Origin: Acidobacteriaceae bacterium
GTDB taxonomy: Bacteria > Acidobacteriota > Terriglobia > Terriglobales > Acidobacteriaceae
Assembly: GCA_003132325.1 (NCBI GenBank)
Contig: PKXK01000188.1
Span: 8,356-44,209, forward strand
Reading direction: 5' to 3'
DNA length: 35,854 nt
Of this stretch, positions 1 through 35,854 are shown piece after piece. Below the pieces are notes generated by a model, which searched no databases, was not told the DNA's origin, and saw nothing but the letters and a program-made list of their open reading frames with translations. Numbering within the stretch: position 1 is the stretch's first letter; each line of letters opens with the position of its first letter. The translations under genes and the position numbers were made by a program.

Positions 1-342
1 CCGCGCCCACTGGATCACCTGTACGCAGTGGCTGTGGGTGGCGCATTGAGTGATCGCCTGAATGGATTGAGCGATCGCCAGATCGGCCAACTGCTTTTCG
101 ATTTCTGCTGGCCGGAGCTTTATTTGAACGGTCCTGAGCTAATCATCTGCACGCACGCCATAGATCGGCTCCGTCGCTCCACGGGAGGCGCAGTCACGAA
201 TGAGGAAGCTGAAGACAACCTGAAACAGCAGCCAGTGTGCCCGAAATGTGGAAACGAGTTGTTTCTGCACTACGGAATTGACGAACCTGATTTCTGGCTG
301 TGTGACCGCGTGGCCTGCCGGCACAAGAGATCTGTCCGGTAA
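1..342 (+). CDS. Small zinc-ribbon protein, possibly 5'-truncated by the window edge
   Basis: The reading frame is open from base 1. The first usable start inside the window is GTG at 28, which gives 104 residues, but no clear ribosome binding site is seen there, so the true start may lie upstream. The C-terminal third carries a zinc-ribbon-like pattern: CPKC, about 20 residues, then CDRVAC. The N-terminal half is leucine-rich and unrecognised. A zinc-binding or nucleic-acid-binding role is possible, but only the cysteine spacing supports it. No neighbour gives further context. Confidence 0.4.
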   Translation, partial: PRPLDHLYAVAVGGALSDRLNGLSDRQIGQLLFDFCWPELYLNGPELIICTHAIDRLRRSTGGAVTNEEAEDNLKQQPVCPKCGNELFLHYGIDEPDFWLCDRVACRHKRSVR

Positions 343-824
343 GCAGCATATTCGACAGAACCAATCCAGGCATGGTCCAAGGACGGTGACAATCTCCAGG
401 TGTCGGACAGGCGGGACTCCGACTTTCTCAACTTCAGGTTGGCCGACGACTCGCCCAGAACCTCGTTCGAACTTCCCACAAGCCCGTTTATGGATAGTTT
501 CCGTGTTGCCGACCGCTCGGGAGTTCGAACTGTTCTTCTGTTGCCGTCCCGAGGGACACTCGCGACGGCTTAATCTCGTGATGATCGACGCAACTGACGG
601 TGAGGTGTTCCACCACACGGCTACTGCCGCAATGTTAGAAAACCTGCCCAAATCGCCCCTCTGGCAACGCCGTAAAGATTGGACTTGTTGATCCCCACGC
701 GTGGCGTTAGGAATGGGTAGTTTTCTAACCAACGTTCTTGTGTTGTTCTTGCACTTGCCTTCGGCGAATAGTTTCCGAGATGGGCCAGAATCGTCGGATT
801 CCGCGACGCATTGATGAACGAGCC
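343..824. other. Intergenic stretch without a confident gene
   Basis: Frames are open on both strands here (for example plus 248-691 and minus 139-732). None has a convincing ribosome binding site or a protein pattern I recognise, and the two opposing frames overlap each other. It may hold the decayed remains of a gene. I see no terminator hairpin for the kinase gene that ends at 825. Confidence 0.4.
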
Positions 825-3800
825 CTATGGCGGGCTATTCGCATTGGCGGCCTTTCGTGCGATCAACTCGAACCCTTTCGCACGGGCGCTTTTCTCCAGT
901 GTATGGAGCCGAACGCGAGCCGCGGCCGGATGCTTGGCCTGGATTTCAATCTGGCCGAGCGTGAGGGAGGCCTCTAGCTGCAATCGAAATAAGCTCAAGT
1001 TATGTGCCTGTGTGAGTGCCTGTTGAGCGGCTTTCCCGGCCTCTCCAAGTTTTTTCCCGGCTGCCATGAAGTTGGCATGATCAAGCATTACAGGGATTCG
1101 AACTGTTACATCCTGGCTCTTTTCCGAAAGTCGGACCGCTTCGGCAATGGCTGCGCGGGCCTCGTCTACTTTTCCTTGTTGAAGCAGGGACCTCGATAAC
1201 ACAGATTGTGCAAAGATCTCTTCATCAGCGTAAGCATCTGCCCGAAACGCCTCAACCGCCATTCTGCTGAGCTGTTCGGCCTCGGCTCCTTTGCCGGAAT
1301 CGCAGTCTAATTCCGCCAGCGCCAGGCGAGTTTCGGCGGCATCGCTTTTATTTCCGAGCTGCTTTTGCAGGGAGAGGGCGTCAAGATAAGCCCGATATGC
1401 TTTATCCGCCTCCGCCTGTTGTCGAAATACCCGCCCGATTTCAACGAGGGTAGAGGCGTAATAGCCCTTTCCGCCAATCTCGTGCTGAATAGTCGATGAC
1501 TGTTGGTACATCTTGTAAGCACCGGAGAGATCTCCCTGTTCAAACAATACGTCACCAATTGCCGCCAGAGCCTGTGCCGCCGAACCCCGATGGCCCACTT
1601 CGTTAGATAGCTCGAATGTCTTCTGAAAATGGTTGAGGGCATCCTGCAATTTCCCTTGCGTGCGCAAAAGGTTGCCAGCATTGCCCATCACGCCTGCCAT
1701 TCCATTCTTGTCGCCAGCCTTCTGGTAGCTGCGGAATGATTCGTCATACATCCGTCGCGCGGTGGTGAAGTCACCTTTCTTGGCAGAAATCAAACCGAGA
1801 TTCATCAGTTCTCTGGCTTGACCCTGTTCATCACCGATGGCCCGCGTTATCGTCAAAGCTTGACTGTAGAGCTTCCCGGCCGCAGCAAAATCCCCTTGAT
1901 TGATAGGAACTTCAGCCATGGTGTGCAGGGTTTGCGCCAACGCGCCGCGGTCTCCCGCAGCGGCGTAGATCTGCCGCGCTTCTTCGCAGGTAGACTGGGC
2001 CTTTTCGTTCTCGCCAAGATTCGCCAAAGCTCGGCACTCCCTGGTTCGGGCTCGAGCCACCAGGAGCGTGGCGCCCCGTTCCCCTGCTTCTTGTGCCGCG
2101 AGGTCTGCCGCGTCTCGGGTGAGTCTGTCGTCCCCGAGCGACGCAGCGGCCGCTGCTCTGGCCAGATCGATTCGCGGATCGCCTTTTGCCTGCGCTCCAG
2201 AAGCACTTAGAGTGGCCAAGCCCTTTAATGCATCTTTTCCTCGACCGCCGGCAGTTTCGACACTCGCCAGCTGCAAGCCGTACTCGAGATTGTCCGGGAA
2301 AAAGCTGAATAGAGTTTGATAGGCTTCAATAGCTTTTCCCCAATCCTTACTCGTTTCAAAGAACCGGGCCTCGACCAGCAGGTGCTTCTCACGCGAGAGA
2401 TTGCCCGCTCCATCCAAGGCTGTCTTCGATTCCTGCCGCGCGTTAGCGTCGTAGCCGAGGGATGACCACGCCTTGGCGAGCGCAGCGTGCGCAAGTGGAA
2501 AGGAAGGGTCGGCAGCGACGGCGCGGCTGAGTATGTCTCGGGCCGAAAGCGCATCAAATGCGCTGATCTTGGCGAGTCCTTGCGAATAGAGCCGAATTGC
2601 CTCCGGATTCGACGGCAGCTCAGCCCTTAGTCCCACGGATTCGACTGGGGAAAGGTTCTCAAGTCTGAACTGCCCTCGCAAGCGTGATCCAACCTGCGAT
2701 GCGAGGTCGACTATGGCTTTCTCAGTGCCCGTTTCCGAAATCGCAGCGACAGTTTGTCCCGTGGTGGAGTCTTCGAGGCGAAGGTCGAGGCGAATCTGGC
2801 CCGTGTCTTTTCCCTGGGCGAGATACGATCCGAGAATTATGAAGTCGCTTGCCATGTTCTTGCGAACTTGCGGCAAAGCGGCGGGGGGCAGACTTTCCAC
2901 ATCGGATAGACCGAGGTCGATCTTGGTACGCGCGACGGTCTCGGCTGGCACGGTGCGCAGTTGCTCGCCGGCTGTAAGTTCGGCGGCCAACATCTCCGAG
3001 AGGGCAGTTGAAATCCAAGCCGTATCCTGGCGGCTGGAGAGATTCTTAAAACCTAGTATCGCTACCGACGGACGCATCCGAACATGGACGCTACTGGATT
3101 GTTGCTCGTTCCTCTGTTTCCATAATCTGCGCGCTTCCCATGTACCCAACCCGGCGACCACGGCGAGTACCAGTAGCGCGGTAGCCAACGACTCCGTATG
3201 CCGATGGATGAATTTTCCACCGCGGTAGAGGAGAGTGGGTTTACGGGCCTCAATCGGCATGCCCGAAAGGTGCCGCTCAATATCTTTCGCGAACGCCTCC
3301 GCGGACGCATAGCGATGTTCGGGCTCCTTGCGAATTGCCTTCATCACAATGGTATCGAGATCGCCTCGCAGCCGACGCGGCAGCTCTTCTGGCCGAATCG
3401 CTCGCGCTTCACCAATCAGCTGAGGGGTGATTACGGTTCGCGTGCTGCCGTCATGAGACGCCCTTTCATCGATCCGGCTAACTGCCGCACTTGGCTTCTC
3501 CGGTACTTCCTCGCAAACGGAGCGCTCGATTTCCAAAGGCGAATCGAACCGAACCCGATAGGGGCGATGACCGGTCAACAGCTCGTAAAGCAGGACTCCG
3601 AGCGAATAGATATCCGTGGCATTTGTGATCGGTTCCCCGCGCACCTGTTCAGGACTGGCATATTCGGGCGTCATTGGCCGCCAATCGGTTCGGGTAAGCG
3701 GCGCGTCCGGGGACCATTGCGGGTTGAGCACCTTGGCGATGCCAAAATCCAAGAGCCGTGCCACGCCTTCCTTCGTGATCAGGATGTTGCCGGGCTTCAG

Positions 3801-4409
3801 ATCACGATGGATGACGAGGGTTTCATGGGCATACTGAACTGCGAGGCAGACGGTACGGAACAACTGCAAACGTTCGGCAATGGACAATCTGTGAGTGTCG
3901 CAATATTCGTCGATACGAACACCCTCGACGTAATCCATGATGAGATAAGGCAGGCCCTCTTCGGTGCTCCCGCCGTCGAGGAGCCGTACGATGCTGGGAT
4001 GGTCGAGAGCTGCGAGGGCTTGACGTTCGTTGCGAAAACGCCGAAGGACTTCATCCTTGTTGATCCCCGGCATGAGCATTTTGATGGCTACTCGTTTCCG
4101 GTACTGGTCGTCGGCACGCTCGGCCAGATAGACGATGCCCATACCGCCATGGCCGCATTCGCGGATGATTCGATACGCCCCGATTCGTCTTCCGGCGATT
4201 GCACTCGACTGAGCGGATAACAGATCAGCGGCAGGACAATCCTCAAGAAAAGTGGGAGCGTCGTCGAAGCTCGACAGCAGCGATTCTATTTCGGCGCGCA
4301 GAGAGTCGTCGGCCCCGCAGGCCTGGCGCAGAAAATTACTTCGCTCCTCGGGGTCTCGCTCCAGGGCCGACGTAAACAACTCTTTTACCTGGTCCCACTT
4401 TTCAGGCAT
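825..4409 (-). CDS. Ser/Thr protein kinase with TolB-like and TPR domains
   Basis: Membrane-anchored Hanks-type kinase, 1194 residues. A short N-terminal module (about 1-60, starting MPEKWDQVKELF) is typical of kinases paired with this class of ECF sigma factor. The kinase domain covers about 78-380: glycine loop GHGGMG at 86-91, ATP-binding Lys110, catalytic HRDLKPGN at 201-208, DFG at 221-223 and TPEYASPEQ at 247-255, so it should be active. One membrane segment lies at about 405-421. A TolB/FlgO-like alpha/beta region (about 445-580, starting VAILGFKNLS) follows, then TPR repeats to near the end, presumably outside the cytoplasm. An in-frame ATG exists at 4517, but ATG 4409 is preferred: it matches the family N-terminus and overlaps the sigma factor stop (8-base overlap), which suggests translational coupling. 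Its likely substrate is the upstream sigma factor. Confidence 0.93.
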   Translation of the reverse strand: MPEKWDQVKELFTSALERDPEERSNFLRQACGADDSLRAEIESLLSSFDDAPTFLEDCPAADLLSAQSSAIAGRRIGAYRIIRECGHGGMGIVYLAERADDQYRKRVAIKMLMPGINKDEVLRRFRNERQALAALDHPSIVRLLDGGSTEEGLPYLIMDYVEGVRIDEYCDTHRLSIAERLQLFRTVCLAVQYAHETLVIHRDLKPGNILITKEGVARLLDFGIAKVLNPQWSPDAPLTRTDWRPMTPEYASPEQVRGEPITNATDIYSLGVLLYELLTGHRPYRVRFDSPLEIERSVCEEVPEKPSAAVSRIDERASHDGSTRTVITPQLIGEARAIRPEELPRRLRGDLDTIVMKAIRKEPEHRYASAEAFAKDIERHLSGMPIEARKPTLLYRGGKFIHRHTESLATALLVLAVVAGLGTWEARRLWKQRNEQQSSSVHVRMRPSVAILGFKNLSSRQDTAWISTALSEMLAAELTAGEQLRTVPAETVARTKIDLGLSDVESLPPAALPQVRKNMASDFIILGSYLAQGKDTGQIRLDLRLEDSTTGQTVAAISETGTEKAIVDLASQVGSRLRGQFRLENLSPVESVGLRAELPSNPEAIRLYSQGLAKISAFDALSARDILSRAVAADPSFPLAHAALAKAWSSLGYDANARQESKTALDGAGNLSREKHLLVEARFFETSKDWGKAIEAYQTLFSFFPDNLEYGLQLASVETAGGRGKDALKGLATLSASGAQAKGDPRIDLARAAAAASLGDDRLTRDAADLAAQEAGERGATLLVARARTRECRALANLGENEKAQSTCEEARQIYAAAGDRGALAQTLHTMAEVPINQGDFAAAGKLYSQALTITRAIGDEQGQARELMNLGLISAKKGDFTTARRMYDESFRSYQKAGDKNGMAGVMGNAGNLLRTQGKLQDALNHFQKTFELSNEVGHRGSAAQALAAIGDVLFEQGDLSGAYKMYQQSSTIQHEIGGKGYYASTLVEIGRVFRQQAEADKAYRAYLDALSLQKQLGNKSDAAETRLALAELDCDSGKGAEAEQLSRMAVEAFRADAYADEEIFAQSVLSRSLLQQGKVDEARAAIAEAVRLSEKSQDVTVRIPVMLDHANFMAAGKKLGEAGKAAQQALTQAHNLSLFRLQLEASLTLGQIEIQAKHPAAARVRLHTLEKSARAKGFELIARKAANANSPP

Positions 4410-4980
4410 GTTTCGGGTCGCCTTTGCGCAGTTCACGCGCAAGCCACGCTTTTGCCAGGTTCCAGTTACGCTTAAGCGTCGTGCGCGAAACTCCGAGAAC
4501 TCCGGCCGACTCTTCAATGCTTAAACCGCCGAAAAAACGCAACTCCACGAGTTGGGCCTGCTGCGGATCGAATTCGGCCAGGCGGGTCAGAGCTTCATCC
4601 AATGCGATGACGTCCGCCGCCTTGCCTTTGGAAACTCCGGCGGCTTCTTCCAGGAAAACTTTCTCGACGCCTCCGCCGCGCTTCTTGGCGTCATGGCCAC
4701 GGCTGTGGTCAACCAGGATGCGGCGCATCAGTTGTGCCGCGACGCCCAGGAACTGCTCCCTGTTCTTCCAATGAACTTCTCTTTGATTGGCCAAGCGCAG
4801 ATAGGCCTCATGCACCAGGGCGGTTGTCTGTAAGGTGTGCTCACCGCGCTCCCGCTGCAAGTAGTGAGACGCCAGACTCCGCAGTTCCGAGTAGAGCAGC
4901 ACGACCAACTCGGCCACTGCTTTGTCATCGCCGATATCGAGTCCACTCGGGAGAGTGGCTACATCTTTGGGCGCATCCAT
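4402..4980 (-). CDS. ECF sigma factor (TIGR02999-like) paired with a Ser/Thr kinase
   Basis: 192 residues with sigma region 2 (about 20-95) and sigma region 4 (about 130-185, HTH around GLSIEESAGVLGVSRTTLKR). In region 2.2 the usual DAED core-binding stretch is replaced by QTTA (Thr52, Thr53) just before LVHEAYLRL. This recalls kinase-linked ECF factors such as Vibrio EcfP, where threonine phosphorylation supplies the missing negative charge. ATG 4980 is chosen over ATG 5106 because the family homology begins here and AAGG lies a few bases upstream; the extra 42 residues of the longer form look non-coding. The gene overlaps the kinase gene by 8 bases. No anti-sigma gene is adjacent, so control by the kinase is the natural inference. 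Confidence 0.92.
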   Translation of the reverse strand: MDAPKDVATLPSGLDIGDDKAVAELVVLLYSELRSLASHYLQRERGEHTLQTTALVHEAYLRLANQREVHWKNREQFLGVAAQLMRRILVDHSRGHDAKKRGGGVEKVFLEEAAGVSKGKAADVIALDEALTRLAEFDPQQAQLVELRFFGGLSIEESAGVLGVSRTTLKRNWNLAKAWLARELRKGDPKHA

Positions 4981-5399
4981 AAACAGCCTTGTAGGCGATG
5001 ACCGGAACCGCCGTGGTGTAAATGGGCACCGTACATCGCGATCACTTGAACTTGGTAAATATAGAAACAAAGATAAAAAAGAGGGAGGATAGGAGTTCGC
5101 GAGCATTCCAACTCACCCCAAAGATCGCGATCTCTACGGGCGGAAGTATATATCCAGTCGAATGCAAAGAAAAGGGGGTTTACGCCTTTGTTTTGGCCCG
5201 GTTGGAGCTTCTTGGTGCAGGAAGCTAGAACCGCTAACCGGACTATTTGAAAGAAATTTGGACCTTTTTCCCTGATTTCTTCGCGTTATCTAGATAGAGG
5301 CCGAGTTTGGATCGTGGGGAGGGAAGACGGCAAGCGAACATCCCAGGTTAGCGATCTCTGCGGCGGCGCTCAAGAAACTGCTCGAAAAAAGGAGAATCT
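4981..5399. promoter_or_regulatory. Divergent intergenic region between sigma/kinase operon and beta-helix gene
   Basis: This 419-base region must hold the promoters of both divergent units. It is AT-rich compared with its surroundings, with pyrimidine-rich tracts near 5065-5095 (read on minus) and 5265-5300 (read on plus). I could not assign -35/-10 elements with confidence. Short plus-strand frames in it (for example 5022-5228) are not convincing genes. Confidence 0.4.
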
Positions 5400-6269
5400 A
5401 TGAAACGGAAATTCGCGGTCTTGGATCCAATGAAATCGCATCGTTCAACCGGGATGTCTCGCCTCGGGCTTTTGACCCTTCTCTCCATACTACTGGTGTG
5501 GGTTGGCGTGGCTGGCGCGGCGGTGAGTAAGGATGCCGGCGTCGTTCTGATTAATCAAGCGGAAGCCATCGCAGGGGGGATTACGTCATGTGACACAGCG
5601 GGTTTCCCTGTTACCATTTGTACATCAGGCAGCTACCGTTTGTCGGGGGATTTGAACGTGCCTTCCGGCACGGATGGCATAGAAATTACTGCCTCTAATG
5701 TATCTTTGGACCTGAACGGGTTCACCATTGTGCTCCCCGCGTCGGGGTCTACCCCCAGCATCTGCTCGATCAAATCAATTGGCTCACTATCCCTCATTCG
5801 TATCCAGAACGGGATTCTGTCTGGCGGCGATTGTGGGGTTCAGCTTGGCAGCGCTTCCAACTCGCTTGTGTCTGATGTCACAATTCAGACCAATGTTGTC
5901 GTTGCTGGCGCATCGGGAATCACGATTGGACCCAGTAGCCGCGTTCAGGACAATCGCGTGACCTTCCCCTGTGTCTCCTGCCCCCTCAGTGCAATTGGCA
6001 TCCACGCTTCTGGTAACGCCGTCATCAGGGGCAACTCCGTCGCTCAGGCCGAGTTTGGCATCGATGTTCAATGTCCAGCGGTCGTAGTCGAGAACGTCCT
6101 GGCGAATCCCTTTCCCAATGGGTCCCCCGTATCGGGCTTCATTATCCTACCAGACCCCTTTGGAGGTAATTCCGCATTGTATCGATCCTCGTGCACTTTT
6201 TCTCTTAACAATCAGTGCACATTCTCCGGCTCAACCCCGGACGCAAATTGCGGGAACAGCGGCCCCTAA
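5400..6269 (+). CDS. Secreted right-handed beta-helix protein
   Basis: 289 residues with an N-terminal basic segment and a hydrophobic stretch at about 21-41 that fits a signal peptide or anchor. The body has the rhythm of a parallel beta-helix (pectate-lyase-like or NosD-like): SGSYRLSGDLNVPSG, then repeated turns such as DGIEITASNVSLDLNGF, IRIQNGILSGG, and GIGIHASGNAVIRGNSV-type coils. The last 40 residues are rich in Cys, Ser and Asn. ATG 5400 is supported by GGAG at 5391-5394. No catalytic residues of polysaccharide lyases can be assigned, so it may be structural or a carbohydrate-binding surface protein. It is divergent from the sigma/kinase operon and is a candidate target of it, by position only. 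Confidence 0.75.
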   Translation: MKRKFAVLDPMKSHRSTGMSRLGLLTLLSILLVWVGVAGAAVSKDAGVVLINQAEAIAGGITSCDTAGFPVTICTSGSYRLSGDLNVPSGTDGIEITASNVSLDLNGFTIVLPASGSTPSICSIKSIGSLSLIRIQNGILSGGDCGVQLGSASNSLVSDVTIQTNVVVAGASGITIGPSSRVQDNRVTFPCVSCPLSAIGIHASGNAVIRGNSVAQAEFGIDVQCPAVVVENVLANPFPNGSPVSGFIILPDPFGGNSALYRSSCTFSLNNQCTFSGSTPDANCGNSGP

Positions 6270-7041
6270 CACACCGCCAGTTTCTAAGACTCACGAGTTG
6301 GGGGATGGCTAGGTGAGCGCCGTCCCCTTTTCGTCTTTTGGAGTCCGTCTCGGTTTGGCGACTCATAATCCGTCGGTCGTAGGCTCGAGTGTGCACTGCA
6401 AGCGCCAAGGCGTGCTTTGCCACTTGTTCGAGGTCCGTGGGACAACCACCGCTGTGGTTCTTTGCTCGTTCAGAACTGAAGATCGCGTACCCATTGAGTC
6501 AGGAGTGTACGTCCAAAACGAACATCGCTACGAGCAAGACACGATCTACGCTGAAGTGGATCGGTGGATACAGTGGGGGTCGCGTCTCCGGCTATATTCA
6601 AGCTCAGGTTAATCACGAGCATTCATGCGGACAACGATGCGGTGATAAAAACGTGATAGTTCTACGGTCAAAAAGGGTCTATTGGGATCAGAACGAGGCA
6701 GAATGTCATCCTGGAAAGTCCTTGAAAAATCAGGTGGAGTAGAGAATTTTCATAACCATTCAGAACACACTGTGTGATCTTCAAAACCGAGGGGCAGCAA
6801 GGCATCACGCCGTCGAGTCAGAAATCCCGACCTCGGAGTTAACGGCGATCGGAGCGTCGTCGGCACCGGTTCCGGTCGGATCGCGGTCTATCCGGAAATT
6901 ATTCCGGGCCAGAAGTCCGCTTCTGGGAGATCTGCCGCTGAAAATCACCGAGATTCCTCCCGAGCGAAGCGCTAACCGGAAGTTGTAAGGGCTCGATATA
7001 GAGTATCTGACAGACTTGGCCTAATGGCCGGGCGTGCAAGG
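6270..7041. other. Long intergenic region, no confident gene
   Basis: This 772-base stretch has only short frames (plus 6313-6612 and 6389-6742) with cysteine- and serine-rich, unrecognised translations and no clear ribosome binding site. It contains a tRNA-like fragment (6360-6390) and a short perfect inverted repeat at 6892-6907 (CCGGAA, 4-base loop, TTCCGG). The latter might be an operator or the end signal of the minus-strand gene that stops at 7042. Confidence 0.45.
6360..6390 (+). pseudogene. tRNA-Met(CAT)-like 3' fragment
   Basis: The sequence starting GACTCATAATCCGTCGG closely resembles the anticodon loop (CTCATAA, anticodon CAT), anticodon 3' stem, variable loop and start of the T arm of an elongator tRNA-Met. 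The bases 5' of the loop do not complete the anticodon stem, and the T stem does not close 3' of CTCGAGT, so this is not a working tRNA. Such partial tRNA copies can mark attachment sites of integrated elements. The assignment rests on remembered tRNA consensus. Confidence 0.45.
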
Positions 7042-7800
7042 TCAAGTTCGATCTATCACACCCGAGCCGTTGTTGGCTTCGCACTCCCCGCGCATGTTCT
7101 GCTGATTCAGGACGATGTCCTTGCGGGCAATCCTCAGCACGAGCCTGTTCCACAATACGACCACAACCTCTTTATTGCCAGCTTGCTCGACCACAGCGAT
7201 TCCGCGACCGAGCACTGCCACGCGGTCGCCCTTTTTCAGGGTGCGCTCCCATTGGCGGCGGACGTAGTATTCCTTGCGCGTCTTGATCAAGCAGTCCAAT
7301 CCCGCCGCGTCGAAACCTGAGCCGTTCCTCCAGAAACGGATGCTCTCGTGTTCGCCAAGTATGAAAATGTCGGCGCCAAACGCGATCAGAGCTTTCAGCC
7401 GGGCGTCTATTTGTGTCAGCGTGAACGGGATTGTGTCAGGCGGCAGGAACAAACTCTTGGGATACGCGAACTGGGCACGCCACCCAAGTTTGTGCTCCAC
7501 CACTGTGCCCCACAGGTAGACTTCGCCGTGGATACCGCGCCCCTCGTAGCCGAACTGGCGCAGGTGCTCAAGGTTCTTCGCCGCGTAGACGCCGCAAGTG
7601 CAGTCCGAGTGCGGGAGTTCGTGAGCGCCATGCACGGCTTTCGGACGACCGACGATTGTTCCGCGAACAGCAGCCCTGCATCCCGCCGCAAGCGGCCGAC
7701 CCGGAAGCCACGGCTCACCGTTGAGCGACTTGAGACCGGCGGCGTTCCACTGCCAAACGCGGTACCCGACGACAGGCGAGATGTAATCGGGAATGTTCAC
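7042..7800 (-). CDS. Conserved hypothetical protein with CTCG motif
   Basis: 252 residues, no signal peptide and no clear membrane segment. The N-terminal half has features I associate with a conserved family of unknown function: opening YISPVVGYRVWQW, a GTPW-like GEPWLPGRPL stretch, CTCGVYAAKNLEHL, and GEVYLWGTVVEHKLGWRAQFAYP. These suggest a beta-rich fold with a small cysteine cluster (HSDCTCG). The C-terminal part (about 160-252) contains an RGIAVVEQ-like beta-strand segment. It starts at GTG 7800, overlapping the restored-frame stop of the small repeat-bearing gene in a GTGA arrangement, which points to translational coupling. Function unknown. Confidence 0.7.
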   Translation of the reverse strand: MNIPDYISPVVGYRVWQWNAAGLKSLNGEPWLPGRPLAAGCRAAVRGTIVGRPKAVHGAHELPHSDCTCGVYAAKNLEHLRQFGYEGRGIHGEVYLWGTVVEHKLGWRAQFAYPKSLFLPPDTIPFTLTQIDARLKALIAFGADIFILGEHESIRFWRNGSGFDAAGLDCLIKTRKEYYVRRQWERTLKKGDRVAVLGRGIAVVEQAGNKEVVVVLWNRLVLRIARKDIVLNQQNMRGECEANNGSGVIDRT

Positions 7801-7978
7801 TGCGCGACTGGCACCTGCTCGGGCTCAGGCTGCGCTGAAGCAGGAACAGTTTCAGGTTCGGCTGTCGGCTGGTTCACCGGAAGCTCAAGTGGTTCCACGA
7901 CGATGTTCGAAGCGGCTCCACGACGATGGTTCGAAGCGGCTCCACGACGATGGTTCGAAGCGGCTCGCCGATTTGCAT
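7797..7978 (-). pseudogene. Small EPLRTIVV-repeat protein gene with one-base frameshift
   Basis: ATG 7978 has a good ribosome binding site (AAGGAG at 7985-7990). The reading MQIG is followed by tandem EPLRTIVV units. The first two DNA units are 24 bases; the third is 23 bases because one G (plus strand, near 7905) is missing. As given, the frame ends early at 7874. If the missing base is restored, the frame continues as EPLRTIVVEPLELPVNQP and a Pro/Glu/Ala-rich tail to a TGA at 7799-7797, exactly overlapping the next gene's GTG, for about 60 residues. The clean restoration argues that this is a real gene with a recent frameshift or a sequencing error. Function unknown. Confidence 0.65.
7896..7966 (-). 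repeat. Three tandem 24/24/23-base direct repeats (EPLRTIVV codons)
   Basis: Copies lie at 7943-7966, 7919-7942 and 7896-7918. The first two are identical over 24 bases and the last has lost one base. The unit length is a multiple of three, so copy-number changes alone would keep the frame; only the single-base loss breaks it. The repeats lie inside the small gene at 7797-7978. Confidence 0.9.
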
Positions 7979-8015
7979 GACTAGCTCCTTCTTTCTTCCG
8001 GAAAGCTCTTTGCCA

Positions 8016-8477
8016 TCAGATTTCTGCTCCGTGTGCGCTGGCATGCTCGCGGCACAGGGTCTTAATCCAACCGCCTTCCCGCCGTTTTCCCGGCTGGCCG
8101 CAAACCTCGCAGGCGCGGAAGGACTCCCGTTCGGCGGTTTCGAGGCGTCGGCTAATGGCGTCATTCGCATGAGTCACGTAGATGCGCAACTCGCCAAATT
8201 TCTCTTTCACTAGCAGTACTTCAAACTGGTGTCCGGCTGCCTCGAATTCGGCGACCAGAGGTTCCAAGTCCTCGCACAACCGCCAGAGGATGTCGAACCA
8301 GCCATCGCCGTGGCAGAAGCCGAAAGACATCAATGTGTGTCGAACGTCGCCTTCGCGCTTGAACCACCTCGGGCGCCGCAGTTGGTCATGCGCACAGATA
8401 TGCAAAAGCCATCGGAGCATCGGACCAAACTGGAGGGGTACCAGGACGCCTCGCCGAGCACGGTGGGAGCGAGCCAA
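8016..8477 (-). CDS. Conserved hypothetical protein with C-terminal zinc-finger-like motif
   Basis: 153 residues from the longest start; internal starts at 8420 (MLRWLL) or 8330 (MSFGF) are possible, and the last would begin at the conserved-looking core. The core reads GDGWFDILWRLCEDLEPL, then FEVLLVKEKFGELRIYV and HANDAISRRLETAE, suggesting an alpha/beta domain. It ends with a possible zinc site, CEVCGQPG...GGWIKTLCREH. I associate this pattern with small proteins of unknown function found in acidobacteria and some phages. It ends 37 bases before the repeat-bearing small gene and probably heads a three-gene operon running to 7042. It is divergent from the kinase gene at 8621. Confidence 0.7.
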   Translation of the reverse strand: MARSHRARRGVLVPLQFGPMLRWLLHICAHDQLRRPRWFKREGDVRHTLMSFGFCHGDGWFDILWRLCEDLEPLVAEFEAAGHQFEVLLVKEKFGELRIYVTHANDAISRRLETAERESFRACEVCGQPGKRREGGWIKTLCREHASAHGAEI

Positions 8478-8620
8478 AACCAGCTAACGCAGAGACGCGC
8501 CGGTATTGTATACTCCGTTAACCGAGCGGCAGGTTCCGCCAGTTACACTTGGGCGGGTGCGGCAAGACTGGCGCGCTTTCTGTCGACATCCCCCTCGTTC
8601 TTTTTTGCGGAGACAGAGCC

Positions 8621-11600
8621 ATGGAAGGACGCGATGTGCGCCGTCCTGATGACCAGCCAACCAAGGCGGAAGGTACTGCTGCGGTAAAATCCCCCTCGGA
8701 CTTTGGCTCATCTCCAGCCCCAGACACTTTCCCTTCGGGATCGTCCCCGACTCTTCTTGAACTCGCTTCGGATGCTCCTACTATTGCGGAAGGAACTCCC
8801 GCGGGCAGTGCGAAAACGAGTCACCCTCCCGACTTGAACAACCCAACCCTCTTGCGGCCCGGCACCATACTGGGGCGCCGATACGAAATCCTGCAGCTTC
8901 TTGGTGAGGGAGGCATGGGGGCGGTTTACCGCGCGCGGGATCGCGAAGTGAATCGCATGGTCGCGCTTAAAGTGATCCGTCCGGAACTGGCTGGAAATTC
9001 CTCCATTCTTGAGCGCTTCAAGCAGGAGCTTGTGCTGTCCCATCAGGTCACGCACAAGAACGTGGTCCGCATTTACGACCTGGGCGATGCCGATGGAATC
9101 AAGTTCATCACCATGGAGTACATCGAGGGCCAGGACCTGCGCAGCCTGATCGTCCAGCAAAAGATATTTTCTCCAGAGGAAGCGGTGGAAATCATGCGGC
9201 AGGTCTGCCGCGCCCTGGAAGCAGCCCATGCCGTAGGCGTCATTCATCGGGATCTTAAGCCGCAAAACATCATGCGCGACAAACAGGGGCGGGTCGTAGT
9301 CATGGACTTCGGCCTGGCGCGCTTGCTGGACAGCCACGACGGCATGACTCAGACCGGCGCCATCGTGGGCACCATGGAGTACATGTCGCCGGAACAGGGA
9401 CTGGGCATGCCCCTGGACGAACGTTCCGACCTGTTCGCGGTTGGACTGATTTTTTACGAGTTGCTGACCGGCAAGATGCCCTACCAAGCGGACAGCGCGT
9501 TGGCAAGTTTGCTCAAGCGCACCCATGAACGCGCTGCCCCAGTTTCCAAGCACAGCCCCAGCATTCCACATGCGCTCAGCGATATTGTCGGCAAGTGCCT
9601 GGAACCGAAACTTCCGGACCGCTATCAGCACGTGGGCGAGATCCTGACCGACCTCGAAGCCTGGCAGGGCGGACGCGCCGCAGCCACATTGAACTTCCCC
9701 AGCAGCAGCCGGCCCTGGGGACAAACCATTCCCTGGCACTGGATCGGCGGAGTCGCAGCGGTGCTCGTGCTGGCGATTGTCGGCTTCCTGTTCCGAGACA
9801 AGCTGTTCCGTCCCACCACCGCCCGAGCCCCATCCGGCCCGGTGGTTTCGCTGGCCATTCTGCCTTTTCGCAACGCTTCCGGCGATCCCAGTCTGGATTG
9901 GCTGGGCTCCAGTCTGGAGCAAATGCTGACCACGGACGTGGGGCAGTCCTCGAGATTGCGCACTGTTTCACCCAATCGGCTCAATCAAGTGCTCGCCGAC
10001 TTGCACCTAGGCGCGGGTTCTACACTCGATCCATCCAACGTGCGTCGTGTGGCGGAGTTCAGCAATGCTGATACGGTGGTTTGGGGTCAGTACGCTAAGT
10101 TTGGCGACCAAATCCGTATTGACGCTACATTGCAGGACTTGAAGCATGAACGTAGCGCCACCCTAAAAGCGGAAGCTTCAAACCAGAACGACCTGCTTGC
10201 CACCATTGACCGGTTGGCCCAGAGCATTCGCGAACACCTCGCGCTTTCGCCACAGCTGATTAAGGAATTGCAGGGACAATCGTTCAAGCCGACCTCGACG
10301 TCGCTGGACGCGCTTCGCTTCTACAACGAGGGGCTCGAACTCGTGCGGCAGGGGAACAATCTGGCAGCTTTGAAACGGCTACAGGAATCGGTGAAGGCGG
10401 ATCCCGAGTTCGCACTTGCATATTCCAGGCTGGCCCAGACTTATGCGAACTTGGGCTACGACAATGAGGCAGACCAGGCCTCGCGCCGGTCCATGGACTT
10501 GAGTCAGGGTTTGCCGGCACGGGAAAAGTACCTGATCTCAGCTAACCACGCCCGCATTACGAATGACAACGCGAAGGCGATCGAGGCGTACGAAACACTG
10601 GTCAAGGTCTCCCCGAATGACCCCGACCTTCTGTCTGACCTGGCCGGCCTGTACTCGGCAACCAGTGCGTTTGATAAAGGCCGTGAATTATACAAGCAGC
10701 TCCTAGAGCATGATCCCAAGAACGTGGAAATACTGCTGGCCATGGGACGGCTGGAAATTCGCAGTGGTAATTCGCAGGCCAGCCTCGAATACCTGAATCG
10801 CGCTCTCACCTTAGCCATACAGCTCGAGAACCAGGAGGAACGAGCGGCCATTCTCAACGCCATGGGCGTGGCTTACAAGATACTTAATAAGTTGGATGAT
10901 GCAGCCCGCTATCTGCAGGACTCGCTTGTGATCAAGCGGCGTTTGGGTCAGAAGAAAGGCATGGCCATCAGCTTGAATGAACTGGCTCAGGTTCAGGCCA
11001 CCCTGGGCAAGCCGGAAGCCGCCTTGGCCAGCTATCAGGAAGCCTTGGAATTGCGGCGCGATATTGGGGACAAGAAGGGCGTTGGCGACACGTTGATCGA
11101 CCTCGGCGGTTACTACCAGGATGGCGGACGCTACAACGAGGCGCTGAAGTTATACAAGGAGTCCCTGCAGATCCAGCGCGATGTCGGGAACGAGGATTAC
11201 CAGGCGCTATGCCTGAACAACATCGGACTCGCCTACCTGTCCCAGGGCGATTACGACAATGGGCGTACATATTTTGAGCAGGCGCTGCAGCTCCGGCAGA
11301 AGTTCAAGGTGCCAGGCGACACGGCCGACACACTCCATAACCTGGCTGAGACCTCTGCCAAGACTGGGCAATTCGACAAGGCTCTGGACCAGTACCTGGA
11401 GGCACTCCAGCTCTATCGCAGTGCCGACGACAAGTCCGGCGCCGCCAAAGAGTCTTACAGCATGGGGACCATATTCGAATACCAGGCTCGTTACGGTGCA
11501 GCGGTCTCCTCGAAGCAAGATGCTTTGAAGACTTTCCGGGAGCTCCAGGACCGGAGCTTCTGGATGGCCGAGATCCTGGGCGGCTACGGTCATGCATTGG

Positions 11601-12244
11601 CACAAGCCGGGCGGGGGGACGAGGCGCAGGAGTATTTGGATGAGGCACTCAGCTTAGCTCGAGGGTTAAAGAACCAGGGGCTTATTGCCCAGACGCTCGA
11701 TTTCCAAGGGGATTCATTCTTTTATCGCGGTGACCTGCGGGGTGCCCGACGGCTGTATCAGCAAGCGGTGCAAGCAGCGTCGCGTAGCAACGACCGCCAC
11801 GCCGTGCTCCTATCCAATCTTAATCTCTTCAAGGTTGCGGCGAAGGAAGGTGCGCCGAAAAACGCGATTGCGGGACTGAAGTCACTGGCGCAGGAAGCCG
11901 ATGCGGCCGGACTGAAGTATCTCTCCATAGAGGCCTCACTTTACCTGGCGCAAACGGAGTTGGCCTTGAAGGATTACTCCCGAACTCGACAGGATCTTGA
12001 GCGCATCCTGGTGAGAAGTGACAAACTGGGACTGCGACTGTTGACCGCACAAATCCAGTATCTGCTGGGAACGGCGCTTCGTCTCTCCGGCAGCCAAAAA
12101 GAAGCGGGGCCACATTACAAGGAGTCGGTTCGCTTGCTGGATGAAATCCGCAAAGAAGCCGGAGCTGAAAAGGTACTACAGCGCTCCGATCTGAATTCCG
12201 TCTATAACGAAGCGAGCCGCTGGTCAACTCCCTCCCAACCATGA
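8621..12244 (+). CDS. Ser/Thr protein kinase with TolB-like and TPR domains
   Basis: 1207 residues. A low-complexity Pro/Ser-rich N-terminus (1-80) precedes the kinase domain (about 85-350): GEGGMG at 95-100, Lys117, HRDLKPQN at 209-216, DFG at 229-231, and GTMEYMSPEQ at about 250-259, all consistent with an active kinase. A membrane segment lies at about 374-391, then a TolB-like region beginning SLAILPFRNASGD (about 410-555), then many TPR repeats (about 560-1190), presumably extracytoplasmic. ATG 8621 is preferred over GTG 8549 because GGAG lies at 8609-8612 and the extra 24 residues look non-coding. Its layout mirrors the kinase at 825-4409, but no sigma factor is attached; its partner is unknown. 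It ends next to a strong hairpin. Confidence 0.93.
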   Translation: MEGRDVRRPDDQPTKAEGTAAVKSPSDFGSSPAPDTFPSGSSPTLLELASDAPTIAEGTPAGSAKTSHPPDLNNPTLLRPGTILGRRYEILQLLGEGGMGAVYRARDREVNRMVALKVIRPELAGNSSILERFKQELVLSHQVTHKNVVRIYDLGDADGIKFITMEYIEGQDLRSLIVQQKIFSPEEAVEIMRQVCRALEAAHAVGVIHRDLKPQNIMRDKQGRVVVMDFGLARLLDSHDGMTQTGAIVGTMEYMSPEQGLGMPLDERSDLFAVGLIFYELLTGKMPYQADSALASLLKRTHERAAPVSKHSPSIPHALSDIVGKCLEPKLPDRYQHVGEILTDLEAWQGGRAAATLNFPSSSRPWGQTIPWHWIGGVAAVLVLAIVGFLFRDKLFRPTTARAPSGPVVSLAILPFRNASGDPSLDWLGSSLEQMLTTDVGQSSRLRTVSPNRLNQVLADLHLGAGSTLDPSNVRRVAEFSNADTVVWGQYAKFGDQIRIDATLQDLKHERSATLKAEASNQNDLLATIDRLAQSIREHLALSPQLIKELQGQSFKPTSTSLDALRFYNEGLELVRQGNNLAALKRLQESVKADPEFALAYSRLAQTYANLGYDNEADQASRRSMDLSQGLPAREKYLISANHARITNDNAKAIEAYETLVKVSPNDPDLLSDLAGLYSATSAFDKGRELYKQLLEHDPKNVEILLAMGRLEIRSGNSQASLEYLNRALTLAIQLENQEERAAILNAMGVAYKILNKLDDAARYLQDSLVIKRRLGQKKGMAISLNELAQVQATLGKPEAALASYQEALELRRDIGDKKGVGDTLIDLGGYYQDGGRYNEALKLYKESLQIQRDVGNEDYQALCLNNIGLAYLSQGDYDNGRTYFEQALQLRQKFKVPGDTADTLHNLAETSAKTGQFDKALDQYLEALQLYRSADDKSGAAKESYSMGTIFEYQARYGAAVSSKQDALKTFRELQDRSFWMAEILGGYGHALAQAGRGDEAQEYLDEALSLARGLKNQGLIAQTLDFQGDSFFYRGDLRGARRLYQQAVQAASRSNDRHAVLLSNLNLFKVAAKEGAPKNAIAGLKSLAQEADAAGLKYLSIEASLYLAQTELALKDYSRTRQDLERILVRSDKLGLRLLTAQIQYLLGTALRLSGSQKEAGPHYKESVRLLDEIRKEAGAEKVLQRSDLNSVYNEASRWSTPSQP

Positions 12245-12246
12245 AA

Positions 12247-12270
12247 AAGCCGGGCCAACCGGCCCGGCTT
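12247..12270 (-). terminator. Intrinsic terminator between convergent genes
   Basis: A perfect 10-bp stem (AAGCCGGGCC / GGCCCGGCTT) with a 4-base loop. Read on the minus strand it is followed by a run of T (complement of the A run at 12244-12248), so it best terminates the propeller gene that ends at 12302. On the plus strand it lies 2 bases after the kinase stop and may act in both directions, though its plus-side T run is short. Confidence 0.85.
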
Positions 12271-12301
12271 GGTATCCTGCATGATTTGGGTGTGCTGGTT
12301 G

Positions 12302-14047
12302 TCAGTTCTCGGGCACGATATGGATCTGCTCCGAGAACGCGGGTATTTGGTTCAATTGATCGAATACGCTCACCACGTACGTTCCGGGTTGCAGAGTCCT
12401 CGTAGGTAAGACGTAGTACCAAATCCCGAGCCCGAGGAAATCCTGGAATGACGTGGACGGCAGCGTTATTGGGGTAACAGCCCCCGATTTCCCAATTAGC
12501 CCCAAGGAGATAACCGGCCTCAGGTTGGTCAGGTAGGGGCCTCTGCTGCACTTCTTGCCGTTTGCTACTGCCGTGAAGGCGAACGTGAGCGGGTATTCCG
12601 CTTCCCAGGTGACGTTATTGGGCGGGAAGAGGAACCCACAAGAACTGCCGGTCGTCTTGGGTGCCTCATTATCCAGGTAGGTGGAGGGCGTGTTGGTTGT
12701 CCCTTTGGTGCCGGGATCCGAGTAGACCGCCGTCGTGATGTCCGTGGATCCGTTCTTGATCATTCGCGGGTTAATGGGCGTGGGGGGCTTGAATTTCCAG
12801 TGATGGTAGAAATCAATCGAGGAGAAGCTCGTAGTGTCCACGCTGATCTGATGTACCACGCACTTGGTACCATCGGCGGACGCGAGCTCGCACGATCCGT
12901 AGCCGGGAATATCAGAGTTCCCCGCGGATTGGGGTACCTCGGTAAAAGCGATGGTTACATGAGCGGTAGTGGTGAGCCCGTTTAGAGTTGTCTGCCATGA
13001 GTTGCTATTATTGTCATTGTAGACCGTCCCAGTGTTGTTCGGGGGCGGGTATAGCGTAATCGTCTGAACGACAGGCTGCGGCTGCGCGGCGGTAGCTAAA
13101 CCATTGACGCAGATGCCGCCCAGGGTCGCTGTGTCGGTCAGATTCGGAATCGCTCCTGTGGCGATAGGGCCGACCTCGATCAGCCCCGAGGAGATATTGA
13201 TCCTGGAGAATTCTCCAGTTCCAAGGTCGCCGACCCAGAACGATGTCCCGTTGGTGTCGAGGCTTAATGCGAACAACGAAGATTGACCGGGGATCGTATA
13301 GGTCTGAGCCACAAAGGCGCCATCTGACAAGGAGATCCGCTTGACGTCGGCCGTATCGGCCACGAGAAAGTCGCCGGCGAAGGTGCCAAAGCTCGGAGGC
13401 AGAATCCGAACCGTGTAAAACGGTCCACCCCCATCCTCCGTAAAGAAATCCGGATTCTGTGTGTTGGTCGACAAGTTGAAACTTTTTATGCTCTGGCCTT
13501 CAGACGTGTAATAGAGGGTGTTGCCGTCGGCGGAGAGCTCAACCCAGTCTGAGCCTCGATCTTGAGTGACTACAGTGAACGACTGTATAAACGCACCCGT
13601 CGGGGCGAACTTGTCCACTACGTGAGTTCCGTCAGCATGTCCGACGAAAAAGTTTCCCTGCCCGTCGAACACGATAGATTCGCTGCTGAGCGCCCCTGAA
13701 CTGGGAGCAATCGTCTGCGAAACCGTATGCGGGTCGGGAATGTTGAACTTGTAGACGTTTGCGTTAGTGAAGTTCGTGGTGTAAAGATGGCCAGTTGAAT
13801 CGAACGCGCAGCCAGTGGTATATCCGTTGCCGCCGCTGCCGTTTTTCCCCGATGATCCTGAGCCATCGGTCAGGGTCTCTATCAGGGTGTAACCTTCGCC
13901 CCCCTGACGCCAAACCTGGTACTGACCGTTGCCGATAGCTACGAAAACGTCTCCCCGTTGCCACTCGCTTGCACGAGCGGTAATGCTCAATACCAAGACA
14001 AACAGGGCGAATGACCCGGCGCGGATCACTGCTCTAAGGCTATTCAT
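12302..14047 (-). CDS. Secreted NHL/SMP-30-like beta-propeller protein
   Basis: 581 residues with a signal peptide (about 1-27, hydrophobic core SFALFVLVLSITA, likely cleavage after ARA). Residues about 30-330 show propeller-like blades: GCAFDSTGHLYTTNFTNANVYKF, SIVFDGQGNFFVGHADG, VELSADGNTLYYTSEG, and LDTNGTSFWVGDLG. The C-terminal 250 residues are a different Thr/Pro-rich region with several cysteines. A propeller of this type could bind a ligand or carbohydrate; no enzyme residues can be assigned. ATG 14047 is chosen because the strong GGAGGAGG (14057-14064) precedes it and a signal peptide begins there; the 148-codon upstream extension of the frame is not credible. It overlaps the small leader ORF by ATGA. 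Confidence 0.78.
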   Translation of the reverse strand: MNSLRAVIRAGSFALFVLVLSITARASEWQRGDVFVAIGNGQYQVWRQGGEGYTLIETLTDGSGSSGKNGSGGNGYTTGCAFDSTGHLYTTNFTNANVYKFNIPDPHTVSQTIAPSSGALSSESIVFDGQGNFFVGHADGTHVVDKFAPTGAFIQSFTVVTQDRGSDWVELSADGNTLYYTSEGQSIKSFNLSTNTQNPDFFTEDGGGPFYTVRILPPSFGTFAGDFLVADTADVKRISLSDGAFVAQTYTIPGQSSLFALSLDTNGTSFWVGDLGTGEFSRINISSGLIEVGPIATGAIPNLTDTATLGGICVNGLATAAQPQPVVQTITLYPPPNNTGTVYNDNNSNSWQTTLNGLTTTAHVTIAFTEVPQSAGNSDIPGYGSCELASADGTKCVVHQISVDTTSFSSIDFYHHWKFKPPTPINPRMIKNGSTDITTAVYSDPGTKGTTNTPSTYLDNEAPKTTGSSCGFLFPPNNVTWEAEYPLTFAFTAVANGKKCSRGPYLTNLRPVISLGLIGKSGAVTPITLPSTSFQDFLGLGIWYYVLPTRTLQPGTYVVSVFDQLNQIPAFSEQIHIVPEN

Positions 14048-14166
14048 CGTTTTATTCCTCCTCCGGAAGCTCTGGTCGTAAATAGACAAGGTAACGTCGA
14101 GGGATGAGGCGTTTTCATGGGAACCTCTCTCTTTTCTCTCGTCAGGGTGCGGAAATTTGCAGTCAT
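14044..14166 (-). CDS. 40-residue leader ORF coupled to the propeller gene
   Basis: Begins MTANFRTLTREKREVP and ends GGGIKR. It starts at ATG 14166 behind a strong AGGAGGG (14175-14181), and its TGA overlaps the propeller start codon (ATGA). The ribosome binding site of the propeller gene lies inside this ORF, so its translation could control the downstream gene. A second internal start at 14118 with AGAGAGG upstream would give 24 residues. The peptide has no recognised domain and could be only a leader. Confidence 0.5.
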   Translation of the reverse strand: MTANFRTLTREKREVPMKTPHPSTLPCLFTTRASGGGIKR

Positions 14167-14171
14167 GGCGT

Positions 14172-14188
14172 ATTCCCTCCTGGGGAAT
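14172..14188 (-). promoter_or_regulatory. Small hairpin enclosing the leader ORF ribosome binding site
   Basis: ATTCCC, a 5-base loop and GGGAAT form a 6-bp stem. On the minus-strand transcript the AGGAGGG that starts the leader ORF falls partly in the loop and partly in the 3' side of the stem. Folding could limit ribosome access. The stem is short, so the effect is uncertain. Confidence 0.35.
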
Positions 14189-14505
14189 TTTCCACCTGGG
14201 CTCGAAACAAAAACCTGGGATCGGGAAGGGGGAACCCGAGGTTGACAAAAGTCTTGGCGCGAGCCGAAAACCACGCTCGCATCTGCATCCCAACGCCTCG
14301 TCGTCGAAGACCCCTACAACCCCAGTTGACGCATCTTGCCCTCGAACGGCCCGCTTGTCAATGGAATTCAGCTCTGGGCCGATGCAAATCTTGAGCGGTG
14401 AAAGTTTGTTGCACTCAATGCAATTTGCTTGCACAGAGCCAGGTTTGAGACTCGTTTCGGCCGAATGGATCGGCCAGATTCCAGTGGTCAAGGGCCAAGC
14501 GGGAA
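14189..14505. other. Intergenic region upstream of the propeller leader ORF
   Basis: This stretch should hold the promoter of the minus-strand leader/propeller unit and the upstream region of the plus-strand HTH gene. No convincing promoter boxes, repeats or further genes were found; frames crossing it have no recognisable protein pattern. Confidence 0.4.
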
Positions 14506-14826
14506 ATGGAAACGCGGATGCGCGGCAAGGTCGTCCATCTCGTCGCGGGCAGACGACTCTCGCCCCGGTCTCTTCCGTTTGTGGATGCTGACGGAGCCGC
14601 AGAATTCCTTGGCATCACGCACCGCCGGGTCCTGGAGATCGCGCGTGATGGAGAAATTCCTGGCCATCCAATGGGTCGCGGCAAGCGCCGGACGTGGCGA
14701 TTCCGCCTGTCCGAGCTTGCGGAGGCGCTAGTCGCTAAACACCCAGAGCATGCCAACCGCGAGCGCAGTATCATGTATGCGGGCGGTTCCAAGCGGTGCC
14801 AAAACGGTTCGAACGCGGTAAACTGA
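14506..14826 (+). CDS. Excisionase-like helix-turn-helix protein
   Basis: 106 residues. The centre reads FVDADGAAEFLGITHRRVLE, then ARDGEIPGHPMGRGKRRTWR and FRLSELAEAL. This is the pattern of an excisionase/MerR-type winged helix (HTH_17-like): helix, turn, recognition helix, then a wing with GxGKRRTWRF. The start could be ATG 14506 or ATG 14518; GGGA just upstream of 14506 is a weak, close ribosome binding site. It lies 82 bases upstream of tRNA-Val on the same strand, a common neighbourhood for integrated elements, but no integrase is present in the window, so it may be a leftover of one. Confidence 0.65.
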   Translation: METRMRGKVVHLVAGRRLSPRSLPFVDADGAAEFLGITHRRVLEIARDGEIPGHPMGRGKRRTWRFRLSELAEALVAKHPEHANRERSIMYAGGSKRCQNGSNAVN

Positions 14827-14908
14827 GTTTTACAGGTGACGTTTTACAGGTGATTTCCGTCTTCGGCCGTTAGCAGAAGTTTGCTAAGCTATTGAAACGG
14901 CTCACTGT

Positions 14909-14985
14909 AGGCGCGTAGCTCAGTTGGTTAGAGCGCTACCTTGACACGGTAGAGGTCTGGGGTTCGAGTCCCCACGTGCCTACCA
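14909..14985 (+). tRNA. tRNA-Val (anticodon GAC)
   Basis: Full cloverleaf: acceptor AGGCGCG/CGTGCCT (one G-T pair), T8 A9, D stem GCTC/GAGC, anticodon stem CTACC/GGTAG with loop TTGACAC (anticodon GAC at 14943-14945), T stem TGGGG/CCCCA with loop TTCGAGT, discriminator A and an encoded CCA at 14983-14985. Confidence 0.97.
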
Positions 14986-15056
14986 TTTCACTTATTGAAT
15001 CTGCTGCCGAGGACATCGCCGCTCGGCTTTGATGTCTCAATTAAAGAGCAGACAAT

Positions 15057-16475
15057 TTAGAGACCGCTGGTTTGATACCGCAGAATCGCCGCAGCCATCC
15101 GGTACTCATAACCCGCTTGCGACTCCGTGATTTCCGCTTGCGTCTGCTGCAGTTGGGCCTGGCTGAGTTCCACAATCGAGCTCAGGCCGAGTTTGTAGCG
15201 CGTCTGCGCCAAGTCCAAGGCAAGGTTTGCCTGCTTGAGAAGTTGATTGGTCACGTCGAGGCGATCATAGGCGGTGTTGGCATTCAGCCAACTGGTGCGG
15301 ACGTCTCTGGCAATCGTGTTGCGCAAGTCAATTGATCGCTGCCGCACGGCTTGCGCTCGCAAGTCGGCTTCCTTCTCGCGCGCGGAAAATAGAAACCCGT
15401 TGAAGACAGGGATTTCCATGTTGACCCCGGCGGCGCCGTACCACGGCGAAAGGTGATAGTCCCGCACAGGCGTCCCGCCGACCGCGCCCAATGCGGCGAT
15501 GGTAGGGAAAAAGGAATCTCTCGCGGCGGTTTTCAATTTCTCTGCCGATTGATATTGGAAATTGATCGCCTGCAGCTCCGGCCGGTAGACGAAAGCTTGC
15601 TGAATCAGGTCGTCAAGATTGGTGGGCGGAGCGCTGGTCGCGGCCGGTTCGTCGACGACGTCGAACTGCCACGGAGTGACGTAGCCCAAGAGTGCGGCGA
15701 GAGCAGCCTGGGCGCCCTTCTCGTTGTTTTGCGCGTCGAGCAGAAGCAACTTCGCCTGTGCAAGATTGACCTGGGCAAAACTGAGATCGAGTTCGGATTT
15801 TAACAAGCTCTTCGTTAGGGCCTGCACCTGGTCAACCACCACTTGGCGGTTGGCGACGGTCTCGTCCGCTACCCTCAACACGGCTTGCGCCTGGAGCACT
15901 CCATAGAACGCTTGATCGACGGCCAGCAGTATCTGCTCGCGCGTGGCTAGAGCGTTCTGGTCTTCGGCTTTGGCAGAGAAGTTTGCACTGGCAACCAGGT
16001 TTTTCGTGTGCCCAAAATCCGTAATCAACTGACTGACTGCGGCCCCTCCGGCCGCTCGCTCGAAGATGATCGGGTTGTTTAAGCCTCCGGCCGCAATCCG
16101 GCTGTTGGCTTCGGAGTCGACCGCCGTCAAGTTTGCCGTCGCCGTAGGCCAGTAGCCGGAGCGTGTCTCGCGAGTCACTTGCTGGGCGGCAAGAGCCTGC
16201 AGGCGCGCAGCGGTAATTTGCGGGTTGGTTTTGATCACCAGCGTCTCGGCTTCTTTGAGCGTCAGGCGAACCCGTGTCGCCGCCTGTCCGGCCGGTCCAT
16301 TGGAATGCGAAGCCGGTGGAATCGGCGAAGGCTGGGCTGCGGTCTGCGTTTCCGAATGCACTGCGCTGGAGGCTTCCGGAGCATCGGGAAGCGATTGAAC
16401 GGCCACCGCGGATTGGCCCATACAGAGAGTTGTCAACGCAACAAAACAGGAGAGCAGGGCGAGTTTTGGAATCAT
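15057..16475 (-). CDS. TolC-family outer membrane efflux channel
   Basis: 472 residues with a signal peptide (about 1-25, LALLSCFVALTTLCMGQSA). Two OEP repeats follow: the first with LTLKEAETLVIKTNPQITAA and long coiled helices, the second with LDDLIQQAFVYRPELQAINF and the closing motif RYKLGLSSIVELSQAQLQQTQAEITESQAGYEYRMA. This is the typical length and ending of outer-membrane factor proteins. ATG 16475 overlaps the RND pump stop (ATGA), and a purine-rich GAGGTGGCGG lies upstream. It is the last gene of the efflux operon and should form the outer-membrane exit duct for the pump. Confidence 0.93.
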   Translation of the reverse strand: MIPKLALLSCFVALTTLCMGQSAVAVQSLPDAPEASSAVHSETQTAAQPSPIPPASHSNGPAGQAATRVRLTLKEAETLVIKTNPQITAARLQALAAQQVTRETRSGYWPTATANLTAVDSEANSRIAAGGLNNPIIFERAAGGAAVSQLITDFGHTKNLVASANFSAKAEDQNALATREQILLAVDQAFYGVLQAQAVLRVADETVANRQVVVDQVQALTKSLLKSELDLSFAQVNLAQAKLLLLDAQNNEKGAQAALAALLGYVTPWQFDVVDEPAATSAPPTNLDDLIQQAFVYRPELQAINFQYQSAEKLKTAARDSFFPTIAALGAVGGTPVRDYHLSPWYGAAGVNMEIPVFNGFLFSAREKEADLRAQAVRQRSIDLRNTIARDVRTSWLNANTAYDRLDVTNQLLKQANLALDLAQTRYKLGLSSIVELSQAQLQQTQAEITESQAGYEYRMAAAILRYQTSGL

Positions 16476-19400
16476 GCCGCCACCTCGGGAGTGGCAGTCT
16501 CTTCCTTGCGGTGAATCCACAGATAGGCTGCGGGCACGAGATAGACGGTCACGACGACAGAAACCAGCAGTCCTCCAATGATGGAGCGGGCCAGCGGAGC
16601 GTATGCCTCGGCGCCGGTTCCCAGTTTCATGGCCATGGGAATCAAACCGAGCAGCGTCGCAAGCGAAGTCATCAACACGGGCCGCAGCCGGAGCCGCGAT
16701 GCCACGGCCGTGGCTTCCCGCAGGGGAGCGCCGCGCGCGCGCATTTGGCGCGTAAATTCGACGATCAGAATGCTGTTGGAAACTACGATCCCGACCATCA
16801 TGACGATGCCCATCAGCGACATGATGTTCAGCGTCGTTCCCGTCGCCAACAGGAACAGCAGCACCCCCGCCAGTCCGGGTGGAATGGCGAGGAGGATGAT
16901 AAGGGGGTCGACAAACGAAGCGAATTGCGCCACCAGGATCAGGTACACCAAGACGACGGAAAGGATGAGGCCGAGCCCAAAGCTGCGGAACGACGAGCGC
17001 ATGCCCTGCACGGAACCGCGCAGCGCCACGTGAACCCCTGCCGGAAGGGTGGTTTGCTTGACCACCCTGTCGATGGCCGTGGCCAGGGCGCCCAAATCTT
17101 CTTTGGTGGGAGCCACGTAGACATCCACCACGCGGCGCAGTTGGTAGTGATCCACCTCGGTGGGGGACTCGATCGCCGTGATATCGGCGACGCTGTCGAG
17201 TTGCGTTGTGCGCCGGCCATTGGAAGCGCGAATGGGGATTTGTTTCAAGTCATTCAGAGTGCGCACTTCATCTTCCGGATACTGCACGGTCAGCATGTAG
17301 TCGTTGCCCGATTTCGGATCGACCCAGTAGCTGGGAGCGATCATCCCGTTCGAGGTCAGGGCGGTAATCACGTTGTCCACCACTTCCTTTTGATTGAGGC
17401 CAACCAAGCTTGCTCGCTCGCGGTCGATATTAAGTTGCAGGGCCGGATAGTCGATATCCTGGGGGATCAGGACGTCGCTTACTCCCTTCAAACGCCGGAC
17501 GCGATTTCCGATCTGGGCGGCGACGGCATATGTCTTGTCGAGATCCATGCCACTCACCTGCACGTCGATCGGCGCGGGGAGACCCAGGTTTAGCACGGAA
17601 TCGACCAATCCGCCCGATTGAAAGTAGGCGCTGAGTTGTGGCAGATCCTCATTGAGTGCCCGGCGCACGCGATTCATGTATTCGTAGCTGCCGACTTTGT
17701 GGCCATCTTTCAGACTGACTTGCACGAACGCCGTGTGCTGTCCGGAATTGGGTGTGTAGATTGCCGAAAATCCCGGCGTCACCCCGATGTTGGAGACGAT
17801 CATCCCCAGTTCGTTGGGCGGCACGGTGCGGCGGATCAGGTCCTCGACTTGCGCGATGTAGTTCTCGGTGAGTTCCAGCCGCGTACCGGAGGGCGCCTTC
17901 AGATTAATCAGGAATTGCCCGGGATCGGTGCGTGGAAAATAGGCAACGCCCAGTAGCGGATACAGGGAGAAACACAGCAGGGAAACGCCCACCAACCCAA
18001 GACTCGTTGCCGCGGGCCGAAGCAAGGCACGGCCCAGCGTGTGATCGTAGCGGTGAACCATCTTCTCAAAGTATCGATTGAAAATTGTGAAAACTCTGCC
18101 GTAGAACGAATCCCTCACTTTATGCTCATGGACGATGTGCCCTCCCTTGATCAGCTTGGCACAAAACAGCGGCACCACCGTCATGGCGACCACATACGAA
18201 GCCGCGAGCGAAAGCACCACGGCAGAGGCTAGCGCGGTAAAAAGAAAGCGGCTCACCCCGCTCAAGAAGACTACCGGGAAGAAAACGACGGCGGTCGCCA
18301 GCGTGGCTGCCAGAACGGCCAGGGAAACTTCCTGTCCGCCTTTTTCGGCCGCAACGGCTGGCGGTTCGCCCAGTTCGAGATGGCGGAAAATGTTCTCGAG
18401 CACCACCACCGAGTTGTCGATCAGACGAGAGAAAGCCAGCGCGAGCCCTCCGAGCACCATCGTGTTGACGGTGCCGCCGCCGGCGCTGATGGCCATGAAG
18501 GCGGCTAGGGCCGATAGCGGAATCGACAGGAATACCGCCGCCGTGGCCCGCATGCTTCCGAGGAACAGCAGGATCATGAGTCCCGTCAGGATCAGCCCAA
18601 TCCCGCCTTCGTGCAGCAGGTTTTCAATCGCTTTCTTCACGAAAATCGACTGATCGAATACCACCTTCGCTACCAGTTCTTTGGGCACGTCCGTGAGATT
18701 GGCAACCGCCTCCTTGATGCCGTTGACCACCGCGATCGTGTTGGTGTCGCCCCCCTGTTTCAGAATTGGCAGATACACCGAACTCTGGCCGTCCACCCGC
18801 ACCACGTTGGTCTGGATTTCATGCGCATCCATGGCTTTGCCGATGTCTTGGACCAGGACCGATGAGCCATTCACGGTCTTCAGGGGGAGACGGTTGATCT
18901 CGCCGGTCGTCGGCAGCTGGCTGTTGGTGTAAAGGTTGTAGTCAATCGGCCCGATGCGGACGTCGCCCGCGGGGAGAATCAGGTTGCTGTCATTCACGGT
19001 GCGAACCACGTCCATCACGCTGAGCTGGCGTGCTTCCAACTTGAGCGGATCGACGTAGACCATGATCTGCCGGTAGCGGCCGCCGAAGGGCTGCGGCACG
19101 GAAGCGCCGGGAACATTGGCGACCTGATTTCGAACATCGTATTGACCCAGGTCGCGGAGCTTGGTTTCATTGAGCCCTTGTCCCTTCAGAGTGATCAGGC
19201 AAACGGGCAAGCTGGACGCATCGAACTTGAGCACAACCGGCGGAAGCGTTCCGGGTGGCAGTTTGCGCAGATCGGCCATGGCGAGACTGGAAACCTCGCT
19301 AAGGTCGGCGTCCGGGTCGGTGCCCGGCTGGAAATAGATTTTGATCAGGCTCACGCCCGGCAGAGAACGCGATTCCATGTGATCGATGTTGCTGCCGAGC

Positions 19401-19609
19401 GTAAAGAAACGCTCAAACCGTCCAGTGATATCGGTTTCAATCTGCTCCGGTGGCATACCGGAATAGAACGTCGCCACCACGACCACGGGAATGTTGATCG
19501 GAGGAAACAGGTCGACCGGCATTCGCACCAGGGTGACTCCGCCGACAATGGCGACGATGAGGCAGCCAACAATAATGAAGTAGGGATAGCGAATGGCAAA
19601 GCTGGACAT
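16472..19609 (-). CDS. RND-family efflux pump, inner-membrane permease
   Basis: 1045 residues, the usual length for AcrB/HAE-type pumps: one N-terminal membrane helix (about 9-27), a large periplasmic loop, a helix block at about 335-470, a helix at about 520-545, a second periplasmic loop, and a final helix block (about 850-1035). RND signatures include FPPINIPVVVVATFYSGMPP near the N-terminus and ILIVEFTRQMRARG in helix 10. In helix 4, where AcrB has Asp407-Asp408, this protein has Asp398-Asn399, and the helix 10 lysine position reads Ser. It starts one base inside the adaptor stop (TAATG) and overlaps the channel gene, so the three are tightly coupled. Substrate unknown. Confidence 0.94.
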   Translation of the reverse strand: MSSFAIRYPYFIIVGCLIVAIVGGVTLVRMPVDLFPPINIPVVVVATFYSGMPPEQIETDITGRFERFFTLGSNIDHMESRSLPGVSLIKIYFQPGTDPDADLSEVSSLAMADLRKLPPGTLPPVVLKFDASSLPVCLITLKGQGLNETKLRDLGQYDVRNQVANVPGASVPQPFGGRYRQIMVYVDPLKLEARQLSVMDVVRTVNDSNLILPAGDVRIGPIDYNLYTNSQLPTTGEINRLPLKTVNGSSVLVQDIGKAMDAHEIQTNVVRVDGQSSVYLPILKQGGDTNTIAVVNGIKEAVANLTDVPKELVAKVVFDQSIFVKKAIENLLHEGGIGLILTGLMILLFLGSMRATAAVFLSIPLSALAAFMAISAGGGTVNTMVLGGLALAFSRLIDNSVVVLENIFRHLELGEPPAVAAEKGGQEVSLAVLAATLATAVVFFPVVFLSGVSRFLFTALASAVVLSLAASYVVAMTVVPLFCAKLIKGGHIVHEHKVRDSFYGRVFTIFNRYFEKMVHRYDHTLGRALLRPAATSLGLVGVSLLCFSLYPLLGVAYFPRTDPGQFLINLKAPSGTRLELTENYIAQVEDLIRRTVPPNELGMIVSNIGVTPGFSAIYTPNSGQHTAFVQVSLKDGHKVGSYEYMNRVRRALNEDLPQLSAYFQSGGLVDSVLNLGLPAPIDVQVSGMDLDKTYAVAAQIGNRVRRLKGVSDVLIPQDIDYPALQLNIDRERASLVGLNQKEVVDNVITALTSNGMIAPSYWVDPKSGNDYMLTVQYPEDEVRTLNDLKQIPIRASNGRRTTQLDSVADITAIESPTEVDHYQLRRVVDVYVAPTKEDLGALATAIDRVVKQTTLPAGVHVALRGSVQGMRSSFRSFGLGLILSVVLVYLILVAQFASFVDPLIILLAIPPGLAGVLLFLLATGTTLNIMSLMGIVMMVGIVVSNSILIVEFTRQMRARGAPLREATAVASRLRLRPVLMTSLATLLGLIPMAMKLGTGAEAYAPLARSIIGGLLVSVVVTVYLVPAAYLWIHRKEETATPEVAA

Positions 19610-20847
19610 TAGTACTGACCCTCCGCCGCCTGGTTTTGGGCAACCAGTTTTGGCCGAACACGCTGTCCCGCTTGCACGGCGTTCAGGTTGCCGACGATGA
19701 CCTGGTCGCCATCGCTAACCCCGGAGGTCACCTCGATGCGCGCGCCGCTATCCACTCCCAGCTTGATGGAACGTTCCCCTACGATGCCCGACTTGTCCAC
19801 GACGAAAACGGTGCCGTTCGTTCCGATACGTTTTACCGCTTGAATCGGCACGGTAAGGACACTGTCTTTCTGGTGCAGCACCAGGGTCGTTTCGGCGTAC
19901 ATGCCCCCCACCAGCGTATCGTCGGGATTCTCCACATCGATCTCGGTATGCATGGTGCGGGTTTCTTCGTTGAGCGCATCGGCGAAGCGCGCGACCTTTC
20001 CCTTGATGGTGCGGCCTAGAGCCGGAACGACCACATCGATGGCTTGTCCGAGTTGCAGATCGGGAACGGCAGACTCAGGCACTGGGACAACCAGACGCAG
20101 CCGCGACCATTCCACCAGTCTGACGACGGGCATGGCTTGCGTATCCGATGCGGTGCCGGCTTGGATGAGCGAGCCGGTATCCGCGTAACGCTTGGTTACC
20201 ACTCCGCTGAAGGGAGCCGTAATGCGCGAGTACGCTTGGAGCGAGGCGTAGCGATCCTGGGTGGCCTTGGCCATGGAGAGTTGGCTTTGCGCTTCCGCCA
20301 GCGCGGCGCGAGCGCTGCCTACTTGCGCTTCGGCCTCGTGATCGTGGGCCATCGAGTCGTCGAGTTCCTGTTCGGCAATTAAACCGGGGCGAGCCGCCGA
20401 CGCCTGCTTCAGCCGTGTATAAGCGGCATGGTAGGCAGCGTAGGTTGACTCCGCTCGTTTCACATCTTGTTCCGCCCGGTGGATCGCATCCTCACTGCGC
20501 CGAATGTCGGCATTCGCACCCGCAACCTGCGCGTTCAGTTCGGGAACTTCCAGAATGGCCAGTGTCTGTTTCTCTTTCACCTTGTCGCCCACGTCGACAT
20601 AGATGTGCCGGATATAGCCGGCAACTTTGGCGTGGACGTCGACTTCCTGATACGGCCGGAAGGCGCCTGACAATGTGATGGAACTGCGGATTGGGCCCCG
20701 GCTAGCTAACGCCACTGCGACCGTAGGCACCATCGACTGGTCTTCTCGGCTCGCCCGCGCCCTGTGCCCGGGAAACTCGATAAGGAACCAGCCAACCACC
20801 GTTATAACAGCGACGGTGATGACGATGTAGCTTCGCTTGAATCGCAT
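19609..20847 (-). CDS. RND efflux periplasmic adaptor (membrane fusion protein)
   Basis: 412 residues with an N-terminal membrane anchor (about 6-25). Features run in the usual order: the first lipoyl half-motif VDVHAKVAGYIRHIYVDVGD, a coiled-coil hairpin (about 95-200, rich in Ala, Glu, Arg), the second lipoyl half with SRITAPFSGVVTKRYADTGS, then beta-barrel and membrane-proximal domains ending GDQVIVGNLNAVQAGQRVRP. It would bridge the RND pump and the TolC-like channel. GGAGAGAG lies just upstream of ATG 20847. It is separated by 139 bases from the small membrane-protein gene upstream. Confidence 0.93.
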   Translation of the reverse strand: MRFKRSYIVITVAVITVVGWFLIEFPGHRARASREDQSMVPTVAVALASRGPIRSSITLSGAFRPYQEVDVHAKVAGYIRHIYVDVGDKVKEKQTLAILEVPELNAQVAGANADIRRSEDAIHRAEQDVKRAESTYAAYHAAYTRLKQASAARPGLIAEQELDDSMAHDHEAEAQVGSARAALAEAQSQLSMAKATQDRYASLQAYSRITAPFSGVVTKRYADTGSLIQAGTASDTQAMPVVRLVEWSRLRLVVPVPESAVPDLQLGQAIDVVVPALGRTIKGKVARFADALNEETRTMHTEIDVENPDDTLVGGMYAETTLVLHQKDSVLTVPIQAVKRIGTNGTVFVVDKSGIVGERSIKLGVDSGARIEVTSGVSDGDQVIVGNLNAVQAGQRVRPKLVAQNQAAEGQY

Positions 20848-20986
20848 CTACTCTCTCCAATCCCAGTTACTGAAAAATCTCCCCAAAACGGGCTTCCGCA
20901 CTACTCAACCGACTGTCAGCTTCCAGGAAAAGGACCGGAAGAAACCTGGCCTGCACTCACAAGCAATGGATTGATTTGGCGGTCAG

Positions 20987-21328
20987 TTACAGAAGGGAAA
21001 TCGAGGGAGGAGGACGATTGTAGAGAGATTCCGTGAGCTCGAACGTCGGGACCTGCACATCGACAGGCGGAGCGTGTGGCTTTGCCACCGGGAGCAGCAT
21101 GGTGCCCACGATCGAGACGGGGCGCGTTACAACAAACGCATCTGCGTCGAGATGCTGTCGTATCGCATGCGACGGATCGGCGTGAGCGCTAGGATGGTCG
21201 AAATCGAAACTGTGGAACATGCGGGTCGTAACACTGACGCAAATCGCCAAGATGGCGACCAGCACGACTACATGCCGGACTGAAAACCGTTTCTTTTCGC
21301 CACGAAGCAGATTCGCTCTCCCCCACAT
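20987..21328 (-). CDS. Small membrane protein ending ESLYNRPPPSISLL
   Basis: 113 residues with one hydrophobic helix (about 19-38, HVVVLVAILAICVSVTTRMF) followed by a His/Asp-rich stretch and a Pro-rich tail containing TESLYNRPPP. I recall small acidobacterial proteins with a similar single helix and ESLYNRPPP ending, but of unknown function. It is co-directional with the efflux operon and may be its first gene. The start is uncertain: ATG 21328 lacks a strong ribosome binding site. Confidence 0.6.
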   Translation of the reverse strand: MWGRANLLRGEKKRFSVRHVVVLVAILAICVSVTTRMFHSFDFDHPSAHADPSHAIRQHLDADAFVVTRPVSIVGTMLLPVAKPHAPPVDVQVPTFELTESLYNRPPPSISLL

Positions 21329-21524
21329 CCTGGCTGATTATACTACACCGCGGGAAAACAACCGCTCCACCCATGGAATCGGAAACGTCGCAGCCGAAAT
21401 CCACCTGCGGCGAAGGAAAACAGGGTGGGATCCGAAAACTGTGATCCGAAAACATGGAGCCGCCAAGACAGGGTTGCATATTCTTCCGCCTCGACGCAGA
21501 CTGGGGCGTCAGGGAGAACACCCG

Positions 21525-21947
21525 ATGCCAAAACTCCAGGTGCTGGTGCTGGACGATGAGCCGATCGTGGGCAAGCGTCTGAAACTGGCGCTCAGCAAGA
21601 TGGGCTGCGAGGTCGAAGCCTACGACGATCCCGCCCTCGCGTTTCGCCGCCTCGACGAAAAAGAATTCGACGTCGTCATCTCCGACATCGTCATGGGTGA
21701 GATTGACGGCCTCCAGGTGCTGGAGCGCGTGCGGCAGCGATTTCCCCGGGCCAAAGTCGTCATGATCACCGGCTATGCCATGATGTCCATGGCCCAAAGT
21801 GCGATGGAGAAGGGCGCTTTCGATTTCATTGCCAAGCCCTTTACCCCCGACGATCTGCGCTCGGTCGTAACACGCGCCGCCGCCGAGTTGGGCATCCCTC
21901 TGGATCAAGCGGCGGGCACGGCCCCCGCGGGAGTTTCCCATGAGTAA
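21525..21947 (+). CDS. Receiver-only response regulator
   Basis: 140 residues, a single CheY-like receiver domain: acidic pair Asp10-Asp11, phospho-acceptor Asp54 (VVISD), Thr82 (MITGY) and Lys104 (KPF). There is no output domain; a short tail follows residue 120. ATG 21525 is chosen for AGGGAG at 21510-21515 and because homology starts there; the frame is open further upstream to 21219 but has no support. It overlaps the histidine kinase gene by 8 bases, so the kinase is its likely partner. It is closely similar to the receivers at 26177 and 35490. Confidence 0.93.
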   Translation: MPKLQVLVLDDEPIVGKRLKLALSKMGCEVEAYDDPALAFRRLDEKEFDVVISDIVMGEIDGLQVLERVRQRFPRAKVVMITGYAMMSMAQSAMEKGAFDFIAKPFTPDDLRSVVTRAAAELGIPLDQAAGTAPAGVSHE

Positions 21948-23466
21948 GCCTGAGCCCGAAATTCGGGCCGCCGAGAAAGCGCTCAAGGAACGGCCCGTTT
22001 TCAGCATCCGTTTGCAGGTTTATTTCAGTGTCTTCTTTCTTTTCGCCATTGTCCTGGCCATCGGTCTTCTGACTTCCGCCACCACTTCGCGGGTCGAACG
22101 CGAGATCCATCTCTACGAAGTCACCAGCAAGTTCCTGTTCGAAGTCGACCAGGCCCGCCGCTTCGAAAAGAACTTCTTTCTGCACGGCACCAACCTCGAC
22201 GACGCCCTCGAACAGGCGCACTCGGCCCGGCGCATCTTGCGCGAGAACGCGGATGGTTTCGGAGGAATCGTCGGCCCATCGAGTTACAACCAGATCGGCG
22301 CCAGCCTCCAAGCCTACGAAGATCGCCTCACCAGCCTCTCTTCCATCCGGCGCGACGATCCCGCCCGGCTGGATGAGATTCGCAACGCCGAGGTCGACGT
22401 TCGCAAAAACGGCCGCGACATCGTCACCTTCGCCACCGATCTGGTCGAGAAGGAACGGGAAGAACTGGAGAAGATGATCTCGTTCTCCCGCCATGTGCAA
22501 CTCTACCTGCTGATCTTTCTGCTGCTCTACATGGTGGTCATGAGTTACATGCTGATCCGCCGCATCGTGGATCCGATCGGCCGCTACATGGAGTACCTGG
22601 GCCGCATCGCCCGCGGCGACTATAGCCCGATCCTGCCCCGCCGCCGCTATCGCGACGAATTCTCCGCGCTCGCCATCGCCATCAACCACATGGTCGAAGA
22701 GTTGGGCCGCCGCGAGAGCGTCCTGGTGGAATCGCACAAACTGCGCGCGGTCGGCACCCTCACCGCCGGCGTCGCTCACGAACTCAACAATCCCATCAAC
22801 AACATCACCCTCACCAGCCACCTGCTGCTCGAGGACTATGCCAGCCTCCCCGATGCGGAACGCCACGAAATGATCACCGACATCATTCACGAGGCCGAGC
22901 GCACCAAAAAGATCGTCGGCGCCTTGCTCGACTTCACCCGTCAGAGCGAGAGCAAGGTCGAACCGCTCGATCTCGCCGAGGTGGTCAAGCAGACGCTGGC
23001 CCTGTCGCACAACCAGCTTCACCTGAAAGGCGTCCGCGCCACGCTGGAAGTGGCGCCTCATCTGCCCTTGGTACACGGCGATTCCCAGCAACTCTCGCAG
23101 GTTGTTCTGAATCTAGTGCTCAATGCCGTGGACGCTTCTCCCAAAGGAGGCACCATCGAAGTCTCCGTCCACCGCGCCAAAGACGAAAACTTCGTCGAAA
23201 TTCGAGTCCAGGACCACGGGACGGGAATTCCCAGTCACATCCTGCCCTCGATCTTCGACCCCTTTTTCACCACCAAGCCCAAGGGGAAAGGCGTCGGACT
23301 GGGGCTATCGATCTGCAAAGGGATTTTGAGTCGGCACGGCGGGGAACTGACGGTGGAAACGGAAGTAGGTAAAGGCGCGACGTTCTCCGTGCAACTGCCG
23401 GTGACCAGCTTTCCCGTGGATTTCGGCGTGATGAAGGAAGAGATCGAGAAACGCGGGCCGCAGTAA
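21940..23466 (+). CDS. HAMP-domain sensor histidine kinase
   Basis: 508 residues. Two membrane helices (about 25-47 and 187-206) flank a helical periplasmic sensor (RRFEKNFFLHGTNLDDAL at about 73-90) resembling the helical-bundle sensors of chemoreceptors. A HAMP domain (207-258) leads to HisKA with phospho-acceptor His280 in GVAHELNNP. The ATPase domain shows the N box LNLVLNAVDAS, G1 DHGTGI, F box FDPFFTT and G2 GVGLGLSI. The start overlaps the regulator stop (ATGAGTAA). It is a clear paralogue of the kinase at 29656-31263, including the shared GDYSPILPRRRYRDEFSALA stretch after HAMP. Signal unknown. Confidence 0.94.
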   Translation: MSKPEPEIRAAEKALKERPVFSIRLQVYFSVFFLFAIVLAIGLLTSATTSRVEREIHLYEVTSKFLFEVDQARRFEKNFFLHGTNLDDALEQAHSARRILRENADGFGGIVGPSSYNQIGASLQAYEDRLTSLSSIRRDDPARLDEIRNAEVDVRKNGRDIVTFATDLVEKEREELEKMISFSRHVQLYLLIFLLLYMVVMSYMLIRRIVDPIGRYMEYLGRIARGDYSPILPRRRYRDEFSALAIAINHMVEELGRRESVLVESHKLRAVGTLTAGVAHELNNPINNITLTSHLLLEDYASLPDAERHEMITDIIHEAERTKKIVGALLDFTRQSESKVEPLDLAEVVKQTLALSHNQLHLKGVRATLEVAPHLPLVHGDSQQLSQVVLNLVLNAVDASPKGGTIEVSVHRAKDENFVEIRVQDHGTGIPSHILPSIFDPFFTTKPKGKGVGLGLSICKGILSRHGGELTVETEVGKGATFSVQLPVTSFPVDFGVMKEEIEKRGPQ

Positions 23467-23871
23467 GCGCGTCTAACCTTTACTCACAAGGGTACCCCTT
23501 GCGTTTCTCGGGCTGGCCGAAGGTTTGGGGCGGACTATGGCGCAGCCGTGTCTAAAAGCCAAGAATCCCTACGGGAAGAACCTCTCAAATCTGGAAATCA
23601 CATTAATATCCACCTCTCGCAAAATAGTGCTGAGGCAAGTGGTAACTTCTATACCCTTTGCGGCTCCCTCTTGGAACGTTATAAAGGAAATGGCTTATCT
23701 TTTTCGGACTTTTCGCAGCATTCATGCTGATTCTCATTGAGGTGCAGCTTTACGTCATTGCCAGCCTGCTCCGCCAATTCCGTGACCGTTACCTTCCACC
23801 TGACGACGGGGTGTTTCGGAAGTGTGCAGACCGCTTGCCCGATGCTGTACTTTCTGAACAGGAGGAGCCTG
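23467..23871. other. Intergenic region upstream of the S41 peptidase
   Basis: No confident gene. The peptidase frame is open back to 23737, but that extension is cysteine-rich and ends at the strong ribosome binding site used by ATG 23872. A near-palindromic AAGGGTACCCCTT at about 23488-23500 follows the histidine kinase. The promoter of the peptidase gene must lie here but could not be placed. Confidence 0.4.
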
Positions 23872-25170
23872 ATGAAGTATCTGAAGATGATGGCGATCGC
23901 ACTTATATTGATGTTGGACATGCCGGGCTTGGCCCAGACCAACGCCCAGCGTGCGATGGAAGTTGAGATTCTCTTGCGTGCCTACACCACGCTGACCACG
24001 CTCCACCTGCCACCCAGCGACCCTAAGCGCTTGGCTGAAGCGGCCGTTCGAGCCCTACCCCGGGGTGCTGCGCCCGTACCGACCTTCACACCAGATGCTG
24101 AGACCGATTCCCGGCTGTTGGAACGATACGCCCGTGCAGTGTTCGCGGAGCAGAAGCCGGGGGACACATGCTTGTGGGGAACCGTCAAAGCCATGATAAC
24201 CGCCACGGAAGACCCCCACACGATGCTGTTTTCACCCGAGCAGCTTAAAGCCGCTGAGCCCTTTCTCGATGGACTGCCGTCTGTAGACATTGGGGCGGCG
24301 ATGGGCTTTTTACCGGACGGACGGTACGTCGTAACGGATGTGGATCCTTCTAGCCCCACAGGCAAGGCTGGGTTGAAACCCGGGGATGTGGTCCTCGCGA
24401 TGGATGGGAGGGAAGCTTCCACGTTGAATCGTCGGGATTTCTTCTTCCCCTTGGCGCATGGAACTAAGTTGATATGGAAGGTCCGCCGCCCCGGTCTGAA
24501 TGATCCCGTGGAATTGAAGGTTACACCGTTCACCTGGCTTGCCCCCTTGGTCGACAGCAGGATGTTGGAGGACAGCGTGGGCTATGTGCGATTGAAATTT
24601 TTCCTGGAAACCAAGGATGCCCTTAGGGACAGTGCCTCGTTGGTTCGCGTGCGACTCGAGCAGCTAGCCCACGCTGGCGCACGATCCTTCGTGTTCGACC
24701 TGCGGGGCAACCCTGGCGGAGGTGGAGTTGGCAAAGTGTTTTCCATCTTTTCGGAGGGAGAACCAGTGCTGCTCTTCCGGGACCGAAATGGAAAGGACGA
24801 GGTGTGGCACCGGGAAGGGCAAACAGGGACCGGATCCTTGCCGGTTGTTCTCCTTGTGGATAGCGGAACCTTCTCGGCAGCCGAGTTCACAGCCTATGCC
24901 CTTCAGCAATACAAGTCCGCCATAATCTTGGGGTCACAAACGGGCGGAGGACTGTCCCTTCCAGAAAATCTCGAGTTGGCGGACGGGTACGTGCTGCATT
25001 ACTCCGGAAAAGCCGTGGTCGGACCCGTCTGTCATTGCGTTGCCACCAGCCAACGCGTAGTTCCGGATGTCGTACTGCCCGAGCGAACTCCCGAGGAACT
25101 GGCAAGGGGCGTGGATCGGATTCTAAGCGCGGCTGTCGCAAAGGCGAAGGAACTAAGAACGAGCAAGTAG
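23872..25170 (+). CDS. Secreted PDZ-S41 (C-terminal-processing-like) peptidase
   Basis: 432 residues with a signal peptide (about 1-21, MKYLKMMAIALILMLDMPGLA). An N-terminal helical part is followed by a PDZ domain (about 138-220; GKAGLKPGDVVLAMDGRE) and an S41 core (about 230-415) with the family strand FVFDLRGNPGGGG and the nucleophile region VDSGTFSAAE (Ser335). The Lys that serves as general base 25 residues later in bacterial CtpA/Tsp-type enzymes is absent (Gly360, in TGGG), so it may use a different catalytic arrangement, as in tricorn or IRBP-type S41 members. ATG 23872 is fixed by AGGAGG at 23860-23865. It stands alone, with no co-directional neighbour nearby. Confidence 0.85.
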   Translation: MKYLKMMAIALILMLDMPGLAQTNAQRAMEVEILLRAYTTLTTLHLPPSDPKRLAEAAVRALPRGAAPVPTFTPDAETDSRLLERYARAVFAEQKPGDTCLWGTVKAMITATEDPHTMLFSPEQLKAAEPFLDGLPSVDIGAAMGFLPDGRYVVTDVDPSSPTGKAGLKPGDVVLAMDGREASTLNRRDFFFPLAHGTKLIWKVRRPGLNDPVELKVTPFTWLAPLVDSRMLEDSVGYVRLKFFLETKDALRDSASLVRVRLEQLAHAGARSFVFDLRGNPGGGGVGKVFSIFSEGEPVLLFRDRNGKDEVWHREGQTGTGSLPVVLLVDSGTFSAAEFTAYALQQYKSAIILGSQTGGGLSLPENLELADGYVLHYSGKAVVGPVCHCVATSQRVVPDVVLPERTPEELARGVDRILSAAVAKAKELRTSK

Positions 25171-25215
25171 TCTAATAACAAACGAATGGGTTCTGTACTA
25201 TCATTTTGGTAAGTA

Positions 25216-25238
25216 AGGATGGGCAGTTAAGCCATCCT
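25216..25238 (+). terminator. Weak hairpin after the S41 peptidase gene
   Basis: AGGATGG and CCATCCT form a 7-bp stem around a 9-base loop, 45 bases after the peptidase stop. No T run follows, so Rho-independent termination is doubtful. Confidence 0.35.
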
Positions 25239-25417
25239 ACTAGCGCAGTGCGTCAAACAGATCGACATTTATAAGTCCCCGGTTTCCTCTGTGCCCTCTG
25301 TGGTTAAAGCCTTTGACCTCCTCGCCAGACACCACGGATCACGGCGGGTGGGCCACTTTAACGCGGAAGTATAACCCGGGTTTGTCTTTGAAGGTGTACC
25401 GAAAAACTGGGGGTGCG

Positions 25418-25444
25418 CCCCTTCTCGCGCTTTTCGAGAAGGGG
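25418..25444. repeat. 10-bp stem-loop, extragenic hairpin element
   Basis: CCCCTTCTCG and CGAGAAGGGG pair perfectly around a 7-base loop. The flanking GGGGGTGC resembles hairpin elements I recall recurring between genes in acidobacterial genomes. No second copy is present in this window. Confidence 0.5.
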
Positions 25445-25967
25445 GCCTCCCGAACCGCCGACATCGTTCGACTCCGCAAAAAGTCATGACGCAAGGGAAG
25501 CCCCCTCCCCTGGCCTCGCTCTTGTCAAGCTTGACTTTTTGATCGGGACGAAATTGGGGTCCGACGCCGGGACGAAGCAAAAGCCCCCATCCCAGAGCCC
25601 GAACTTGCAGCAAAACGGCGCTAAGTTAACCAGAAAAGTCCAAAAAATCCTTCCCGCCAACCCACCACCAAAGAATTTATTTGCGGGACGAACAAACGGA
25701 TTTTCGCGGTTTTCGAAACGTGGGGTTTGGGCACCGCGCCCGCGCGCTAATATTTCGCAATCTGTCCTGAACCCGGCACTCGCCGATGAAACGAACCGAG
25801 ATACATCGGGCAAAACCTCTTTAGGTACTTCTCGATTTTGGAAAATCTTGTCAAGTAGCTGTATCAATGATTTTCCCCATAACTCGTTGATTCGTTTGAC
25901 AAAATAAACTCGGGAAAGTTGTCCGGGGTGGGAAATGGAATTGATATAATAGAAGTAGAGAGTAAGA

Positions 25968-25996
25968 ACAGGGTGCGGAGCTATCCCGCACCCTGT
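25968..25996 (+). terminator. 11-bp stem-loop followed by T-rich sequence
   Basis: ACAGGGTGCGG and CCGCACCCTGT pair perfectly around a 7-base loop, and TTTGTTGT follows on the plus strand. It has the form of an intrinsic terminator, but it lies about 800 bases from the nearest upstream plus-strand gene, so it may be a repeat element or end an unseen transcript. Confidence 0.5.
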
Positions 25997-26118
25997 TTGT
26001 TGTCGTGAGGGGAAGGGCGTCCTAGCTAAGTCCTTATTCCATAATATTTTGCATATAACCCCTGTAAAACCAAAGATTTGGAGCGTTTTTGGCTGTAACT
26101 CTTTGATTCCAATAGCGA

Positions 26119-26138
26119 GGGGGGGGCGGGGGTACCCC
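26119..26138. repeat. G8-C-G5 tract joined to GGGGTACCCC palindrome
   Basis: A run of eight G, one C and five G leads into TACCCC, so bases 26129-26138 form a perfect palindrome. It lies about 40 bases beyond the stop of the response regulator at 26177. I recall similar G-run/palindrome elements between acidobacterial genes; function unknown. Confidence 0.5.
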
Positions 26139-26176
26139 TACTGACTGGTTAGCGCACTGGGGAAAAGTCCACGGAT

Positions 26177-26557
26177 CTAAACCGACTTGGCCGCGGCAAT
26201 CGCGCGGCTAATGGCATCGCGCAGGTCTTGCGGTTTGAACGGCTTGGCGAGGACCTCGAACGCGCCTTTCGACACCGCCTCGCGGGCCAGTTCCATGGTC
26301 GCGTAGCCGGTGATGAGCACGACCTTGGTTCGGGCCGACTTCTTGCGCGCCGCCTCCAGTACGTGCAGCCCGTTCACCTCGTCGATGCGCATGTCGGTCA
26401 CCACCACGTCGAACTCTTTGGCGGCAATGCTGGCCAGCGCATTCTTTCCCACCATCTGCGACTCCACCTCGTAACCGTCTCGTTCCAAGGCGGGCCGGAG
26501 CCGTTTGTTCACGATCTCCTCGTCATCGACAAGAAGGATACGCAGTCTCTCGCTCAT
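26177..26557 (-). CDS. Receiver-only response regulator
   Basis: 126 residues, one CheY-like receiver: acidic pair Asp11-Asp12, phospho-acceptor Asp55 (VVVTD), Thr83 (LITGY) and Lys105 (AKPF). There is no output domain. It is the last gene of the minus-strand operon, 47 bases after the TauE/SafE-like transporter. It shares long stretches with the receiver at 21525 (EFDVV, ITGYA, KGAF, KPF). No kinase is in its own operon; the divergent kinase at 29656 or that at 21940 could serve it. Confidence 0.92.
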   Translation of the reverse strand: MSERLRILLVDDEEIVNKRLRPALERDGYEVESQMVGKNALASIAAKEFDVVVTDMRIDEVNGLHVLEAARKKSARTKVVLITGYATMELAREAVSKGAFEVLAKPFKPQDLRDAISRAIAAAKSV

Positions 26558-26604
26558 GGACGGTCACCCTTCGCGGCATGAATGGCTGCGATGGCCGGGA
26601 ACAG

Positions 26605-27702
26605 TCATGCCGGCGTTTTAGCTTCCTTCAAATCCGGCTCCACCACAATGGTGGCATACATCTTTCGTCGGCGCACGTACGCGCGCACCACCTGCACCAG
26701 AATCACTCCCGCCCCGGTGATGCCGCTGACGAAGAGCAGCGCTTTGCTGGTTCCGTTGAAATAGCGGTCCCAGGCGGGGTTCAGCTTGACCCAGCCGAGC
26801 TGCCGCAGGTAGGTGGGGACGGCGACGGCCCGGGAAACCACGCAGAACAAGATGATCAGGCAAGTTACCAGCCGGATCATCACCTCTTTCACCACCTTGG
26901 TGCCGTAGGTGCCGATGTGCACTCCGATCAGCGACCCCAGGTAGAGCAGCATGGTCAGCCGGATATCGACCTTGCCTTCAAACACATAGTTCAGCGCTCC
27001 CCAGCCTCCCATGAATACCGCGAGATACAACTCCGTGCCCGCGGCCACCGCCGAGGGCATGCCGAATACGTAGATCATGGCGGGCACGCCGATGAACCCG
27101 CCCACGCCAATGGTTCCGGCCAGGTAGCCGGTGGCCAGTCCAACCGTGAGCACGATCCACAGCGACACGCTGACGTCGGCCACCGGGAAATGGATCATGG
27201 GCGCCAGCTTCAGCCGGTTGAGATAGTCGGAGATGCGCCGCGAGGGCCCGGCTACGTCGCTCTTTGACGCTCCGATAATGTCGCGCAACATGGAAAGCGA
27301 TACGATGGCCAGGATCGAAACAAAGACCGCGCTGATATAAAGGTTAACCGCCGTTTCCTTGCGAACCGCGCTGCCCACGGTGTGCCCGGCAATCAGTTCG
27401 GTGTTGACCCACACCGCAAAACGGACTCCGATAGCAGCGGTGGCGAGCATGAACACAGCCATTTTCTTGTCGACGTTGCCCATTTCACCGTGCTTGCGGG
27501 AGCCGACCAGCGCCTTACCGAACTTGTGCGTGATGTTGGAACCGACCGCGATGACTCCAGGCACCCCGAGGTTCATCATGCCAGGGGTCATGAAGAACGC
27601 ACCGCCGCTGCCGATGAACCCGCTCAGCGTGCCGCCGATGAGACCCAGCAACACGACTTGCAACATCGTCGATGCGTTCAGCGTGTAAGGAAATAAATCC
27701 AT
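26605..27702 (-). CDS. TauE/SafE-family membrane transporter
   Basis: 365 residues with about eight hydrophobic helices and the two internally related halves typical of the family: LLGLIGGTLSGFIGSGGAFF near the N-terminus and GYLAGTIGVGGFIGVPAMIY near residue 210. The family exports sulfite, organosulfonates or related anions; the substrate here is unknown. Unlike its neighbour at 31235, the first glycine motif reads GSGGAFF rather than GVGGGFL. The C-terminus has an extra helix (LLFVSGITGAGVILVQVVRAYV) and a charged cytoplasmic tail. It lies 67 bases after the cytidylate-kinase-like gene and 47 before the receiver gene, in one operon. Confidence 0.88.
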   Translation of the reverse strand: MDLFPYTLNASTMLQVVLLGLIGGTLSGFIGSGGAFFMTPGMMNLGVPGVIAVGSNITHKFGKALVGSRKHGEMGNVDKKMAVFMLATAAIGVRFAVWVNTELIAGHTVGSAVRKETAVNLYISAVFVSILAIVSLSMLRDIIGASKSDVAGPSRRISDYLNRLKLAPMIHFPVADVSVSLWIVLTVGLATGYLAGTIGVGGFIGVPAMIYVFGMPSAVAAGTELYLAVFMGGWGALNYVFEGKVDIRLTMLLYLGSLIGVHIGTYGTKVVKEVMIRLVTCLIILFCVVSRAVAVPTYLRQLGWVKLNPAWDRYFNGTSKALLFVSGITGAGVILVQVVRAYVRRRKMYATIVVEPDLKEAKTPA

Positions 27703-27769
27703 GCCGCCTTCTCGTCTTTCGGCGCCGCTGCTGTCGTCCGCGCGCCCGTTCCGCTAGTCCATCATTCCG

Positions 27770-29296
27770 TCATTCCATCTTGATCAACTTCAGCAGGTAG
27801 TGCACGGCCTTGCCGGAAAAATACGCCACGATAGGAATGAACAGCACCACGCTGATGGCTGCCGTTATCCGCCACGCCATCTCCGGCCGTGTGAGGAATG
27901 CCAGCACCACTCGTTGATGGGTGAAAACCGCCACGTAGATCAATGCGGTCACCGCCGTGCACAGCAGCATGGTGACCAATTGCGCGGCGCCAAACAGAAA
28001 GCGCTCCTGCATATCTTCGGCTTGGACCACGGAGACTCCCCGCAACCGTTCCTGCAAGGTGCTCGTCAGCTCTCGACTCAGCCGGGTGCGCGCCGCCTTC
28101 CCTTTGTCGAGGAAGACTTCTCCAATCACCACCAGGCTGTAGGAGATCGAGCGGTCGATCGCGTTGGACAAGTTGTTGACCGAGCCTTGTACCACCATCC
28201 GGCCGCCCGCCTTGCCCAGCTTGACCAACTCGTTGAAGGTTTCCTCGACGCCGCCCTCGCGCAACTGGCTAGCCTGCGGGTCTGCCGGCACATCGTCCTC
28301 GATGCCGCCGGTTTCTCGCGTTGCGGCGGGGGTAGCGCCGGCGCCGTTTTGGCCGGCCGTCGCTTGCTCGACGACCGATGAGGTCTCGGCCGGCTCCAGC
28401 CGGAGCAGTTCCACCGCGGCTCCCCATTTCTTGGCCACCTCGACTATGTGTTGAAAAGTTTCGCCCGTGGGGGTGAAGTGCTCCTGGATCCACAGGATTC
28501 GGCTTGCCGCCATGGTGGCGAAAATATGATGCGCCCCAGGGACTTTTTCCACCACCGGGACGATCGACTCGGCCACCTTGAGGTGGCGTGGCTGATAGGA
28601 AATCGACACGTTCCCACGGTCTGCCTGCACCTGGAAACTGGCATAGTAAGTGCGGTCGTCTTCGGCGAGGGCCACGCGGCAGCGGCTGGCCAGCAGCAGG
28701 TTCTCCAGGGCAACGCGCGCCGCCGGCGTCTCGTGAAACTCAGGAAGCTGAGCCACCGCGCAGAAGGCCGACGCCACGTTCTCCACGTTGGCGTGCTCCA
28801 CGTTGATCAGGAAGTCGTAGCTCCGCGATTGCTCCCAGTCGATGTTGTAGAACGTCCGCACCCACTTGCGGCGGTCCTCTTCCAGTTCGTCGATGTATTT
28901 CTTGGCTTTGGCGCGATCCAGGCCGAGGCGGTTGGTCACCGATTTAATGCGGGTCTCCATGTCGGTGACCACGCGCAGGCGCAGGACGTGCGGAATGCCC
29001 TTGAACAGCAAATGCCCGGTCAGTCCGTGATACACGAGCGGGCCGGAGAGCGCCATTTCGGCGAGCGAACTGGTGACGAACGACTGGTAGTGTTCCCGTT
29101 CCAGCATCATGCGTTCGTTCAGTCCACGCGGATTGACGCACGCCATCTCCAGCTTGCCAGCGGCGATGCCGGCAATGGTTGCTCGCTCCAGCATCTCCTC
29201 GCGGCCGATGCAGGCACACCCCAGCTTCCGCGCCAGACTCTCGGCGAAAGCCTTGCCGCAGCTGTAACTACCTCGCGATACGCAGATAAGTTGCAT
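27770..29296 (-). CDS. Membrane-anchored cytidylate-kinase-like protein
   Basis: 508 residues. Residues 1-180 match the cytidylate-kinase-like family (PF13189 type): a P-loop-like SRGSYSCGK at 7-14, the GREEMLERA segment, VYHGLTGHLLFKGIPHVLRLR at about 88-107, and a charged linker ending in DFLIN. Residues 190-300 form an unrecognised alpha/beta region, perhaps BON-like. Residues 300-350 are a low-complexity Ala/Glu/Gly linker, followed by an alpha/beta segment (352-425) and two membrane helices (about 434-458 and 476-498). ATG 29296 is chosen because the kinase fold begins MQLICVSRG; an in-frame start at 29356 adds 20 unlikely residues. It is the first gene of the minus operon. A signalling rather than CMP-kinase role is inferred. 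Confidence 0.85.
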   Translation of the reverse strand: MQLICVSRGSYSCGKAFAESLARKLGCACIGREEMLERATIAGIAAGKLEMACVNPRGLNERMMLEREHYQSFVTSSLAEMALSGPLVYHGLTGHLLFKGIPHVLRLRVVTDMETRIKSVTNRLGLDRAKAKKYIDELEEDRRKWVRTFYNIDWEQSRSYDFLINVEHANVENVASAFCAVAQLPEFHETPAARVALENLLLASRCRVALAEDDRTYYASFQVQADRGNVSISYQPRHLKVAESIVPVVEKVPGAHHIFATMAASRILWIQEHFTPTGETFQHIVEVAKKWGAAVELLRLEPAETSSVVEQATAGQNGAGATPAATRETGGIEDDVPADPQASQLREGGVEETFNELVKLGKAGGRMVVQGSVNNLSNAIDRSISYSLVVIGEVFLDKGKAARTRLSRELTSTLQERLRGVSVVQAEDMQERFLFGAAQLVTMLLCTAVTALIYVAVFTHQRVVLAFLTRPEMAWRITAAISVVLFIPIVAYFSGKAVHYLLKLIKME

Positions 29297-29394
29297 GGCG
29301 CAACCCGCTGACGATTGTGGAATCCCACCGCCAAACCATCTGGCGGCGGCAAACAATTCTCTTGAAATGGTGCGCCTTGGCCGTCAGGTTCACC

Positions 29395-29408
29395 GTGACA
29401 AACGTCAC
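29395..29408. promoter_or_regulatory. CRP/FNR-type palindrome, site 1
   Basis: GTGACAAACGTCAC is a perfect 5-bp inverted repeat with a 4-base spacer. It equals the CRP core GTGA-N6-TCAC. It lies about 100 bases upstream of the minus-strand operon start. Confidence 0.55.
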
Positions 29409-29462
29409 CAGTGAACGTGAGTTCCGGCTCCGCTCCGGGCGAGGGACAGCGCCCCAAGCGCG

Positions 29463-29476
29463 GTGACACAGGTCAC
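29463..29476. promoter_or_regulatory. CRP/FNR-type palindrome, site 2
   Basis: GTGACACAGGTCAC has the same GTGAC-N4-GTCAC form, centred 68 bases from site 1, which is close to a whole number of half-turns of DNA. Two matching sites between divergent operons favour a shared regulator. Confidence 0.55.
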
Positions 29477-29655
29477 GGAAGCTCGTTCTACCATGTGGTA
29501 AACCTACTGCGGTGCCGTCGTGTGTGTCCGAGCGCTCCGCCAGTTGGTTGTGCAACGATGGAGATCCACGGCAAGCCGCCCCACTGTACCAAGCCGCCCG
29601 GTAACGGTGTGGGGTCTCGCGCACGGGATATTGGAGTCCACCTCGGAGTTCTGGG

Positions 29656-31263
29656 ATGACGGCGCTCACCTCCCCAGGCTCGGACCCGCGAAACTCGAAT
29701 GCCGTGTCGCTGCCGTACCCCGGCGTGGCCAGCCTGGCCGACGAAGACCGGCGACTGCTCGCCGACGCGGAGCGAGCCCTGGCCGATCGCCCGAATATCT
29801 CCATGAGCCTGCGCATCGGCATGAGCATGTTGCTGTGCTTTCTGCTCGTCGCCGGAGTCGTGGTCGCCTCGATGGTGCTGGTCTCAAGAGTCGGCACGCT
29901 GCAGGAGTTTCTCGACAAGGCGAGCACCTATGCGCTGGAGGTAGAGAACACCCGGCGTTATGAAAAAAACTACCTCCTCTACGGGACGGGTCTGGACGAT
30001 GCGCTCACGCAAGTGCAAGCGGCGCACAATCAGCTGCACAGCATCAAGGCCAGCATGGTCGAAGTTACCGGCCCGCAGGTGTTCGAGCGCATGGAAGAGA
30101 ACCTCGAGCAATACGACCGCTCGCTCGAGCGTCTGGCCGAGTTGGCGAGACAGCCCGGCGCTGCTTCGCAGGACGAACGCACCCAGGTCGAAAAGGAGCT
30201 TAGACGGCACGGCGCGCAGCTCATCGCCGATGCCACCGATCTGCTGGAGCGGGAGCGGCTTCGTCTCCGCACCGCCATTCGCACCTCGTGGATTGTGGCG
30301 GCCAGTTCGCTTCTGTTCATCATGCTCGCCATGGCCGTGGTCACCTTCACGCTGACCCGCCAGGTCTCCAATCCCTTGCGCCGGTTCGCCGGCTATACGG
30401 AACGGATTGCGGCTGGCGACTTTTCGCCGATTCTGCCGGCGCGCCGCTATCGCGACGAGTTCTCGCGGCTCGCCGTAGCCATCAATCGCATGTTGTTCCG
30501 GCTGAAAGATCGCGAGGCGCAGCTCGCCCGTCACAGCCGCATGGCTGCAGTCGGAACCCTGACCGCCGGCATTGCTCACGAACTCAACAATCCCCTCAAC
30601 AACATTAGCCTCAACGCCGAGGCGCTCCACGAAGGTCTGAACCGCTACACCGACGATCAGAAGCTGAAAATGCTGGCCGACGTCGTCAGCCAAGTCGAGC
30701 GGGCAAGCGCCACCGTGAGGAATCTGTTGGATTTCACGCGCGTCGAGAAGCCGGTGGTAGTCTCTTTGTCGGTGGAAAATGTGGTGCGCGAGGCGCGGCG
30801 GCTGGTGGCCAACGAAGCCGAAATCAACCGCGTGGAGTTCAACCTCGCGCTGCCGCCGGACCTGCCGAAGGTGCAGGGCAATCCGCGCGACCTCCAGCAG
30901 GTGTTCTTGAATCTTTTTCTGAACGCGATCCAGGCTATGCCCAACGGAGGAGTGCTGACGGTCCGGGGCCAGGCAACCGGAGCTTCTACGAACGACCGAG
31001 CGCTGGAAGTTGAGGTGACCGATACCGGCATTGGCATTCCCGAAGAGAACCTCGGTTCCGTCTTCGATCCTTTTTTTACGACCAAGGAAGTGGGCGCCGG
31101 AACCGGGCTCGGCCTGGCCGTAAGCTACGGGATCGTCGAGAAGCACAACGGGACGATCACGGTGCGCAGCAAGCCCGGGGAAGGCACAACCTTCACAGTC
31201 CGCCTTCCAATTTCTTCCATCGAGGGAGGTGTAGGTGCATCTCTATCTTCCCATCGCGGGTAA
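29656..31263 (+). CDS. HAMP-domain sensor histidine kinase
   Basis: 535 residues. A 50-residue cytoplasmic N-terminus precedes membrane helix 1 (about 52-76); a helical periplasmic sensor with RRYEKNYLLYGTGLDDAL (about 100-117) leads to helix 2 (about 210-233). HAMP follows, then HisKA with phospho-acceptor His308 (GIAHELNNP), and the ATPase domain with LNLFLNAIQAM, DTGIGI, FDPFFTT and GTGLGLAV. It is paralogous throughout to the kinase at 21940-23466. ATG 29656 was chosen on GGAG upstream and on matching the paralogue's N-terminal RxLxxAExAL pattern. It opens the plus operon and overlaps the next gene by 29 bases. Likely partner: the receiver at 35490. Confidence 0.94.
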   Translation: MTALTSPGSDPRNSNAVSLPYPGVASLADEDRRLLADAERALADRPNISMSLRIGMSMLLCFLLVAGVVVASMVLVSRVGTLQEFLDKASTYALEVENTRRYEKNYLLYGTGLDDALTQVQAAHNQLHSIKASMVEVTGPQVFERMEENLEQYDRSLERLAELARQPGAASQDERTQVEKELRRHGAQLIADATDLLERERLRLRTAIRTSWIVAASSLLFIMLAMAVVTFTLTRQVSNPLRRFAGYTERIAAGDFSPILPARRYRDEFSRLAVAINRMLFRLKDREAQLARHSRMAAVGTLTAGIAHELNNPLNNISLNAEALHEGLNRYTDDQKLKMLADVVSQVERASATVRNLLDFTRVEKPVVVSLSVENVVREARRLVANEAEINRVEFNLALPPDLPKVQGNPRDLQQVFLNLFLNAIQAMPNGGVLTVRGQATGASTNDRALEVEVTDTGIGIPEENLGSVFDPFFTTKEVGAGTGLGLAVSYGIVEKHNGTITVRSKPGEGTTFTVRLPISSIEGGVGASLSSHRG

Positions 31264-32149
31264 TAGCGTCAACGTATTCTTGATGATTGGCCTGGGCGGA
31301 TTGGTGGGGTTCCTGTCAGGCCTGTTTGGCGTGGGCGGCGGTTTTCTGATGACGCCGTTGCTGATGATGTACGGGATCCCGCCCACGGTAGCGGCGGCTT
31401 CGGATTCGAACCAGATTGTGGCCGCCTCCGCGTCCGGTTGCTACACCCATTTTCGCGCTAAGACCATCGACGTCCGCATGGGCGTGCTCATGCTGGTGGG
31501 CGGCATCGCCGGTGGGACGTTGGGGGTTCAACTCATCAAGGTTCTGCGCCGTCTGGGGGAGGCGGATTTTGCCATCACCGTGGTCTATGTGCTGATGCTG
31601 GGGGGCATCGGCTCCTACATGTTCTTCGAAAGTTTGATCGCGCTGCGGGGGCGCCCGTCACGGGCTGCTGCTCCACGATCGCCGATCTATCGGCGTTTGG
31701 TCGGGTCGCTTCCTTTCAAGGTTTACTTTCCCCGGTCCAAGGTGACGATCACCGCGCTGATGCCACTCCTGCTCGGGACGCTGGTGGGCACGCTGGCGGC
31801 CATCATGGGAGTGGGCGGCGGATTTATCATGGTGCCCATTATGATCTACCTGCTGCGCATGCCCATGCATGTCGTGGTCGGCACCAGTCTTTTCCAGATC
31901 TTATTTACCTGCATCAATGTCACCGTGCTGCAGGCGCACTTCAATCACAGCGTGGATTTTGTACTCGCGCTGCTGCTGCTGCTCGGTTCGGTGGTGGGGG
32001 CGCAGATCGGCATACACTTCGGCCGGCGGCTGCGGGCCGACCAACTCAAGATCCTGATGGCGGTGTTGGTGTTGGGCGTGATGGTGAAAATGCTGCTCGG
32101 GTTGCTCTTGCGGCCGGAGTTCCTCGTCGCCTACAAGGGGGGCCACTAA
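31235..32149 (+). CDS. TauE/SafE-family membrane transporter
   Basis: 304 residues with about eight hydrophobic helices and two repeated halves: LVGFLSGLFGVGGGFLMTPL at about 23-42 and LAAIMGVGGGFIMVPIMIYL at about 190-209, the family glycine motifs. A polar loop (about 140-165) separates the halves. The start is GTG 31235, with AGGGAGG at 31223-31229 inside the end of the histidine kinase gene (29-base overlap, so coupled). The family exports sulfite, sulfonates or related anions; substrate unknown here. It is followed after 4 bases by the TIGR02186-like gene, a pairing I also recall from alphaproteobacteria. Confidence 0.9.
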   Translation: MHLYLPIAGNSVNVFLMIGLGGLVGFLSGLFGVGGGFLMTPLLMMYGIPPTVAAASDSNQIVAASASGCYTHFRAKTIDVRMGVLMLVGGIAGGTLGVQLIKVLRRLGEADFAITVVYVLMLGGIGSYMFFESLIALRGRPSRAAAPRSPIYRRLVGSLPFKVYFPRSKVTITALMPLLLGTLVGTLAAIMGVGGGFIMVPIMIYLLRMPMHVVVGTSLFQILFTCINVTVLQAHFNHSVDFVLALLLLLGSVVGAQIGIHFGRRLRADQLKILMAVLVLGVMVKMLLGLLLRPEFLVAYKGGH

Positions 32150-32153
32150 AGCC

Positions 32154-32945
32154 ATGCGGCATGCCAGCGTCGCAGCCATCGCCCTCGCAATTTTCTCAGT
32201 CTTGCCCCGGCCCGCCGCCAGTCAGACCGCGAGCGTGACAGGCGATCTCATGGTCGTTCCCGAGCGCGTGGAAATCGACCTTGCCTACAACGGAGCTAAC
32301 ATAGAAGTGGGCGCTGAAGTGCCGGCCGGGTACGAGGCGGCGGTGAGGCTCATGAGTCGTTCCGAACGGCTGGAGTTGAAAAAACTCGGGAAAAAGGCGG
32401 GACTGCTTTGGATGGGCGCGGGCACCGTTACCTTTGAGAACATACCAGTTGTCTACCAGGTGCTCAGTACGGCGCCGTTGGCGGATCTTGGACCGCCGGC
32501 CTTGCGCGCTCAGTGGATGCTGGGCTACGAGTCGTTGATTCCAGATCACGCTCCCGGGGCTGACTTGCGCGGAGAGCTGGTTGGATTGAAGGAGCACGGC
32601 GGGCTTTTTGCGCTACGCGAGGGAGCCTTGATGCGGAGAGGGGAAAGTGCTTCGCTCGTCGCTACCGGGGCCGACGCCCCGCAGCGGTTGCGCGGCACCT
32701 TCCGCTTGCCCGCCTCGGCGCCGGCCGGCGACTACTCCGTCGATCTTATTGGTTTCAAGGACCAGCGCGCCGTTCACCTGGCCAGTGCTACTCTGCATAT
32801 CGAGCATGCCGGAGCGGTAAAGATCATGAGACATCTGGCGCTCGACCACGGCCTGACTTATGGCGGCGCGGCATCCTTGATCGCGATTGTCGTCGGCCTG
32901 CTGACGGGCGTACTGTTCCGGTCGAAATCGAATGAAGGGCACTGA
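32154..32945 (+). CDS. TIGR02186-like (Alph_Pro_TM) membrane protein
   Basis: 263 residues: a signal peptide (about 1-23, ending AAS-QT), an extracytoplasmic beta-rich domain (about 25-225), and one C-terminal membrane helix (about 239-256, GGAASLIAIVVGLLTGVLF). Family-like features are VPERVEIDLAYNGANIEVGAEV, GLLWMGAGTVTFENIPVVYQVLSTAPL, GLFALREGALMR, and FRLPASAPAGDYSVDLIGFKD. The family is known mainly as a putative transmembrane protein adjacent to TauE/SafE genes and has no established biochemical role. It may be an accessory subunit of the transporter encoded 4 bases upstream. It precedes the PEP-synthase-like gene by 11 bases. Confidence 0.85.
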   Translation: MRHASVAAIALAIFSVLPRPAASQTASVTGDLMVVPERVEIDLAYNGANIEVGAEVPAGYEAAVRLMSRSERLELKKLGKKAGLLWMGAGTVTFENIPVVYQVLSTAPLADLGPPALRAQWMLGYESLIPDHAPGADLRGELVGLKEHGGLFALREGALMRRGESASLVATGADAPQRLRGTFRLPASAPAGDYSVDLIGFKDQRAVHLASATLHIEHAGAVKIMRHLALDHGLTYGGAASLIAIVVGLLTGVLFRSKSNEGH

Positions 32946-32956
32946 GGGGGGCGACG

Positions 32957-35506
32957 GTGAGATTCGCGGATCTATTCCGCAGCGCGCGCCGGGCTGACGT
33001 CGAGTTGCTGCGAGCGCGCTTTCTCAGGTTTCGCAGCCTGCTCGAAAATAATAATCGCGTGCTCTGCCTGATCGCCGATGCCAACGAAAAGCTCGGCGGC
33101 GAATACCTCTTCGACACCCAGTATCTCCTGTCCCTGGAAGCACAGTTGGGCGAGGCGGTGACCGCTGTGGTCCGCGACCTTGCCGAGATGTCCGGCAATC
33201 GCTACCCGACTCTTGCTCTCCAGTTCGAACGGATGCGGGCGGCGGTGCGGGCCAGTCTCAAGCCGCACCAGATCGATCCGAACTTGCCGCTCACCCTCAC
33301 CCTCGACGAACTGGGCACGGAACTCGCCGATGTCGTGGGAGAGAAGATGGCGCGGCTGGGGGAGATTCGGCGCCGGCTCGCGCTCCCGGTGCCGGACGGA
33401 TTCGTCATCACCGCGCGAGCGTGTGATCTGGTGCTGGCGCATCCCAAAGTCGCCGGCGAGTTCGAGAAGTATCGCGCCGGCAGCGAAGGCGCGGCCGCCT
33501 TGCTGCAAGCAGCGATCCTTGCGTCGGAACCACCCGCGGAAGTCGCCAGAGCCATCAAGGAAGCTCTGAAGCCGTTCAGCCGGAATGCCAGGTTCGCGGT
33601 ACGCAGCAGTGCGCTCGGAGAAGATGCCGATCTTACCTTCGCGGGGCAGCACACAACCATCCTGAACGTGCCGCGCGAGCGCGTGGCGACGGCTTGGCTG
33701 AAGGTGGTCGCGAGCCTGTTTTCGGAGCCGGCGAGTGGCTACCGGCGCGGCCATGGCCTGTCCTCCGCCGCCGGCGAAATGGCAGTGGGGTGTCTTCTCA
33801 TGGTCCCAACTTCGGCCAGCGGCGTGCTCTATTCCGTCGATCCCAATGCGCCGGAAAGCGGTGCCATGATCGTTTCCGCTGCGCGCGGCCTCGGCGTCCT
33901 GGTCGTCGAGGGGCGAGGCTCCGTGGATGAGTTCAAGCTCTCGCGTCACGCGCCCCATCAAGTTCTCGCACGCCAGATCGCGGACAAGCAGGAGATGTGC
34001 GTTCCGCTCGACGAAGGAACCCACATCGCGCCCGTACCTGCCGAACTGCGCCGCGCGCCCGCGATTACCGACGACACGCTCGCCGCTCTTGCCGACTCCG
34101 CCCTCAGAATCGAACGGCACATGAGATGCCCGCAGGATATCGAGTGGGCGGTTGGCCACGATAGCAGTCTGGTCGTGCTGCAAGCACGGCCCTTGCGCCT
34201 GCCACCCGCCGCGCCGCATCCGGCGGACGAGATCCTGTCGGCCTGCACCCGCCACCGCGTGCTCATGCCCGGCCACGGTGAGGTGGCCTGTCGCGGAATC
34301 GGCGCCGGGCGGGTGTTCCTGGTGGGGGCCGACGAAGCGACCGATGGCTTCCTGCCCGGCGATGTGCTGGTGACCCGGTTTGCCTCCCCCCGCCTCTCCG
34401 CGCTCGTTGCCAGCGCCAGCGCTTTGGTGAGCGATGTGGGGTCAGTGACCGGACATCTGGCCACCGTGGCCCGCGAATATCGTGTTCCCGCCATCGTGGG
34501 AACCCGGGACGCCACCGAACTGCTCCCGGCGGGAACGGTGATCACGGTCGACGCCAATGAGAACACCGTTTACGAGGGAAGCGTGGAGGAGTTGCTCCGC
34601 TATCAACTGCTGCGGAGTCAGCCCTACGAGGAGACGCACGAGTTCCGCGCTTTACGCCGCATGTTGAGGCACATCTCGCCGCTCCATCAAAGAGACCCCA
34701 GCTCTCCCGACTTTGAGCCCGAACACTGCCGTACCTACCACGATATTATTCGCTTCGCTCACGAGCGGGCGCTCGCCGAGTTGAGTCATCTGGGCGAGTT
34801 CCAGCTCGAGGGCAGCAGTGCGCGGGCGCTCGATCTGGATATCCCGCTGGACCTCGTCCTCGTCGATCTAGGCGGAGGCATCGCCTCCAATGCCCGCGGC
34901 AAGGCCGTATCCCGAAGCCAGGTTGCTTGCCGGCCGCTGGAGATTCTGCTGCAAGGCTTGCTTGCTCCCGGCGTTTGGTCGACCAATCCGGCCGAGATGG
35001 ACCTCGATGGATTCATGGCCAGCGCTACCCGCGCGGGGCCGCTGACGTCGCCCGGCGGCGACGCGCTCCGGCGCAACGTGGCCATCGTCTCCGCCGACTA
35101 CCTGAATCTGAACCTTAGAGTCGGATACCATTTCAACGTGGTCGACTGCTATTTGGGCGAGAATCCCGAAGATAGCTACATCTTCTTCCGCTTCGTCGGA
35201 GGCGTGACCGATGTCACGCGACGCACCCGGCGAGCGCGCCTGCTGGCGACCATTCTTTCCCAGCAAGGATTCACGACCGACCTCAGCGGCGAGCTGATCG
35301 TCGGGCGGCTGCAAGGCGTGCCCCAACCCCTCTGCGAAGAGCAACTGCGCATGGTGGGCCGCCTGATCGGGTTCTCGCGGCAGTTGGATATCCTGCTGCG
35401 CGACGATCGCACCGTGGATCAGCTGGTGAACGCATTTCTCGAAAGCAGATTTCATATGACCATCGATACTCTTATGAAGGAGCGTGACCATGCCGACGAA
35501 CATTGA
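32957..35506 (+). CDS. PEP-synthase-like protein: PPDK N-domain, swivelling His domain, novel C-terminus
   Basis: 849 residues. Residues 1-115 are helical (LLENNNRVLCLIADANEKLGG). An ATP-grasp PEP/pyruvate-dikinase N-domain (about 120-415) has PVPDGFVIT, FAVRSSALGED (VRSS 215-218) and QDIEWAVGHD...VLQARPLR. The mobile phosphohistidine domain (about 425-550) has SVTGHLATVAREYRVPAIVG with His500; canonical TSHAA is changed to TGHLA. The usual C-terminal TIM barrel that binds PEP is missing; instead there is about 300 residues of a different domain (EFRALRRMLRHISPLH, YHDIIRFAHERALAEL, VDLGGGIASNARGKAV, NVVDCYLGENPEDSYIFFRF). It is therefore likely a phosphotransfer or signalling relative rather than a gluconeogenic enzyme. 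GTG 32957 has GAGGGGGG just upstream. The next gene overlaps it by 17 bases. Confidence 0.85.
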   Translation: MRFADLFRSARRADVELLRARFLRFRSLLENNNRVLCLIADANEKLGGEYLFDTQYLLSLEAQLGEAVTAVVRDLAEMSGNRYPTLALQFERMRAAVRASLKPHQIDPNLPLTLTLDELGTELADVVGEKMARLGEIRRRLALPVPDGFVITARACDLVLAHPKVAGEFEKYRAGSEGAAALLQAAILASEPPAEVARAIKEALKPFSRNARFAVRSSALGEDADLTFAGQHTTILNVPRERVATAWLKVVASLFSEPASGYRRGHGLSSAAGEMAVGCLLMVPTSASGVLYSVDPNAPESGAMIVSAARGLGVLVVEGRGSVDEFKLSRHAPHQVLARQIADKQEMCVPLDEGTHIAPVPAELRRAPAITDDTLAALADSALRIERHMRCPQDIEWAVGHDSSLVVLQARPLRLPPAAPHPADEILSACTRHRVLMPGHGEVACRGIGAGRVFLVGADEATDGFLPGDVLVTRFASPRLSALVASASALVSDVGSVTGHLATVAREYRVPAIVGTRDATELLPAGTVITVDANENTVYEGSVEELLRYQLLRSQPYEETHEFRALRRMLRHISPLHQRDPSSPDFEPEHCRTYHDIIRFAHERALAELSHLGEFQLEGSSARALDLDIPLDLVLVDLGGGIASNARGKAVSRSQVACRPLEILLQGLLAPGVWSTNPAEMDLDGFMASATRAGPLTSPGGDALRRNVAIVSADYLNLNLRVGYHFNVVDCYLGENPEDSYIFFRFVGGVTDVTRRTRRARLLATILSQQGFTTDLSGELIVGRLQGVPQPLCEEQLRMVGRLIGFSRQLDILLRDDRTVDQLVNAFLESRFHMTIDTLMKERDHADEH

Positions 35507-35854
35507 TGTGATGGTCCTTGACGACGAGCCCACCGTGTGCGAACGCCTCAAGGACTTTTTTGAGAAGGACGGAATGAAGGTGGAAACCTTCACGGAAAGC
35601 AGCAGGGCGGTCGAGCGGCTGGCGCAGCAGCGATTTCACGTCGTGGTCACCGACCTGAAAATGAAGGGGCCCACCGGCATCGACGTCCTGGTCGCGGTCA
35701 AGAACCAGAATCTTCCCACCGAAGTCATCGTCATTACTGGCTACCGCACCATGGATGTCACGCGCGCGGCGGAGTGCGTGGGAGCTTATGCCTTCCTGGA
35801 CAAGCCGTTCCGTCTGGAGCAGTTGCGCGACTTAGTGAAGAAGGCGGCAAAAAA
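35490..35854 (+). CDS. Receiver-only response regulator, cut by window end
   Basis: At least 121 residues, running off the right edge. A CheY-like receiver: Asp11-Asp12, phospho-acceptor Asp55 (VVVTD), Thr83 (VITGY) and Lys105 (DKPF). ATG 35490 is supported by AAGGAG at 35477-35482 and lies inside the end of the PEP-synthase-like gene (17-base overlap), so the two are coupled. By similarity to the receivers at 21525 and 26177 it probably ends soon after the edge without an output domain, but that cannot be seen. It is the natural partner of the kinase at 29656. Confidence 0.9.
   Translation, partial: MPTNIDVMVLDDEPTVCERLKDFFEKDGMKVETFTESSRAVERLAQQRFHVVVTDLKMKGPTGIDVLVAVKNQNLPTEVIVITGYRTMDVTRAAECVGAYAFLDKPFRLEQLRDLVKKAAK

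Follow-up and report, generated by a model that had tools for sequence, protein, structure and literature searches.

We asked what function could be shared by two divergent operons of an Acidobacteriaceae bacterium that combine anion transporters, signaling proteins, and relatives of PEP synthase and cytidylate kinase. Much of the anaerobic turnover of carbon is driven by dissimilatory sulfate reduction, a pathway with well-known core enzymes (Sat, Apr, and Dsr); to our knowledge, little has been established about how sulfate reducers move sulfite and sulfate or sense their imbalance.

Two divergent operons encode transporters, regulators, and kinase relatives

The window, the whole stretch of 35,854 nucleotides analyzed, carries the two operons at 26177-35854. 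A Pfam profile search placed all eight open frames in expected families, as follows.

26177-26557, minus strand: RR1, stand-alone receiver (PF00072, 92.5 bits, E 2.4e-26, residues 7-116 of 126)
26605-27702, minus strand: TauE1, TauE/SafE (TSUP) transporter, 365 aa (PF01925, 114.2 bits, E 9.7e-33)
27770-29299, minus strand: CK-like, cytidylate-kinase-like protein (PF13189, 97.4 bits, E 1.4e-27)
29300-29655, no strand: divergent promoter region with two GTGAC-N4-GTCAC palindromes
29656-31263, plus strand: HK, sensor histidine kinase with HAMP (Pfam HAMP/HisKA/HATPase_c)
31235-32149, plus strand: TauE2, TauE/SafE (TSUP) transporter, 304 aa (PF01925, 165.4 bits, E 2.3e-48)
32154-32945, plus strand: TIGR02186-like protein (PF09608, 117.8 bits, E 7.8e-34)
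32957-35506, plus strand: PEPS-like, PEP-synthase-like dikinase (PPDK_N, 221.1 bits; PEP-utilizers, 61.1 bits)
35484-35852, plus strand: RR2, stand-alone receiver reaching the window edge (PF00072, 86.9 bits, E 1.3e-24)

The gene order is CK-like>TauE1>RR1 on the minus strand and HK>TauE2>TIGR02186-like>PEPS-like>RR2 on the plus strand. The HK/TauE2 and PEPS-like/RR2 pairs overlap, and gaps of 4 bp and 11 bp separate TIGR02186-like from TauE2 and PEPS-like, respectively. An earlier note on this DNA had described divergent, tightly packed operons, each with a TauE/SafE transporter and a receiver-only regulator. This was borne out: all eight genes lay where the note had placed them and belonged to the families it had named, PF01925 was matched twice, and PF00072 was the sole family over its cut-off in RR1 (126 aa) and RR2 (123 aa), neither of which has an output domain. 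The note was silent on the ~300-residue C-terminal domain of PEPS-like, the paired promoter palindromes, and the dsrA association. Beyond the window edge lies a further receiver-only gene (L036:258-596), followed by genes that we read from their sequences as purL and purF. Rfam gave no match at gathering score in 25000-35854, and sigma-70-like promoters and terminators were not above shuffled-sequence counts. A role in anti-phage defense was rejected, with 0 PADLOC families for five cluster proteins at E up to 0.01.

PEPS-like retains the phosphotransfer residues and carries a distinct C-terminal domain

PEPS-like comprises an N-terminal stretch of ~110 residues, an ATP-grasp domain (PF01326, 221.1 bits, residues 125-414), a swivelling phosphohistidine domain (PF00391, 61.1 bits, residues 467-535) whose His500 aligns with solved PEP synthases, and a C-terminal domain (residues ~540-849). 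Residues K130, R216, E222, E386, E396, Q409, R411, and H500 were identical in 80/80 aligned sequences (the window protein and 79 of 97 relatives, those of 820-959 aa), and the same eight ATP-site and phosphohistidine residues were identical in the solved PEP synthases. PEPS-like is apparently an active phosphotransferase, to judge from these residues.

As the earlier note had proposed, this PEP synthase relative lacks the PEP barrel: Pfam listed only PPDK_N and PEP-utilizers, with no PEP/pyruvate barrel in the whole protein at E<=0.01. PEP synthase and pyruvate phosphate dikinase share the ATP-grasp and swivelling His domains with PEPS-like but carry the PEP/pyruvate barrel where PEPS-like has its ~300-residue C-terminal domain. 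PEPS-like scored far below the NCBIfam cut-off for PEP_synth (258.8 versus 739.75 bits) and likewise far below that of the rifampin phosphotransferase (Rph) equivalog (202.4 versus 999 bits). The C-terminal 310 residues had no Pfam match at E up to 10, and the domain had no significant PDB sequence match (best E, 0.15). Because Foldseek gave no match at E<=0.001 and VIA-align Z scores reached only 5.6 with a model of mean pLDDT 83.1, we claim no fold for this domain. The Rph and PigC/RedH dikinases also join ATP-grasp and His domains to a non-PEP acceptor domain, and PEPS-like can be likened to them in architecture. The domain order differs, however, since Rph has its acceptor domain between the ATP and His domains, whereas the putative acceptor domain of PEPS-like comes last.

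Transporters, TIGR02186-like protein, kinase, and CK-like protein

Both transporters scored well above the PF01925 cut-off of 32.6 bits (TauE1, 114.2; TauE2, 165.4), and they share this family with the TauE/SafE sulfite exporters (TSUP). According to the accessible text of one survey, sulfate reducers have many TSUP proteins, a conserved clade B occurs in 25/44 genomes, and function prediction is not feasible (Marietou 2018, PMC5840216). The TauE homologue AF1562 has been suggested for sulfite import (PMC3949148, accessible text), and the accessible portions of the literature searched contained no transport test of the TauE proteins described here.

The TIGR02186-like protein matched PF09608 (Alph_Pro_TM; 117.8 versus 24.5 bits) and fell below the NCBIfam TIGR02186 cut-off (54.9 versus 255.25 bits); by these scores, it is a relative, not an equivalog, of TIGR02186. 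It consists of an N-terminal hydrophobic helix, a beta-sandwich part, and a C-terminal helix that we read as a membrane anchor. With its model (mean pLDDT, 91.3), Foldseek found just yeast NPC2 at E<=0.001 (8.2e-4; TM-scores, 0.23/0.36), and there were Ig-like matches with Z up to 8.4; these fold matches gave no functional hint.

The sensor region of HK is shared with an upstream paralogue (21940-23466) and with 43/79 kinases of 80 related loci. CK-like, whose start we read as the ATG at 29299 although the frame stays open as far as a TTG at 29356, scored above the PF13189 cytidylate-kinase cut-off (97.4 versus 28 bits) and far below that for (d)CMP kinase (TIGR02173, 25.7 versus 102.1 bits). 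Its kinase-like domain is followed by a middle region and by C-terminal hydrophobic segments that probably span the membrane. A shorter homologue (L039:7356-8168) has a BON domain (E, 2.9e-10) to which the middle region can be aligned, but no BON domain was matched in the window protein itself.

The gene order is conserved in related loci

The arrangement TauE>TIGR02186-like>PEPS-like, with receivers adjoining, recurred among 80 named related loci, and the gene set also recurred in Acidobacteriota. TauE lay directly upstream of 48/51 TIGR02186-like genes, the other 3 being at the end of a stretch; 36/97 PEPS-like genes were directly preceded by TauE>TIGR02186-like, and 72/97 adjoined a receiver on the same strand. 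Across the 36 triplets, the distances of the three proteins correlated with r 0.82-0.91, in a comparison made without an unrelated-gene control. The long CK>TauE order of the minus-strand operon was also found in related loci. Among the 80 named loci, CK-like was present in 8, universal stress proteins (USP) in 49, and YeiH-type putative exporters in 4.

The module co-occurs with dsrA

In Acidobacteriota, the PEPS-like C-terminal domain was present in 11/247 genomes, and dsrA was present in 11/11 of these versus 12/236 domain-negative genomes (23/247 overall). Two dsrA genes, in G136 and G245, were fragments below the cut-off; the strict count is 9/11 (p 2e-9). dsrA was likewise found in 34/38 domain-positive versus 30/110 domain-negative genomes of Nitrospirota and in 73/78 versus 28/125 genomes of Desulfobacterota. 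Fisher tests, which ignore shared ancestry and cover many draft MAGs, gave p values of 3e-13, 1e-11, and 2e-25 for Acidobacteriota, Nitrospirota, and Desulfobacterota, respectively, and of 3e-12, 2e-11, and 4e-25 when the own or centre genome was omitted. Planctomycetota lent no support, with dsrA in 1/3 domain-positive genomes, that one being the search centre (0/2 without it).

The association has exceptions in both directions. The domain occurred without detected dsrA in 4/38 Nitrospirota (G295, G324, G370, and G378) and 5/78 Desulfobacterota (G283, G727, G776, G794, and G844), and dsrA occurred without the domain in 28/101 and 30/64 dsrA genomes of Desulfobacterota and Nitrospirota, respectively. 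Among the genomes of the named loci, 41/49 had dsrA, and it was not detected in G249, G263, G267, G274, G283, G291, G294, and G295. Up to 11 domain matches were found per genome. In G245, the module TauE is divergent from aprB, at a distance of ~1.2 kb. These data suggest that the module resides mostly in sulfite-reductase carriers and is an overlooked part of bacterial sulfur-compound handling; by tracking dsrA through several phyla, it provides a concrete gene set for testing.

Promoter palindromes are shared with dsrA and aprB

The divergent promoter contains GTGAC-N4-GTCAC at 29395-29408 and 29463-29476, with a GTGA-N6-TCAC core of CRP/FNR type; the motif is expected 0.02 times in the whole window. 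A third perfect copy (35204-35217) lies inside the PEPS-like coding sequence. The genome has 23 sites versus 2 for the reversed control. One site lies upstream of dsrA and two, one perfect and one looser, lie upstream of aprB. Contig C70 has a third perfect palindrome, in this case within a called frame close to dsrK. In the relative G247 (locus L038), sites are also found near dsrA, aprB, and both operons; within this lineage, the palindromes are common to the divergent promoter and those of dsrA and aprB. The palindrome also adjoins apparently unrelated genes. It was rejected as a general cluster feature: beyond the window and its close relative L038, it seldom precedes the cluster. The 128 upstream regions gave 12 rows, which reduce to 9 distinct looser sites, and the window or L038 accounts for 5 of these. 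The core is common to the motif of HcpR, a CRP/FNR-like regulator of sulfate reduction, TTGTGA-N6-TCACAA, placed upstream of sat and apsAB in the accessible text of PMC545781, but both window sites depart from the full motif in their outer bases.

A candidate sulfur-anion module and its alternatives

The earlier note had staked its proposal on co-occurrence of these genes beyond chance. Their recurrence in the 80 named loci and in Acidobacteriota upholds this, the recurrent order supports a single conserved, linked system, and the system is present in deltaproteobacteria, as it had proposed. Its sulfur connection gained support from dsrA co-occurrence and the palindromes common to dsrA and aprB. 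The conserved residues for ATP-to-histidine transfer support a further part of its interpretation; control of the transporter by phosphoryl transfer, export as the direction, and a sulfur anion as the substrate are inferences. CK-like, present in so few loci, is not a universal component.

We hypothesize, with about an even chance of being right, that the locus encodes a Dsr-associated module for sulfur-anion transport and homeostasis, under His-Asp signaling and with an ATP-dependent phosphotransferase, that is accessory to dissimilatory sulfite/sulfate reduction. The transport unit would consist of TauE2 and the TIGR02186-like protein, an outer protein anchored in the membrane, and would carry a sulfur anion, most likely sulfite or one related to it, through the inner membrane, with a role in sulfite/sulfate homeostasis. 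The HAMP histidine kinase would respond to a signal located at the membrane or beyond it, on the outer side, and would phosphorylate the stand-alone receivers. PEPS-like would use ATP to form phospho-His500, releasing AMP and Pi, and its C-terminal domain would bind the acceptor to which the phosphoryl group is then passed; the neighboring receiver may gate the enzyme or couple enzyme and transporter. In Acidobacteriota and Myxococcota, the divergent CK-like>TauE1>RR1 operon would be a second branch of the module. A bolder extension, which we regard as possible but rather doubtful, is that many dsr-carrying bacteria use an undescribed ATP-to-histidine phosphotransfer step, in which a dikinase bearing a novel acceptor domain, receiver-gated and coupled to TauE/TIGR02186-like, phosphorylates a metabolite or protein new to dissimilatory sulfate/sulfite reduction and ties ATP/AMP status to sulfur-anion traffic. 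Recognizing the conserved module would help to annotate proteins that probably now carry PEP-synthase or cytidylate-kinase names.

The locus might instead respond more generally to oxyanion or energy stress, which the kinase would sense and against which USP or CK-like proteins would protect the cell together with an anion carrier; the module would then accompany dsrA because sulfate activation makes oxyanions such as molybdate a hazard to the cell. The USP-like genes and YeiH-type putative exporters of the named loci are consistent with this, as is the Desulfovibrio vulgaris cluster DVU0539-0545, for which molybdate-specific fitness effects are reported (PMC10102598, accessible text). As described there, that cluster (a kinase, a regulator, two USP homologues, and a putative sulfate exporter) shares with the module two divergent operons, a histidine kinase with a regulator, an anion-exporter family, and stress proteins. 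However, its transporter is PSE rather than TauE, its regulator binds DNA rather than being receiver-only, and its description names no PEPS-like or TIGR02186-like gene; in the Pfam scan of ten window proteins, neither a USP nor a PSE transporter family was matched. We consider this response unlikely. The other literature searched in accessible text (including PMC7531388, PMC6372793, PMC6018796, PMC11451228, and PMC10591310) held no description of the module.

Dikinases interconvert ATP and AMP plus Pi, and PF13189 is an NMP-kinase-like family. PEPS-like and CK-like could in principle recycle the AMP of APS reductase or store phosphoryl groups on a metabolite, with signaling and transport merely co-regulated. 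The intact ATP-site and His residues and the aprB neighbor in G245 fit such an AMP/ATP economy, but it leaves unexplained why receivers and TauE/TIGR02186-like are so closely paired with these genes and why a genome can have up to 11 domain matches, and CK-like lies far below the (d)CMP-kinase cut-off; we judge it distinctly improbable. That the genes are ordinary two-component and transporter neighbors with no joint function is very improbable indeed: TauE, HK, and RR are each abundant families, but the fixed order over many phyla and the correlated divergence argue against chance.

A search of plasmids gave no match of the PEPS-like C-terminal domain and one weak TIGR02186-like match, in Shinella, in a record without annotation at that place. 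There, a TauE>TIGR02186-like pair stands without a PEPS-like gene in a 16-kb stretch.

Organization of the gene cluster

Window positions 26177-35854 hold two mutually divergent operons, one comprising the first three genes below and the other the remaining five.

26177-26557, minus strand, stand-alone receiver (RR1)
26605-27702, minus strand, TauE/SafE transporter (TauE1)
27770-29299, minus strand, cytidylate-kinase-like (CK-like) protein
29656-31263, plus strand, histidine kinase (HK)
31235-32149, plus strand, TauE/SafE transporter (TauE2)
32154-32945, plus strand, TIGR02186-like, putatively membrane-anchored protein (PF09608)
32957-35506, plus strand, PEP-synthase-like (PEPS-like) dikinase
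35484 to the window edge, plus strand, receiver (RR2)

The earlier note had described the cluster accurately. Past the window edge, the contig continues with a further receiver-only gene and, beyond it, putative purL and purF genes. No paper on TIGR02186 was found in the open-licence PMC literature, and none was recognised as describing this system in the portion of that literature available, which is no proof of absence.

The PEPS-like protein

The 849-residue PEPS-like protein combines a PPDK_N ATP-grasp domain with a swivelling His domain, and a PEP barrel is absent from the domain matches listed for it. An alignment was built from the window protein and the 79 relatives of 820-959 residues among the 97 PEPS-like genes of related loci. 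Residues K130, R216, E222, E386, E396, Q409, R411 and His500 were identical in all 80 proteins and are also present in PEP synthases of known structure. These data suggest an active dikinase.

The last ~300 residues matched no Pfam model at E values up to 10 and gave no significant PDB sequence match (best E 0.15); their predicted structure had a mean pLDDT of 83.1, and Foldseek returned nothing for this model at E≤0.001. H595, D596, R599, H602, E603, H725, R756, R759 and D811 were invariant (80/80), which for the first five is partly built in because the pattern HDxxRxxHE was used in the genome scan. Among 16 Acidobacteriota sequences found without the pattern, these five were again invariant (16/16), and R756 was present in 15. 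A second, more distant copy of this domain (35% identity) is encoded in the window genome by the short contig G000:C46 (stretch L122). Three Desulfobacterota genomes (G725, G732 and G762) have 9-11 matches each, which suggests expansion into several roles in some members of that phylum.

Conservation of the gene neighbourhood

Of 562 candidates from a scan of named genomes with an alignment of the C-terminal domain, 525 were coding stretches. We retained the 80 best-ranking ones; they are the nearest relatives and no random sample, and contig ends cut many of them. At least one receiver was present in 73 of these 80 loci, an HK in 58 (three hybrid-kinase loci being counted separately), TauE in 54, a TIGR02186-like gene in 51, a universal stress protein in 49, long regulators in 31 and a CK-like gene in 8. 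In the same set, TauE lay immediately 5' of 48 of the 51 TIGR02186-like genes, the TauE-TIGR02186-like pair immediately 5' of 36 of the 97 PEPS-like genes, and a same-strand receiver adjoined 72 of the 97. The sensor region of the window HK was found again in 43 of the 79 kinases from these loci. Pairwise distances of TauE, TIGR02186-like and PEPS-like proteins were correlated (Mantel r 0.82, 0.86 and 0.91; 36 triplets; maximum over 999 permutations, 0.19), to which common species history may contribute.

Among stretches all retrieved around the PEPS-like domain, a long CK-like gene (about 500-600 residues) lay directly 5' of TauE in the window, L039 (Myxococcales), L129, L135, L136 and L137. 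In L123 and L133 the same arrangement is truncated by the stretch end, and in L038, from the close relative G247, the CK-like gene is at the locus edge, so its downstream gene is outside view. A receiver directly followed the pair in the window, L039, L129, L135 and L136, and did not in L137.

Relatives of a protein with MshEN and repeated DUF202 segments (Pfam-checked for one protein, the others being assigned by similarity) occur in 22 of the 80 loci, e.g., L055:13012-15820, often paired and ahead of a kinase and receiver. On a Shinella megaplasmid (L144:6742-8492), the gene for a TauE that closely matches TauE2 (E 1.1e-88) shares 4 bp with a TIGR02186-like gene, and the 16-kb stretch around them yielded no PEPS-like gene.

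Association with dissimilatory sulfite reductase

The C-terminal domain and dsrA, the dissimilatory sulfite reductase gene, were searched separately in identical genome samples, each including its own centre genome. The Fisher tests ignore phylogeny, and many genomes are drafts. In Acidobacteriota (single-protein query, E≤0.001), the domain was found in 11 of 247 genomes and dsrA over the cut-off in 21, or 23 with fragmentary hits in G136 and G245; weaker hits that other genomes gave through related reductases are not in this count. All 11 domain genomes fell within the 23 (Fisher 3e-13), and 9 of the 11 had dsrA at the strict cut-off (2e-9). PF09608 was found in 12/247 genomes, 11 of them with dsrA. 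In Nitrospirota (alignment query, E≤1e-10; dsrA at E≤1e-45), 38 of 148 genomes had the domain, 64 had dsrA (61 over the cut-off) and 34 had both; in Desulfobacterota the corresponding numbers were 78, 101 and 73 of 203. In Planctomycetota (domain 3/246, dsrA 4/246), the only overlap was the centre genome.

With own and centre genomes removed, dsrA was present in 10/10 domain genomes of Acidobacteriota, 33/37 of Nitrospirota and 72/77 of Desulfobacterota (Fisher 3e-12, 2e-11 and 4e-25), and in 0/2 of Planctomycetota (Fisher 1). Among the genomes behind the named loci, 41 of 49 had dsrA (40 over the cut-off), including, by their record titles, Myxococcota, Armatimonadetes, Gemmatimonadetes, Planctomycetota, Zixibacteria and Deferribacteres. 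In Desulfobacterota the domain was found in 73 of 101 genomes with dsrA versus 5 of 102 without, so an anaerobic lifestyle by itself would explain the association poorly.

In some genomes there is also physical linkage. G058, G018, G245 and G109 have the domain on one contig with dsrA, at nearest distances of about 13-18 kb, and in G245 a cluster TauE, split over two stretches (L124 and L140) that each match TauE2, is divergent from aprB with start codons about 1.2 kb apart. In the window genome, contig C70 carries dsrA, dsrK, aprB and aprA, all over the cut-off; a second dsrK-like protein falls below it. Contamination of this MAG is 6.65%, against which stands the presence of both cluster and dsrA in the near relative G247.

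Palindromes shared with sulfur genes

Two perfect GTGAC-N4-GTCAC palindromes (29395 and 29463) lie between the divergent operons, against 0.02 expected over the whole window. The window genome has 23 such sites versus 2 for the reversed pattern, including one 56 bp 5' of the dsrA open frame and one 465 bp 5' of that of aprB, which has a second, looser site. G247 has one site 5' of dsrA and two 5' of aprB, and G007 a looser one 5' of dsrA; none was found closely 5' of dsrA in G073 and G121. At the G247 cluster (L038), one perfect and one looser site precede the CK-like gene, whose start was placed by homology, and a looser one precedes the HK. Upstream of the cluster, the palindrome is rare beyond this lineage. 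According to PMC545781, the HcpR motif of Desulfovibrio stands upstream of sat and apsAB; it has the same GTGA-N6-TCAC core, whereas the outer bases differ. Further sites in the window genome adjoin apparently unrelated genes or fall within frames; the responsible regulator therefore probably acts globally.

The dsrA-side site (L138:10830) sits between dsrA and a divergent frame (L138:11015-11815) that looks like a putative siroheme-synthase-type protein. In the L038 region (L038:1324-5040), the operons are set apart by an insertion of about 3.4 kb that contains a pair of short CK-like genes, a DUF202-like gene and one frame left unlabelled; the PEPS-like C-terminal domain of L038 is 96% identical to that of the window.

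A candidate sulfur-anion system

The best reading is a system in which TauE2 and the TIGR02186-like protein would carry a sulfur anion, the HK and stand-alone receivers would signal its state, and the PEPS-like dikinase would perform ATP-dependent phosphoryl transfer under receiver control. The D. vulgaris molybdate cluster (PMC10102598) is of the kinase/stress-protein/anion-exporter type and supports a role for such clusters in sulfate reducers, although it is made of other components. Elsewhere in the window (21525-23466) lies another HK gene, overlapped by a receiver gene; the sensor region of this HK is homologous to that of the cluster HK, and the pair is possibly an extra input to the same system.
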